NCBI GenBank assembly: GCA_002261195.1
Contig: MVBO01000034.1
Span: 62,001 to 126,000, forward strand
DNA from: Bifiguratus adelaidae
Taxonomy: Eukaryota; Mucoromycota; Endogonomycetes; Endogonales
Length of the DNA stretch: 64,000 bases
Direction of reading: 5' to 3'
Shown: positions 1 through 64,000 of the stretch, piece by piece
Layout of the letters: every line of letters begins with the position of its first letter
Position numbering within the stretch: position 1 is the first letter of the stretch
Notes under the pieces: model-generated
The model's input: the letters and a program-made list of their open reading frames with translations, nothing else
What the model was told of the DNA's origin: nothing
The model's database searches: none
Program-made: the position numbers and the translations under genes

Positions 1-617
1 CCTGTGCACGGATTTGGGGGCGAGGGAAGATTGAGAAAAACGGCGCGAGACGGCAACTCGGGGCTGTGCGGAAAACGGAAGCGGAAAATCCATCAAAAAA
101 TGGGAAACCACATCACGCCCTTTTTCCCAGGAAGGCTTGGTGACGCTTTGTGCTCTGTGTCTCGTTGATCTGGCTGGGTCATTTTAGCTCTTTCTCTTTC
201 TCTTTCCTTCTTCTACGTAGCCTTTTCCTTGTTGAACGGTGGATACGCTCTTGCACGTCCGTTCCACATCCTTACTAGCTAGGTGTTTGAAGGACCGATC
301 AGTTTTACCCGGATCTGATTTCTTACTTGACGCGGGTCTCGACGGCCGTCTAGTATTCTTAGTCCTTTCGCCACCAATAAACGCGCGCCAAACGCACTTG
401 TAGAGAGGTCTCCTGCCAAATCTTGGCGAATACAGCACTTCCTGAAGACGCAGATGTGAGTAGAGGAGAAAAAGAGGTGATGTGATCTTGCTTGGCGCCC
501 AGAACTGGACATCGCTCAGCTGATGCGAAAATTGGATATCATGGAAGATGATATAGATCATGCGCTGATATTGTTGCTTCCTTTGCCCTTACAGCATCAA
601 CTACCATCACGCTTATC
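1..617. other. Intergenic / upstream region
   Basis: I see no convincing gene here. The open frames on both strands are short, overlap one another and have no recognisable domain. Positions 181-210 on the plus strand are a pyrimidine-rich stretch. The region probably holds the promoter and 5' leader of the plus-strand gene starting at 618, and perhaps the flank of a gene outside the window. Confidence 0.5.
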
Positions 618-2400
618 ATGTCGCTGCCATCTATGCAGATCCTCAATTCATCGACGAGATCAATACATCCGATCAACTCGCGGCCATCCGGCTATAAATC
701 AACCGCCTCCATGTCACCGCCACAAAGAGGTGCGATGAACATTCCAGGTCCTCCTCGAGACCGTCGAGAGTGGCATTCACATCGCGCCTATCCTACTATC
801 CGACCTCGCAGCTTATCGCAAGAAGATTCGCTCGACGACATTCGATCCGCTTCCAGTGATGAAAGCGAGATTTCCTCGCCTCCATTGTTTGGCGGTTGGA
901 GCTGGATGAACACGACCCACAACCAAGTCAATATTGCTAGGTCGCCACCTTTTGGTGACAAGGGCTTCTCTCCTTTTGAAGAGAAGACATTTGCGGAGGC
1001 CAAGTCCCCAGTGACGCCAAGCTTTCCACAACCTTCAAATTCACTATCATCTTCGCTTCCACATCGCGAGTCCTCTGCACGCAATTCACGCATCGTGGAA
1101 CAACCACGCCACGATGTAACTGATCTGGTCAGGGGAGTAGGACGACTGGACGTGAAGGGACATCCGCTCATGGGCGCACAAGTTGACGGAGACAAACGGA
1201 GGAAACCAAGTTTCCACTATGACGATGGTGTAACATTCAAGGTCAATTTTCTGCCCCAAACCAGCTCATGTCACACCGAATTCACATCCAGTCATGAAGG
1301 CCGCCAGGACGGATTTACCTTCCAGCCTCAAATAATCACCACCGATCTCAATGGAAGTCTACAATCCAGACGACACTCTGTGTCTAGACCTCTACGCAAG
1401 ACACCAGTGGATCGATCCATTTCGCCTTCTCCAGCTGGGATAAGTCGCTCGTGGCAACATTCTTACTCAATGGCGCGTTCACCCTCAAATTGTCGCCTTT
1501 CGGTTGGCGGTTTTCGGCACTTTAGACGAGCCAGTGAGGGCGGACAAGAGTACCGGAAATCTGATATCTTCCCTTGGGAAGATTCCGAATCAGAAGACGA
1601 TGTGGACATGGATCAAACCAACGGTACGGAACCAGAGCTTAGCACGTCGCCCGCCACGCGACACCGGTCCCGAGCCAAGACCTCTAACCCACGCAAGTCA
1701 CTTAAAGTACAAAGGGAGACATCTCCTCGTAGCGGCCGTCGCCTGGTACCCGAGCCCGTCTCATTGACCGGTCTGGCTCAAGTTACGGTTTCAGGACAGT
1801 CTGTACAACCGACCCCGCTTCAACGGCGGTCATCTCGTGTTCGAGTGCCGGTGACCTTACCAGGCTCAGATGAAGAACGGGAAAGCATATCTGATTTGGA
1901 GATTGACGATGTCGAAGATTCCGAATCCCCTGTCACACCTCCCAAAGCCCGACGCCCCTCCACGACCAAAGCCGCCGTACCTGCACGCACCGCTAAAGAG
2001 AAGGGTCCCTGTGCTGCCTGTCAGACCCCGAAAGATAGCTGCATGCGAAAAGGATATGACTGGCCATTTGAGGATGGTGGCAGACGCATTGACAGTCATG
2101 GTCGGGCATATGTCAATCTCTGCAACAAGTGTGGACTTCGGTAAGTACAGTCATGATCTGGTGGTACCAAGGACTCATGACTGGTATAGGTGGGACAAAT
2201 CCGCTCATTCAATCTGCCACAATTGCAAATGGATTCTGTGCAAAGAAGAGCGCGCCAAGGCACTATCTTGCATCGATACTATGAAGAGGAAATCCGACAA
2301 ACGACTTTCCAATGACGACGAGATTGAAGGTTTTGTGTGTAGTCCAAAGTATTGGAAATGTGGATGTCGCTGGAAAGTCGGCTGGGTGAAGCCTTATTGA
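618..2400 (+). CDS. Cysteine-rich GATA-like zinc-finger regulator
   Basis: Two exons, 618-2140 and 2190-2400, joined across a 49-bp GT-AG intron (2141-2189), give about 577 residues. The first 440 residues are polar, Ser/Pro/Arg-rich and look disordered. The C-terminus is a compact cysteine-rich block: CAAC, about 33 residues, CNKCGLRW, then CHNC, a further cysteine and a final CGC. CNKCGLRW closely resembles the second half of a GATA finger (CNACGLRW), but the first cysteine pair is much too far away for a classical GATA finger with its 17-20 residue loop. Read as a probable DNA-binding regulator with an extended or divergent zinc module. The intron falls inside the Cys block, immediately after CGL, which supports the splice. 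Target genes cannot be inferred. Confidence 0.7.
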
Positions 2401-2661
2401 TATTCTAATTGTGTAATTTCTTGTTTCGCGCTTGCGCCTATGGCTGTATATAATTTGACCATAAATATAAGGAATGACTATGGATCCCAGCGATCCCAAC
2501 GATCCCAATGTCTGGTTGTGCGCCGCCCTTCGAGAAGGTCATTAAAGCAATTTCCTTATTGGGGCATAGCGCGGCAAAACCCTCAAGGGGTGTTCTATCC
2601 TTGGCTTCGGTCACTGCTCCTTGCTTCTTTTACTCTCCTTACTCTTCTTGATTCATACACT

Positions 2662-3651
2662 ATGGACAAGTCGACTTGGTACAGTACAGAAGATCACATT
2701 CCACTTCACACCTCCTATCGCTCTTCGGAGCCCTTTGAAGCGTTGGACAAGGTGCCTGAAGATCCTGCAGAACTATGGCGTATGCCAGACTACTGCAAGA
2801 TTGTTACGCGAAGCGACGTGTTGAATCGTGCTGTGCCGTACTATGAATGTAAGTGGAGCTGTGAACTGTCCAGCAGATTTTGACATTTGCTTACGTACTT
2901 GGCACAACAGTGTGGATCACGAATTGTATCATTCTGGGATGGCATGTCCTGTCAAAGTCAGCGGAGAATTCTGCACACTCGGCTACCATTGTTTTATTCC
3001 AGGGTTGTTCTCCCGATTATTACATGGGCTCAACGCACAGTAGCAGTGGGTTGGACAATAACTTTAACTTGTGCTCGACAGGTACGGTACCGAATAGTTT
3101 TATTGTAATTGTAGCACTCATGTGATGATTCTCCAGTGCTCTTGTTGTGGGTACTGGTGGGTGGAGCAGTGATCTATGCGATTCTGTCAAGCATAGCGGC
3201 GATAATATTGTGGAGACAGCTTGTCTCACGAGGCTATCCTCCCAAGTTCACAGCGCTATGGCACTCTCCTGCCTTTGTCGTTACGTATTTCATGTCAGAA
3301 AGCCAATGTGTCGACATTCTATCCCTTCCTGCCACCTACCATCACCTCAATTCTACAAAATACTTTCACAAATGCTTACTCTCCATCTACTCTATCCTGT
3401 CCGTCTGCGCTCTTGTGGCTGTGCTAGCCATGAACACACCGGATCAAGCCGACATGGTATCTCAGCCAGGTTACAATGATCAAACGCCTCTTCAAAAGTT
3501 TTGGAATCCATATCTTATTCAATACTACGCGGCCGTCTACTTTTACACGCGTTGCGCGGTCATGACAGCCCTGGAGGTCTTTTGGGATAAGGGTAACGTT
3601 GAGAGCCCGGAACTCATCGCTATACATGAAAGCGCTTTGAAAGCCATGTAA
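2662..3651 (+). CDS. Multi-pass membrane protein, function unknown
   Basis: Three exons (2662-2848, 2911-3081, 3137-3651) with GT-AG introns give roughly 290 residues. A polar N-terminal tail of about 60 residues is followed by hydrophobic stretches beginning WITNCIILGW, then VLLLWVLVGG, a segment in the middle of exon 3 (starting CLLSIYSILS) and another near the C-terminus (PYLIQYYAAVYF). This fits about four membrane spans. A loop with two cysteines lies between the first two spans. The reading frame changes exactly at the two introns, and each alternative frame loses the hydrophobic pattern. I do not recognise the family. Confidence 0.6.
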
Positions 3652-3777
3652 ATGTATATACCAAAGGTTGACAGGATACAAATAGATGACCATAGACAAT
3701 CACCTTTTTCTCTTTTATGCCATATGTACATGTAATCCTCCAAGACCTTGAAGAGCTGGAGGGGAGGTTAAGTTGCA

Positions 3778-4678
3778 TTATGTCTTTTCATTCAGTGCTT
3801 GTTCTTGACAGCGGCAAGGTGCCGGTATAACCACTTCATCATCATCTGCCAGCTCCAAGTCCTGACCTTCTTCTTCCTCGTCCTGAGTAATCAAGGCGTA
3901 GAATAGGCCGCACACGAGCAACACAGCGAGCAGTTGAACTACTCGCACCGAATACATGGTCATGGCCAGGGCACTGAATTTAGAACCGAGTGCTTCCAGT
4001 AATACTGGTGCACAGGCCGGCAAGACCTCTTCGTCTTCGTCAAAGAAGGACATGGTTGCAGCTCTGTCGGTAGGGTCGTTATATCCACGACATTGGAATT
4101 CGGCTTGAATGTCTCTGATCAGATTTCTGTCCTTTTCGTACGCCTCGCCCCAAAGGCGATCTAGGTTGTCTTGCATCCAGCTGGTAGACGTGAGGTATGC
4201 GAGAGTGGCGGAAATGACTTGGTACCCGATAAAACTGACAATGATCAAAAAGTACTAGGCATTCGAAGGGTATCAACAGGTGAACACAAGCGCACCATCG
4301 TCACGACTTACCAAGTTCATGAGGCGATTGTTCTTCTTCCATACGCCAATCAATCCAATCAAGGTCACCGCAAACACAAATACGCTGAGAGCGTCAATGC
4401 TATAGTCCAATTCCGGGGTGATCGTAATGGCTGAAGCTGCCATTTGTTCATCGCTTTGTGAGATTTTCTTCATTGTACTCGTCAAGCAGATCCACAGCGG
4501 AATCTAGATCCAAAGAAAACATGAGGATGCATGATCTTTTCTGTGACCCCAGACTTGTACATACCACAATCATAGCAAAGATTGACAAGCCAAGCCATCG
4601 TATGCCTCTCACGAAACCCGCGCGAGAGAAATATCGAGGTGAGATGGACTCAGCCTGAGTTTCAGGAAATGGAAGCAT
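3778..4678 (-). CDS. Tetraspanin-like four-helix membrane protein
   Basis: Read on the minus strand from ATG 4678 with two introns; the first donor lies just below 4565 and the second near 4310. The order is span 1 (GIRWLGLSIFAMIV continuing across intron 1), a short loop, span 2 (SIDALSVFVFAVTL), a short basic loop (KKNNR), span 3 (LYFLIIVSFIGYQV), a loop of about 100 residues with cysteines, span 4 (VVQLLAVLLVCGLF) and an acidic tail. Small loop, large loop and four spans in this order are the tetraspanin plan. The classical CCG motif of the large loop is not visible, so the family call rests on topology. In fungi tetraspanins such as Pls1 organise membrane domains at polarised growth sites. 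That role is not shown here. Confidence 0.5.
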
Positions 4679-5484
4679 GTCGGAATGAAATCGGCAACCT
4701 GTGCTAACAGCTTGATTTATAAAGACTCGTCTCTTTATACTCTCACCACATTGGTGTCACTGAAGCCAAGGCAATATAACGTTGCGAACACTAGCGATAG
4801 ATTTCATTTTTTATATATCGACATGCATGCCATCAACCAATGGCAAGTAGATGCACTCTGAAAATCTTAAACCCAAATGAACTGAATGGCCGGTTAGAGT
4901 TTTCCAAACAATGCATAACTCATGCAGGATGATCAGCGACAGATGAGCCCTTTTATCATTGCATTCGTCATCACGGATCCTGTTTTCCTTTTAAACCGTC
5001 CATTGATCAATGCCACGTCAAAGGGGTACTATACATGCCCCCACCATTGGCGACAGGGAGTTACCAATGAGCATTGGCTATGCTCTCTGTGAAGGACTCG
5101 TCGTCTACAGCGCGCCCTTAGCGTCAACATGCACAGTTCAAGCCACGCTCTCAGAAATTACCCTGGCACAATGGGATCCAACTGCCTCCACGTGACAAAC
5201 CGGATTGCACGTGACCTGTCTTTTCTTCTTGGCACGCTCGTTCTTCTTTTTGTTATATCTAAATTTAAAACCAGAATTAATTACTCGAATGAGGAAAACG
5301 CGATACCGATTGCAGCAAGGTCGGCGTTCTGTTTCTTCTCCGCGCCCTTTTCGCCGAGCTCCCTTTGCGCATTCCTTGTCCTTTTTTGGCTGTGGAGGAT
5401 CATGCTCGCAACCTATCTTTAAACTTTGCCGACCAAAGACCGTGTCGAGTAACCAGTGACCCCGGTCTAAAAGCATTATCGGCC
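4679..5484. other. Intergenic region between divergent genes
   Basis: About 800 bp between the minus-strand tetraspanin-like gene and the plus-strand receptor gene. It has AT-rich patches near 4805-4830 and pyrimidine-rich sequence around 5220-5350. I see no supported gene. The open frames on both strands are short and overlap. It presumably holds both promoters and the leader of the receptor gene. Confidence 0.5.
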
Positions 5485-6726
5485 ATGCTGGCTGATATCG
5501 TGAAAAGGGCAACCATCCGAAGCACCAATATATCCGATGATACCGCTCTTTCGATCAATCTGATGTCCACTGTGATATGCAGTATATCGATGCTTGCAGG
5601 CGTCATTGTCATTGTCACCTATATCTATATTCGAATCCATCATCGGACGCTGGATCGACTCAGTCTGCGCTTGACTGCCTATGTCGCCATGTCGGATTTG
5701 CTGTTTTGCGCATCACAGATATGGAATGATCGCACTGTCGTACCCGGAGTAGCTTGTACGTGGTCCATCTGGGCTTACGTTTTTACGGATCTTTGCGCCG
5801 TCTTCTTTGTGACCTGCATTGCCATCAACCTTCAGATTGTCTTTGTGCATCAATGCATTTCGGCGAAGTACCTCGAATATTACTATGTTATTGGCAGCAT
5901 AAGTCTCGCACTCGTCATATCCCTCACTCCTTTTATGGCGCACCAAGAGGTCTACGGTTTCAACGACGGTCTCAATTCCTGTTGGATCACGCTCGAGGGT
6001 GATGGTAAACGGGAATGGTGGTCGTTCCTTGTGCTGTATGGATGGATTCTCTTGACCATTCTTTATTGCTCGGTGGCTATTTTCGCTGTCTTAGTCAAGG
6101 TCTGGGGCGAAGAGAAGAAAATCGATCAACAATTCAAGGAGGTGGAGAAGGCGAGTTGGCTAAGGCGGTATACAACCATTTCCATTGATCATCATATGGG
6201 TATCAATGCCCTCAATTTGCGCAACCAGAACAATGTCAGCGAAGAGATTATGAGTGCGCCTGTCGTCAGCTTTGCCAACCATCCTTCGCAATGGCCACGA
6301 CACTCTGGGATCGGTAGTTTTACGACAAACAATAGTCTCGTTCTGCATACCGTAAAGCGCATCATTTGGTACCCCATTATCCTCATTCTAACTCAATCCT
6401 GGAACATTATCAACTATATCAACATGGCTGCGGCTGGATATACCAATCTAGGCGTGTACGTGGTCAGTTATATCAGCGTCGGCTTACAAGGCGTCTTGAC
6501 TCTCTGCGTTTTCGCCGGTGATCCAGCCGTTTCAATTCTGTATCGAGCCTGGCGCTCGGGAACATGTCTTGAGTGCGCCAAACCAGCAGACCCGTCATGC
6601 AGCCCTCACCCCGCTCCTTCACCACGTCCAGCAGATGTGGAGATGGATTTGGGTGAATTTTTATCCTCAGATCCTCCTCATCCACTTTCACCCTTACCTC
6701 CACATCCTGCCAAAGCGTGGACGTGA
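5485..6726 (+). CDS. Seven-transmembrane receptor (GPCR-like)
   Basis: A single-exon gene. The open frame extends upstream of 5485, but 5485 is the first in-frame ATG, giving 413 residues. Seven hydrophobic stretches lie at about residues 24-48, 60-80, 95-120, 132-152, 185-207, 300-318 and 328-350. A short extracellular N-terminus contains an N-glycosylation sequon (NIS). A long basic loop separates spans 5 and 6, and the cytoplasmic tail is Pro/Ser/Asp-rich. The pattern, with a cysteine before span 3 and another in the second extracellular loop (NSCW), resembles the cAMP-receptor-like and Gpr1-like receptors of fungi and amoebae. Such receptors report nutrients or extracellular signals to heterotrimeric G proteins. 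Ligand unknown. Confidence 0.7.
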   Translation: MLADIVKRATIRSTNISDDTALSINLMSTVICSISMLAGVIVIVTYIYIRIHHRTLDRLSLRLTAYVAMSDLLFCASQIWNDRTVVPGVACTWSIWAYVFTDLCAVFFVTCIAINLQIVFVHQCISAKYLEYYYVIGSISLALVISLTPFMAHQEVYGFNDGLNSCWITLEGDGKREWWSFLVLYGWILLTILYCSVAIFAVLVKVWGEEKKIDQQFKEVEKASWLRRYTTISIDHHMGINALNLRNQNNVSEEIMSAPVVSFANHPSQWPRHSGIGSFTTNNSLVLHTVKRIIWYPIILILTQSWNIINYINMAAAGYTNLGVYVVSYISVGLQGVLTLCVFAGDPAVSILYRAWRSGTCLECAKPADPSCSPHPAPSPRPADVEMDLGEFLSSDPPHPLSPLPPHPAKAWT

Positions 6727-6824
6727 TCCTGTAATTATAGAGTGTATAGTAATTCTAGTCTAGTATCTACCGTGCCATGGTTTGTTGTACATGTACATTG
6801 CGTTCACATGGGGCAGCAAGGCCT

Positions 6825-7896
6825 CTATCCACCCTTCACTGCTCGTTGAACCTCGTCTGCAAAGTCTCCTTCCGGTTTCTCAATGCCTTCACCGGCTTCC
6901 CATCGCTGAAATCCGAGAATGCGCAATGCCAGTCCTTGCTCTTTCTCGAAGGCAGCCACGGCTGACCCCACGGTGGTGTTTGGATCGAGAATGAAGGGTT
7001 GATGTAAGAGAGCCCCAGAGATATTTTGGTCCCCTTCTGCGTCAATGCTTGTTGGATTAAATCCAACCACCTGCCGGGCGAGATGTCGTCCAAATGCCTT
7101 GGCCTTTGTCAGCGTTTCGAGAGCGAGCGTTGGAGAGGATGCAGAGGCTGAAACGCCGAGGGCTACTACGCCTCCAATCTTACCCGTTTGCTCGTCACCA
7201 CCGTGGAGATAGCCTGGTGTCAACAACATGCCCGCGTCCGTCTGACCTCCAATCACCGATACACGTCGCAAAGCAATATTCTCTCCAAGCTTTCCTATCG
7301 TCTCAACAATCTTCTCCTTGACCGTGCCGACAAGTGGCCCCTCGGTAGCAGGAGAATCCGGGTGTGGAAGTATTGGACTCTCCAATACTTGATCTACGGG
7401 CAAGGCTTCCACAACACTCGATCTGTTATCGTTCAAAATGACACTGGTCGAAGCGATCTGAGTGATGAGCTGCTTGAATATGGCGTTTCTGGAGACAAAG
7501 TCTGTCTCGCAGTTGAGCTAAGTGGGACCGATCAGTCTTGCCGATCAAACGCGAGGTGAATGGCTTCATTACCTCTACAAGAGCCGCGCGACTACCTCCA
7601 AGGCGATCTTTGCCCAAGCTCTCGAGCACCGTCAACCCGATCAGTCCTTCTCCAGCTGTCCGTCCTGCCACCTTGGCCGCTTTCTTGAGACCACTCGCTT
7701 GCGCGTCCTCATGCAGCCATGCAAGCGCCTTGTCGTAATCGTTCTCATTCTTGGACAAGGCTTCCTTGGCTTTGGTCATGCTCACTTCAGTCTCCTTCCG
7801 AAGCCGTGCCAGCAGTGCAATCGAAGGCTTGACGGTAGAAAAGGCCCTCGCGGGCATCGCGCGAGAAAGCATCTCGAATTGTTTTTTGGACCACAT
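6825..7896 (-). CDS. TSF1: Mitochondrial translation elongation factor Ts
   Basis: Two exons on the minus strand, 7573-7896 and 6825-7517, with a 55-bp intron (7518-7572) give 338 residues. The N-terminus is basic and rich in Ser/Ala (PARAFSTV), as expected of a mitochondrial presequence. The EF-Ts UBA-like domain follows (LRKETEVSMTKAKEAL, then ALAWLHE), and the signature LNCETDFV appears directly after the intron, which fixes the splice. The family exchanges GDP for GTP on mitochondrial EF-Tu. The start at 7896 is the first in-frame ATG. The gene shares a 125-bp upstream region with the plus-strand gene at 8022. Confidence 0.93.
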
Positions 7897-7935
7897 CTTC
7901 ACACCTTTGCATCTCCTTGACCTTGGGGCTGGTCT

Positions 7936-7937
<2 letters not shown>

Positions 7938-7966
<29 letters not shown>
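7938..7966. repeat. (CT)n microsatellite in a divergent promoter
   Basis: A perfect CT dinucleotide run of 29 bp lies in the 125-bp gap between the EF-Ts start (minus, 7896) and the start of the plus-strand membrane protein (8022). It continues into a looser pyrimidine tract up to about 7995. Pyrimidine-rich leaders are common just upstream of fungal start codons, so it is probably part of the plus-strand gene's promoter or 5' leader. Confidence 0.9.
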
Positions 7967-7969
<3 letters not shown>

Positions 7970-8021
7970 CTCTCCTTCCTTACCTTCCTTTCTCTACACC
8001 GGAGAGTGTGACATTGTGACC

Positions 8022-8714
8022 ATGGCAGATGCCGCGCCGGCCGCGGACAAGGCCAAGAGCAAAACGCTCCAGCACAAGACCACCGCAGCCACCACCACGC
8101 CCACGACGTCTACCACCGTCTCGTCGTCCTCGTCCTCGGAAGCTGTCGCTGCTTCCACTCCTTCCATCTCGTTCGGTTCTGTTTCGGTCGCTTCAGTCTC
8201 GGCTACGCCTTCTACCGCATCCTCTCACACCAACACGGGCGCGATTGCTGGGGGTGTCATTGCAGCCTTCATTGTCCTCGGTTTAGCCGCATTTCTGGTC
8301 GTATGTTTCTATCGCAGGAAACGCAAAGCCTCCAGCGAGGCCGCGTATGATACCATGGCATGGGACAGGCCACAGACGTCGTCCGGTACAGGATTAGACA
8401 GGTCCACGCCTGCACGGCCACCGCCGCATCGACCGAGACCACCCGATATAGGGACCAACTTGCCGAGCGCCCAGTTTGTGTCCCCCGCTTCACCCCTGTT
8501 GCGGTCGCACATCTCAGGAGATGGCGCTCAAAAGCGGTGGAGCGTGGATGCTACGCCCGGGCGAGGCCCGTTGATCGAGTACGATGCCCTAGGTCGACCT
8601 CTACCCACAAAAGCACCCAATCGAGATAGTTTTGTCGCCATGACTCGTGAGGGAGAAGTAGAAGTGGGCCGAGAGCGGCCGATGAGTATGATTCCTCGTA
8701 TTCTTGAAGATTGA
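8022..8714 (+). CDS. Ser/Thr-rich single-pass membrane protein
   Basis: A single-exon gene of 230 residues starting at the first ATG, 8022. An N-terminal domain of about 70 residues is almost entirely Ser/Thr/Ala and likely to be O-glycosylated. It is followed by one strong membrane span (GAIAGGVIAAFIVLGLAAF), a basic stop-transfer patch (YRRKRK) and a polar cytoplasmic tail with Pro-rich stretches. The layout matches fungal wall-stress sensors (Mid2/Wsc type), but no WSC cysteine domain is present. No cleavable signal peptide is visible: the protein begins MADAAPAADKAK. Either the span acts as a signal anchor or an upstream exon with a signal peptide has been missed. Function is otherwise unknown. 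Confidence 0.65.
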   Translation: MADAAPAADKAKSKTLQHKTTAATTTPTTSTTVSSSSSSEAVAASTPSISFGSVSVASVSATPSTASSHTNTGAIAGGVIAAFIVLGLAAFLVVCFYRRKRKASSEAAYDTMAWDRPQTSSGTGLDRSTPARPPPHRPRPPDIGTNLPSAQFVSPASPLLRSHISGDGAQKRWSVDATPGRGPLIEYDALGRPLPTKAPNRDSFVAMTREGEVEVGRERPMSMIPRILED

Positions 8715-8797
8715 TATATATTTTATATATACCCCTAGAATATACATATATCTTATGCGATGCTTTGCTTCATAGTATACAAGTGAATGCCGTATGC

Positions 8798-11700
8798 TTA
8801 AAATCCCGCTTGCATGACGTTACGAAGAGAATACATGATCTCGGCTTGTATCCGTGCCTCAATGGCCAATAGAGCCACATGGCATTTCTCTTCAGGTCGC
8901 AAATTGAGACCAATTCTTTTCCAGTCGGCATACCGAACTGTTTCTGGTCGACGGATCACTTTCTTAATGTACGCTTTGGTTTGCGGATTGAGATAACGTC
9001 GGAGGTTGGAATAATCGTAGTCTTCTTGATTCACGCCCAACAATCGGAGAGCATAGTACCAAAGTGCTTGGCGTAGAGGCCAGGTGTCAATGGGAAGCTC
9101 TGATTGTGTTTGCGAGAGACTATTGCAACCTGTGTCAATAGCAGCTTCAGAGACATCAGGTGTTACTTACCTCCAATCGGTAATGTTCAAGACCTCTTGA
9201 AACATGTCATCCAGCTCCTCACCAATACCCGGTAGATACTTGGAGATGGTTGAAATGCCATGATCTTCCCAATTGTACTCGCCAAGCTCAAAGCTCGGGA
9301 GACCACTTTGCGAAAAGTCTTCCGAGGTGATGACACGAATGGTGCCCGTAGGCTCTTTGATGTGAGCCTTGTCCCCATCCGTATCCCCATCCGAGCTTCT
9401 TCGCGAGCCGTGATCAAGGAACCGAGAAAGGTCTTCATGGACTTGGTTCACTCTCATGGTTCGCTGATGAATGCCGTCGGAGGTTTTAGACGCGTCCCCG
9501 GATGCGGATGAGCCTGCAAGGTTGATGATTTGCGACTCGGTCACTAAACGCGGTCAATTTCTAAACATCGATCACGACAAAATCCGACTCACATTCATTC
9601 GTCGCCTCCTGTGTACCAAAGAGTGCAACGCCATCCTCATCCGAAGATGTGTCGTCTGCGTTTCCGTCTTTGAGCTCAAAAGTCTGTACAGCTTCTACAT
9701 CCTCCAGACTGCCTTCGCCTTCCGTCGGCTCAAGAACCGATTTGCGCCGAAGCAGCTGGATCATGCGAGTGGTGCGAAGATCGATGATTGGATCGCTTTC
9801 TGTGGTCGGTCCCTTGCTTCTCAGCTCCAGATCAGGTAAAGGTAACGAAACACCAAGGCCATAGGCAAATGAATCAAAGACAGTTGGACCGAAGCTTTTA
9901 CTGTAGGATCCGGAAGAGGTGGATGAAGGAATGGAAAAATGTCGAGAAAGACGACGAGGTATTCCGTTTGCTTCAAGCGCTTCACCGGTGAGGGTTACAT
10001 AGTCCCGTGTCTCTCCTTGTTGCGATGCACTTATCGAATCGGGGTGGAGATCGATGTGCTCAACGGAGACCTGAAGCGAGCTTTGCAACACGTCACTGAC
10101 TGTGGATTCGCTTTCTACTTGTGTTGGAACGGCATCCAGGTCTCCTGCGGTCCAGTTTTCTCCATAAAGTTCATGCTCGATGCCTAAACCTTCTTCATCT
10201 TGGCTATGTGAGGTGCCAGACACGTAGTAACCGCCACGAGTATCGACTTCTGGTACTATACCGCATCCGAGAACAAAGCTACTCAAACCGTGATACGTGA
10301 TCAAGACGCACATGGCTTGTATGAGCTCGGCTTTAGTCCAATGCTCGCCTGCTACAAACCCGCCGCCGTGCGTATCACGCAAGAGTGGGGCGATATGCTC
10401 TTCCGGGCTGAGACGCCAAGGCTCTCGCGCTAAAATGCTTGAAATCTTGGATAGCTTTCGGAGTTTGATGGGTGCGTGTGAAAGAGACTCTAGCCACAAA
10501 GGGTCACCACTGTTATGCAGAAACTCTGACTTTTGGATTGATACGAGGAATTGGCAAGAATGCTCCGCCGCGGCCTAACAAAAGATATGAGACAATCAAC
10601 TCCACCCATCAAGATGAACATACCATGATCGCAATGTAATTACGCCAGCTGAGGTCGAGAGGTCCAGAAGGTTTTCGCATGAGCGAGCCAATGATGACCT
10701 CGAACTTCTCATAAAATGTCGGAAAAAAAGCCATGACACGTGCAACGTTGCTCAGGCGACCGGATTGAAGGAAACCATGTTCAAGGACCGACCGAACATA
10801 ACTGTCGCATGGTCTGCCGGGTGCAAATCCGTCCCAAATGTTCTCTATCGCCATCGGATTGGCATTCTTCCACGAAGGCACCGCATTTGCATCCTTATCA
10901 CTCATTGCAACAGTACTTGAAGGTTTAGGCAGACTGGGAGACGTTTCCGGGGTGCGATTGGCCACTCTTGGCAGGGTTTCTGTCGATACCCCTGGAGAGC
11001 TGGAGAAGTCTCGGCGCTCCTCATCATTAGAATACAACGACCGTTGATCGGCGCGAGGTGAAAAGGCAAAATCGTAGGGCCGAGGATATGAGATACTAGA
11101 ATAGGAAGGGTAATGGCGGAGTGAGGGTGAAGCTGGGATTGTGTAGCCATCGTCGGCTTCTTCGAGTGAAAAGATATCGTTCATTGAAATAAAGAATGAA
11201 GGAGAAGGATAAATGGGTTCTGGAACAGGTATGTTTGCCGACTGCGATCCAGCGTGAGCAAGAGGGCTTTCGCAAAAGTCTGACTGGCATACCTTTAAAT
11301 CACGTAGGAAGCGACCAAATGCCTTCCTCACGTCTCGATACGGACAGCTGATAGAAAAACGAAGGATTGCTAGAAGATACAAGCGAAGTTGCTCATGAAG
11401 TTCCTCATTTTCACTGTCTTCTTGTATCTGCATCAGTTCCTCGCGCGAATGTGACATACGTGGGGCAGTTGTAGATGGAGAGGCGGCGGAAGGAGTAGAT
11501 GTCAACTGCTGCCAGTGAAAAGAAGAAGGAGTAGCGGATGAGCCTGTTGTAGTTGAGACTAGTTCTGGCACGAAAACCTTAGTGGTAGCTGTAGGAGTAG
11601 CTGGAGAGAGAGAACCTCGCCTGCTTTGTTGACGGGAGGAAGCCGATGACTCAAAAGAGAATGTAGGAGATGGTGGCAAGTCTCGATCCAGACGCTTGAT

Positions 11701-12237
11701 CCCGAGGACATTTATCTGCTCTGTGTTTTGATCCTTAGAAGATGAAGCTGTTGGTCGAGGTGTCGATGGACCGCTGCTTGCCAGAATACTCTGAGGCGCC
11801 ATGTTGGGCAACGCTGCTGCTTTCCCCAATTCACCCGACCACTGATAGACGTCCTTGACGTAACTTTTCACGACCTCCAGAATCTTTTGCAACTGTTCAT
11901 GTCGTTGTTCCAACGAGTCTATCTGTAGCCCCGCGAAAAGCTCTATGCGTTGTCGTGACCACTGCCGTCGCCTTGCCTGGGTATCGCGCAGTACTACCGG
12001 ACATTATCGGATCGCACAGGAAAGGCACCGGATAGAGCATATCGGCGACGTAGGTAGAACAGGAACAGTACAAGAACCGCGGTAGATGCATTCGTAGAGC
12101 GGAAGTTTGAAGAGTACAGGAGAGCAAGAGAGCAAAGAAAGCAACGCGCAGCAGGTTAGCACCTCGAACACTTTTTTCGCGTTCACTTGTCACTTACCCT
12201 CGTCCTGGTTAACTCGTATACCCACTATTGCACTCAT
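8798..12237 (-). CDS. Sestrin homologue (PA26 family)
   Basis: Exons on the minus strand: 12198-12237, 10624-11918, 9593-10574, 9171-9543 and 8798-9119, which keep one frame and give about 1,003 residues. After a Ser-rich extension of some 400 residues comes the sestrin N-domain core, DLSWRNYIAIM-AAAEHSCQFL. It is split by an intron and keeps the cysteine (about Cys452) that sestrins use in alkyl-hydroperoxide reduction. Then come GGFVAGEHWTKAELIQ and, in the C-domain, YNWEDHG, LGVNQEDYDY and LLAIEARIQAE, the latter matching the leucine-sensing C-domain of animal sestrins. In animals sestrins restrain TORC1 through GATOR2 and reduce oxidative stress. The last three introns are 49-51 bp. Exon 1 and its 279-bp intron are the least certain part. 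The acidic/Ser-rich insert between the two conserved halves is also long. Confidence 0.88.
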
Positions 12238-12621
12238 GGTTCCAGACCCTTTGCTTGAGCTTGCCACCTCTGGAATCACGTTCACCATGTACACTTGGTC
12301 GCTCGGACGCTCCGGACAATGGGGTGCACAGCCCTTATACGCGCGATGATACAAGTCTAGCGCCTCATTCACTCACACCCATACCGCATCCAATCATTCC
12401 AGTGTCAAATCACAACAGGAGCCAAGCAAGAGTGACGAGGAAGAGAGAGCGACGAAGAAGAAAGCGGGAGGAAGGCAAGCTGAGAAGGAAGGCGCACGGA
12501 CCCGTGACCAAAATTCGTGTGGGGTTAAACAATGGCTTCTACTCTATTCACTTGCGCTGCTCTATTCCATACAGTGATGGCCTTGTGTATATCTTTGGCT
12601 TCTGCAGACATTTCTGACAGC
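12238..12621. other. Intergenic region
   Basis: About 380 bp between the sestrin start and the end of the short-chain dehydrogenase gene, both on the minus strand. A purine-rich patch lies at 12430-12500. No gene is supported. The short frames on both strands have no recognisable content. It probably contains the sestrin promoter and the dehydrogenase 3' untranslated region. Confidence 0.5.
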
Positions 12622-13553
12622 TTACCATACTGCTAGTAGGCTCCATTGTTGCTTGCAAAATTCTTCCAGGGTGCCATAGGCCAGGTATTCTTGCGCGCTT
12701 TGGTCGAGAGTGACGGCATTGGATTGCCATACCGTGATATAGCGCCTAATGAGGCGTAACCACAACGGCCAATGACGTCCGAGATCGGTTGTCGGCACGA
12801 ATCCGGGACATAGGGAGTTTGCTGTTAAGGCCGCCGCATGTTGTAAGAGATCAGCTGACAATCGAGTGGCTAAGACATTGGTCCACCAAATGTCCGTGAA
12901 CTTTGAAATCTAGGAGATGTGAGTAAATTTGGTCTCAGATGCGGTGGCAACATACTTCGTAGAATTGCATCATGTTCCACTCTTGAGATCCATCCAGATC
13001 ATCTAAATCTGCTAGGAATTCTTCCTGCGTCTATGGTACGTCAGTACTAGAGGCAGCACAACGCATCCACAAAGGCACTTACGGTTGGATCCGCGGGGGT
13101 CTTGACCTTGACATCATGCAGACAACTCGTCGTGTTCAATATTCTGCCTCCACCACTTTCGCGCATTCTTGGAACAAGCAATTCGGTTAACAGCATGGAT
13201 CCAAACATATTCACCATGATGGTTTTCTCAAACGCTTGAGTGTCCTCTGTAAATTCGCGCTGAGCCACCTGAATCCTCGCATTAGTGATGAGAGCATGTA
13301 GAGGGAGACCGAGGTCGAGAAAGTCTTGAGCACCTTTTCGAATGGAAGGCAAGCTGGCTAAATCGAATATGACTGTCTCGACGTGTGGTGCGAGAGGAGA
13401 TTGACTACTTGTGCAGCCCGTTTCGAGTTTGGCAGGATTACGCCCAGCCATGACAACAGTGAAGCCTGCTTGCGCGTACTTCTTTGAAACTTCCAGTCCA
13501 AGACCATCGGTGGCACCGGTAATAAGACCAATTTTGCGCGGATGTGCTTGCAT
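12622..13553 (-). CDS. Short-chain dehydrogenase/reductase
   Basis: Three exons on the minus strand. The cofactor motif TGATDGLG follows a few residues after MQAHPRK, which is why I start at ATG 13553, although the open frame runs upstream to 13655 with other ATGs. AGRNPAKL and DLASL are typical of the Rossmann fold. The Ser region (NTTSCLHD) comes before an intron. The catalytic Tyr-Lys pair appears as YEISK, with an intron falling just before ISK. The usual NNAG is changed to TNAR. It resembles retinol-dehydrogenase/protochlorophyllide-reductase-like members that use NADP(H). The substrate cannot be told. The stop is a TAA just after TGG at 12622-12627. The sequence there also looks like a splice donor, so a further 3' exon is possible. 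Confidence 0.8.
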
Positions 13554-13686
13554 GCATGCTGAACATGATGGTATTGTGCAGTATTTATTTACAATGGACA
13601 TGGTCTGTGCGTCTGTCATTGGTCCTCCCCGCGATGTCCGCGAAAGGCGCACCACAGCCTAAAATGGAAATGACCGCCAATGGACC

Positions 13687-16600
13687 TTAGCGCCACGTTT
13701 TACTGATGCGTGCTATAATGGAAGCAGGTGTAACTGTGTTTTTGTCATCGGACCCGTCGGCTTTGGAACAGGATACAGATTCTTTAGGCTCCACTTTCCT
13801 TGCGGTAGCTTCGCAGTCATCCGCTTGATCCGGAGGGTGTTTTGTGGTGTCTCGGTCAGCTTCGGTCGTTTCGGCTTGTTCAGGCTCGGCCTTTTGGGTC
13901 GGTGGACTAGCGTCATTCATGGTCTTGAATAATCCGAGGTAAAGCTTGCTCAAGATGGCATCGGCTTGATCATTGGGGGCGAGCCGGTTGTTCAGTTTCC
14001 GGACTTCCTGCACATCGGAGAGCAACGCGGCTGGTCTGGTTTTAGGCATCTTCAACATCGCTTGTTCCACGTCGTTAGCTGAAGAAAACAGAGCTGTTAT
14101 CGCCCTAAGTTCTTGCTCTATGTCGAGATCGGGGAAGCATTCCACGGCGATTTTATCCGCCACCTTTGTTATAGGTCATGCGTAAGCCAATGATCACAGT
14201 GTAGAACAATTAGGCTGCGCTTACCTTCATAAATCCGTCATAAGCTGTCTTCCACGTATCGTTAAAGTTGAGAATGACGTTTTGAGACTTGCGCAACCTT
14301 CGACAAAACATCTTCGAATTGTCCAAGTCCATGGTCTCGGTGAGTAATGTGCTCAGGAATCTGCTGTATTGTTCGACGCAGGTAAAGTGTCTTCCCGGTC
14401 TGCAGGAATAGTCAGATCAGTAATGCTGGTCAAAAGCACGACATACTGCACTTGCCTTTCGAACTGAGGTTTCCAGAAATTGACAAATTGCTTTGTCATC
14501 CGAATCGAAAGTAATTGCAGCATCTGGCCTTTAGCAGCCTCTGCGTTATTATAGATATGATAGAGCATCCAAGCATGCTAAGGAACCGTCAATGTAGAAC
14601 AGTTGAATCGCACATACAACTTACCTTGTAGATGGGTCTATGATACCACTTTCGCTTATCATGTCGACGCAATTGTGCAATGTGCTCATATATAGCATCG
14701 TATGCCTGCATTTCTAGAGGATGAAGGGAGGTGTCGCCCTTGGCGATGGGTTCAGAAAACGCTTCTTGTTGCTGTGCCGCTTCTGGCTCGTCTAAAGCCT
14801 CCGGCTCGTCCATTTGCACATCTTCCGCCGCTTGCTGCGGCGACTGGTCCTGTTTCTCCAGCTGCGCTGGTGCGGTCGCTTGATCGGACTTCGGTTGGTT
14901 CTTATGCATGGACAGTACATCGTCCAACCTTTCAGGCTCAATTTCCATAGTCGCATCATTCTGTTTGCTCTCCTCCTCGGGCCGAGCTACGCCATTGTCG
15001 AGATCATCTTGCTGCACCTTGCCATTGGTTTCAGTCAGCAGTTCAGCCTCTTGTCGTTGTCGTTCGGTAAGATCAGGTTTCGGGAAGGCTCCGGTGAGGG
15101 CTTCCTTGAGCGCTCGGTCATCCAAGATTTCCAAGACGTACTGTGACTAGGAACCTTGTCAATATCATAATGTACATGTTGCAAAAAGTACCTACCGTGA
15201 TTGATTTTCGGTGTAGATGTTTCAGGAGGGAGGTATATAGCTGGTAAAGTGGATCAATAACTATCTCAGAACTTTGCGGACTTGGCGGTACTCGTTTGAT
15301 CGCTTGTATGTAAAGTGCAATAGCTTCCTACAGCCCAAGCTCTTTAATACCTCAATTTCATCTTCCAATTTATTTACCTGTGGTCGTCGGCGTAGTTTTT
15401 CGAAGCATTTGCCGAGCATCATCAAAGATCTCCATAACATGTCCTCTGGTCTTTGTACCTCCAGAGAGCGAGAGAAGCACAAGAGCCCTAGACACCACAG
15501 CTCTGTATCATTGGGTCTCGGACCTTGGGTTTGCTTCCGTTCGCCGTCATCGTTCCATAAGGTCACGCTCGGCAGCGTCTGGAACGTCAATCCCTCCATT
15601 GGTCGGGACAACATAGTGTACAGCAGCATCCCAAAATCGAACCAAAGATCGCGTACTTCCGAGTCATCAACGCTTTTAGCGGTTCTGAGTAATTTTGTAC
15701 TTTGTAAAAGCGCCAGGTATGCACCCTTCAATGGACTCATCAGATATTATCCCTTTGATCGATCGCAACCCGTGCTTACCTTTTGAAGGTTCGCAATATT
15801 ATGTTTGTCGTCATTGATATTACTTGCCGACCACGCCAGGCCTTCATCTGCTACTGCACTATAGCACACGCCCAAAGCATGCCAAGCCTTCAGATCGCCG
15901 GGTTTGAAACATAAGTGGAGCTTGGTGATAATTGTTAGGGAAATGATAATCCGATGGTCAATGTACTCACAGTGAAACTCTCCGCAGCCTCCTCGCAGTC
16001 CTCAATAATCTTCTCTGAGTGAGTACGAAGCCTCGTCCTGGCACTGACTTGCGCAAGCTTTCCTTTGAGGTAGAATACATCGTAATACACCTCTACATGA
16101 AATCTAGCTCGTGAGGACTGGCAGGAACAGAGAACGCCATTTGCAACCCACTTGAGAATGCATTCTCGTTGCTGCGACTGATGCTCCGTAAAGGTGGCAT
16201 CCACTTGTCGCTTTGGAAGTCCTGAACGGTAGTGCACCGCATTTGACTTTCTAGATACGAATCTATGACGCTCTTGTTGTTCTGCAATTGGCCTAGTGCA
16301 TATTGTGAGCAAGAAGATAGGCATATGCGTGTGCAGGCAACGCCATTTACCATCGCCCTCGGGTAACTCCTTGTAGAATTCGGAAATTTGGTCAAAGATG
16401 TCTTTGACATCTTGTTTGAGTGTCGCGCCTCTGTCCAGCTTCGAGTAAAGGACGGGTATAAGCATGCTGAAGATAAGCTCAACGTCCCCTTCTTCTAATG
16501 GTGAGGGTTTCGCTTCATGCTCTTCTAGAATGGATTGCTCGGGCTAATCCAGGCTGAGTCCTCATTCGTCCTGATCTAAATGAAGCTTACCTCAAATCGA

Positions 16601-19600
16601 TAACCGTACATGCAAAAGAGGCATTGCTTTTTCTCTCTCTCGGCAAATGACCCATCGAATGCCTTTAACTGAGCACGCAGAATGTGCAACAACAACCCTG
16701 AAATGCTTGCATAAACATCGTACAACGAGGTGCATGAAGCCCATACCGTCGTCTGCGGAACAGATTTCCCTCCTGCCGAATACTTGATGAACGAGGGACA
16801 TCAGATGAAGCAGTGGCTCTTGAACGCTATCACGCAAAGCATGCTCATCGGTCTTGTCCATGAGAGCATCGCCTTTCGGGACATCCTCCCGCTTAGAATG
16901 GATGATAACGAGTAAAGAGCACAAAGCTCGAACGCTGACAATAGTCAAGAGGCCATTGTCGACGTCCGGATAACGTTCGGCCTCCGCACCGGTAGTAACT
17001 GAAAAGGCCGGATGCTGGAAGAGGTATATGGCAGCCAATTGCACCAAGTCTGACAATGGCGGCAGCAACACTGATACTACATCTTTCGCAAGGCCTAGCA
17101 TACATTTAGTAAAACATTACAACTACCTTCCGTACACGCACCTTCTGTCTGCTCCTTCAGTAGTGCCAAGAGGTCTTGAAGTACTTGAGCCACCTGGAAT
17201 GATGATCAGTTGCGTGCAAACCTGCGTTTGGATTCACTTACTGTTCTAAGCACATCAATGACCTCGAGATGCAACGGACGGTTAGCAACATCTGTTTCGT
17301 TAATGTAATCGAATGACGACAATTTCAGTATCGATGCTTGGAGCATGCAACCGTAGCACTTGAGTAGATCAACGATCCGGTTTGTCTGCCGGCAAGCCTG
17401 TGGAACAAAGCACGCGTCAACATGATTCAAGATACACTATTGCAACACTTACGGTAGCCAACATGTGCCAAAGGTCCAAGTTGCTTACTGCCTGTGCCGG
17501 AGCCGATTCAATTGTCGACCCACTCGTATTTAATGAATCAATCAGGTGGCGAAGTGACTCATAAACCCTTTCATAATCGCCTTCCCCTATTCGCACTTCC
17601 ATATCGGCCATCTGTTTCTCAATCTTCATTTCTTGAGATCTTAAGGCCACAGTGGCCGGGTTGATGGTAGCATCGTACGAACTGATACAAATATGAGCAT
17701 CTTCGTAATTAAAGCCTCGATAACCTACCAATTCACTAAATGTATGTGTGTCGGCGTGAACTCGAGGAATTTTAGCATTATCCTTGTCGTGTTGAGGCTT
17801 TGCGAGAGATTTTGCTTCAATTGATGATAGCGTGCCCACAACCAGCAAAATCTGCACAAGCCGAGCGATGAGATCCTTGACGAATAATACATTCGCTAAT
17901 ACAACTTACCGGAGGAGGACCGTAAGATATGGGCCATTCACAATTTGTTCTAGGTGTCTGACGAGTCCCTGGGGATCTTCTGCGTTATCGTTACACGCCT
18001 TCATCACCAGGGCAAGGAGGTACGGTGCGCCAAATGAACGCTGAAATTTGAGCATCCAAAATTGCAAAAGACTGTCCACACGATCAACCTCTGAATCCAG
18101 GGGAGGCTTCTCCAATGTACGTGAAGGTGGCTTTAATCCTCGACGCTTGCTACCAAGGTCCTGATTTACTTTTGCAATTTGGGCTGTAATCCTCGCAATA
18201 TGCTGGCTAATGAGTTTATCCAGCAGCAGCTCCGCAATCGGAAGACAAATCTAGTCAAGGTCAGATTCATATCACTCGTGCTGCAAGGACGACTCACCAT
18301 ATCCGTAGCTGGTTGCGACTGATCTCCTACAATGTTTGCTTGCATCCATTCCCATAAGGTGCTCCCTTCATCGTACAGGATTCGGAAGACATGATCGTAA
18401 ATGCCCTCCGGCCAACGATGTAACCACTTGGAATGATTGTAATCGTCCTTCACCCAATGAATCACATAGGCGAACAGACAATCAAGGAGACCGTATCGAT
18501 GAGCATTGATATTCTTTGCCAGATTAACTACCTCATATGATTCTTCATAGGGATCTTCATTCGGACCCGCTTTGGGAGCAAGGACAAATGTCAACATCTT
18601 GGTGTTGCGTTTGGATCTACAAGATTGGTATGTATAAAAGAAACTTCATAATTAGAAGATACGTACGCGAGTGGTTTCGCACCTCCGCCTCTGCGATTGC
18701 TTCCGCTGTCTCCACTTGGATTTAGGAAATCGTCCGCCGGCGAGCTAATCTCATCGAGCTTGCTCGCAAACCAATTATAAAAATTAAAGATGGGTTTCGC
18801 GCGGTAATTTGAGCGATCTGAAATGGCGTCTCCGGAGAAGGTATCAAAGCCGGTCGCACGCACAGCTGTAGTAACTGTGCCCAAGAATTCCCGCTCAGCC
18901 GTACCCAACATTTGCCGCATTTGCATGGTGGTTTCACTGGTCTCTCTTGGACGTTTCATACCTCTAAATGGTCCCATGAACGCTCATTCCCATATCCTCA
19001 TGGCCCACAAACCTTAGCAAGCGCTCTTCATCGATAATATCTACGTCCGTGGAAGGGCGCCGCTTCTCGACAGAAGCCACCGGATTGATCATTGACCAGA
19101 TTGACATATTCTGCGAAGCCTGACGACTTCGTTCCCAAGAGTCCTGCTCTGGATTTGTTGGTGGATAGGGGTATGAAGGCAATTCAACCTGGTAATTGCT
19201 GACAACTATCTCGGCACGCTGCAGAAGACTTGAAAAGCTCGTCTCCGTGTTGCTTAAGCTGGCCTTTTTGAGTTGCGTGCTGTAGTACGGATGCGTCAGC
19301 AAAGACATAGAGACACGAATTTGTGCACCCACCATGCCCGATCATATAGAGTATTCAAGGAGCTGTAGAAGTTACTCCAAGAGTTCTCGCTCAATTCGAT
19401 GAATGTAATTTCCTCTGTGAAACTCTTGTTCATTGTATCTTCCGAGGGGTTCATCATTGCGCCTAGACGACTACCACTATGATGTGTAAGCAGAAGGCAC
19501 GAACAGTGAGTGTTGTCTTTAGTCATATTAACCTCACGGCGGAAGTCGTCATTCTGTCCTCGATGGCATACTTTAGATTGACTGCGCTCACAGTACCGGG

Positions 19601-20513
19601 TAACATTTGCAAGGTATAATCTAAAAGCTCGAGACATGCAGTATAGTCCCCCAAGGTATAAAGAACCTAGAATTGGAGGCATGGTTTGAGCGTAAATCCG
19701 CAACTGCCAATACACTTACATTGCAGAGCTTCTCCATCGAAAGCCATTGAATGGGCTTCAGATCAGCAGAGAACTTTTGACCGGCTGCACTCATTGCCTC
19801 TTCGTTCGGCTCCTTCAAAGCGCATTCAAAAGCAAATCGCGCTAAGCGCAGATTCTTTTTCTGCAATGCCAGTAATCCCAAGCGATGCCAGGTAGTATAT
19901 TCCGTGTCATCCACATTCAAAGCCTGTCAAAGCGATCAGTACATCGGTGATCAACGGACCCAATCCTGTTCACACTACTTACCTTCACGTAATACTTCAT
20001 TGCATCACGGCTAAGACTATCCGCATTGACATTGGTATCGTCTAATTTTGATCGCTCTTCGAGGAGGCCAGCATAGTTTTTGAACACGAGATATTGTAAG
20101 CTCGCATGAGCAGATCTTTCGCCAGTGCCTTCCTTGGGCTAGAAGAGTATATGAGAGGACGGCTCAAGCCGCGATAACTTACGTACATCGACAATTTCCT
20201 CTGAAAGCACATCCTTCTCCAATAGATCCTCGTATAGCTCTTCTGCTTCGTCCCAATTCCCTTTCGCTTGCAGTCTAAGTGCGCGCTGATACTCTTGCAA
20301 GCATTTCTCAATCTTACAATAGCAACCGTTTTAGTGACCATGGTTTCTACACCATGGAATATGGCTTTGACGTTCTTTACCTGAATCTCTCGGGGTCCTT
20401 CCTCATCACTCTCCTCATCGGACTGATTGAGGGCGCTCCAGCGTAGCTAAAGTACAAGTTTTTGTCAGTAAAGTGCCCCATGAACTGGAAATGTCTGGTC
20501 AATGGCTCACCAT
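13687..20513 (-). CDS. HIR3: HIR histone-chaperone complex subunit Hir3 / CABIN1
   Basis: A large gene with roughly two dozen short introns and about 1,800 residues. The N-terminal part has TPR-like helices: YQRALRLQAKGNWDEAEELY, then YYVKALNVDDTEYTTWHRLG, and the match to CABIN1 continues through LARFAFECAL and CNVLYTLGDY. The C-terminal part keeps the Hir3/CABIN1 signature FWKPQFERPGRHF, read across a GC-AG intron at 14400-14455. An acidic, low-complexity segment lies near 14700-15100. In yeast and animals this protein scaffolds the HIR/HIRA complex, which deposits H3-H4 independently of replication and represses histone genes. The start at 20513 is an ATG followed directly by an intron (20447-20510); exon 2 is 20381-20446. 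The start lies 53 bp from the divergent GILT-like gene. Internal exon borders were not all resolved. Confidence 0.88.
14400..14455 (-). other. GC-AG intron in HIR3
   Basis: On the minus strand the donor is GCAAGT after the codon fragment AG, and the acceptor is CAG at 14400-14401. Only this junction restores the family motif ERPGRHF. Using the GT three bases further in would put the downstream exon out of that frame. Confidence 0.75.
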
Positions 20514-20566
20514 GAAGCACTCGCGCAAAAGCAGAACACTAACGCTGTCACGCAATCAAAAAGGCA
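20514..20566. promoter_or_regulatory. 53-bp divergent promoter HIR3 / GILT-like
   Basis: Only 53 bp separate the start codon of the minus-strand HIR3 gene from that of the plus-strand thiol reductase gene. This is too little for two separate promoters and leaders, so the transcripts must overlap at their 5' ends or share one core promoter. No TATA-like element is visible. Confidence 0.6.
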
Positions 20567-21492
20567 ATGCTTTCTGCCATGCGATATTTTGCTGCGCTTG
20601 CTGTCTTGTGTTCTTGTATCCTTGCCTTTGACGGAGGCTTCTATGCACAAAAGACGAAGGACGACCTTGTTCGAAAGCCTGTAGACGTCGAGTTGTTTGT
20701 CATGAGCAAGTGTCCGGACGCTGTCAAGTGCGAAAGTGTCTTTAAAGACGTCCGTGAGTAGAATGCTTTCTCCGGTCTTGTAGGTGTGTTAACTTGCCCA
20801 CGTTGCACGCTGTAGTCAAGCAGAATCAGTACCCCATCAACTTTGATGTAAAGTACATCGGGAACTTTGTGGATGATGATCGATTGGAAGTGGAATGGTA
20901 TGTTCCATTATTCTACCATACAACCGCTGTCTTACAGATTGTAGTCAACATGGACCATCTGAATGTCGAGGAAACATACAAGAGCTTTGCTTCCGGGAAG
21001 TTTATCCAGAAGATTTGACCTGGTTCGATTTCATTCTTTGCTTGAATGATCATTACAAGAATATCGGCAATGGCTTCTTGGCCCAGCAATGCGGTAGGTT
21101 CTCATCATGCCTACAGTCTGAATACTCAATCATGCGTATCAGCTGAGAAGTTTGGTAAATCGTACATACCCGTGAGAACATGCTCTACCTCTGCGATTGG
21201 AAAGAATTTGCTCAGAGCGTCTGTAGCCGAAACACAATCACGGGGTGTCAGGTAAGTCGAGAAAGACAAGACGGGTCAGCATTATACTCAGAGTCAATGT
21301 AGCACGAGTTGTTCCATATACATTGATCACAAGCTACGCTGTATACATGACAGCGAATGGAAGGTACGAACGACCATGGACTCAGCGCCTCGGCTCATCT
21401 TTGTCTTGCAGAACTGTACGGGAGGGCATGAAGTCCGTGATTTCGTGGAATCCATCGCAGAGGCTTATTGGAAGTCCTCATTAAGGCAATAA
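20567..21492 (+). CDS. GILT-like lysosomal thiol reductase
   Basis: A secretory protein of about 220 residues in several short exons from ATG 20567. The N-terminus is a hydrophobic signal peptide (YFAALAVLCSCILA). The thioredoxin-like active-site region reads MSKCPDAVKCE. After an intron the family signature CQHGPSECRGN appears; taking the acceptor at GTAG before TCAACATGG restores it exactly. ELCFREVY and the later cysteine-rich segments (LNDHYKN, FLAQQC, EKFGKSYIPVRTC) follow. The end is WKSSLRQ at 21492. GILT enzymes reduce protein disulfides at acidic pH in lysosomes or vacuoles. It is convergent with the next gene (28 bp between stops). Confidence 0.85.
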
Positions 21493-21520
21493 GAAGTGTA
21501 CACTAAGATCTATAACAAAT

Positions 21521-23820
21521 CTATGCTGGGTGATTGCGGATCTCATTGATCACAAACACCATGATCACCACAATCATGCCTATAAACATGTCGTATTTTG
21601 CAAGCACAAAACTGATAAAAGAGTTGTCTGTCTGTGCGTATCCCGAGTTGAGATTGTATGATGCCACACTGCCATCGTTTCGAACCACCACTATACGACG
21701 ATTTAGGAAACAGTCTTCATATCTATCGGCTCTGCCAACTTACGTAGCATAGTGGAATCGGTGTCATTACTATCCGTGACGTCTACAAACATGACTTGGC
21801 GCGGTTTCTGCATGGTTTAAGCCCATAAATACACACGTAGAGAGCAAGCATCCGCCCAAGACCTACCGCGGTCATGGCTCCATCCAAGGCCAATCGTAGT
21901 TTCCATTGAAGACTGCGGACTTTGTCACGCAATTCAGGCGATTCCGAATATTGCTTGGCCGATCCCATACGTGCCTCCAGATCCTTTTCGTCGATGCCGA
22001 AATATTTGTCTAGACGCTGCCACATAGTGGGAGGTTCTGTGACGGTCGGTTTGATATCAGCTTCACCTCGCTTGTAGATGATAATATCATTGTGTTCTGT
22101 AATGATGGCGACCATCTCCCGATTCTCGTGTAGGACAACACTCCTGATGTCGACATCAACACCGCCATCGAGTGTGGGAATTGTCTCGTCTTGGGACCAC
22201 AGATAGAGTTCTGGAATGATCTCTCCCGTGCCAGGATCAAGGTACAAGGTTGTCTTGCTCGTGGCCTCGGTTTTGCTGAGGGAGAGATCTCTGGTATAAT
22301 CAAGAGTAACAAAAACATTCTTGATAGGTATGACAATGGTTTTCGCATCTGGTGTGGAGGCTAAGGGTTTTATACTAGGTGAACATGGCAAATCTCGGCT
22401 CCTACTGACTTACCAAGTGTTAATTTGGGTCGAGCAAGTCGTGGTTTTTCGGGCGGCAGGTGCATACTGTCACCGAATCGCATGTAGTCCATCGAGTCAT
22501 AGTCATAAGAGTACTGCGGGCAATGTAAGTCAACCGCCTGTGCGGAGGGCCTCTACAAGACTCACTCTGTAAAGGATTTGATGCCGCTTGACCCAATTAG
22601 GACCATCTGTGGTCCCATCAGGTGTCGTATAATTATCCCAAATGGTGACATTGAAGAAGAGTGCTTCGGATGTTTGAAAAATTTCGGAAGTGAGTAGGCG
22701 AAGGACATCAGGGCTAGCATATGGATGAGAGGACGTTCAAGCAGGCACTGGCAGAATATACGCACCGATCGGAATATAATGGAATCATGTCATATTCATA
22801 GTTGTCGTTTCGGAGTGGTTGGTATCCTGCCTTGTGGTGAATATGCGGTTCGCATCTCTCCTCCTTGACTTACGAAGAACACGTGCTCCTGGAGTACCAG
22901 CCTTGATGTCAAGGAGGGGTGGTTGTTCGCCCAGGTCGGTAGCTTGGGTCAAAGGTTCAATGTGAGCAAGTGCTATCCGGAAACGGTACGCATCGGGTTG
23001 TCTGCACGGAATTAGATAGGACGCGTGGATGAGCTTTTGTCGATATTTTACCTGGAATACACTAGTGTATGATTACACCAAAAGAAGGAGTTCACCATGG
23101 TGCTTCCTGGTAGCCGTATATCTTGGTATCGAAGCACTATGATCTTCATTAGACGAAACCCTCTTTTTCTGGATACTCACAGCTGCCATCGCCTTCTTCG
23201 ACCGTCTTTTGCTCTTCTTCCTCCATGAATTGGGAAAAGTCATAATATATGCGAATAAAGTACTCTACGAACTCATCATTGAGCGTCTGATAGAGTACGC
23301 CTGCGAATGGATGAAAGGTAAACTCATCATCCAGAGGCACCGACGCTGGCTGAACTGTTTTTGTGATTGGCCCGCCAAGCACATCCGCATAGACAAATTG
23401 CCAGCCTAGATATGGCATCAGCATCTCGGTAGGCAGCTATCCATCTTTCTTCGCTTACCCTGCCTTGAGCCCGAGTTTGGTCCCAGATATTGTTTTAGAG
23501 GTTTGCGGTAATGTTCAACGACACCTAGCACGAGCTTCAGCAATTGTCAAGATGGACTTTGACTTACCTTCTACCCCTGATGCAGCCTTCGGTTGACTCG
23601 ATAGCGAACTAGAACTCTGATTCCATACCACCGTCAGGTGAAGGTACTTGTCCACCAACGAGATTTTGATCTCTGAAGGCTTATCCCGTCTCTGCTTGAA
23701 GAGCGCATCTTCATCCTCATAGACAAGCGTTGGTCGTGGAAATGTCGTATCTTGTAGCACGCTAATGGCGTAAATGAAGCATATACCCACGAGGAATATC
23801 GTCAATGCTCGCCATTTCAT
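21521..23820 (-). CDS. Secretory-pathway membrane protein, unknown
   Basis: Multi-exon minus-strand gene starting at ATG 23820. The N-terminus is a signal peptide or anchor (MKWRALTIFLVGICFIYAIS). A large domain of about 550 residues follows, with little helix and several N-glycosylation sequons (WNQSSS, FFNVTIW, DNYTT). It ends with one membrane span (FIGMIVVIMVFVI) and a short tail (NEIRNHPA). Near the C-terminus two exon joins (after DGAMTAV and after DSTML) are supported by good GT-AG borders. The topology is that of a type I or doubly anchored ER/Golgi or vacuolar protein. I do not recognise the family. Its start is 56 bp from the divergent Pin1 gene. Confidence 0.65.
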
Positions 23821-23876
23821 GGTCCAGGTCAATCGGAAAGAAGGCGCCTCTGAATTATTCCAACGTCTTTGTTTCC
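23821..23876. promoter_or_regulatory. 56-bp divergent promoter, unknown membrane gene / PIN1
   Basis: The two start codons, 23820 on minus and 23877 on plus, are 56 bp apart. As with the other two tight divergent pairs in this window, there is no room for independent promoters. Confidence 0.6.
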
Positions 23877-24443
23877 ATGGCAAGTATCCAAGTCGGCCCT
23901 TTAACGTTATACTAGAGCGCGTACTGACTCGCTTATAGGGATCCAATCTGCCAAAGAACTGGGAGGTTCGACACTCTCGCACATACGACAAGGATTACTA
24001 CTTCAACACGGTAACATTGGAGAGCAGGTGGGATGCACCTCCCGACGGCAATGAAGAACGTATACGCGCTTCGCATTTGTTAGTCAAACACAACGAGTCC
24101 AGGCGACCTTCTTCATGGAAAGAGGTACGTGTGTCAAGGTGACCACGAGAGAGTATTAACGCGTGCGGCGATACAGGACAAGATTACGCGTAGTAAGGAC
24201 GAGGCACTCAAAATCATTCAAGGATACGAAAAGCAGATTCAATCGGGTGAGAGTACCCTGTCTACGCTTGCTACGACCGAATCGGATTGCTCTAGTGCAA
24301 AGCGAGGAGGTGATTTGGGATTCTTTGAACGCGGACAAATGCAAAAGCCTTTTGAAGACGCAGCATTTGCATTGGAGGTTGGAGCGCTTTCAAAGCCTAT
24401 CTTTACCGATAGCGGAGTTCACTTAATTCTACGAACAGCCTAA
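23877..24443 (+). CDS. ESS1: Peptidyl-prolyl isomerase Pin1/Ess1
   Basis: Exon 1 contributes only the ATG (23877-23879). A GC-AG intron (23880-23938) follows and exon 2 begins [13 protein letters not shown]. The WW domain runs LPKNWE to SRWDAPP. The parvulin domain has [19 protein letters not shown], then, across a second intron, [36 protein letters not shown] and GVHLILRTA. Length is about 155 residues, typical of Pin1. Residues for binding phospho-Ser/Thr-Pro are present: the Arg-rich loop RR and the Cys of SDCSS. The enzyme isomerises pSer/pThr-Pro bonds, for example in the RNA polymerase II tail. The GC-AG splice is needed because the frame before GSNL has a stop. Confidence 0.92.
23880..23938 (+). 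other. GC-AG intron directly after the PIN1 start codon
   Basis: The sequence reads ATG then GCAAGTATCC and ends CTTATAG before GGATCC. Using the nearby GT instead gives the wrong frame, and the unspliced frame has a stop. The donor is an exact match to the usual GC-AG consensus. Confidence 0.75.
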
Positions 24444-24526
24444 GACACCTTTTGTACATTGTACATATTTATGAAGGGATTATGCCTTGTTCAGCCGAAT
24501 GGACAAGGATACAAATAATGACTCTC

Positions 24527-27079
24527 CTACCAGAGCTCGCACTTTTTGGGAGGATTCATTTTACTATCCGCTGGGCAATTGAAGACTTTGGCAAAATGCT
24601 CAGAATTTACGACGGCACCATTCACTCGCCATCTAGGTGGAGAATGTGGATCGGTGCGAATCTAGGACGTAGATACTGTCAGGGTCACTGTCATTGTTCA
24701 ACGCTTGCCTCACTTACCCGTGCTAGAGCATTCTCTGGTCGGATTCTGCTGCACCATACACGTCCAAAGTTGATGTAATAGAGTTGATCGCGCGACAAAT
24801 GCTCGAGACCAGGTAATATCGCATTATTGTACCGGCGATTGGATGGCTCGCGCTCGCTATCACTGTCGAATCGCTTCTTCCACGCCGTGTAGGCCTCGCG
24901 AAGACCGCCATTATCCGCAAGATTCTCACCGAGGGTCAATTTACCATTGACGTGCTCCACACCACCGGAAGGGTTGGAGATGGTGAAGTTGGAGTACTCA
25001 TCAATGAAGCATTGAGCCAGGCTTTCGAATTTGGCCACCGTCTCATCTGTCCACCATTGCGTCAACTTGCCGTAAGGGTCATATTGGCGACCAGTGTTGT
25101 CGAAACCATGCGTAAGCTCATGTCCCACCACAACGCCGATGCCTCCGTAATTGAGATATTCAGGATCGTTAAGGTCAAAGAAGGGTGACTGCATTATGCC
25201 GGCAGGGAAGACAATCTCATTGACAGGAGGATTGTAATAGGCATTGACAGTTTGGGGCGTCATATGCCACTCGGCCTTGTTCACCTTAGCACCCACTTCC
25301 TCCCACTGTTTCCTAACTTCAAAGGACTTGGCACTGAGGGAATTCTTGAAATATTCATCGGGTGTCACAGCGAGACTTTGGTAATATTCTGCAAGACTGA
25401 TGGGTGATTGGACATCTGGGCTGCCCTCCGAATAACCGACTTTTTGAATCAGGGTCTCCACTTTTTGATTGGCGACCTTGCGAGTTTCTTCATCCATCCA
25501 TTCGAGACTTGGCAGACGACTGACAAAAGCTTCCTTGATGGACGATATGAAGTCGAACGCGCGATCTTTGGATTCACCAGGGAATTTGGCAAGGACATAG
25601 TATCGTCCAGCCAATTGTCCGATAGCTCTATCGACATCCTTGACACAGACTTGCCAACGTGGCGACGTAACTTTGGGATCAACACCGGAAACCTTGGCCT
25701 TGAGGCGCAACAATGGCTTACGGTACACCTCGCCTAGAGAGTCTCCGGTTTGGTGAAGTACCTGCCACATCATATAGTATTTGAGTGTGTTGACTTCAGT
25801 CTGACTGACGAGATCTGACAACTTCGCCATGTAAGGTGGCCATTGCACAATCACACGGTTGGGCTTGCGCACATTCTTTGGCGTCAGAGAGTCAATGACA
25901 TAGCTCCAGTCAACGCTGGGAGCGAGCTCGGTCAATTGCGTAATCGAATGCGGGTTGTAGGTCTTTTCCGGATCGTACAACTCTTCGGTAGTGTTACTGA
26001 ACCGAGCAAGCGTAGTTTCAAAATCGACAATGCGCTTCGCAACAGCCGTTGCTGCGAAGCTGCCGTCGCTTTCTCCCAGGACAAGTTGCAGCATCTCTTC
26101 CACCACACTTGTGTAGACCTCAACGTAATCCGGCTCTTCATAGTATTCCTTGGAGGGAAGACCTAATCCACTCTGTCCAAGGTACAGAGCATTGACGTCC
26201 GGGTTCTTGTCATCGGCTGTAACCCAAAGATCGAAAAAGGGCGCAACACCGATACTTTGAAGGTACGCTATACCACGAGAAAACTCCTTGACCGAGAAAC
26301 TAGGCTTCACCCAAAGATCGCCGGGAAAGAGGTCATGAATACGTTCCAGGACAGGCTTTACGGGTTCCGCTCCGGCAGCATCAATGGCTGTCTCGTTCAA
26401 GCAGGCCACGTAGTAATCCTTGAGCTTTCGAAAGTTTTGTTCGTCAATAATCTTGTCCTTGGAAGGCAACGCTTCAGCGTCAATTGACTTGAAGTCTGAT
26501 TCCATAATCTCTTTCAAGACTTTGAGATTGTCATCAAAGATGCTATCAAACGAGCCGACGCCAGGCTTGTCGTTGGGAATCATGTGGTTGCGTTCCCAAT
26601 CGCCGCAAGTGTATCCGTAAAAGTCATCACAAGGATTGACATCCATATCCATGTCCGTCAAAATCTTGGCGGCCGTCTTGACGCACTGAGGAGTCATGCA
26701 CACAGCCTGGAAATAGCAGCGAAAATGTCCGTCACTAACTGCCTGTCCCTAGGGAGAGTTGCTCTTTTACGGCCTTTCTTACCTCGCCTACTCCAGGTAC
26801 AGTGCCGTTTTTGCCCGGAGCACCGCCTCCATGACCTGGTTGACCGACGTGCTTGCCTCGTTGAGCAGCATAAAGGCCACCAAAGACGCAAGTGAGAATG
26901 AAGAGGACGACAGCAGCCAAGAAGAGAAGCTTCTCCAAGACGGAGAATTTGGAGAGAAAGTTGGTACCTCTGTCCTCATCTTCTCTGGGAAATCTCTGTT
27001 GAGGAAGAGTATTGGATATGTCCTCTTCCTCATCAGGTTGTGAGAGCAGAGGCTGACGACTATCGTCCGCACTCGCCAT
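24527..27079 (-). CDS. M13 family metallopeptidase (neprilysin/ECE-like)
   Basis: Three coding exons on the minus strand: start ATG 27079, a large central exon and a last exon ending TGG TAG at 24527. The N-terminal cytoplasmic tail is acidic and has a dileucine-type stretch (QPLLSQ). One signal-anchor span follows (LLFLAAVVLFILTCVFGGLY). The ectodomain begins with the conserved CMTPQC and NPCDDFYGYTCGDW. The zinc site is VVGHELTHGFD, with GENLADNGGL supplying the third ligand. NPPVNEIVFPAGI is also conserved. The C-terminal exon gives IRTDPHSPPRWRVNG and ends KKCELW, the invariant C-terminal pattern. The total is about 800 residues, a full-length type II membrane zinc peptidase that cleaves peptides at the cell surface or in endosomes. 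Confidence 0.95.
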
Positions 27080-27140
27080 CAAAGAACGAAGATTATTAGG
27101 GGAGAGGAAATGACTGCTTTTTTATTAGCATTGTTGACAA

Positions 27141-28994
27141 TTACGCACGCACATTCACAGTTCTGCTGGCTTCGAACCCAATGTTGGCTACGGCATCCAT
27201 GATGGCTGTTTGATGGTTACCCATAGTCTGAGCTTGAATGCCGAGTTGTTCGTCGGTCCAGATAGGCTCAACAAGCTTGGGGGTTGCCTCACCGACACCA
27301 GCACGGCCGCCTTCATTCTTCCAGTCAGCGACACGCTTGAAGCCATTCTTTTGCCAAATGGTCTCCAAAGCATCCACCAAATGATTCAACATCTTAGGAG
27401 TGTGACCAGGAGTGGGAGTGATGCGAAGACGTTCCTCGCCCTTGGCAACCGTAGGATAGTTGATACTCTGGACATAGATGCCGTGCTCGCTCAAGAGCTG
27501 ATCACTGGCCAGCTTGCAAACTTCGGCCTCGCCAACAAGGACAGGGACAATATGCGAAGGGTTCGGAACAACAGGGATGTCCAGATCGGCCAAACGAGCC
27601 TTGAGCATACGAGTGTTGAGCTGTTGCATTTGACGCTCTCGATTCGATTCCTTCAGATACTTCACAGAGGTGAGAGATCCAGCGACGACAACAGGAGGGA
27701 GAGAAGTAGTGAAAATGAATCCAGGCGCGTAGGAACGGATCATGTCGATCAAAGATGCAGAGGCAGCAATATAACCACCGACAACGCCAAACGCCTTGCC
27801 CAAAGTACCAGAGATGATGTCAACCTTGTTGAGCACCGTGGGGTCGGTCAGGGAAGTGTTGCGAGCATTATGCTCAAAATCCAAGTGCTCGGCGACACCA
27901 GCACCGCGAGGTCCGTACATGCCAACTGCGTGCACTTCGTCCAAAAAGGTGATAGCACCGTACTTCTTTGCCAGGTTGCAAATGGCGTCGATGTGGCCTA
28001 TGGAGCCAGACATTGAGTACACGGACTCAAATGCAATGATTTTGGGTGTCGATGGATCGACAGCCTTGAGTTGCTCCTCGAGATGCGCCAGATCATTGTG
28101 CCGGAACACGCGCTTTTGAGCTCCGGAATGACGGATACCTTGGATCATGGAGGCATGATTGGAAGCATCAGAGAAAATGACGCAGCCGGGTAGCTTTCCG
28201 GCCAAGGTGCTGAGCGTGGCATCATTGGCCACGTAGCACGAGGAAAAGACGAGTGCACTCTGCTTGTGGTGGAGATCCGCCAACTCAGATTCAAGCCGAA
28301 GATGCAAATCGGCGTTACCAGCGATGTTGCGCGTACCGCCAGCACCTGCACCATAACGATCGAGGGTGCGCCTGGATCTCAATCAATATCATCGTTGAAA
28401 GATACGCAACCATCAACTACTTACTTCATGCTCTCAATCACTTGCGCATTTCTTCCCATACCAAGGTAGTCGTTGGAGCACCAAACCGTCACCTCGTCCT
28501 CCAGTCTGGCGGTGTGAGCCATTGGAAACTTTTGCGCGAGGCGATTAATGTTGTTGAAATAACGATAGCTCTTGTCTTGATGCTTCTTCTCGAGCTGCTC
28601 ATTATAGAAAGCTTCGTAGTCAAAAGGCTTGCCATTGACGGCATGCGAGGTAGGCATGGCAGCTAAAACGGAATGTGAGACAACGGCTGATAGGATGGAC
28701 GATCAAGGTACCTTGAGCATGGTTGATGCCAACAGAAACAGTGGCAGCCTTAACAACTTCCGACTTGGACGGCGCACCTAAAGCAGCAGTTGTTCCGAGA
28801 GCCCGTTCTTGCATAGCCTTGCTCATAACGGGACAATGAGCAGCCTTTTGCAAGAGTGCAGATGTCTGCTTTCCGGCAAGATTCATACCAGGGTGCATAG
28901 GAGCTGCACTGGTAGAGAGCTTGCGGAGAGTCGCAGCGGAGGTACGGTGAAGAAAAGGGCAGGTTTTTGCAGCCTGCTTGAGTACTTGTTCCAT
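27141..28994 (-). CDS. HEM1: 5-aminolevulinate synthase, mitochondrial
   Basis: Three exons on the minus strand from ATG 28994. The presequence and leader ([18 protein letters not shown]) contain two heme-regulatory CP motifs, TCPF and HCPVM. The catalytic core contains [36 protein letters not shown]-like [12 protein letters not shown] and the PLP-lysine region [13 protein letters not shown]. It condenses glycine and succinyl-CoA to 5-aminolevulinate, the first step of heme synthesis. CP motifs in this family mediate heme feedback on import or stability. Length is about 600 residues. A GA-repeat lies just upstream of the start. A 268-residue open frame on the opposite strand is only a shadow. 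Confidence 0.96.
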
Positions 28995-29553
28995 AGTGAT
29001 AACAAGAGAAAAAGATAGAGAGAGAGAGAGAAACAAGGGTAATTTTAACATGTGAGATGATCTATTCATAGAGAATGCATGTGCACTCCTTTCGGTGGTT
29101 TGGTGTTTATTGCTTGGCTTTATGCACTGGTATAGATACAATGGACTCTATGTATGGGTATGCTCAGTCATGTATCTCTAGACATGCTGTGATCGTTGGC
29201 TGGGCCATGGTTGGCTACGGCCATGATCCACCACGGATAAATCCACACCGAATGCCTGGCACCGCTGGAAGTGGCTTTTGGTGACATCATCAAGAACAAA
29301 TTGCCTTAAAACGCGGGTCATTGTTCCAATTTCGGACAGATCCACCCGGTTGTCTTTGTCATGTTCTTGGCGAGCTGGTGGAACCATGAGGATGATGTGC
29401 GGAAGAGAGCGGTGGAGAAGCAGCTCTCGGGTTACATGATCCGAAGGGAATTCTCCCTGTGTACGATCAGGCTGTTCACGGTGTCACTAACGGAAGTATC
29501 TCGTGACAAGATCTATGGCCACTCGTACACGCCAACGTTTACAGAAAGATGAT
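28995..29553. other. Intergenic region with GA repeat
   Basis: About 560 bp between the ALA synthase start and the end of the broken hexosaminidase. A perfect AG dinucleotide run occupies 29017-29031, immediately upstream of the ALA synthase ATG (a CT run on the coding strand). No gene is supported in the rest. Confidence 0.55.
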
Positions 29554-31894
29554 TTATCTATTTGGCCAGATTTGCAATTTCTGAAATAGAGAGCAATCGA
29601 TCCTGCAGGCATCATGAGTTGATGAATCGGAGAGGGATAGCACATATCCTTCGTTGCACTTACATAAACTGTGAGACTGGCTAGGTCACCCTTATAGCCA
29701 CCTCCAATGATATCCAAAGGAACCACGAGATCCATGACAACGGTACGATTGGTTCTAGGAATAAACGTTGTAAAGTTTGTATGATATTGGCCGCTGATGT
29801 ACAGCTTGGAACCAACGGGATATGAAGCGCCTGTAATGGCCAGATGCGTCTACGTTCGGCTGGAAAGGGTGGTGTTGAAGGAGACCGGATAGGTGTAATT
29901 GTCATTTTGGATCTCAATGGATGATGACGATAGAGAAAGAGTTGCATCACTGGAGCTTAATAGAGTACCCATTGTGTTGGAAGAAGGTTGGACCCACATG
30001 GCTAACGTATTGTTGAATCCTTTCGTGCCCAAATTGAGTGAGACCGTTGATGGCTTTTTAGAGAAGATCACCGCCGGTCTTCCGGCAATTGTGCTGACAC
30101 TCACACCGTGAAGCTTGGCGGTGTGATGATTGTTGGAGACATCGAGAATCTCGCCCTTGGCCTCGCCCTTGATCTTGACTACAAGATCCACAATTCTTTC
30201 CTCCTTGGTAGGAATCTCCAAATTAAGATTCACGGGCCCTTGTCCAACAGCCTTGACGCTCTCAAAGAAAGCAGAGATATCTGTTTCATTCTGGGAACCG
30301 TTCCAAAGGATTTGGGCCATGGTTGCCATGGTATCGCCAATGATTCGGTGCGTCTCCCAACGGCTGGTGGTCTTGCCAAGGTTATCTGCAGGCAGCAGGT
30401 GAGTTGTTACCGTGATTCAGACTTACATTCCATACTGCAAACATGCCGCCAGAAGGTTGGCCTTCTCGGCAACCGTGTTGATATTGATAGCAGGAGACCC
30501 GAAAATGGTAGGATCCCAAATTTTCAGCATGTAGGCATTATTGATGTTGTCTTGTCCGCCACTCTTGGGCACAATGTAAGTCGGTCCATCATTGATATTT
30601 ATGACTTTGTAGCCCCAGTCGGTCAAGTTCTTGCCCGAATCTTCCCAGTTTGCCCAATGTGAGATGGTAATGTTGGTATCGATCGAGTCATGGTAGGGTT
30701 GATTGAATTCGATGCCAGTGCCCCAGACGTTAGCATGTTTACCATGTTTTTCCCAGGCGTAACGCGCCATTGTATCAACGTAGTCTCTGAATTCCTTGGC
30801 TTGCGAAGATGGATATTGTCAGCACCCATGTGAATGGTCTTTGACTCAAACCATGGAATAAATTTATCCCATACGCTCTTCATTAAATTGTAGGTCTCGG
30901 TCTTATTGAGATTGAGGTAGCTTTGGTCCAAAACACCATTGCTGGCCAGTTTTGGATTGAATTGAGTCTAAGAAAACGAATCAGATCGTGAACGAAACGT
31001 GGAGCCCAGCAACTACTTACAAAAGCCAATGCGTGCGCAGGAGTGTCAAACTCTGGAAGAATGGTCAAGGCAATTTTCCTTGGCAATAGATTGAAGCTCA
31101 GTAAATTGAGACTTGCTGTACCATTCATTGGGACCGCGTGCAAGTCCTGACCACGCCGGGTCGTCGGAGTGTAGACGGAATCCGGCGTATTTGGTTCTCC
31201 AGTCGGTCTCGTTCGGAGAAAACAAAAAGTCGTCGTCATTGAGATGGAGATGAAAGGTATTCATCTTGAACCATCCCATAAACTTAACATACTCTTTGAG
31301 GAAAGACAATGGAAAGAATTTACGACCATCATCAATCATGAAACCGCGTAATTCATAATCAGGCCAGTCCAATGTGGATCCAACACGTAGCGTGGACTTG
31401 TCTTTGGCTTGCACAAGCATTTGCAAGATGGCACGTGTACCATAATAGATTCCCGCGGGGTAGCCGCCGTCAAGGTTACACCAGCAGGTGTGATCTACAA
31501 CCATTGTGTTCAGGATCATCATTGCGGAACGAGCCGAGTTGCTGAGCATACCTTCAGATCGTATCCTTTATCACCGACTTTCTTGTCCACTGAACAGGGT
31601 TGCAAGTAGATGTCCCCCTGTCGAGGTTTGCCAGTGGCTACCCCGAGGTTCAGCATAGCGAGTGTTCTAAGGTCATCCTTAAACACCGTGGCGACTTGCG
31701 CAAGGTCGGCAGGATTCTCCATACGAGAATTCTCATCCACAAAGTGTTGATAACCAGGCGATAGGGCGATCTGGCTCCATGGGATAAATGGAAGCTGCCT
31801 TCAGTGACGGAACAATTCGGGGTTTCGCGTTTTTTGTGGCAGCAAGAGAAACCGCGTTTAGCAGTACGATCCAAGCAGCAGAAGAGATATGCAT
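29554..31894 (-). pseudogene. Broken GH20 beta-N-acetylhexosaminidase
   Basis: The minus strand clearly encodes a secreted GH20 enzyme: a signal peptide from ATG 31894 (WIVLLNAVSLAA), the PAGIYYGTRAILQML region, DWPDYELRGFMIDDGR, MNTFHLHLNDDD and LPEFDTPAHALAF. It continues with the catalytic HMGAD block and a C-terminal LamG-like domain (THLAITGASYPVGS). The reading frame is interrupted repeatedly: near 31795, at a C-run (31457-31460), at an A-run (31074-31077), between 30817 and 30818 at the catalytic Asp-Glu, between 30450 and 30451, and at the donor near 30426. An in-frame TAG at 29850-29852 stands where Trp (TGG) is expected. Neighbouring genes are intact, so decay is more likely than a generally poor assembly, but sequencing error is not excluded. 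Function if intact: release of terminal GlcNAc from chitin oligomers or glycans. Confidence 0.82.
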
Positions 31895-32252
31895 CGTGGA
31901 TAATGATTCAGGGCGAGCTCTTGTTATATAAGTAATGCCATATCCGAACGTCGGCACGGAGACCCAACCGATATCACACAATGGGTTAAGCGTGTGTCAC
32001 CTCAGCACAACCATGGTTCTCTTTTGGGCAAAGGTCTCAAATAGCATCCCGGGGAAACAGATACACGCAAGCAAGGCCTCTTAAGCAGGGAATCGTAGCG
32101 GTTCTCGCAGGACTTGACATCCGCCCCGATGCATTTTTGATGGCGCCAAGATTGCGTGTTTGTTTGATTTATGACCGTACATACGGTCCTGGGCAAAGGC
32201 ACGGCATGTCCACCTTGTTGTAATATAACTTGCAGGTCTTTGGCATGCAAGA
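31895..32252. other. Intergenic region
   Basis: About 360 bp between the divergent hexosaminidase pseudogene and the coiled-coil gene. No feature is supported beyond being the likely promoter region of both. Confidence 0.45.
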
Positions 32253-34847
32253 ATGCAGAGCAACGACCCCATATATCCATTCTCAGCCGTGCCAACATGT
32301 CTAGTCGATATCGTAATGCGTGAATTTGAACGGTTGCCAAAACTAGCCACAGGTGCCCCTCTTTGCTTGCTCATGCCTCTGTCAACATTCTTTGCAAGGC
32401 GGACGGAGTCTCCAAAGGCTAAAGGCGACGGAGCTGACGATACTTCAAGCCCTCCCGCAGATAGGTCGAGTATATCCTCCGTTACCTCCACACCGGAGTC
32501 TTGGGTGTCTCATTCTCGATCTGGGACTCAATCAACCGCAGCGACCACACCGACGCACCTCAGTAGCCGATCGTCCCTCTTTGCACAGTTTATGCGGACA
32601 GCCAATAAGCCAGTAAATGCGATACCTGAAGGTAGTCCTACCGGACCTTCTGAGGTGTTACTACTTGCTCGAATAGCTTCACTCGAGGAGGCTCTTGAGC
32701 AGTCCGCACTTAGGCTCGCAGAAAGTACGCATAGAGAGATCGAACTGCAATCAAAGCTGGTACAGCATGAGTACCCAAGTAACAATTCATCTGATGAAGC
32801 ACAAGAGGATGACCCCGAAACTCCCAATGAATTTGTAGAAACGCAAGAGGACGTAGATCAAGTGGATGGCCAGCAATCGGCCGTCGTTGACCAGAGCGAA
32901 TCTGGCGATCCAGACGTCATGTCTGAAACAGTTCTTGTAGAGAATATAAGCACCGACTCGAGCACACAAGATCAAGATTCGGTGATACGTGAACTGCGAT
33001 GCGAACTTGAAAGATACAAGAGCCGCCTGGAATTCTTACAATCTCATACCCGGTCCGCGTATGCTGATATGTCCGAGCAGATCACAGAATTCATGCAAAA
33101 CATCAATCGCAGATCGCTTAGCTCTACTGCTCCATCTGTCGTTCGCACGTTCCTTGGCCATCTTCAATCTCAACTTTCGTTCGATAACGTGGCGCTCGAG
33201 TCCGAGACATCAGCTGAGACAATTGTCTCGCTGCAATCAAGCAATGATCTCCTCAGGGAGAAAGTACATCAACTCTCCGCCTCGACGTCGAGAGCAGTGC
33301 GGAATTTAAAGGAAAAGTTGCATATTCAGTCTGAGAAGCTCTTGGACCTCGAACAAAGTCATCGCTCGTCACTTTTGGAGAACGCTTCGCTCAAATTACA
33401 TAATAGACAGTTGAAAGAGTCCAGCGAACGTGCAGATCAGCAAGTCAAGACTTTGCAACAACGATTGACGGATCTGATCCTAGAGCATTCCAAGGCCAGT
33501 GCGCAGGCACGAAAGCAAAAGGACGAGATAATCGTGCGTCTCGAAGCCGAGTTGAAAAATGCAAAGCAAAGCTGGCGTGCAGAGTGCAACGATTTTCGAC
33601 AGGAAATTGCGACAAAGGAGGCGGAGTTGCAGGATCGTCAAGTCAATATCCGTGAATTAGCGGCGGAAAAGGATCGCTTGGAGAGCCTTCATATCGAAGC
33701 TGACAGCCTGAGAAGTGCGAACGCGGATCTCGAGCGGGCGCTAGCGGAACTCTCTTCAGGAATGGAGAGTGTTCTTCGAGAGAATGCGCTGGAGAAGGTG
33801 CACGTAGACGTGGCAGAACAAGAGGTGAGACGTCTTCGGGAACTTCTTGACAAGACCAGTTTGCACGAAATGGCGGATGGCGATTCTTCGGAGGATCCTC
33901 GTTCTCGTCGGCTCGTACTCTTGGAAGGTCTCAAGAAAGAGACAGAAGCACGCTTGGAAGCTGTACGACAAGAGAAGGTGGAAACCGAGGATCTGTTGAA
34001 GCAAGCCAAAGATTCCATACGAGAACTCAAATCTCAGGTCCGCGTTCTCACCAACGAAAAAGAAGCTTTAGAAGGCATGCATTCCAAGTGTCAAAACGTT
34101 CAAACAACCCAATCCAAGCAAATCATACAGTTGGAGGATGACTTGCAAGCCCAGAATACACTGACAACGTCTCTGAGTACAGCGCTAGCCGAAGCTACAG
34201 GTCGGAGTCACCAGACTATTGAGACGCTGCAGGAGCGCGTCAAATGTCTGGAAGAGGATCTGCAGAAACATCGTGACCGTTTGCAGTCCGCCAACACGAC
34301 TATAGAGCAGCTGCACACCACACTGGCCGAACTTTCTAGCAGCCAATCGGAGCTTACAGCCTCTCGTGATCACTTGCAAGCAATTACCTCGACATTGCAA
34401 GCCTCGGCTGCCTTTGCTGAATCAAATTGCAAGCATTTGGAAGCCAAGTTGGAGCTCTTGCAATCATCGCATGCCAACAAAATGGAGAAATTAATTGCAG
34501 ACCATTCGTCCGCTCTGCATGATCTGCAGGAGGCTCATGCAAAGGAGTTGGAAAATGCGAAGGCAACGACTGCTAGCTTCGACGCAAACAAACTACATAC
34601 TGCCGAGAGCCAATTGAAAGAGTTGCAATTTGAGCGCGAGGATGCGGAAGAGCGCCTGAGAATTCGCCTTTTAGCGCTCGAGAAGACGGCCGAGTTGAAT
34701 CATATGCAAATAGAGGCCGTGCAAAAGAGAGCAAAGCCAGCTCGCATGGAGTGGCAGCGGCTGCTCAAACTGCTGGACGAAATGGAAAGACGGAGTCACC
34801 GTCAGGCGCGATACTATCCTGTCCAACGTAGACAATCCATCTATTAG
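32253..34847 (+). CDS. Long coiled-coil protein, function unknown
   Basis: A single-exon gene of up to 864 residues. The first ATG is 32253; in-frame ATGs at 32313 and 32373 (MPLSTFF) are alternatives, and the latter removes an odd N-terminus. Residues up to about 120 are Ser/Thr/Pro-rich. From about residue 130 (LLLARIASLEEALEQSAL) to the end the protein is almost continuous heptad-rich coiled coil, with runs such as LRCELERYKSRLEFLQ, and it has a basic C-terminus (RRSHRQARYYPVQRR). There is no motor, GRIP or other domain. It could be a Golgi, septal or spindle-pole tether. Similarity searches of coiled coils are unreliable, so I assign no function. Confidence 0.7.
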   Translation: MQSNDPIYPFSAVPTCLVDIVMREFERLPKLATGAPLCLLMPLSTFFARRTESPKAKGDGADDTSSPPADRSSISSVTSTPESWVSHSRSGTQSTAATTPTHLSSRSSLFAQFMRTANKPVNAIPEGSPTGPSEVLLLARIASLEEALEQSALRLAESTHREIELQSKLVQHEYPSNNSSDEAQEDDPETPNEFVETQEDVDQVDGQQSAVVDQSESGDPDVMSETVLVENISTDSSTQDQDSVIRELRCELERYKSRLEFLQSHTRSAYADMSEQITEFMQNINRRSLSSTAPSVVRTFLGHLQSQLSFDNVALESETSAETIVSLQSSNDLLREKVHQLSASTSRAVRNLKEKLHIQSEKLLDLEQSHRSSLLENASLKLHNRQLKESSERADQQVKTLQQRLTDLILEHSKASAQARKQKDEIIVRLEAELKNAKQSWRAECNDFRQEIATKEAELQDRQVNIRELAAEKDRLESLHIEADSLRSANADLERALAELSSGMESVLRENALEKVHVDVAEQEVRRLRELLDKTSLHEMADGDSSEDPRSRRLVLLEGLKKETEARLEAVRQEKVETEDLLKQAKDSIRELKSQVRVLTNEKEALEGMHSKCQNVQTTQSKQIIQLEDDLQAQNTLTTSLSTALAEATGRSHQTIETLQERVKCLEEDLQKHRDRLQSANTTIEQLHTTLAELSSSQSELTASRDHLQAITSTLQASAAFAESNCKHLEAKLELLQSSHANKMEKLIADHSSALHDLQEAHAKELENAKATTASFDANKLHTAESQLKELQFEREDAEERLRIRLLALEKTAELNHMQIEAVQKRAKPARMEWQRLLKLLDEMERRSHRQARYYPVQRRQSIY

Positions 34848-35196
34848 AGAAGTGTACATGATACCCGTGTTATGTGAATACTGTGTACAATTGTTGTAGT
34901 TAAGTATCGACCGCGAATTGATGCACTCGGACCTGGAACGCTCAGCACTCATATCCATCAAGCTGTGTGACCCTGGTCATACTTCAGCTGGAGTCTGTGC
35001 CACCGATCAACCAAAACTCAAAAGGGTCGGGATCGTTGCGTGTTTATCTGGAGCTTTCCTTCCGCGCATTGTTCTCGGTACCCTGGATTTTCACTTTTCA
35101 GCACCGGACGCCCATTGCCGGTAACCAAATGTTTTAATAGACGCGCCTTCATTTTTAGGCGCGATTCCATGCTCAAACGACTATTTCGGCGTCATC
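34848..35196. other. Gap upstream of the MHR regulator gene
   Basis: About 350 bp with no confident gene. A short frame starting at ATG 35170 (MLKRLFRRHHDYD) overlaps the start of the next gene in another frame and ends at 35267. It may be an upstream ORF, or the true first exon if an intron was missed. Confidence 0.4.
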
Positions 35197-37035
35197 ATGA
35201 TTACGACGCTCCCACGGTCAAGTTCAAGCCGGAAGATACGTGGAACTGGTTCAAGCAAGCGAGATGATAGGAGCGAATCAGTTCATGACCAGACATCTAC
35301 TGCGAACGCACCGAGCAATATCGGACCGTCCGATCCTACAAAATCCGATTCCAGGTTAAATATTACTAGGACGCCCACAGGTTTAGCCATACAAGCGAAC
35401 GTGGCTACTATCGCTGAACTCGCGCAGCGCATCCAGCATATACGCACCAATACACAGGCCGAGAAGGCGAACAAGCGTATCGCCTCGCCTGCAACCATCG
35501 CGTTCACAACTAAAAATGTGCTCAATATCAATGGTGAGACAACAGGAGAAGTGGATTCATGGAGCGAGGAAGAAGAAAGCGAAATGGCATTTACAGAACT
35601 GCCGGGTACGAGACCCGATGAGCTTATGTTTATTGTCATTCAACAAGCCCTGCGATTTCCATGCTGTTTCCAGAGCAAGCTCTTGCCCGTGGATAGGGAA
35701 TACTTTGAACGTCAATGGTACATCGTACAGAGAACCGGGGCCCCGACTTCGCGCTGTTTTGTCGCCGCTCTAGCTGCTCAAGCATCGCATTCAACTGCGA
35801 TATCGCATCGCTTTTGGCCTCGGGAAGACTGTGTGAACTTATCCAGGGCATTCCAAAGTTTAGCTCGGACATATCTTCAGGAATGCTTTGATGAGGTGGA
35901 CTTGCCGCTTGTCCATAGTGCTGGGACGCTGGCATATGTAGCTTACACGCTCGACAACAACTCGAATTACTCCGTTCTGTTGATCTTTTTGTTCATGCGG
36001 ATGACCTTGATGTTGCGACTCTACGAATTTGATGTACGAGCCATCGAGACTGAGAGTTCATCGACATTTGAAGAGACACACAAGGCGGTCTTGTGGTGGC
36101 GTGTTCTGTGGCGGGATACCTGGACATTCATGACAAATACCAACTCGAATGCAACCAATATCTCAAGTCGCGACGTGCTTGGAATACCGAGTCGCATGCC
36201 ACAATTTATGATACATTGCAGTGATTCTTCCAAAGCATCGTATCAAGCACAATTCTTGCAGGCAAAATTGTGTGCTATCATTCTGGAGTTTTGGAACCAA
36301 GTACTGGTCAATCGCGACGAGAATATCATGTTTCTTGAGCAACATGCCCTGCAAGAGACGCATCTTCGACTGTTGCACTGGGAAAGTACGCTTCCTGCAG
36401 GTTGGAAGCTCGACTTCAGCCTCCCTCACCAGACTTTGGTTAAGAAGATAAGGCACAAATCCTACGACGCACGTCGCACGTGGATCCTGCATACCTATGG
36501 ATCCTACTTTACAACTGTGATTTGGGTGCATATTCGCTTTCTAAGACCGGCCGACGCATTCAATGCTGGATCAGTCGGAACAAAGTCCGCGAAAGGAACC
36601 ACCAATACTCCCAATATTGACCAATTTCTGGAAGGATTGGATCCATTGACTCAAGAGGGCTTCCGAAGTCTCCTGCTGGATCAACCCTCCGTTGCCCTCC
36701 TCAACCTAATCTCATACCAACACGCAATCCGTTCGGGCTTCAACATGCTCGTTCTCACACGTCTCTTTGTAGAGACAAACGTTAGTTGCGGCTACATCCA
36801 TCCTTGCTTTTGGGCGGTTCACAATCTCGGAATATGCCTGGTGCAATCACCTCACAACGCCATCCGAGAAATTGGAAAGCAACTTGTATACTACAATTGG
36901 CACATTGTTAGGGAAACAACTTTATTCAAACGAAAGTTGGCGCACATTGATACACATGTATCTGCACTAGAAGCAGATATGCTCAAATACTCAATAGACA
37001 GTAGAAGCATGCAGGAGGCTTGTCGGCTTCAATAA
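35197..37035 (+). CDS. Fungal transcription-factor MHR-domain protein
   Basis: A single-exon gene of 612 residues. After a polar N-terminus of about 140 residues comes a region that looks like the fungal-specific transcription-factor domain (middle homology region): LMFIVIQQALRFPCC, FERQWYIVQRTGAPTSRCF, FQSLARTYLQECFDEVDLPL, LFMRMTLMLRLYEFD and VLWWRVLWRDTW. This domain usually follows a Zn2Cys6 cluster, but no six-cysteine cluster is present in frame, and none is visible in the preceding 350 bp. The protein may be a regulator without its own DNA-binding domain, or the first exon may be missing. The assignment of the domain is by pattern only. Confidence 0.65.
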   Translation: MITTLPRSSSSRKIRGTGSSKRDDRSESVHDQTSTANAPSNIGPSDPTKSDSRLNITRTPTGLAIQANVATIAELAQRIQHIRTNTQAEKANKRIASPATIAFTTKNVLNINGETTGEVDSWSEEEESEMAFTELPGTRPDELMFIVIQQALRFPCCFQSKLLPVDREYFERQWYIVQRTGAPTSRCFVAALAAQASHSTAISHRFWPREDCVNLSRAFQSLARTYLQECFDEVDLPLVHSAGTLAYVAYTLDNNSNYSVLLIFLFMRMTLMLRLYEFDVRAIETESSSTFEETHKAVLWWRVLWRDTWTFMTNTNSNATNISSRDVLGIPSRMPQFMIHCSDSSKASYQAQFLQAKLCAIILEFWNQVLVNRDENIMFLEQHALQETHLRLLHWESTLPAGWKLDFSLPHQTLVKKIRHKSYDARRTWILHTYGSYFTTVIWVHIRFLRPADAFNAGSVGTKSAKGTTNTPNIDQFLEGLDPLTQEGFRSLLLDQPSVALLNLISYQHAIRSGFNMLVLTRLFVETNVSCGYIHPCFWAVHNLGICLVQSPHNAIREIGKQLVYYNWHIVRETTLFKRKLAHIDTHVSALEADMLKYSIDSRSMQEACRLQ

Positions 37036-37133
37036 ACTAGGGGAAGCCCTGTATTTTACGGCCCTAACCCGAACCTCGAATTTGACTCAAAAGCGCGTTT
37101 TGGCGCCATTGGCGTGTTCGCACCTTGGCTTAT

Positions 37134-37862
37134 ATGGCTTCTCTGGGCAGACTATCGCGTATCAGTGTTTGCGCTCGTCGCGTAAGTTGGCACGGCACTT
37201 GGTGGTGATAAAGGGCACCGGTTAATAGCGCCATCTCAGACCTTTTCTACGACTTCAGTCGTACGAAGCAGTGGTACGTGTTTAAGTTCTCCTTTAGACT
37301 GTCAAACTCACACTTGGCACACCAGTCAACAAGGCTACACTTGTTGGATATGTCGGCGCTGACCCGGAAATCACCACCTTTGACAACGACAGAAGCGTAG
37401 TCAGATACACCCTGGCCACCACCGAGACAAGCAAGGATAAGGCTGGTAAGGATGCTGGTCTGCTCAGGTCACCCAGTTGCGACAGTCTAACCTGGACTAG
37501 GTGACTATATACAAAACACTCAATGGCACAAGGTTATTTCCTGGAATCCACAGACAAACGAGTACATGATGGATCGTTTGCGCAAGGGGTATGTCTCGTT
37601 TCCGTCGTTTGCTTCGTTTGCTCGTTATCAATCTTGACTTATACCCTGCAAAGAGCCATGGTCTACGTGGAAGGCAAGATTCAATACGGTGAATACACAG
37701 CCAAGGATGGCACCAACAAGAACAAGACAGAGATCAATCAGTGTAAGTCGATACGAGATATACAAGTTTGGAGCTGAGCTCATCCACCCTCTTTCAGCCA
37801 AAATACAAATACTTTCACCTGGCAAGCATACTGGTGAACCGCGTGAGCACGAGGAGGATTAG
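37134..37862 (+). CDS. RIM1: Mitochondrial single-stranded DNA-binding protein
   Basis: Six short exons, about 147 residues after splicing. The presequence is MASLGRLSRISVCARR followed by TFSTTSVVRSS. The OB fold follows: VNKATLVGYVGADPEI, VVRYTLATTE, TQWHKVISWN, GAMVYVEGKIQYGEY and NKTEINQSKIQILSPG. Each exon join was checked for frame; donors are GTAAGT, GTACGT, GTAAGG, GTATGT and GTAAGT. It ends HEED at 37862. The family binds single-stranded mtDNA during replication. A TGACTCA heptamer lies 45 bp upstream of the ATG, of uncertain meaning. Confidence 0.9.
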
Positions 37863-38014
37863 ATCATTGTTCCCGTCAAGTGCAGCTGTTTGCACCCGCT
37901 ATAGCTTTTATGATACATTGCTGTCAATAATCGATGGTGGGAATTGCGAGGACCTATGCAGGCTAATCTAACTTTTGCTGTCTTCTATTGCCTTCTCGAT
38001 GTAAACAAGCTGCT

Positions 38015-39372
38015 TTATAGCTCAACATGTTGGCTTGCACTTGTTGGATTGGCTGGAATTTGGAATTGTCGGATCGCTATATCCTCTATGAATATGGATA
38101 CGCATCCAGAGCAAAGTGCGACTTACCATCAATGAGTCCATCTGGTATCGTCTCGGGTAAGACAACACTGTACTCCACAAAGAGATCACCCTTGTCGGAA
38201 GAATATTGATGATGAGGCATACCAGCACCGGGTATGCGTTGAACAAACCCTGGCTGTGTCACTTCACCGCGATCACGATAAAGTGTAATCGTTGAATTGT
38301 CAAGTTGAGGAATTGTTTTAGTGAAACCGGTCAAAGCCTTGGCGAGAACGTGAGCGGACTGCTTAAACGACGCCTGTTTACACCTTAGCTCACCTCTATA
38401 AGTGTGATTGTCTCTTTTGTGTATAAATTGTTGCCTTCGCGGACGAAGCGTTCGTGTGGAAGAGTAGTAAGAGTGAAGATAATATCACCCGGAACATAGT
38501 CGGGGTGTTCATCGCTTTCGCGCTCAAAAATCTAAACACAGAAGCATTGGGCGGTTATGATGGGCTGCCGAGGTATTAGCGCCAAACACATACCACATGA
38601 TGTCCATCGCTCATGCCCTTCTCGACCACAAGAGTCAATTGCTCATTGCCCCGACGCACTTTCTTGCCCTTACAAACAGAGCATTGATGCTTGATCACCT
38701 TGCCTTTGCCCCCGCAAGCATCGCACGTCGTTTGCACTTGCTGAATCATTCCTGGCGCCAATTGATGCCGAATGACCTTGACGCCGCGACCTTGACAGGT
38801 AGGACACGTTTCAATGTCGTCCGGATCCTCGGCGCCGGTACCTCGACAATGGTCACAAATGACTTGCTTGGAGACATCGATCTCTATTGTCGTTCCACTG
38901 TATAGGTCTTCCAGGGTGACTTCAAGTGCCAGCTGAAGATCTTTGCCTTTGCGTTCCTGATGCCCAAAATGACCTCCTCCACCAAAGAATTGTGCAAAAA
39001 TATCAAAAGGATTATGGAAACCCTGCTGCCCTCCGCCTTGCTTGAGACCCTCCTCTCCATACTGATCATAGATACGACGCTTCTCCTCATCGTTCAGTAC
39101 CTCGTACGCTTCTCATCGTTAATCATTTTCATTTGGGATCAAAAGGGCCATCCTTACTTACCTTCGGCCAGTTCCACAAACTTTTGTTCTGCTTCCTTAT
39201 CGCCGGGATTCTTGTCAGGGTGATACTTTTTTGAAAGCGCCTTGTACGCCTTTTTGATCTCCCTGGATGAAGCGTTCCGCGAAACGTCCAATATCTTGTA
39301 ATAGTCCCGAGCATAGACGGAGATGACGAAGCATAGCAGTAACAGCGCAAAGTACGTGTGTATCCGCAACAT
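38015..39372 (-). CDS. SCJ1: ER-lumenal DnaJ co-chaperone (Scj1/DNAJB11 type)
   Basis: Minus-strand gene of about 370 residues from ATG 39372. The signal peptide is [16 protein letters not shown]. The J domain runs [19 protein letters not shown] with the HPD motif in [11 protein letters not shown] Gly/Phe region is followed by the zinc-finger repeats [24 protein letters not shown] and CSVCKGKK (all four CxxCxGxG-like units present). The C-terminal peptide-binding domain has [15 protein letters not shown] and [12 protein letters not shown]. The last exon ends QHVEL, a variant of the HDEL/KDEL ER-retrieval tail. It stimulates the ER Hsp70 in folding and degradation. Its start is 225 bp from the divergent Rab gene. 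Confidence 0.93.
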
Positions 39373-39597
39373 ATCGGGGGTCTATGGGTATAAGTGGCGC
39401 GGCGACACACAACGAATGGACAGTGAACAACCTTTCCCTTAGTCGCGCAACGTGGCAGGATGACTTTCCGCTTCCCCAATTAAGATTATAATTCATTTAA
39501 CCATGTGACGTCAGCGCTTTCCATCGACGTCATTAACGTGGCCTTTGCACACTCCTCTCCTATATCACACTCTGCACACAACTCATCGCTATACACC

Positions 39598-40658
39598 ATG
39601 TCTACGCAGGAGAACGACGTCAACGCTACCCGTACACAGGCACCATCGACCTCCTCTACAACACCTTCGAACGCCAAGCCTATTCAGGTTAAACTTGTTT
39701 TGCTCGGTAAGTGCTCGGCAGATGAGGAGGATTCCGTTATCGGAAGAGCTTGGCGGCGAAAGCGCGCTACTGCAGCGCTTTTACCTCTATGAGTTCTTCT
39801 TTCTGACTAGATGGAGCGAAAAGCTAACTCTATACCCCTCTTTATCCAAACAGGAGAAGCAGCCGTAGGTAAATCCTCGCTAGTGCTTCGTTTCGTCAAC
39901 AATGAGTTTCAAGAGAACAAGGAACCAACCATCGGAGGTAAAGCCAGGTCGAAGAGATGATGAAGTACCCAGAGCTAACCACTCCTTGCATTTTACAGCC
40001 GCTTTCCTTACGCAGAAATGTCGGTTGGAAGACAAGGTTATCAAATTCGAAATCTGGGATACTGCCGGCCAAGAACGCTTCCATTCACTCGCTCCCATGT
40101 ATTACAGGAATGCGCAAGCAGCAGTCGTTGTGTACGATGTAACCAAAGCCGTGAGTATTCACTTTCCATGGTTTCTGAAACCGCGTATAGCATCAACGCA
40201 TAGAGTACTCACGCTCGATAATATTTTAGGCTTCGCTCGATAAAGCCAAGTCATGGGTGAAGGAACTACAGCGTCAAGCCAATCCCAACATTGTCATTGC
40301 TTTGACGGGCAACAAAGTAGATTTGGTCCAATCCAGTAGCAACAACGATGAAGAAGATGACGAAGATGACGAAGACGAGGAAACCGAGACGAATGCCGAT
40401 GGACGTCAAGTTACTACAGAGGAGGCCAGAGCGTACGCTGATGAGGCTGGCCTTCTTTTCTTTGAGACAAGTGCTCGAACTGGCGAGAATGTCAATGAAG
40501 TCTTTGCCGAGATTGCTAAGAAGATACCTCTGGAGCATCTGATGGCATCCAGCCGAGGCAACGCAAACCGACAAGGTGGTGGCAGTGCGGGACGAGTTAA
40601 CCTTCGGGATGGCGGCAATCTCGCCCACAAGGATGGCAACAGCAATTGTGCATGCTGA
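39598..40658 (+). CDS. YPT5: Rab5-type small GTPase
   Basis: Five exons or so from ATG 39598; the first intron, from 39706 to about 39852, is longer than the rest. Motifs: P-loop GEAAVGKSS (the second part after intron 1), switch I region [14 protein letters not shown], switch [24 protein letters not shown] and the SAR of [10 protein letters not shown]. The C-terminus ends NCAC, a CxC-type geranylgeranylation site. AAFLTQ and [13 protein letters not shown] are typical Rab5. Unusual is an acidic Asp/Glu run of about 15 residues between NKVD and the SAR motif, encoded near 40348-40390. Rab5 controls early endosome fusion. Confidence 0.93.
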
Positions 40659-41113
40659 GGTGCCTGCGATACTCTTGTAAGAGAATATGAAAATGTACAT
40701 GTCTAAACCTTTTGCCACATTGTAATTATCCTTTCAACATGAAACATGTTTATGCTATGCGGAGTAAGTAATGTAATAATCAAAAAGGTATAATGTTTGG
40801 CACAATGGACACAAGTCTCTGCAAGTACACAATGTGGGCTGCACCCAAATTCGTCTCTGCTTGTCCAACGAACCGACCCTCAACCAAAATCGATCGATGA
40901 CAATGGTGCAATCTGATTGGTTGACGATGGTGCAATATTTCTCTTTTGCCATTGACTGAAAAGACATTGTCAAATTGGCAAGGGGCTGCGAAGTGGCAGG
41001 AGACCTTTCTTGTCCCTCTTCTTTGGCCTCTCTATATGAAGGTCATGTTTTCATTCTTATTCTCTGGTATAGAGCCTAGTTTTACAACTTGTGATTCTTT
41101 CGATACACTCGCA
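40659..41113. other. Gap between convergent RAB5 and cysteine dioxygenase genes
   Basis: About 455 bp with no supported gene, presumably the two 3' untranslated regions. A near-duplicate phrase (gaTGGTGCAATnT, around 40890-40935) occurs twice. I could not attach meaning to it. Confidence 0.45.
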
Positions 41114-42120
41114 CTATTGCACATGCATAGGGACCATAGGCATCATGCCTTGGCTCTCTGCAGGCTCCACGCAACTTTGACCATTCATGCTTGGCACGGC
41201 AACTTGAGCTTGGTTTGGATTGGGTGAAAGCTTTATGCCTCCTTTGGAGTAAAAGAGGCATTTGCCAGAGCTCCTTGCAATACCAGTGTTCTCGTTGAAG
41301 GTCTTGCATACCTCGTAAGGCGGAGTGTAGAGGTGAAGGGACACTGAACCTCTGCTTACGAGGGGGTTTGTTATGCGGTGAAGGCCCAGCTTATCTGCAG
41401 ATAGCGACGTTTGTTAGTGTACTTCGAGCTTTGGATGTCTCGCGGTTGCAACACTTACCGTGCATGTATGTGATATCGTCTCGATCAAGCGTGGTCAACT
41501 TCTTTACGTGCATGAGACGCGCGGCTTCGCAGCAGTCTTCGACATCAGTATCTGGACAAGTTATATCAACACCGGAAGAATTATCCCTCGATTTGCAACA
41601 ATCTGGCCACTCGTACAGTGTTTCGGTCAAAGCACCATCTAGCACTTTCATGACGCAGTGGGATCCAGAATGATCATGGATGGGACTAGTGATGCGATGG
41701 ATGATGAGCTTTTGAAAGCTTAGTTGCATCAAACGGTTTGTGCTACTTACCTGCTCTTTCCTTCAGTCCACGCAAGTATCATGAGGTTGAACTACAGCAA
41801 CAAAAAGACAAACGGCGACATCAGCATCCACCAAGAAGAGCATATATACGCATGGTAGCAGTTGGTTGGAGGTACGACCAACATCTCATTCGACATTCAC
41901 ATACCTTGCCATTGCCGTCATCTACCAAGTTTCTTGTGTAAGGACGACTTAGGTCGAAAAGGGCATATTTCTCCCAGTCATGGGCGTTGGATTTGTAGGC
42001 AGACATGAGTGACATGATTCGTTCTACCGACACATGGTCAGAGTCCAGTCCACCATCGCCTAGTTCAGCTCTGAGGGCTGCGATAAGCTCGTTCATCGTT
42101 TTAGGAGGGTTTGTGGACAT
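41114..42120 (-). CDS. CDO1: Cysteine dioxygenase
   Basis: Minus-strand gene from ATG 42120 with several short introns. NELIAALRAELGDGGLD and YALFDLSRPYTRNLVDDGNGK are family N-terminal features. The iron site is SPIHDHSGSHCVMKVLDG, with two histidines and the cysteine that forms the Cys-Tyr cofactor in animal enzymes. LGLHRITNP supplies the third histidine. SVSLHLYTPPYEVC is the conserved C-terminal block with the cross-linking tyrosine. It oxidises cysteine to cysteine sulfinate with O2. The C-terminal tail after FYSKGG is longer than usual. It faces the sulfite oxidase gene across 879 bp. Confidence 0.93.
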
Positions 42121-42999
42121 GTTACAAGCTCGTTAATACGGTTTGCGAATCGATAAAGTACTACTCTGAGTTGAGGTGAATTGTTGATTGAGGTAAAGTA
42201 TTATCAAGAGACAGCTGCCGTGCCGACCGTTTTCTCTGCGCGTGTTCCAGTCAGACAGCCGGCATTTCAATACCCGACAGCCAATCAGAATCTCCTCGTG
42301 ACTCAACATTAAATTTAGTATCGAAATCGGCGAATTGGCGACGTTCCATCGCACTCGGATTACGCCATTATGTCCCGGCCGCGCCAGATGCCGGTTAGAG
42401 TTATATCCTGGTTCCCACGGATTTGATGATGTCCTCTGTGCAACGCAACTGCAATCCGACACAATACGAGACATATCTCGGCTTCCGGCAATCAGGTGAG
42501 TGAGATGCTGAGATGATGATCTGGTAGGTTGCATTCCCAGCAAGTGAGAGCATCACAGAAGCATGTGTGTACATCCTCATCTGCAATTCAATAAACAGAC
42601 ATTTCAAGCAAAGTTTGATCACATCGGCATCTCTCTTTCAAGGTCCTCTTCACAGTCTTCCACTCATGAGGAAGGAGTGACAGTTGGCTGGCGAACTAAC
42701 GCCCTAGCGGCAATCAATCCGAATCAGGCAACGCACAAAAGACGAGGGGGAATTCGTGGGCAAATGGCATCGTGAGAAAATGAGCACAGGGTATCCACGA
42801 CAGCAGCGGCAACAGTAACAGCAACGCCTTTTGCACCGTTGCCCATCGATAGCAGCATCATCTTCCGCAGCTTTGCGCCAAGGACTATTTGCACACGCCG
42901 TGATCTTTCTTGCCAAGTCCCGTCTGCTTACCTCATGACAGTCACATAAGCTGTGCAAGGAGCCTTCTGTTTCCTGTTCTTTAGCTTCCTCATTCCACC
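42121..42999. promoter_or_regulatory. Shared upstream region of CDO1 and sulfite oxidase
   Basis: 879 bp between the divergent starts. The short frames here are not supported as genes. Because both neighbours act in cysteine-sulfur oxidation, this region could coordinate them. I recognise no specific operator. Confidence 0.45.
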
Positions 43000-44553
43000 A
43001 TGCCTAAACTTGTGTATGACAATGACCCAAAACACGATAACTCTATCCTTCAAACGCGCAGCGAATGTCCATATAATGCAGAGCCTCACCTTGAAAAACT
43101 AGTAGAAGAAAGGATAACTCCGGAAGACGTATTTTTCGTTCGACTTCATGGTCCGGTGCCTGACTTGAAGGAGGAGGATTATGCGGTGGTGATTGATGGA
43201 CTGGTCAAGAAGCCACTTACTCTGTCTATTGCTGATATCAAAACCAAGTATGAGCAGCGACAAGTTGAAGCGACGTTGGTTGTAAGTTGCGTTTATGTTG
43301 GTATACAGGTGGAATATGCTCATGTCTATCGTGTCTAGTGCGCGGGTAACAGACGGGATGGTCTCAATCGTGTCCAAAAGACACAAGGCGTGCGTACACA
43401 AGCCTCAATGACTAGGAATTGACACGTCAAATTTAGGTCATTTGGGGTCCAGGTGCTGTATCCAATGCCATATGGAAAGGCACCTCATTACGTGATGTAT
43501 TGGCTGATGCCGGCGTACCTACCTCGATGCGCGATCCTGTCATGGAGCAATATCATGTTATTTTTGAAGGCGCTGATCAAGGAGAGGAAGATAAGCATTA
43601 TGGAAGCAGCATTCCCTTGAGCAAGGCCATGTAAGTGATTTCACACCGGTACATGATATCTGATGCGATTCTTCTCAGGGATGAAGTTGGTGATGTGCTG
43701 CTGGCCTATGAGGTGAGTTGATATGATTGCTAACAGCCCATCATGATTCAACAATGTCCTAGATGAACGGAAAGCCGCTGACAGGGTTTCATGGCTACCC
43801 TCTGCGAGTAGTAGTACCAGGTAAGCACAAGTTCATAAATATCCTTCGGCAATTCGCTAAAGGACCAATGGTAAGGGTACATTGGCGCTCGATCTGTCAA
43901 GTATGTCAACCGTATTACGGTATCCGACAAGGAATCGCCTCACTTTTACCAACAACGTGATTACAAAATCTTGCCTCAAACAATTCAATCGGAAGAGGAC
44001 GCAGAGACTGAATGGGAGCGGTATCCAGCCATTGGTGAAATGAATGTCCAAAGTGTGATTTGTCAGCCGGCGTCTATGGACGATATCCATTGGGATGAAA
44101 AGCAAATGTTGAAAGGCTATGCGCTCGTAGGAGGTGGCCATGCTATTCAGAGAATTGGTATATGCACATGATTGCGTCGCACACTGTACTCATTGGTTTT
44201 TAGATATCTCCATTGATGGAGGTGCTCATTGGACCCAAGCCGACATTTGCCATGATCGGAAACCTGGAGGACGGCATTGGGCGTGGACACTATGGCAAAA
44301 GGAAGTGGACTTTAGTCAAGTTGATCCATCAGATCGCCACAACGTCAGAATTGTCTGCCGAGCTAGTAAGTTGTTCACCAACGCGTGCTGCCTGGACTAT
44401 GATGGTGTGACGTTCCTTTCCATTGCAGTTGATCAATTGGGCAATAGCCAGCCTGAAACGCCCATTTGGAATTTCCGTGGTGTGATGAATAACGCCTGGA
44501 GCGAAATCTTGTGGGAAAAGGATATAGGCCAAGAAGCACCAGAGCTTCCTTAA
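43000..44553 (+). CDS. Sulfite oxidase (molybdopterin domain, no heme domain)
   Basis: Several exons from ATG 43000, about 400 residues. PEDVFFVRLHGPVPDL opens the molybdopterin domain. The molybdenum-ligand cysteine is in TLVCAGNRRDGLN, formed across intron 1. VIWGPGAVSNAIWKG and GYPLRVVVPGYIGARSVK follow; the second needs the splice at GTAAGC...GGTAAG to read correctly. The dimerisation domain has MDDIHWDEKQMLKGYALVGGG and ISIDGGAHW and ends WNFRGVMNNAW. There is no cytochrome b5 domain, as in plant peroxisomal sulfite oxidase. The protein ends ELP, with no obvious targeting tripeptide. It oxidises sulfite to sulfate, detoxifying the product of cysteine sulfinate breakdown. Confidence 0.93.
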
Positions 44554-44656
44554 TGTAATCTATGACACCGTATATTTGTCAATAACAGTTGGATATCGTA
44601 TCTACATGTCCCCGGATATACGTCTATGAGACTTTCTACAGGTCTAAAACACACAC

Positions 44657-45191
44657 TTACAAGCGATCTCTGACAAAGACATGGGCATGCCAAATACCCT
44701 TGACACTTTGCAAATGCTTGGGATTCACAAAATGCATCTCTTCCTGATCGGTTTTGAGGTTGGGCAACCGCTTCTCAAGCACGTAGTTGATCTCTTTCTC
44801 GCTCAGAGGACGAGGAGACCAAATCAAATAGTGCGTAATTTTGGGATCAATTGCATAGGGAAAGTCGTTGAGTCGAAATAGGTACGAGAAAGCGGTATCC
44901 GGGGGCATATCTGGGTCGGGTGAAGCAGTGCTGGGAGGAAATTTAAGCACTTCTGTCTTGAGGTAATTTTCTATCGTCCTATAAGTAGCTTTCGTCTCGG
45001 CTGACCATGCGTTGTACTTGGCCAGAGGTGTTGGAGCCCTCCGCAGCCGGTGAAGACCATCGTTGCCTGAAGGCGTTAGCACAGGCTAAACCAGGTGATT
45101 CCTTACCTAAAAGGTACCGAAGTTCCTCCCAAGTATGAAAGTCATCATCCGACTGGATCGACTTGACTTGAACGTCCGCCACTGGTGACAT
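44657..45191 (-). CDS. DUF3605 family protein (N-acetylglucosamine-induced protein 1-like)
   Basis: Two exons on the minus strand from ATG 45191. The first encodes MSPVADVQVKSIQSDDDFHT followed by WEELRYLLG; after a short intron comes GLHRLRRAPTPLAKYNAWS. YLKTEVLKFPP, RLNDFPYAIDPKITHYLIWS and KGIWHAHVFVRDRL are the DUF3605 core. Length is about 160 residues. The family is described in fungi as N-acetylglucosamine-induced. The biochemical role is not known to me. The plus-strand gene upstream is over 700 bp away. Confidence 0.85.
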
Positions 45192-45902
45192 GAGGGCAAC
45201 AACGAAAAGGGGTGTTAAAAAGCTTGACTGCGGAACAAGCCTTATCAAAATTTGAGACCTTCAGGCACGTGCGCTCTATCGGTTCGCTGAGCCGATGGCA
45301 AGGTGGGATGGTTCACCAGACCTGTCACGTTCACACTGGACAGGGAGTGAGCACAGCAATGGTGTGCGTCGTTCGTATCGCGGATATTATCCAACAACAG
45401 ACGAAACGAGTGGTTGCTCAGCATAAGGTGGCGGTAGACGCTGCCAAGGGACAATTACATAATCGGACTCTTTCTGCTCGTGCGTTTATTGCCAACAAAG
45501 CCATTTGATGAGTGTTTTATCTAGGAATTAAAGACATCGAGCCTAGGTGGAAGCAAGCTGTTTCTCGAGCGCCTAAACTTGCGTGGGCGTATCAACAACT
45601 CACTTGTCCAAGATGTCTGGACACAAAAGTTGCAGGTATTTATGGTTCGATTTGATATGCCATAATCAGACTGGCTTCATTGAATGGTGCTTTTCGGGAA
45701 CCCAAGCAATAAGCCTTTCATTGAGTACTCTTTGTACTTCCGGAAGCAGAAAGCTCCGGAGATGTCACCTTAACACGGCGTTGAGGAATAGCGTATTGAG
45801 ATATGTAGTGCAACCTTGTTCCCAATGATCACAGAATCATTGCGTGTCCTGTTATACAAGAGTCAAAGACGTCTCCAATGTCTTGCGCAGAAGTGAAGTG
45901 AC
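45192..45902. other. Intergenic region, 711 bp
   Basis: No confident gene. A plus-strand frame at 45212-45508 has 98 codons but no upstream ATG and no recognisable domain. The rest shows only short frames. It could contain an unrecognised exon or an RNA gene, but I see no support. Confidence 0.4.
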
Positions 45903-46839
45903 ATGGTCGAGAAGGCGCGATTATTCATCACCTTATATTGCACTGCTGGACACCCGACACAGCAAGCCATGAGGCGGGTTCATGCTACAACATCTGCTTT
46001 GGGATGCAAGCGCATGTTCACCTCGCCTTCTACGCCCCATGACGCTCACTTGGAGCGCAATCCTTTCCGTGGAATGACTTGGAACGGGGTGACTTTGTCT
46101 GCTCTGAAGAGAGGCCTTACTCGACTGCCTCCCATCGACATTCCCTATGCAGTGGAAGCGGATCGCTTGAAAAGTGCAGCAGTGTTGGTACCGTTATGCA
46201 CCGTCAATGCGAAACCAAGCGTGCTCTTTACCGTTCGAAGTAGCGGATTGCGCACTCATCAAGGCGAAGTCTCGTAAGTGAGAAAACACTCAGTAATATA
46301 ATGCTAAGTTGAACATGGATAGCTTTCCTGGCGGAAAATATGACGAGGCAGACGGAGAATTGCTAATCACTGCCTTACGGGAAACTATAGAAGAGATTGA
46401 TCTTCCCGACGACCGGCATAACATTGATGTGATCGGACAACATCCGACATTACCGAACCGCACCGGCCTTTTACGCGTTTCACCCTTCATTGGTCATCTA
46501 CAGCAACCTATAGAGATAGAAAGCATTCGATATAGCAAGGACGAAGTCTCCAAAGTTTTCAGTCTCGATCTAGAGCACCTAGGTAATCCATCCAATGTTA
46601 CCTGGCGCCGTTTCCGAGAGAGCAAGTACCTCTATCCCATATGGAAGACGCCAGAAGATGTCGAGCAGGATCTATGGGGCTTATCTGCCTTCATACTGGA
46701 TGGTAAGCGGCACCCTACAATCTATTGTAGTCCTGACAAGGAATGATGTGTGACAGGCGTGTTGAGAGCATTGTCTCCAGAATATAACCAGCAACCGCGA
46801 CGGTGGGACCCTAGATCCGAAACTGTACATGTATCATAG
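45903..46839 (+). CDS. PCD1: NUDIX hydrolase, CoA diphosphatase type
   Basis: Three exons, roughly 280 residues from ATG 45903 (a second ATG at 45969 is possible). The N-terminus is basic and Ser/Thr-rich and may target mitochondria or peroxisomes. AAVLVPLCTVNAKPSVLFTV leads to RTHQGEVSFPGGKYDEADGE, the CoA-pyrophosphatase signature joined to the NUDIX box GGKYDEADGELLITALRETIEEI. An intron falls between VS and FPGG. The C-terminal exon ends ETVHVS at 46839. The family hydrolyses CoA and derivatives to phosphopantetheine and 3',5'-ADP. It is not near other CoA genes. Confidence 0.9.
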
Positions 46840-47047
46840 AGGCAATAGAGAAACCCTCATCAATGCTTACTGCTCCAATGTTGAACCTTTGACCTTGAGC
46901 GTAACAAACAGGGCAACCACCAAAATAAGACAATTGACCGGTTTTAAGGTAATGCTGGCATGTTTCAGCAACTACGAGACATATTTCCCAGTTCTGCGCT
47001 CAAAGACCTGGCACTGCCGAAGCGTACCAACAGACAAGACGGCGACA

Positions 47048-48074
47048 ATGGAAAGAGGTAGGGAAGCACCCAGGGTACAGTTAATGTCGGAACTATGGCT
47101 GATGTTGGCCTAGATTGTCAGACATTCGGGCAGACCTTAAGCAAGTCAATAGTTTGCTTCGTACGAGCATAAAGATCCCTGGTCAACAGCAGGAGCAAGG
47201 CAGCATCGATGTCAACGTGCCTGCGCTGAGTGCTCAGGCGCAAAAGTGAGTTTTAAAACGTTTAGCGCACTTTTGCTAACATCTCCCGCAGGGTGAGGGA
47301 ACAAAGACAAGACATCTTGCAGAACAATGAAAGAAACACTGCTGCCGCCAATGTAAGTGCCACTACAATGGTGGACATAGAGATTGACAGGATGCGCAGG
47401 CCATCGATGCACTTTTGTCTCGCGTGTTTGAACGATGCCAGGAGGATTTGACAGGCATTTCGGATTTGCATACCGAGAGCCAGCACTTGACATCCATTAA
47501 AACGCAGCTGGAGAGTTTTGAACGCAAAGCAGGTGAGACATTGCTTTTCATGAGATGCTCCGATGCTCATCTGGCTCATGTCCCAGAAAAACTGATGGAC
47601 AGTCTGGTTGCTTTGGAGGCTACCATCGATGAAACGTTTGCACAACAACACAAGTCCGAATTTGACAGATGGAAAGAGCAACAAGATCGACAGGTGCAGC
47701 AATTCAAGGAGAAGGAAGAGTAAGTGTATGACAAGGCGAAGCTTCCAGATAATAACGACGAACAGACGCAAATTCAAACAATTCGCTCAGAATCTAGACA
47801 TTATCTACAGTAAACATGTTAAGATGGAAGAACAACAACGGCAACAACAGTTGCAGGCTCAAATTGAGGCTGATATGGCGTCATACAAGAAGCGGCAGCT
47901 GTCTGGTGACTTGCCTCCCACTGGTAAGGGTTGTCTTCTTGTAATATCACCATGTTGACCGAAGTTGCAGCTCTCACCACACCTAATGAACCATCCATTA
48001 GCCTGGAGCAAGTCGATCTGGAGGTGGATGCAACCGCTAATGACGAATTGGACGACTTCTTGGGGAGTGATTAG
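47048..48074 (+). CDS. Coiled-coil protein, possibly BLOC-1 related
   Basis: A small exon MERD is joined across an intron with acceptor GTCAG to IRADLKQVNSLLRTSIK. Further exons give about 280 residues of mostly helical, Gln/Glu-rich sequence (LSRVFERCQEDLTGISDLH, FERKAGETLLFM, RWKEQQDRQVQQFKEKEE). The acidic tail is LEVDATANDELDDFLGSD. Its spacing of helices is a little like BLOC-1 subunit 5 (muted), but I would not name it. Its stop is only 3 bp from the stop of the convergent CHM7 gene. Function unknown. Confidence 0.6.
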
Positions 48075-48077
48075 GCT

Positions 48078-49748
48078 TCAATTGGGAACGGCTTCCTTGA
48101 CACGCTCGGGGCGTTTTGGCTGCTCAACTTGGCTTGCACTTGATGGCACAGGGGTTGGGACTTCAGAGTTCTCGAGAAGGCTCCGCGACTCTGATATGGG
48201 AGACGAACCTCGCGCTGAGGATATTGCAGGCGTCGGCGATTGAGGCAACGGTTTCTTGGCCGCCTCTTCTTGAATATACTGATCGAGTTCCCGGTTCAGC
48301 TCGTCGTCATCGATATCCGCTGTCAATGATTGGGATAGCTGTTCAGTTGCGGAACCCATGGCGTCATCAATGTCCTTGTGGTCCGCCAACGTTTCGTATA
48401 CACGATCCGTCACCGCTTCAATGCCGTCCACCGTCAGACCGGATTGCTTGATGACTTTTTGTAGTGTATCAGCACCAATGGAATAGGCCTCCATGACCTA
48501 CGCAAGCACACAATGTGAGATCATGCACATATCCCAATCATTCCTGGCTTACCTCCACATCACTCTCTGCACTCTGGATCTTCAAAAGAATACCATCAAT
48601 GACTGACAGTGAAGAAAGACGCTTCTCAAGCACCATTTGCAATTGCTTTCGCTGTCGCAGGCAAAATAAAGCTTGTGTCTTGGACTTGTTGGATATATAA
48701 CGCGCCGCCTTTTGATAAAGCCTACGCGCCATTAGTTGTGGTCTACTACACGTCAAACTTACGCATTTGATTTCTCTTCAATTTCTTGTACTTGTGTAGT
48801 CAGTTTCCGAGATGCTTCCTTGACCGTTAAAACACCGCGATCTGTTTCCGTGATGAATAATGCCTTGTTTGGCTGTCCGGAAGGCTTGAATTTGATAATC
48901 TATGAATGCTGATTAGCAACGAAGCAAAGTGCTTGAAGAAGCTCACCATATCGTCCTTGAAAGGTTCCGCTAACAAGGCTCGATTTTGACGCTGGAGATA
49001 AGTGAGGACTAGTTGAATATCATTATGCGAGAGTGTCACTCCCGGTATAACGGTAGATGCATATCGTGCAGTGAAGTCTGCTAGTGTCATAAGATGATCG
49101 GTGGAAAAATGGGCGGATGCCATGTGCCGTTGAAGAATATCTTCGCAAACACTCTAATAAGCTTTAGCTTAACCACTCTACCCAAATTCCATAATTGTGC
49201 ATGGCAAAGAGGACTCGTACCTTGAATGCATCAACGACGATATATGTGCCACGTGGATTGACATTAGTATCAACCAATTGCAATCGTCGAAGAGACCAGA
49301 ATAACGGCTCCTTTACAAGATTAGAAAAGAACCATTGTGGCCAAGTATCTTGTTGACCTAGGTATTGTATATCTTGCGATGAAATAATGTCGCGATGTTG
49401 CAGCAATTCCGTCTATTCAGGTATAGAGTAAGGAACAATCCTTGGGGGGACATTTTTACTTACCAAGACAGACTGCAAGGCTAGAGGCCGACCTAAGCCA
49501 TTCCAGCTCAGCTTCTCTTCAAGTTCGTTTGCTTCAAATGATAGAACGTTCCCGTCAGTACCCAAAAGGCCGTGATGCGCACTGTCCTTGAGCCAGGTCT
49601 TCCATGTGGTTATGTTGGCTTCGTAGCCCAAAGGATTGGTGAACTTTGTAGGCGCAAAGTCAGAGTAAAGAAACTTTACCCTTGTAGTCTTCTTCTGAAA
49701 TTCTGCATAAGTTTGCTCCAAGTATCGATGAAGAGCAGCAGCAGACAT
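48078..49748 (-). CDS. CHM7: ESCRT-III-related protein Chm7/CHMP7
   Basis: Minus-strand gene with several introns from ATG 49748, about 450 residues. The N-terminal half is the degenerate winged-helix region of CHMP7 (RVKFLYSDFAPTKFTNPLGY, WPQWFFSNLVKEPLFWSLRR, GTYIVVDAF). The C-terminal half is a Snf7-like helical core: LTVKEASRKLTTQVQEIEEK, YQKAARYISNKSKTQALFCL and RRQ-like QRKQLQMVLEKRL. An acidic, Pro/Ser-rich tail ends with VKEAVPN. Chm7 acts in nuclear envelope and nuclear pore surveillance. It shares a 55-bp gap with the HIRIP3 homologue. Confidence 0.85.
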
Positions 49749-49803
49749 GGGACGCTCTCAAAGAATTGAATCCAATTAAAGACGCGTTGCGCAAGTCTCG
49801 CTC
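49749..49803. promoter_or_regulatory. 55-bp divergent promoter CHM7 / HIRIP3
   Basis: The start codons at 49748 (minus) and 49804 (plus) are separated by 55 bp, the third such tightly spaced pair in the window. No separate core promoters can fit. Confidence 0.6.
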
Positions 49804-51094
49804 ATGGTGAACATTGACGAGTCAGAGCTCAAGCGAAACTGTGAGCAGGTGGTACGCGAGGGTGACTTGGAGTAAGTAGGAGTGCGCGGTTGAATCGCGT
49901 AGTAATGACTCTGTTTTCTCAGAACTTTGACCCCCAAGGTAGTGAGACGAAAACTGGAACGCGTCTTGGTAGGTGTATGGACACCGCTTGCTCTTTCTTG
50001 CGACGGCGAAGGGTCGACGGCAAGCTTTTGCGAATCGATGCACGAATGACTAACAACTATGGCCTTGTCATGATAGAGTCTACCAGAATATGCCCTGGAT
50101 GAGCAACCATGGAAATCAAGACTGAAAAGCATGATCGAAGACGCTCTGGTAAGCCTGCTAGATCCACAACGGGCGCATCAGAGTGCTCATGAGCGATCTG
50201 ATACCAGACAAAGGCGTCCGAACCTGAGCCCAAGCCAAAGACCCAACCTGCTCCCAAACCGAAAACGTCGCAGAAAATCGAGAGGCGAGATTCCCCAGTA
50301 TCCAGCCCAAAGGAACCGACGCGCGTGCGTGTACCGACACTTCAGACATCGAACGAGGATGAAAAGATGGAGAAAGAAAGCCAATCAGAAAATGGAGACA
50401 AGAGCAAAGCATCCGGATCCGAATTGAGCGCAGTGGAAGATGATACATCTATAAAGCCAAGCAAGAAGAAACGAAAAACTGATCAAGACAAGTGGACAAA
50501 GCCACTATCAGCATCAACAGAAAGGAGCAAGGCAAGTATTGGAGGAGAGCTGTTAGCCCGTCGCCAACCTGGAACTTTCTTGCTGCAGACGAAAAAGGAG
50601 CACAATCCTGACGCCGAAAAGATCAAGAAGCTCAAATCCTTTATTGTACAGTGCGGAGTACGCAAGATATGGTCAGTAATCCTTTTTGCTCATCTTGACA
50701 TTGCTTCTCATGGTAGATCCAAGGTCAAAGGAACTCGACGGGCTAGAAACACTGCAAGCCCAGATACGACATTTACAGAAGATACTGCAAGATCTCGGTG
50801 TAGAGGGACGAGCGACAAAAGAAAAATGCGCCGCGGTCAAGGCAGCCAGGGAACTTCGTGCCGAGGTAGAAGCACTCAATACGAACAATATTCTGGATGA
50901 CGAGAAAGGGCGAAAGTCAAACAAAACCAAGAGAACAATACAAGAGGATGATGATGAGGAAGACGGCGAGCCTGAAGATGTAAGTTTGCATGCCCTTTCT
51001 TCATGTCATCGCGGACAAAGGATTCATCTAGATTTAGGCCCATCGTGAATTGGACTTGTCTTTTTTGGGAGATCAGGGATCAGACAGCGATTGA
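49804..51094 (+). CDS. HIRIP3-type histone chaperone
   Basis: Six exons, about 330 residues. The N-terminus resembles a DEK C-terminal-type helical domain (LTPKVVRRKLERVL, then EYALDEQPWKSRLKSMIEDAL across an intron). A long basic/acidic linker with KPKKKR-like clusters (KPSKKKRKTDQDKW) is probably a nuclear localisation region. The C-terminal block KIKKLKSFIVQCGVRKIW and LQKILQDLGVEGRATKEKC then KAARELRAEVEAL matches the HIRIP3 C-terminus, which contains a CHZ-like motif that binds H2A-H2B. The last exon is HRELDLSFLGDQGSDSD. A second histone-chaperone gene beside HIR3 in one window. Confidence 0.82.
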
Positions 51095-51224
51095 CAAGCT
51101 TCCTTACGGCGATGCAATAAACACCATCTACAGAAACACTAGTAGTGGCAATGCGGACTATTGTCTTGCTAATGCGGGAGATAATGAATTACATTCTAGC
51201 GCCAAGGTGCAAAATGCATGTACA

Positions 51225-51599
51225 TTAGGCATTCAGGGATACAAAGGAGCCTTGCTTCTTGGCCGGATCCGTGATTTCCGCCACACAGCCGTTTCGATGA
51301 CAAAAGGTGTTCGGCGTCTCCCGGAACTGATGAACATGGTATGCGGGAGTCACCGGCCGCGCATGTTCTGTTTGAACTATGGAAGACGTAATCACTGTTG
51401 ATGGAGACGGTTGAGCTGGTGTGGAAGTGGAGGGAGTGGAGGGAGGGAGATGGCCATAGTAGAGAGGATCTCGGAACGAGAAGCTGAAATCATCTTCGCT
51501 CATGATAGGATCCCGAATTGGCGTTTTTGTAGGTCTGTGGTGTTCGTGCATTCCTTTAGCATCGGCATAAGTAATATCTCGCACAGTAGGTCGAATCAT
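51225..51599 (-). CDS. Small hypothetical protein
   Basis: An open frame of about 124 codons from ATG 51599 (MIRPTVRDITYADAKGMHEH). It is Ser/Thr/Pro/His-rich, with a central low-complexity stretch (PPSTPSTSTPAQPSPS) and a C-terminus containing two cysteines (NTFCHRNGC). No domain is recognised. It lies between the HIRIP3 and glutamine synthetase genes without overlapping either. It could be a short disordered protein or a chance frame; codon use looks gene-like. Confidence 0.35.
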   Translation of the reverse strand: MIRPTVRDITYADAKGMHEHHRPTKTPIRDPIMSEDDFSFSFRDPLYYGHLPPSTPSTSTPAQPSPSTVITSSIVQTEHARPVTPAYHVHQFRETPNTFCHRNGCVAEITDPAKKQGSFVSLNA

Positions 51600-51962
51600 G
51601 TTGACGAGAAGGCGTAACAGAGAGAAAGTGGCGAGCACAAAAGGTCTGTGTGAAGCTTCGACCTATTTTTTGAAGTGGGGCATCCCGAATTAGCAGTCAT
51701 AATTAAGCACTTGATAAAATTTAACCAATCACATTCCCGTCATGAATCCGGATCGGCCGGAGGGGGGGGGGTAAAAGAGTCTTTTCTGCGGTCATAGGTT
51801 CATGGTATTCATATGGAAAACACTATATTACAATCCTTAACGAGATTCCATGAAGGGGTTGAACAATATCTGGAATAATAAGATTGCCATCTAGAATAGA
51901 AGCAGACAAGGATATCGTGAACAGTTGGAAATGAGGGGTAGGGAGAATTGGAAATGACTTCC
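51600..51962. other. Gap with G10 homopolymer
   Basis: About 360 bp between the small hypothetical frame and the glutamine synthetase stop. It contains a run of ten G (51762-51771), a likely length-variable or error-prone site. No gene seen. Confidence 0.5.
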
Positions 51963-53083
51963 TTAAGCGGCAACGTCACCGCAGGAAGACTCGACGACGA
52001 TACTCGTAACTCGGTAGGGGTCAATGTTGGAAGCAGGACGACGGTCCTCAAGGTAGCCCTTGCCTTCCTTGGCGACGTGACGGGGAATTCTGATGGAAGC
52101 ACCGCGGTTTGCGACACCATAAGAGAACTGAGAAATGTGACCAGTCTCGTGACGTCCAGTGAGTCTCTTGTCATTGTCTTCACCGTAAACGGCAATGTGG
52201 TCCATGTGCTTCAAGGACATCTTCTTGATGGCATCCTCAATAGCCTTGATACCACCCTCTTCACGCATGGCAGCGGTAGAGAAGTTGGTGTGGCAGCCAG
52301 CGCCGTTCCAGTCACCTGGGATAGGCTTGGGGTTCAAGCTGACGACAATGGCAAAGTCTTCAGCAACGCGGTTAAGGAGGTAACGAGCAATCCAAAGGTG
52401 ATCACCCATGTCGATGCCTTCGCAGGGACCAACTTGGAACTCCCATTGACCGGGCATGACCTCAGCGTTGACACCAGAGATATTGACACCGGCGTACAAG
52501 CAGGCACGGTAGTGGGCTTCGACGATATCACGACCAAAGACCTTGTTGGTACCTACACCACAGTAGTAAGGACCTTGCGGGCCGGGGAAACCGCCTTTGG
52601 GCCAGCCGAGAGGAGTACGACCGTCTTGTTGGAACAGAGTATACTCTTGCTCAATACCGAACCAAGGGTGAGTTTCAGCGTAGGTTTCCATGACCTTCTT
52701 GCAGTGGTGACGATAGTTGGTGGCATTGGGAGTGCCATCGGGGTTGTAGGTCTCACAGAGAACCAAAATGTTTGAGCCGCCGCGGAAAGGATCGGCAAAA
52801 ATGGCAGCAGGGACGAGAAGGACATCTGAATCATGGCCAGGGGCTTGCTCAGTAGAAGAACCATCAAAGTTCCAGTCAGGAAGGTCTAGCAAGTGCGAGT
52901 GAGTACAGGTGGCCTTCCGCAAGTCCAATTCAACTTACCAGCAACAGAAGCAGGTACCTTGTCTAAAGTCTTGGTCTTTGAACGGAGTTCGTTAATTCCA
53001 TCAATCCAGATGTACTCGGCTTGAACAAAGCCTTTCTGATCCAGAGCAAGGTATTTTTGAAGGGTAGGAGCAACTGAAGCCAT
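51963..53083 (-). CDS. GLN1: Glutamine synthetase
   Basis: Two exons on the minus strand, start ATG 53083, about 355 residues. Exon 1 ([20 protein letters not shown]) joins exon 2 at [20 protein letters not shown]. The family signatures are complete: [45 protein letters not shown] and the adenylylation-site-like region [20 protein letters not shown]. The latter holds the catalytic Arg residues and is followed by [15 protein letters not shown]. It condenses glutamate and ammonia to glutamine with ATP. Strong codon bias produces a long shadow frame on the opposite strand. Confidence 0.97.
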
Positions 53084-53837
53084 GTCTTTACAAGATGTAT
53101 AGATGGAGGCTATCGAGATATCAGTATTTATATGCATCCCCGCCAACGAAGGACACCGCTTATAGCAGTTGCTTGATTTGCCTTTTTGAGCACTCTTGTT
53201 ACCGTATGCTTTGCACTGTGATCCATCGTCCGCATCCTAAATGAATTAAATTATTCACAAATCGCCTTATAAGGGTTATCTCTTCGTTCAATGTTGCGTG
53301 TGTGACATCTAATCTCTTTTACAGATCCGTGATGGGCTGTGATCATATTAAGTTCCATCAACTCCGCGTGCGTACATCTACAGCCCTGCACACGATCTCG
53401 TGTAGACTCACCCTCGCTTTATATCGTTACAACTTTATTATTGAAGGAATGCTGATATACGCGTAATCGGATGATCACATATGGCAGGCATTCCAGACCT
53501 AGAGGATCGACGCGTAGTTCCCAAAAGCAGAGGAAGGTGTTAAAAGCTTAAGCAAGATTGCAAAGTTGACTTGACCCCTAACATTTTGGGCAGCCACCAC
53601 CTTCCTTTTTTGGAGGATCCAAAAATTGTCCGACGCATTAAGTCGCCCTTTTCATTGTTCATGCACCTGTCGAATGTCAAACCTTCTTGCGCCTGGTTAC
53701 GAGCAGGTCAAGTTGTTGGTTGGCATACTAGAGCAGAACACTCGGTCCCTCTACTTCAAAATGTCAGCCCTTTGTTAACTACGCGCCGGTAATACACTAG
53801 CATTCATCTCACACCACAGCTTGTCAATCTTGGCACC
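53084..53837. other. Divergent intergenic region GLN1 / cyclin Y-like
   Basis: 754 bp between divergent starts. AT-rich stretches occur near 53240-53300 and 53430-53500. No gene is supported. Confidence 0.45.
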
Positions 53838-55786
53838 ATGAAGCCATCTGCAAGTCAGCTATTCTTTCGCTACCTATTTGGTAGCCATAGCAAAACCGCG
53901 CCAGGAGACGAGAACTCTTTCAAGCATGAACGTGAGCAATCGACCTACACGAGTCTTAAAGGTGATCCAGGCGTGAATGTTACCTACCGCGAGAATCCAC
54001 GGCCGGCGGCAAAGACATTGAAACGTGGATACCGATCCGTTTTTGATCTCAATCGTTCTTTTGAATCGATATCCAATAGCGTCAATGCTAAGCGAACAGT
54101 GGACACTGCAACCGCTGTAGATTCCCTTCCCAAACCGAAGAAATCGCCACCGTTTTTGAAGCCATCAGCGACAGATGGTAAGAAAGGGCGCTTCCTCCGC
54201 CATTCCAAATCGCAACCTTTGATTGCAAAAACCGACATTATTGTGTTGAGCCAGAGTACGGAACGAGCAGAGATGTCAACGACAGTATCCCGGTTGCGGC
54301 CAACGGTGAATCAGCATGGATTGCCGCCTGTACCTCCCATACCGACTGCATATCGTCCTCAAACCAAGTCAAAGAATGCACAGCGTCTGCAAGATCCAAA
54401 CAGTGCGGTCAGACCTCCAGCCGATGCCACTAAACCATCAACATCCATATTGCGATCCCAAAGTATACCCACCAGTCTCGAGTCCTTTCCATCTCCACCG
54501 CCAACCCCGTGCAGCACCGAGCCACGTTTCACGCTTACCAAACTCGCTTTGCGAAAAAAACTCGCCTCTCATTCAACCTCTAATCCATCCACAGGCCACA
54601 GACGACTCTTTCGAACGTCAACTCAGGCTGATTTGAAAGCGACCGACATGCCCTTTGCGAGAATACCCGCCCATGCTTTACGCACAGCAACCGAACCAGA
54701 TAATGTACCAAGCATACCTGTACCGCCGCCACGAAGAGCGTCAGAAGGTAGCCAAGGTCAGGATTTGATTTTGGCCAACGTCAACTGGGAAGCCAAGGAA
54801 CGGCTCAAGCGTTCCAATTCAACCTCGTCTCTGTGGACCGTGAATGAAACCTTGGGTACGGCCAATTTTCGTGCTACAGTGCGATGGTAGGCAGTATAAG
54901 TGATACAGAGCAAACACCTAACAGGCTTGTCGATGTAGCATTGCCGATATCATTTATCATCGCGTAGTGAAGTCTCATCGGTCACGCACGTTTCACAGTG
55001 ATCCCGTTCTCATTCTTTCTGGCTGGCGACAGGCAAGTATCCCCGCATTCCAAAAAGCGAGACTTACAGATTAAATTTAGGAATCCGCGACTCTGGCACC
55101 TTTCACGCGTTGGCGTGATGTTCATGAGTATCTACTTCAATTGATGTCGTATGCCGAGGCAAGTCCATCTCTTTCCCATAACAATTCCTATTCTGATGAT
55201 TAATTAGAAGACTTCTGGTGAATGCGCCATCATCACCATGGTATGCAGCTTGTACTTATTTGCACAGCAAACTGACAAACACAATATTAGATTTACTTGG
55301 ACAGGATGCAACAAGCGACAAGGACACATCTTTTCGACGGATCATGGCGATACGCCGTCCTAGGCGCATTCCTACTCGCTGTCAAAGTGTGGGATGATTT
55401 TGCCGTCTTTAATGGAGATTTCGCAGGTGTTGCTCGAGACGGCGTTCCATTCATGTAAGTCCTTTAGCCCGAGAGTGATCATCCTAACGCTTGCTGTTAG
55501 GAATACATTGGAGAGCTGGTATCTGAAGCATCTGGATTACGACGTATCCATTAAAGCCTCCTTATTCGCGATGTACTACTTTTACTTGCGCGATATGGGT
55601 GGAACATGGAGTAATGACCTGGATGTGTACGACGTCAAGAACTCTCCCATGTCCGGAGGATTATCCCTGCGAATTGGTGCAGGAGGCGGCGTACGGACTT
55701 GGTCTGTGAAGCCATTGACTGTTCCTGAAGCGATCCAAGTTGGCGTAAGTGTCTGGATGTGGAAAGATTTAGCAAGAGAATATTGA
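53838..55786 (+). CDS. Cyclin Y-like protein
   Basis: A large first exon (53838 to about 54887) codes for a Ser/Pro/Arg-rich extension of about 350 residues; the cyclin core follows in short exons. RCIADIIYHRVVKSH is formed across intron 1 (donor GTAGGC, acceptor TGTAG) and matches the start of the cyclin Y box. Two GC-AG introns (55033-55080 and 55159-55207) then lead to GECAIITMIYLDRM, RYAVLGAFLLAVKVWDDFAV and MNTLESWYLKHLDYDVS. VKVWDDFAV and the following residues are diagnostic for CCNY rather than PCL cyclins. In animals it activates CDK14/16 at membranes; a Pho85/PCTAIRE-type partner is the likely fungal equivalent (inference). Confidence 0.82.
55033..55080 (+). other. GC-AG intron in the cyclin Y-like gene (first)
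   Basis: The donor is CAG then GCAAGT, and the acceptor is TTTAG. Splicing here joins GWRQ to ESATLAPFTRWRD. Using the nearby GT gives an early stop. Confidence 0.75.
55159..55207 (+). other. GC-AG intron in the cyclin Y-like gene (second)
   Basis: The donor is GAG then GCAAGT, and the acceptor is AATTAG. Splicing here joins LMSYAE to KTSGECAIITM. Using the nearby GT leads straight to a stop codon. Confidence 0.75.
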
Positions 55787-55794
55787 TTAGCACC

Positions 55795-55983
55795 TTAGGC
55801 TACACCGCATCCATCACCCCTCATGCCCTTTAGCCAACCGACGTGTGCCTCTGTCGCCTTGGCCGGAGGAGGCAACTTCTCGGGCACAAGCCGTGGTTTG
55901 CCTTCGCCGGCCACACTCAATGACCTTAAACGCTGCAAGAGCCTAGACAGAACAGCAGACAGTAGAGCAGTGGTTGTTCTCAT
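55795..55983 (-). CDS. Small hypothetical protein (62 aa)
   Basis: A minus-strand frame from ATG 55983 to a stop at 55795. It begins MRTTTALLSAVLSRLLQRLR, an amphipathic Arg/Leu helix that looks like a mitochondrial presequence. A Pro/Lys-rich stretch (PEKLPPPAKATEAH) and a Gly/Cys-rich end (GMRGDGCGVA) follow. It lies 21 bp downstream of the mannosyltransferase stop on the same strand, and its own stop is 8 bp from the stop of the convergent cyclin Y-like gene. It could be a real mitochondrial microprotein or a fortuitous frame. I recognise no family. Confidence 0.42.
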   Translation of the reverse strand: MRTTTALLSAVLSRLLQRLRSLSVAGEGKPRLVPEKLPPPAKATEAHVGWLKGMRGDGCGVA

Positions 55984-56004
55984 GTAAATATACACGATGT
56001 AATT

Positions 56005-57600
56005 TTATGCCTCTGATATGACGTACTGTACAAGTTTATCATTCTGTTCTACTTCCTTGGCCACTGATACGAGTTGAGCCAAGGTATCCTTCACCTTTTG
56101 GGTGATTAGGGTTGCTCCGCCTTTGGTACTACTGACAAAACAGCTGTTGGGCCAAAAGTCGGTATCCCAGTATCCTTCATCACTCCAGGCTTCACAGACC
56201 TCGTATTGGTCGTCGTTATCGTCCTTGTCGTGGACGAGAGCATCGTTGAACCAAAGTGGAGTGTGATCCTTGGCTAGGATGTGAACAATGTGCGTGGTGC
56301 AGATGCGTGATGGATCATCTGGGTTGCGGACACCGATCCCGCCGGCATACCCTCCAGCCCAAGCAAATTTGGTATCCGTGATCGCCATACCATACCACCA
56401 TGATTCCTTTTCACCGTAACTCTTGGTGTAAGTAACTGTGTCTCGAACTAGTTGGGTATTGAGCCAAGTGATGGCTAACAAGCCAATCAGGGCTCTGTCC
56501 TTATCCATCACCACCGCGCCGGACTCCATTTCATCGCTTGTTTCGCCTTGCACATACTTGCTATCAAGCACAAACTGGGAAGCATGTGCTTGTTCCAATT
56601 TTGCTTTGATCCAGTTGGTCTTTGCGGTTTGCTGAAAGTGAAGTTGACGGTCGTGATAATAAAGCGCGCCAGTCTCCTTGTATCCATCTTCCTCAAACAT
56701 GAGATCAGGTGTTTGAAGCATGACGGCATCGGCGTCGAGTAAAATCGCCTCCTTGAAGGACGAAGCCAACATGGCAAAGGGTTTGATGGCCCATTTACCA
56801 GGCAATCCCGCAATCGTCTCGTCAAACACGTCGAGGATATCGATGCACCTGACATCAGGCGCAAGTGCTTCGAGCGCTTGCCGGTGTGCTGTCGGCAGAT
56901 CAGGCTCACCAGCATAAATAATTTCAATGGGTAATGTCGTCTGATGGACTCGTCGTAATCCAGCCACCAAATGGAGTAACCATCGATAATTAATCACACC
57001 TGAGGTTATGACGATACCCCTTGGACGAGTCCATGACGCCTGCAAAGCCTCCAACGACTTGTACTTTCCACCGGTAATCCAAGGAATCACTTGCGCTTCA
57101 CGATCAGCTACCAAAGACCCCCATGCTTCATCCCTGACACTGAGTTTGATATCGCTCTTGGCACGTACACTGGCTAATTTCCGTCGAGCCCGGTAAGCTT
57201 CGCCAAACAATCGAATCTCCTGACCTTTTCCCGCCCAATCCTCGGCGTTGTCCGTATGAGCTTGAACAAGCAAAGGTCCTATGACGTCCTTGATTGTTTC
57301 TTTGAGCACGTCTCGCTCATGTCGTACGGCTGTCATTAGCGTATCCGTAGCATTAGGTGTGGAAAATTTATCAAAGAGCTCTTGCTCTCGTAAATCTAGT
57401 TGATGTTTGTATGCTTGCTCGAGATTCCAATACATATCGCGGTTTTTGGCTATCATGGCCACACTGAATACTGTGATGAAAAAGGCGTATATGTACAGGC
57501 TTGTTCGTCGCCATGAGGAGGTTGAGGGTGTCGGATATGAGAGTGTAGAGAATAGATAGAGGTCTTCCGCTAGGTTGACCGGTTGATATTGGTGATTCAT
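56005..57600 (-). CDS. Mnn1-type alpha-1,3-mannosyltransferase
   Basis: A single-exon minus-strand gene of about 531 residues. The start at ATG 57600 puts a short cytoplasmic tail before a signal-anchor (LYIYAFFITVFSVAMIA), a type II Golgi layout. A coiled stem region follows. The catalytic domain includes GIVITSGVINYRWLLHLVAG, LPIEIIYAGEPDLP, the DxD motif in ILLDADAVML and CTTHIVHIL. These are family features of Mannosyl_trans3 (Mnn1/Mnt). It adds terminal mannose to N- or O-linked glycans. An upstream open extension to 57657 is probably untranslated. Confidence 0.88.
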   Translation of the reverse strand: MNHQYQPVNLAEDLYLFSTLSYPTPSTSSWRRTSLYIYAFFITVFSVAMIAKNRDMYWNLEQAYKHQLDLREQELFDKFSTPNATDTLMTAVRHERDVLKETIKDVIGPLLVQAHTDNAEDWAGKGQEIRLFGEAYRARRKLASVRAKSDIKLSVRDEAWGSLVADREAQVIPWITGGKYKSLEALQASWTRPRGIVITSGVINYRWLLHLVAGLRRVHQTTLPIEIIYAGEPDLPTAHRQALEALAPDVRCIDILDVFDETIAGLPGKWAIKPFAMLASSFKEAILLDADAVMLQTPDLMFEEDGYKETGALYYHDRQLHFQQTAKTNWIKAKLEQAHASQFVLDSKYVQGETSDEMESGAVVMDKDRALIGLLAITWLNTQLVRDTVTYTKSYGEKESWWYGMAITDTKFAWAGGYAGGIGVRNPDDPSRICTTHIVHILAKDHTPLWFNDALVHDKDDNDDQYEVCEAWSDEGYWDTDFWPNSCFVSSTKGGATLITQKVKDTLAQLVSVAKEVEQNDKLVQYVISEA

Positions 57601-57811
57601 ACCCGACACAATATAGTGCCTTGCCACTGATCTGGAAGGTGGCGGCAACAGCAGCAATCAGTGTTGCTGACTTCGAGCAATGAAAACAAGGTTGAGGGTA
57701 TCAGTGGGATATGTATGTATGCGTGGTGCTTCTCAAGTGGCAGCAACTATAGCACCAATACACCGAAACTAAAGATAGGAATACGACCGAGGAAAACCCG
57801 AAACCAAAATT

Positions 57812-59006
57812 TCATTCCAAAAAGCTCGTGCTGCACTCATACAATGGAAAGAAGATTGAACAGATGCCAAACCACCAGAGACCTCTAGAGACACCTCCAA
57901 TGAAGAACGCTTTGTACATGGACCGAGCTTGAGAAAACATGGAAGAGTAAGGCGGAGCAGATTGGATAATGCGTTGCACAACTGAGGTGAGACTGGATTG
58001 CGGAGTCTTGTCGGTAATCATGCGCGTCCGCAAGACGTCCATGGGCGTTGTAATGTATCCAGCCAGAAATCCACTCACACCTCCGTCTATAACATGTCTC
58101 AATGCCGGAGTATCTGCCTTCCAGTCTTCCATGGCTGCACTAGCGCGAATGTCCAAGACTTGTTGATGCGGTAGCTTGTCGAGGATGTGTGGATGCACGG
58201 GATGAGGGTGAGGGTGTAGGGCTTTGAAGTTCTCATAGGTGGTGAGGAGGATTACCATGAAAGGGCAATCGCGCGCAGCAATCGTCCAAAATCCGCGAAA
58301 GAGACCCACTGGCCCTTCGTCGCGAAGTGTTGCTCGTATCACATAGCCTGCAGTGGGTCTTATTGTCGAGCCTGCGTGCCGATAATGATCTGTTTGAAGT
58401 CTGAGAGCACTCCGGTCAACCTCCGTTCCGGCATCAGTCATTATTCGCTCCATCTACACTTACTTTGCCGTGATGACCTCTCGCGGTACTTTGATCACAC
58501 TACTTGCCAAGTCACCCACGATAGCCGAGATTGCCGTGGCAGATATGGTACCAAAGTCTCCAACAGAGGGCGTGCCTTGGTGAGGCAACAAGTGAGCTTT
58601 TGTCCATTCGTAGGTTGCAAATCGCGTTCCACCCTATAACCCCGCAAAAACACGTCAATACAAGTGATCCTTGGACACTGCAGCTGGCAAACGCAACAGC
58701 TCACCTGTCCAGCGGCCCCGAGCACGCTGACACCGAACCCCTTCCCCAAACCTCTCAGCACATCCTTTGTGAAGCCTCGATGTGATCCAGCTTGAATCTG
58801 CGTTTTTAGGGTATCCAGTGGGTGCATCACCGCGTAAGCTGTAGCAAGTGATCCAGCGCCCGCTATGAAATGATCTAGACAAGGCAGCATGAACAAGGGC
58901 GTCTTTTACAACTCGCGCAGACGGGCAAAAGACAGGTGAGGTACTTACTGCGTAGGAATTCTATGGGCGACATTGAGACTGATCGAGACGGGACATGGTT
59001 TGCCAT
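57812..59006 (-). CDS. Mitochondrial carrier family protein
   Basis: Minus-strand gene from ATG 59006 with introns; the short first exon ends SPIEFLR. The three repeat signatures are MHPLDTLKT, VPREVITAK and TTPMDVLRTRM; the second is degenerate (PRE followed by Thr rather than a basic residue). Helix pairs include GVSVLGAAGQ, GLFRGFWTIAARDCPFM and GVSRGLWWFGICSIFFPLYE. The substrate is not evident. S-adenosylmethionine-type or other orphan carriers are possible. A TGAGTCA heptamer lies at about 59176, upstream of the start. Confidence 0.85.
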
Positions 59007-59257
59007 GATCTTCTAGGGTATATGTGAAATAAGATCGTCTTTTTGACGATCGATGTAGAGGGCAAAAAGGATGTCTGATTAGAGAAGAAGTAGAGGAGAA
59101 GCAGAATTTGAAAAAAAAAAACTCTAACCAGTGGTCTCACTTGCCAAATTTAGCAAAGTTCTAGGTTGGATCGCATGAGTCACTATCCAGTGGTGGCGAG
59201 CATACATATTTGGGTACCCAGTTAATATTGTTTTATTTGCACAGCTTTCCATTCCTT

Positions 59258-60665
59258 TCAATCCCGGTCGGCATTCTCTGGACGCAACATGCGTACAGTC
59301 TTACCGGTACGCCAGATCTCACTCTCCCGAATCTCCTTCAATTCCTCCTCCAGCTCGCTTCGGTAGTTGGGACGAGAGTTCTTGTCCAGAGATCGAGCAG
59401 TCTCTGTGCCATTTCGGACAGACTCGTACAGCTTCTCAAACACGGGCTTGGCGGCGTCGTGGAAGGGACGCCACCAGTCGAGAGCACCACGTTGAGCGGT
59501 GGTAGAGCAATTGGAGTACATCCAATCCATGCCATTCTCACCAATAAGGGGGAAGAGGGATTGAGTGGCCTCTTCGACAGTCTCGTTGAAAGCCTCAGAG
59601 GGGGTATGGCCATTGGCACGGAGGACATCATATTGAGCTTGGAACATGCCTTGGATAGCACCCATGAGAATACCACGTTCACCGTAAAGATCAGAGTATA
59701 CCTCCTTTTGGAAGGTGGTTTCATAAAGGTATCCTGAGCCGACACCGACACCAAGAGCAATTGCACGCTCGCGGGCCTTGCCAGAGATGTCTTGGAAGAC
59801 GGCGAATGAAGAGTTAATTCCGCGACCTTCTTGGAAGAGACGACGAACAGTGAAACCGGAGCCCTTGGGGGCTACCAAGATGACATCGATATCCTTGGGA
59901 GGAATAATTTTGGTTTGATCATTGTAAACAACAGAGAATCCGTGGGAAAAGTAGAGGGTTTTCCCCTTGGTGAGGTAAGGCTTCAACTTGTCCCAGAGAG
60001 CAGTTTGTGCGGCATCGGAGAGCAAATTCATGATGACGGTACCCTTGTCGCAGGCTTCCTCGATGGGGAACAAGGTCTTGCCAGGGACCCAACCCTCGTC
60101 AACAGCTTGGTCGTATGAGCGGCCGGGGCGCGAACCAATGATGACATTGAGACCATTGTCACGCATGTTGAGAGCTTGGCCACGGCCTTGAGGACCGTAA
60201 CCGAGAATGGCAAGAGTATCATCCTTGAAGACCTCCAACAACTTATCGCGAGGATAGTCAGATCGTTCATACACGGTCTCTTGGTCTCCGCCAAAGTCCA
60301 GAGTCTTCATAGTACGGGTTTGGTTGGTGTTCTAAGGCAAAGAGAACTGTTAATAGGGGTCCAGCATCACCGTCGGTGTGGAGGATCAGTTATTTCGGGC
60401 AGTTGTCGGCATGTTGCACAAGCATCACCTCACGCCTTCGGCGAGCATCTACGACACATCCGCAACATCCAAACCCGTCCCAATGCCCCAACAGTCCATG
60501 TCCGACCCCTGTCCATTCACTTACCATCATTTGAGGCAATGCCTTGGAGGCAACGCGAGGCGCCAACATGCCGATAGCAGGGCGAGCACCAGCGCGAACA
60601 GAGGTCATCAAAGACCGCCTTGAGACGGCTCTGAAAGCTGTGGAAACTGCGCGTGAAGCAGACAT
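59258..60665 (-). CDS. ILV5: Ketol-acid reductoisomerase, mitochondrial
   Basis: Two exons on the minus strand from ATG 60665. The presequence is SRAVSTAFRAVSRRSLMTSV. Exon 2 starts after an intron ending CTTAG and gives KTLDFGGDQETVYERSDYP. The NADPH site is LGYGPQGRGQALNMRDNG. KKARI-domain features follow: VAPKGSGFTVRRLF, GYLYETTFQKEVYSDLYGER, EETQ-like VEEATQSLFPLI and MDWMYSNCSTTAQRGALDWW. It converts acetolactate or acetohydroxybutyrate to the dihydroxy acid in valine and isoleucine synthesis. Divergent from ILV2, the preceding enzyme. Confidence 0.97.
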
Positions 60666-61666
60666 GATTCTGATTAGGGAGTATGTTCAAAGAGAAAACG
60701 AGAACAAGAAGGATCAATAAAACGCGGCGCCAATTCAAGATGGTTGATTAAAAGATTGTCTCGGGGAGGTGTGACTGCGTTCTAGCCAAGCCATCTATAG
60801 GGCGCGTCTTTAGAGTATGACGCATCCTGCCATGGCAAGCGCATCACCTCCAGCGGTGTCTCTCGTGTCTTGTCAATGCATACCCCTCGCTTCACTCGCG
60901 TCGTCGTCTATGATGCCCAAGGATCCACTTGAGCCATTTAGAGTTTTTCCCTCGGTAATTTTTGGATCAGTTACTCCGCAGTGGCTCTAAAATTGTCCGA
61001 TTTAGATGCGGTATGTTAATTCATGTGAAAGGTGTGCATGTGCATGAGAGATGTGCCATCAAGACCATGTCTTTGACTGCTTCAAACATCTCCTTGTATG
61101 AGCATACTCCACTTGAGGCATTCCCATGAGTTTAGTCGTCCTTTCCCAGAGATAAGATCTATTGCCATATAAAGGTTCTCACGCGTTGACAACTCAATGT
61201 GACTCACGCCACCAGGTATTATAAACTACTATAGAGATGTACTGAATCAGGGAAGGGTGCATGTGATTGGATCGCTGCAAAAGGAACGGGTGGAGAGATG
61301 GATAGCTGCGATAGCCAAGCCCTCTCTGAACAAGGAGCAACGAGAGCAAGTCAAAGAGATAGATAGACAGTGTATATAGAAAGAGAGTGCAACCACAAGA
61401 GAGGATGATACATACCATATATCCTATCCAACAAAACCTCACTAAAAAATTGCCCAAATTTTTTTTTGTCCAGATCCACCATTGACCATCTCTTTTTTCT
61501 CCCTCTTTTTGGTCTTGGATTGTTCGCTTTTTTTGAAAGAGCATCTATCTGTGTCCTCTTTTTTCTCATACTCTTCTCTTGTCTCGGACAAAGACCTATC
61601 CTGGTGCAGGATCATCTATCGCCGTATACGAACGGAACTCCCCTATTCTTGAACCGATCCTAATCC
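60666..61666. promoter_or_regulatory. Shared upstream region of ILV5 and ILV2
   Basis: 1,001 bp between the divergent starts of two consecutive enzymes of branched-chain amino-acid synthesis. A long pyrimidine-rich leader (about 61480-61590) precedes ILV2. A perfect TGACTCA heptamer at 61200-61206 matches the Gcn4/Cpc1 site of general amino-acid control. Short open frames in this interval are not supported as genes. Confidence 0.55.
61200..61206 (+). promoter_or_regulatory. TGACTCA, candidate Gcn4/Cpc1 site
   Basis: A palindrome-like bZIP half-site pair between ILV5 and ILV2. Fungal Gcn4/Cpc1 binds TGACTCA upstream of amino-acid genes. About eight such heptamers are expected by chance in 64 kb counting both orientations, so the placement rather than the sequence makes it notable. 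Confidence 0.4.
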
Positions 61667-63898
61667 ATGCTTTCATCTTCAGCGAGGCAGTGTACGCCAC
61701 GCGCTGTCCACGGATCTTTGCGCCATCTTCATCTCTCTTCATCTTCTGCTCATGGCTTATTGCCCACATCATCTTCATCAACTCCTCTTTCTGTCGTGCA
61801 ATCACATAAATCGGCTTTAAACGCCGTAGCCGTCCGAGCGGTGGGATTTCATAGTTGGCGAAAGCGACAACAGTCTGCTGCCTCACATGCCGCGGCTCCT
61901 CAGACATATCCGGCGAATGCTACGCAGCCGCCACCCTCCGGTCTACCTCCGCTTCACCCGCTTACCTCAGCAACAGCTCCTGCGAGCAAACCCATGGACG
62001 ATTCGTTTATTGGTCTGTCTGGTGGAGAGATCTTCCACGAAATGATGCTGAGGCAAGGCGTAAAACACGTTTTTGGATATCCTGGCGGTAAGTGTTGCGC
62101 GTGCTTTCATCTTGAATTTGTGCGCATGATCTGATTATCTTAATATTTGCAGGCGCTATTCTTCCTGTGTTTGATGCTATTCACGATTCAGATCATTTCG
62201 AATTTATTCTTCCTCGGCATGAGCAGGGTGCTGGACACATGGCTGAGGGGTATGCTCGCGCAACGTAAGTGTTGACTTGTCATTGGATACATCAGATGAG
62301 ATGTTTACTGTCATCTTAGCGGAAAACCCGGTGTAGTGCTCGTCACTTCTGGTCCCGGAGCCACCAATGCCATCACACCCATGCAAGATGCTCTTTCCGA
62401 TGGTACACCAATGGTTGTGTTTTGCGGTCAAGTCCCTACCTCCGCTATTGGTACGGATGCTTTCCAAGAAGCCGACGTCGTTGGCATTTCCCGGCCCTGC
62501 ACGAAGTGGAACGTGATGGTGAAGGACATCACTGAACTTCCAAGGAGGATCAATGAAGCTTTTGAAATCGCTACGAGTGGCCGTCCCGGACCTGTGTTGG
62601 TGGACTTGCCCAAGGACGTGACTGGCGGCATTCTCACCCGACCTATTCCAACAGGCTCAGCTATTCCAAAGAGCCCTATACATTTGACCAACACGGCTGC
62701 CAGCGCGTTCGCGGAGCACCCCGACCAACATATACCGGAAGCACTTGCTCGCGTTGCTGAGCTCATTAACAAATCCAAGCGACCTGTCATCTACGCTGGT
62801 CAAGGTGTCTTGGCTCATCCTGACGGTCCAGCCGTGCTCAAGGCTCTGGCCGATCAAGGAAACATTCCAGTAACTACCAGCCTATGTGGACTCGGTGCAT
62901 TCGATGAGTTGGATCCTAAATCACTTCACATGCTCGGTATGCACGGTTCTGGATATGCCAACATGGCCATGCAAAACGCCGACGCCATCATTGCTCTTGG
63001 TGCTCGCTTTGACGATCGTGTCACTGGTACCTTGCGCCTTTTTGCGCCTGAAGCCAAGAAGGCTGCTCTCGAGAACCGTGGCGGCATTTTCCACTTTGAA
63101 ATTATGCCCAAGAACATTAACAAGGTCGTTGAGGCTACGCATGCTATCGAAGGCGACGTGACTAAGAACGTTTCGCGCATGTTGCCCATGATCCAAACTT
63201 CTCCTCGCACAGAGTGGTTCGACACTATTGATCAATGGAAGAAAGCCTATCCCTGGACCTACGCTGAACCCGAAACTGCTGAAAGCAAGCTGAAACCGCA
63301 ACAGATCATTGACGCGCTTGACCGAGCCACTCGTGACATCAAGGATAAGGTCATTATCACCACTGGCGTCGGTCAGCATCAGATGTGGGCTGCTCAGCAT
63401 TACCGCTGGAGATACCCTCGCACCTTTATTACCTCTGGAGGCCTTGGCACGATGGGATACGGTCTGCCATCCGCCATCGGCGCCAAGGTTGCTTGCCCAG
63501 ACAAGATTGTCATTGACGTTGACGGTGATGCCAGTTTCAGTATGACGGCCATGGAGCTTGCCACGGCAGCACAATTCAATATCGGTGTCAAGGTGCTCTT
63601 GCTCAACAATTCCTTCCAAGGCATGGTCAAGCAATGGCAAGATCTCTTTTATGAAGAACGATACTCTGGAACGACGATGGTGAACCCTGATTTTGTGCAA
63701 TTGGCAGAAGCCATGCACGTCAAGGGTCTCCGCATTTCCAAGAAGGAGGACATTGAACCCGTGATGAAGGAGTTCCTTGAACACAACGGACCGGTTGTCT
63801 TGGATTGTGTCGTTGAAAAGAATGAGCATGTGTACCCAATGGTACCAGCAGGCAAGGGTCTACAAGAGTTTATTGTTCACCCCAAGCTTCGAAAATGA
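61667..63898 (+). CDS. ILV2: Acetolactate synthase catalytic subunit
   Basis: Three exons from ATG 61667, about 690 residues. A long Ser/Ala-rich mitochondrial presequence (to about residue 120) leads to [20 protein letters not shown]. The glutamate that activates thiamine diphosphate is in [18 protein letters not shown]. Then come [39 protein letters not shown] and [12 protein letters not shown] (FAD region). The ThDP site is [20 protein letters not shown] followed by [20 protein letters not shown]. It makes 2-acetolactate or 2-aceto-2-hydroxybutyrate, and its product goes to ILV5. It is the target family of sulfonylurea-type inhibitors. Confidence 0.97.
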
Positions 63899-64000
63899 AA
63901 TTTTTTTTCAATAAACCCTGATTCGCATTCTTAGTCCATCCAATGACTCGATTCCATCCCTCGCCCATGATACTGCAGCATCCACTCCAGCCACTGGTTC
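63899..64000. other. 3' flank of ILV2
   Basis: The final 102 bp follow the ILV2 stop. AATAAA, a canonical polyadenylation signal, occurs at about 63910-63915. No further gene. Confidence 0.6.

What the first reader, a model, noticed from the sequence alone, without database searches (positions are those of the whole stretch)
8798..12237. A sestrin in a fungus, with the redox cysteine and leucine-sensor domain both kept
Sequence shows the split motif IAIM-AAAEHSCQFL, GEHWTKAELIQ, YNWEDHG, LGVNQEDYDY and LLAIEARIQAE in order over about 1,000 residues, with a Ser-rich N-terminal extension of some 400 residues and a long acidic insert between the halves. Sestrins are mainly described in animals as TORC1/GATOR2 regulators and alkyl-hydroperoxide reductases. 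A fungal form with both halves raises the question of whether amino-acid sensing through GATOR is older than animals.
Basis: partly seen in the sequence, partly recalled or inferred. Interest (0 to 1): 0.78.

Follow-up and report, generated by a model that had tools for sequence, protein, structure and literature searches.

The report
Fungal sestrin with altered sensor pocket
This is a genuine gene for sestrin, a nutrient-signalling protein best known from animals, in an early-branching fungus; such fungal sestrins are already in databases and in print, but the pocket that holds leucine in human sestrin looks rebuilt in them, so whether they sense leucine at all is open.

Summary
Window 8798-12237 (minus strand) holds one six-exon gene for a 1,011-residue protein matching Pfam PA26/sestrin (E 1.7e-93) and human SESN2 (about 2e-63). 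It is the deposited protein BZG36_02052 of Bifiguratus adelaidae, named Sestrin in UniRef; a 2025 survey that names this species reports sestrin as conserved across Mucoromycota. So it is an ordinary, vertically inherited fungal sestrin, already known. GATOR1 genes (three of three) and three GATOR2 genes (MIOS, WDR24, WDR59-like) are in the same genome.

'Both kept' is half right. The redox cysteine (C125) is there, but Y127 is Phe and H132 is Gln; in human SESN2, Y127F and H132A abolish peroxidase activity. In the leucine site the residues that hold the amino acid's backbone (R390, E451, T374, T386) are kept, but lid, latch and side-chain residues differ: H86->F in 67 of 67, Y375->D in 64 of 66, W444->G in 63 of 66 non-animal rows. 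Most likely it binds GATOR2 and restrains TORC1 under amino-acid shortage, with weak or no peroxidase activity and a ligand that may not be leucine. The mechanism is inferred from sequence.

The parts
8798..12237 (-). Sestrin gene (BZG36_02052), six exons, 1,011 aa
   Evidence: spliced model, all five introns GT-AG, frame intact; PA26 E 1.7e-93; contains deposited protein P0001 as residues 78-1011
12198..12237 (-). exon 1, start ATG; not in the deposited model
   Evidence: with exon 2 it encodes the N-terminal block that resembles the family consensus
11293..11993 (-). exon 2, N-terminal extension
11242..11292 (-). 51-nt intron, in frame, missed in my first model
   Evidence: GT-AG; absent from the deposited protein
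10624..11241 (-). exon 3, end of N-terminal extension and start of SESN-A half
9593..10574 (-). exon 4, AAAEHSCQFL (C125 equivalent), WTKAEL (WSLAEL equivalent), first part of the acidic insert
10554..10556 (-). codon of the cysteine equivalent to SESN2 C125
   Evidence: seventh codon of exon 4, counted by hand; alignment
9171..9543 (-). exon 5, end of insert, YNWEDHG, lid residues T-D-W
8798..9119 (-). exon 6, rest of SESN-C half: DT..LR (T386, R390), EDYDY (GATOR2 motif), G (W444 site), RPEEKCH (HSEKVH equivalent)

Best explanation
It is the single sestrin found in the genome of Bifiguratus adelaidae, inherited vertically within the fungi. Most likely it works as an amino-acid-responsive brake on TORC1: unliganded sestrin binds GATOR2 on WDR24 through its W(S/T)xxEL and (D/E)DYDY surfaces and so relieves GATOR1, which switches off the Rag GTPases; a free amino acid held by the kept backbone clamp (R390, E451, T374, T386 equivalents) would release it. 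Its peroxidase activity is probably weak or lost, because the proton-relay His and the catalytic Tyr are replaced. The side-chain pocket, lid and latch differ from the animal form in a way shared by nearly all non-animal sestrins compared here, so leucine is not a safe guess for the ligand. Shown here: sestrin identity, kept and changed residues, partner genes, tree. Inferred: GATOR2 binding, ligand release, loss of peroxidase activity.
For: PA26 E 1.7e-93; Sestrin2 structures matched over both halves, about 2e-63. GATOR2 motifs kept: W189 69 of 69 and D407 as D/E 63 of 64 non-animal rows. Clamp kept: R390 62 of 64, E451 as E in 62 or D in 4 of 66, T386 56 of 64. Partner genes in the same genome: NPRL2, NPRL3, DEPDC5/Iml1, MIOS, WDR59-like, WDR24 (C-terminal zinc domain and propeller exon in one 4.2-kb stretch), two clear Rag-type loci, a tuberin-domain match. 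The WDR24 arginine that contacts Sestrin2 in an AlphaFold model (R228; PMC12136191, passages) falls on the R of GGRDKMVKVWD, also in the fungal WDR24 (counted by hand from the letters of 9dx2_H with the start number of 7uhy_C). In human SESN2, Y127F and H132A abolish peroxidase but not mTORC1 inhibition (PMC4674687, passages). Tree: the window sits with Jimgerdemannia, Umbelopsis and Mucorales, 100/99 support.
Against: No expression, binding or ligand data. WDR24's GGRDK stretch looks like a common WD40 pattern, and yeasts without sestrin were not compared, so its conservation is weak evidence. SEH1 and SEC13 were not tested. KICSTOR evidence is one marginal match (KICS2, E 2.8e-4, 23.2 bits for a cut-off of 22). 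S190, needed for GATOR2 binding in human SESN2 (PMC11429811), is Thr here and Ser in only 24 of 69 rows. The pocket change may mean that no amino acid is bound at all. The 406-residue N-terminal region and the 286-residue insert may have other roles.
Confidence: 0.7

Rival explanations
1. The fungal sestrin is a leucine sensor just like human SESN2, and the changed lid and pocket residues are neutral or compensated (for instance the Trp/Tyr at the N376 site replacing the indole of W444).
For: Backbone clamp residues kept. Trp or Tyr at the N376 site in 51 of 65 non-animal rows. Artemia has Leu at the W444 site, so animal sestrins also vary there; fly sestrin binds leucine with Kd 100 uM against 20 uM for SESN2 (PMC11429811). 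PMC11836306 treats fungal sestrins as leucine sensors (passages). The excess of changes at pocket positions is not significant (p 0.10).
Against: H86 and Y375, the latch pair that seals the lid over leucine, are both replaced in nearly all rows; an engineered W444E is part of a Sestrin2 triple mutant used as apo-locked (PMC12136191, passages). Weakly: two branched-chain amino-acid synthesis genes lie in the same window, so leucine need not come from outside.
Confidence: 0.3
2. The protein is mainly an antioxidant (alkyl hydroperoxide reductase) and its tie to GATOR2 is secondary.
For: C125 equivalent kept in 66 of 68 non-animal rows, Tyr at 127 in 65 of 68.
Against: H132 kept in 0 of 68 and H113 in 0 of 46; this window's protein also has Phe for Y127, the very change that abolishes activity in human SESN2; GATOR2-contact residues W189 and D407 are at least as conserved.
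Confidence: 0.07
3. Gene-model artefact: the exons belong to different genes.
For: No transcripts were available here.
Against: All five introns are GT-AG and 49-204 nt long, the frame is intact; the 24 rows of the first alignment, 23 of them from other records, share invariant columns in both halves in the same order; the deposited protein joins the same exons from exon 2 on.
Confidence: 0.01

Closest known systems
Sestrins of Mucoromycota (Jimgerdemannia, Umbelopsis, Mucorales, Rhizophagus, Mortierella)
   Same: Same family, same two halves, same N-terminal conserved blocks, same residues at latch, lid and pocket (F, D, G). Nearest by score is Jimgerdemannia: 57% identity over the best-aligned 32% of the query, 45% over the alignment.
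   Different: Phe at the 127 site (1 of 68 rows with a letter; 65 have Tyr). Total length 1,011 aa; the 23 others have 607-1,037.
Human SESN2 (PDB 5dj4, 6n0m, 9lwf)
   Same: Both AhpD-like halves, C125, GATOR2 motifs, R390/E451/T374/T386/L389/R448/H454.
   Different: H113->N, Y127->F, H132->Q, H86->F, Y375->D, N376->W, T377->S, W444->G, F447->L, S450->E; about 330 extra N-terminal residues and a longer linker.
AhpD-type alkyl hydroperoxide reductases
   Same: SESN-A fold and one catalytic cysteine in human SESN2 (PMC4674687, passages); the cysteine is kept here.
   Different: The second cysteine is a leucine in SESN2 and here (CQFL); the proton-relay histidine is absent here.

Membership tests
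Sestrin (PF04636, PA26) | Significant match to the PA26 profile over both halves | tested here: met
   E 1.7e-93, 314.5 bits, two stretches; exon by exon in the genome
Sestrin (PF04636, PA26) | Catalytic cysteine of SESN-A (C125) | tested here: met
   AAAEHSCQFL; 66 of 68 non-animal rows
Sestrin (PF04636, PA26) | GATOR2-binding motifs WSLAEL and DDYDY | tested here: met
   WTKAEL and EDYDY; S190 is Thr, D406 is Glu, both reported as frequent in non-metazoans
Alkyl hydroperoxide reductase activity as in human SESN2 | C125, Y127 and H132 all present | tested here: not met
   C kept, Y127 is Phe, H132 is Gln; Y127F and H132A inactivate SESN2
Leucine sensor of the SESN2 type | Backbone clamp R390, E451, T374, T386 | tested here: met
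   all four present
Leucine sensor of the SESN2 type | Lid, latch and side-chain pocket: H86, Y375, T377, W444, F447, L389 | tested here: not met
   F, D, S, G, L, L respectively; only L389 is kept
Leucine sensor of the SESN2 type | L261 in the linker | tested here: inconclusive
   lies in the stretch that does not align with human SESN2
Leucine sensor of the SESN2 type | Binding of leucine and release from GATOR2 | not testable with these tools
   needs purified proteins
GATOR pathway present in the genome | GATOR1 (NPRL2, NPRL3, DEPDC5) and GATOR2 MIOS, WDR24, WDR59 | tested here: met
   WDR59 only by its C-terminal part, so 'WDR59-like'
GATOR pathway present in the genome | SEH1 and SEC13 | not tested
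   no specific profile at hand; WD40 proteins

The most novel reading that the evidence does not exclude
Fungal sestrins form an amino-acid sensor class of their own: they keep the clamp for an amino acid's backbone (R390, E451, T386) and the GATOR2 surfaces, but have exchanged the latch pair (H86-Y375 to F-D) and the side-chain wall (W444 to G, with Trp/Tyr often appearing at the N376 site), so that they report an amino acid other than leucine, or none, to the same GATOR2 hub. The aphelid Amoeboaphelidium shares F, D and G, so this form would go back at least to the common ancestor of fungi and aphelids, and high-affinity leucine sensing would be an animal specialisation.
Probability: 0.35. 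Interest if true: 0.65.

Novelty: already known. Interest (0 to 1): 0.3.

Why it matters
The finding as stated is known. What it makes testable is a point on which two papers differ: one treats fungal sestrins as the ancestral leucine sensors (PMC11836306), the other suggests that leucine-sensing motifs arose in metazoans (PMC11429811). A residue-level contrast at lid, latch and pocket, with the backbone clamp unchanged, gives a direct binding experiment to decide, and shows which residues to exchange between human SESN2 and a fungal relative in vitro.

Tried and rejected
Considered and rejected: exons of different genes (see rivals); horizontal transfer from an animal (the tree puts the window inside the fungi and the two animals on one branch with 100/100 support); a 'first fungal sestrin' (databases and papers hold many).

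Castor1_N found nothing, but nothing rang in the controls either, so it says nothing; four ACT_7 matches were not identified. The third PF17120 match (L007) lies in a long Ser-rich RING-type frame and was not taken as WDR59 or WDR24; that profile also rang, below its cut-off, in one of 14 control genomes. The Rag profile rang in 2 of 14 controls and has a third, weak place here (E 1.9e-4). PDB names in the 9dx entries do not agree with those of 7uhy for what look like the same chains (for example the best match is labelled SEC13, SEH1); I went by 7uhy. The paper on leucine-bound Sestrin2 is not held.

Limits of the comparison: all three protein searches used fungal or mostly fungal queries and each scored only the roughly 7,990 candidates sharing most words. 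An enrichment test is not significant: of 58 positions conserved in at least 90% of non-animal rows, 15 differ from human; of the 5 published lid/latch/pocket positions among them 3 differ (H86, Y375, W444), Fisher one-sided p = 0.10 (position K175, with one row only, dropped). So the claim rests on which residues changed, not on an excess of change there.

Rows: counts use the 69 non-animal rows of 70, fragments included, gaps left out of each denominator. Exceptions at the W444 site are P0058 and P0061 (Diversispora, Asn) and P0067 (Acaulospora, Arg); at Y375 P0066 and P0067 (Acaulospora); at R390 P0061 and P0067. The two Diversispora proteins also have Ser for C125.

Full report
What is there. 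The minus strand from 12237 to 8798 carries one gene with six exons: 12237-12198, 11993-11293, 11241-10624, 10574-9593, 9543-9171 and 9119-8798. All five introns are GT-AG (204, 51, 49, 49 and 51 nt). The product has 1,011 residues. My first model read the 51-nt intron 11292-11242 as coding, because it is in frame; the deposited protein P0001 leaves it out and so does the corrected model. The deposited protein, 934 residues, is identical to residues 78-1011 of the model. The 77 residues that it lacks resemble a conserved N-terminal block of the related fungal proteins (consensus), so the deposited start is probably too far in; no transcript was seen.

Identity. hmmscan against Pfam gives PA26 (PF04636) alone at E up to 1, with E 1.7e-93. 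phmmer against PDB sequences gives five distinct Sestrin2 sequences and nothing else at E 0.001, best 1.7e-63, with both halves aligned. The six-frame search of the genome (18.6 Mb, 286 contigs) finds three PA26 matches, all exons of this gene. A search of about 5.8 billion proteins finds the same protein as BZG36_02052 of Bifiguratus adelaidae, named Sestrin in UniRef. The species is placed in Mucoromycota, Endogonomycetes.

Relatives and tree. Three protein searches returned 24, 33 and 39 rows, 70 distinct proteins in all: 1 animal (Artemia), 11 without an organism name, the rest fungi and one aphelid (placement of the named species partly recalled). A tree of 30 rows (29 of the 70, chosen by lineage, plus the human core) on 320 columns puts the window protein with Jimgerdemannia, Umbelopsis and Mucorales (100/99); the Glomeromycotina, Mortierella, Syncephalis, Sorochytrium/Paraphysoderma and aphelid proteins fall outside, and the two animals on one branch (100/100); the root is drawn at the midpoint only. 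This is what vertical descent predicts.

The redox site. C125 is kept (66 of 68 rows). In the window Y127 is Phe and H132 is Gln; the H113 site is Asn, and none of 46 rows has His there. Human SESN2 with Y127F or H132A falls to the level of a peroxidase-inactive control, while mTORC1 inhibition stays (PMC4674687, passages). H132 is absent in all 68 non-animal rows with a letter there, in line with a published 1.9% of non-metazoan sestrins (PMC11429811). Phe at 127 is found in the window protein alone among the 68. So 'redox cysteine kept' is true as sequence, but is not evidence of peroxidase activity here.

The leucine site. In SESN2 leucine's amino and carboxyl groups are held by E451 and R390, and its side chain by L389, W444 and F447 (PMC6412019, passages); T374 and T386 are needed, and Y375 pairs with H86 to seal the lid (PMC11429811). 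In the window E451, R390, T374, T386, L389, H454 and R448 are kept; H86 is Phe, Y375 Asp, N376 Trp, T377 Ser, W444 Gly, F447 Leu, S450 Glu. Across non-animal rows: H86->F 67 of 67, Y375->D 64 of 66, W444->G 63 of 66; R390 62 of 64; E451 is E in 62 and D in 4 of 66. Artemia has His, Tyr and Leu at the three sites. The alignment between R390 and E451 has no gap, so the W444 assignment is safe; a three-residue gap lies between the lid and T386, so the lid residues are a little less safe. The published survey already says that the TYNT motif is not found in non-metazoans and suggests that leucine-sensing motifs evolved in metazoans; in what I read of it (its section 3, first of two parts, and its discussion) it does not mention the H86->F, Y375->D, W444->G set. 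A word search for SESN2 with W444, Y375, lid and latch listed three papers, of which I saw listings only, apart from this survey. The other survey treats fungal sestrins as leucine sensors (PMC11836306, passages). The excess of changes at pocket positions is not statistically significant (p 0.10).

The pathway. The genome has NPRL2, NPRL3 and DEPDC5/Iml1 (best E 3e-32, 7e-48, 4e-105). For GATOR2: MIOS (PF17034 match; a neighbouring frame best to yeast Sea4, 7e-26, and MIOS, 4e-11), a WDR59-like C-terminus (WDR59 of 7uhy 5e-20; PF17120) and WDR24 (zinc domain, WDR24 of 7uhy 2e-10; propeller exon, WDR24 7e-36). Two clear Rag-type loci and a weak third, one tuberin-domain match, a marginal KICS2 match. 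SEH1 and SEC13 were not tested. So the main partners that a sestrin needs are there.

How it most likely works. By analogy with SESN2, which binds GATOR2 when unliganded and leaves it when leucine is bound, the fungal protein would bind WDR24 of GATOR2 and let GATOR1 switch TORC1 off when its ligand is scarce. The interface motifs and partners support the first step; the kept clamp supports an amino-acid ligand; its side chain is open. The peroxidase function is probably weak or gone in this species. All of this mechanism is inference from sequence.

What is known. Sestrin in Mucoromycota is in PMC11836306, which names B. adelaidae in its main text for another protein, LAMTOR1 (passages; its supplements, where the sestrin list would be, were not readable here). 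PMC11429811 aligned 213 non-metazoan sestrins and says that sestrin is absent from Basidiomycota and plants. A third paper says that sestrin homologues were lost in fungi (PMC10957897, passages), which this gene contradicts for at least this fungus. The finding is therefore already known; the residue-level contrast is a modest addition. Word searches for 'sestrin' with Mucoromycota and with Bifiguratus gave only PMC11836306, in a library that lacks most subscription journals.

Noticed in passing
window 59261-60331 (-) and 62300-63895 (+): Ketol-acid reductoisomerase (best PDB match 7toc, a mitochondrial enzyme) and acetolactate synthase (NCBIfam TIGR00118), two successive steps of branched-chain amino-acid synthesis, lie head to head about 2 kb apart. 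They are 47 kb from the sestrin gene; no link to it is shown, and the pairing was not compared with other fungi.
   Followed up: partly
window 27144-28382 (-): 5-aminolevulinate synthase (NCBIfam TIGR01821, E 3e-164).
   Followed up: no
window 51966-52934 (-): Open frame of 323 aa that matches glutamine synthetase GlnII nearly end to end (E 9e-136, 452 bits for a cut-off of 500).
   Followed up: no
window 6825-8109 (-): Elongation factor Ts in at least two frames, the N-terminal part of mitochondrial type, downstream of the sestrin gene on the same strand.
   Followed up: no
window 7938-8714 (+): Open frame of 258 aa with a Ser/Thr-rich stretch, one likely membrane helix and a basic tail, read by eye from the sequence; it overlaps the 5' part of the EF-Ts frame on the other strand; no Pfam family above its cut-off.
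   Followed up: no
window 32229-34844 (+) and 35125-37032 (+): Two long open frames of 872 and 636 aa, neighbours on the same strand, without a Pfam match at E 0.001.
   Followed up: no
P0052 (metagenome protein, 1039 aa): Listed with a protein-kinase domain (PF00069) and PA26 in one protein: a fusion or a mis-joined gene model.
   Followed up: no
P0058 and P0061 (Diversispora): Two sestrins in which the C125 equivalent is Ser and the W444 site is Asn, unlike nearly all other rows.
   Followed up: no
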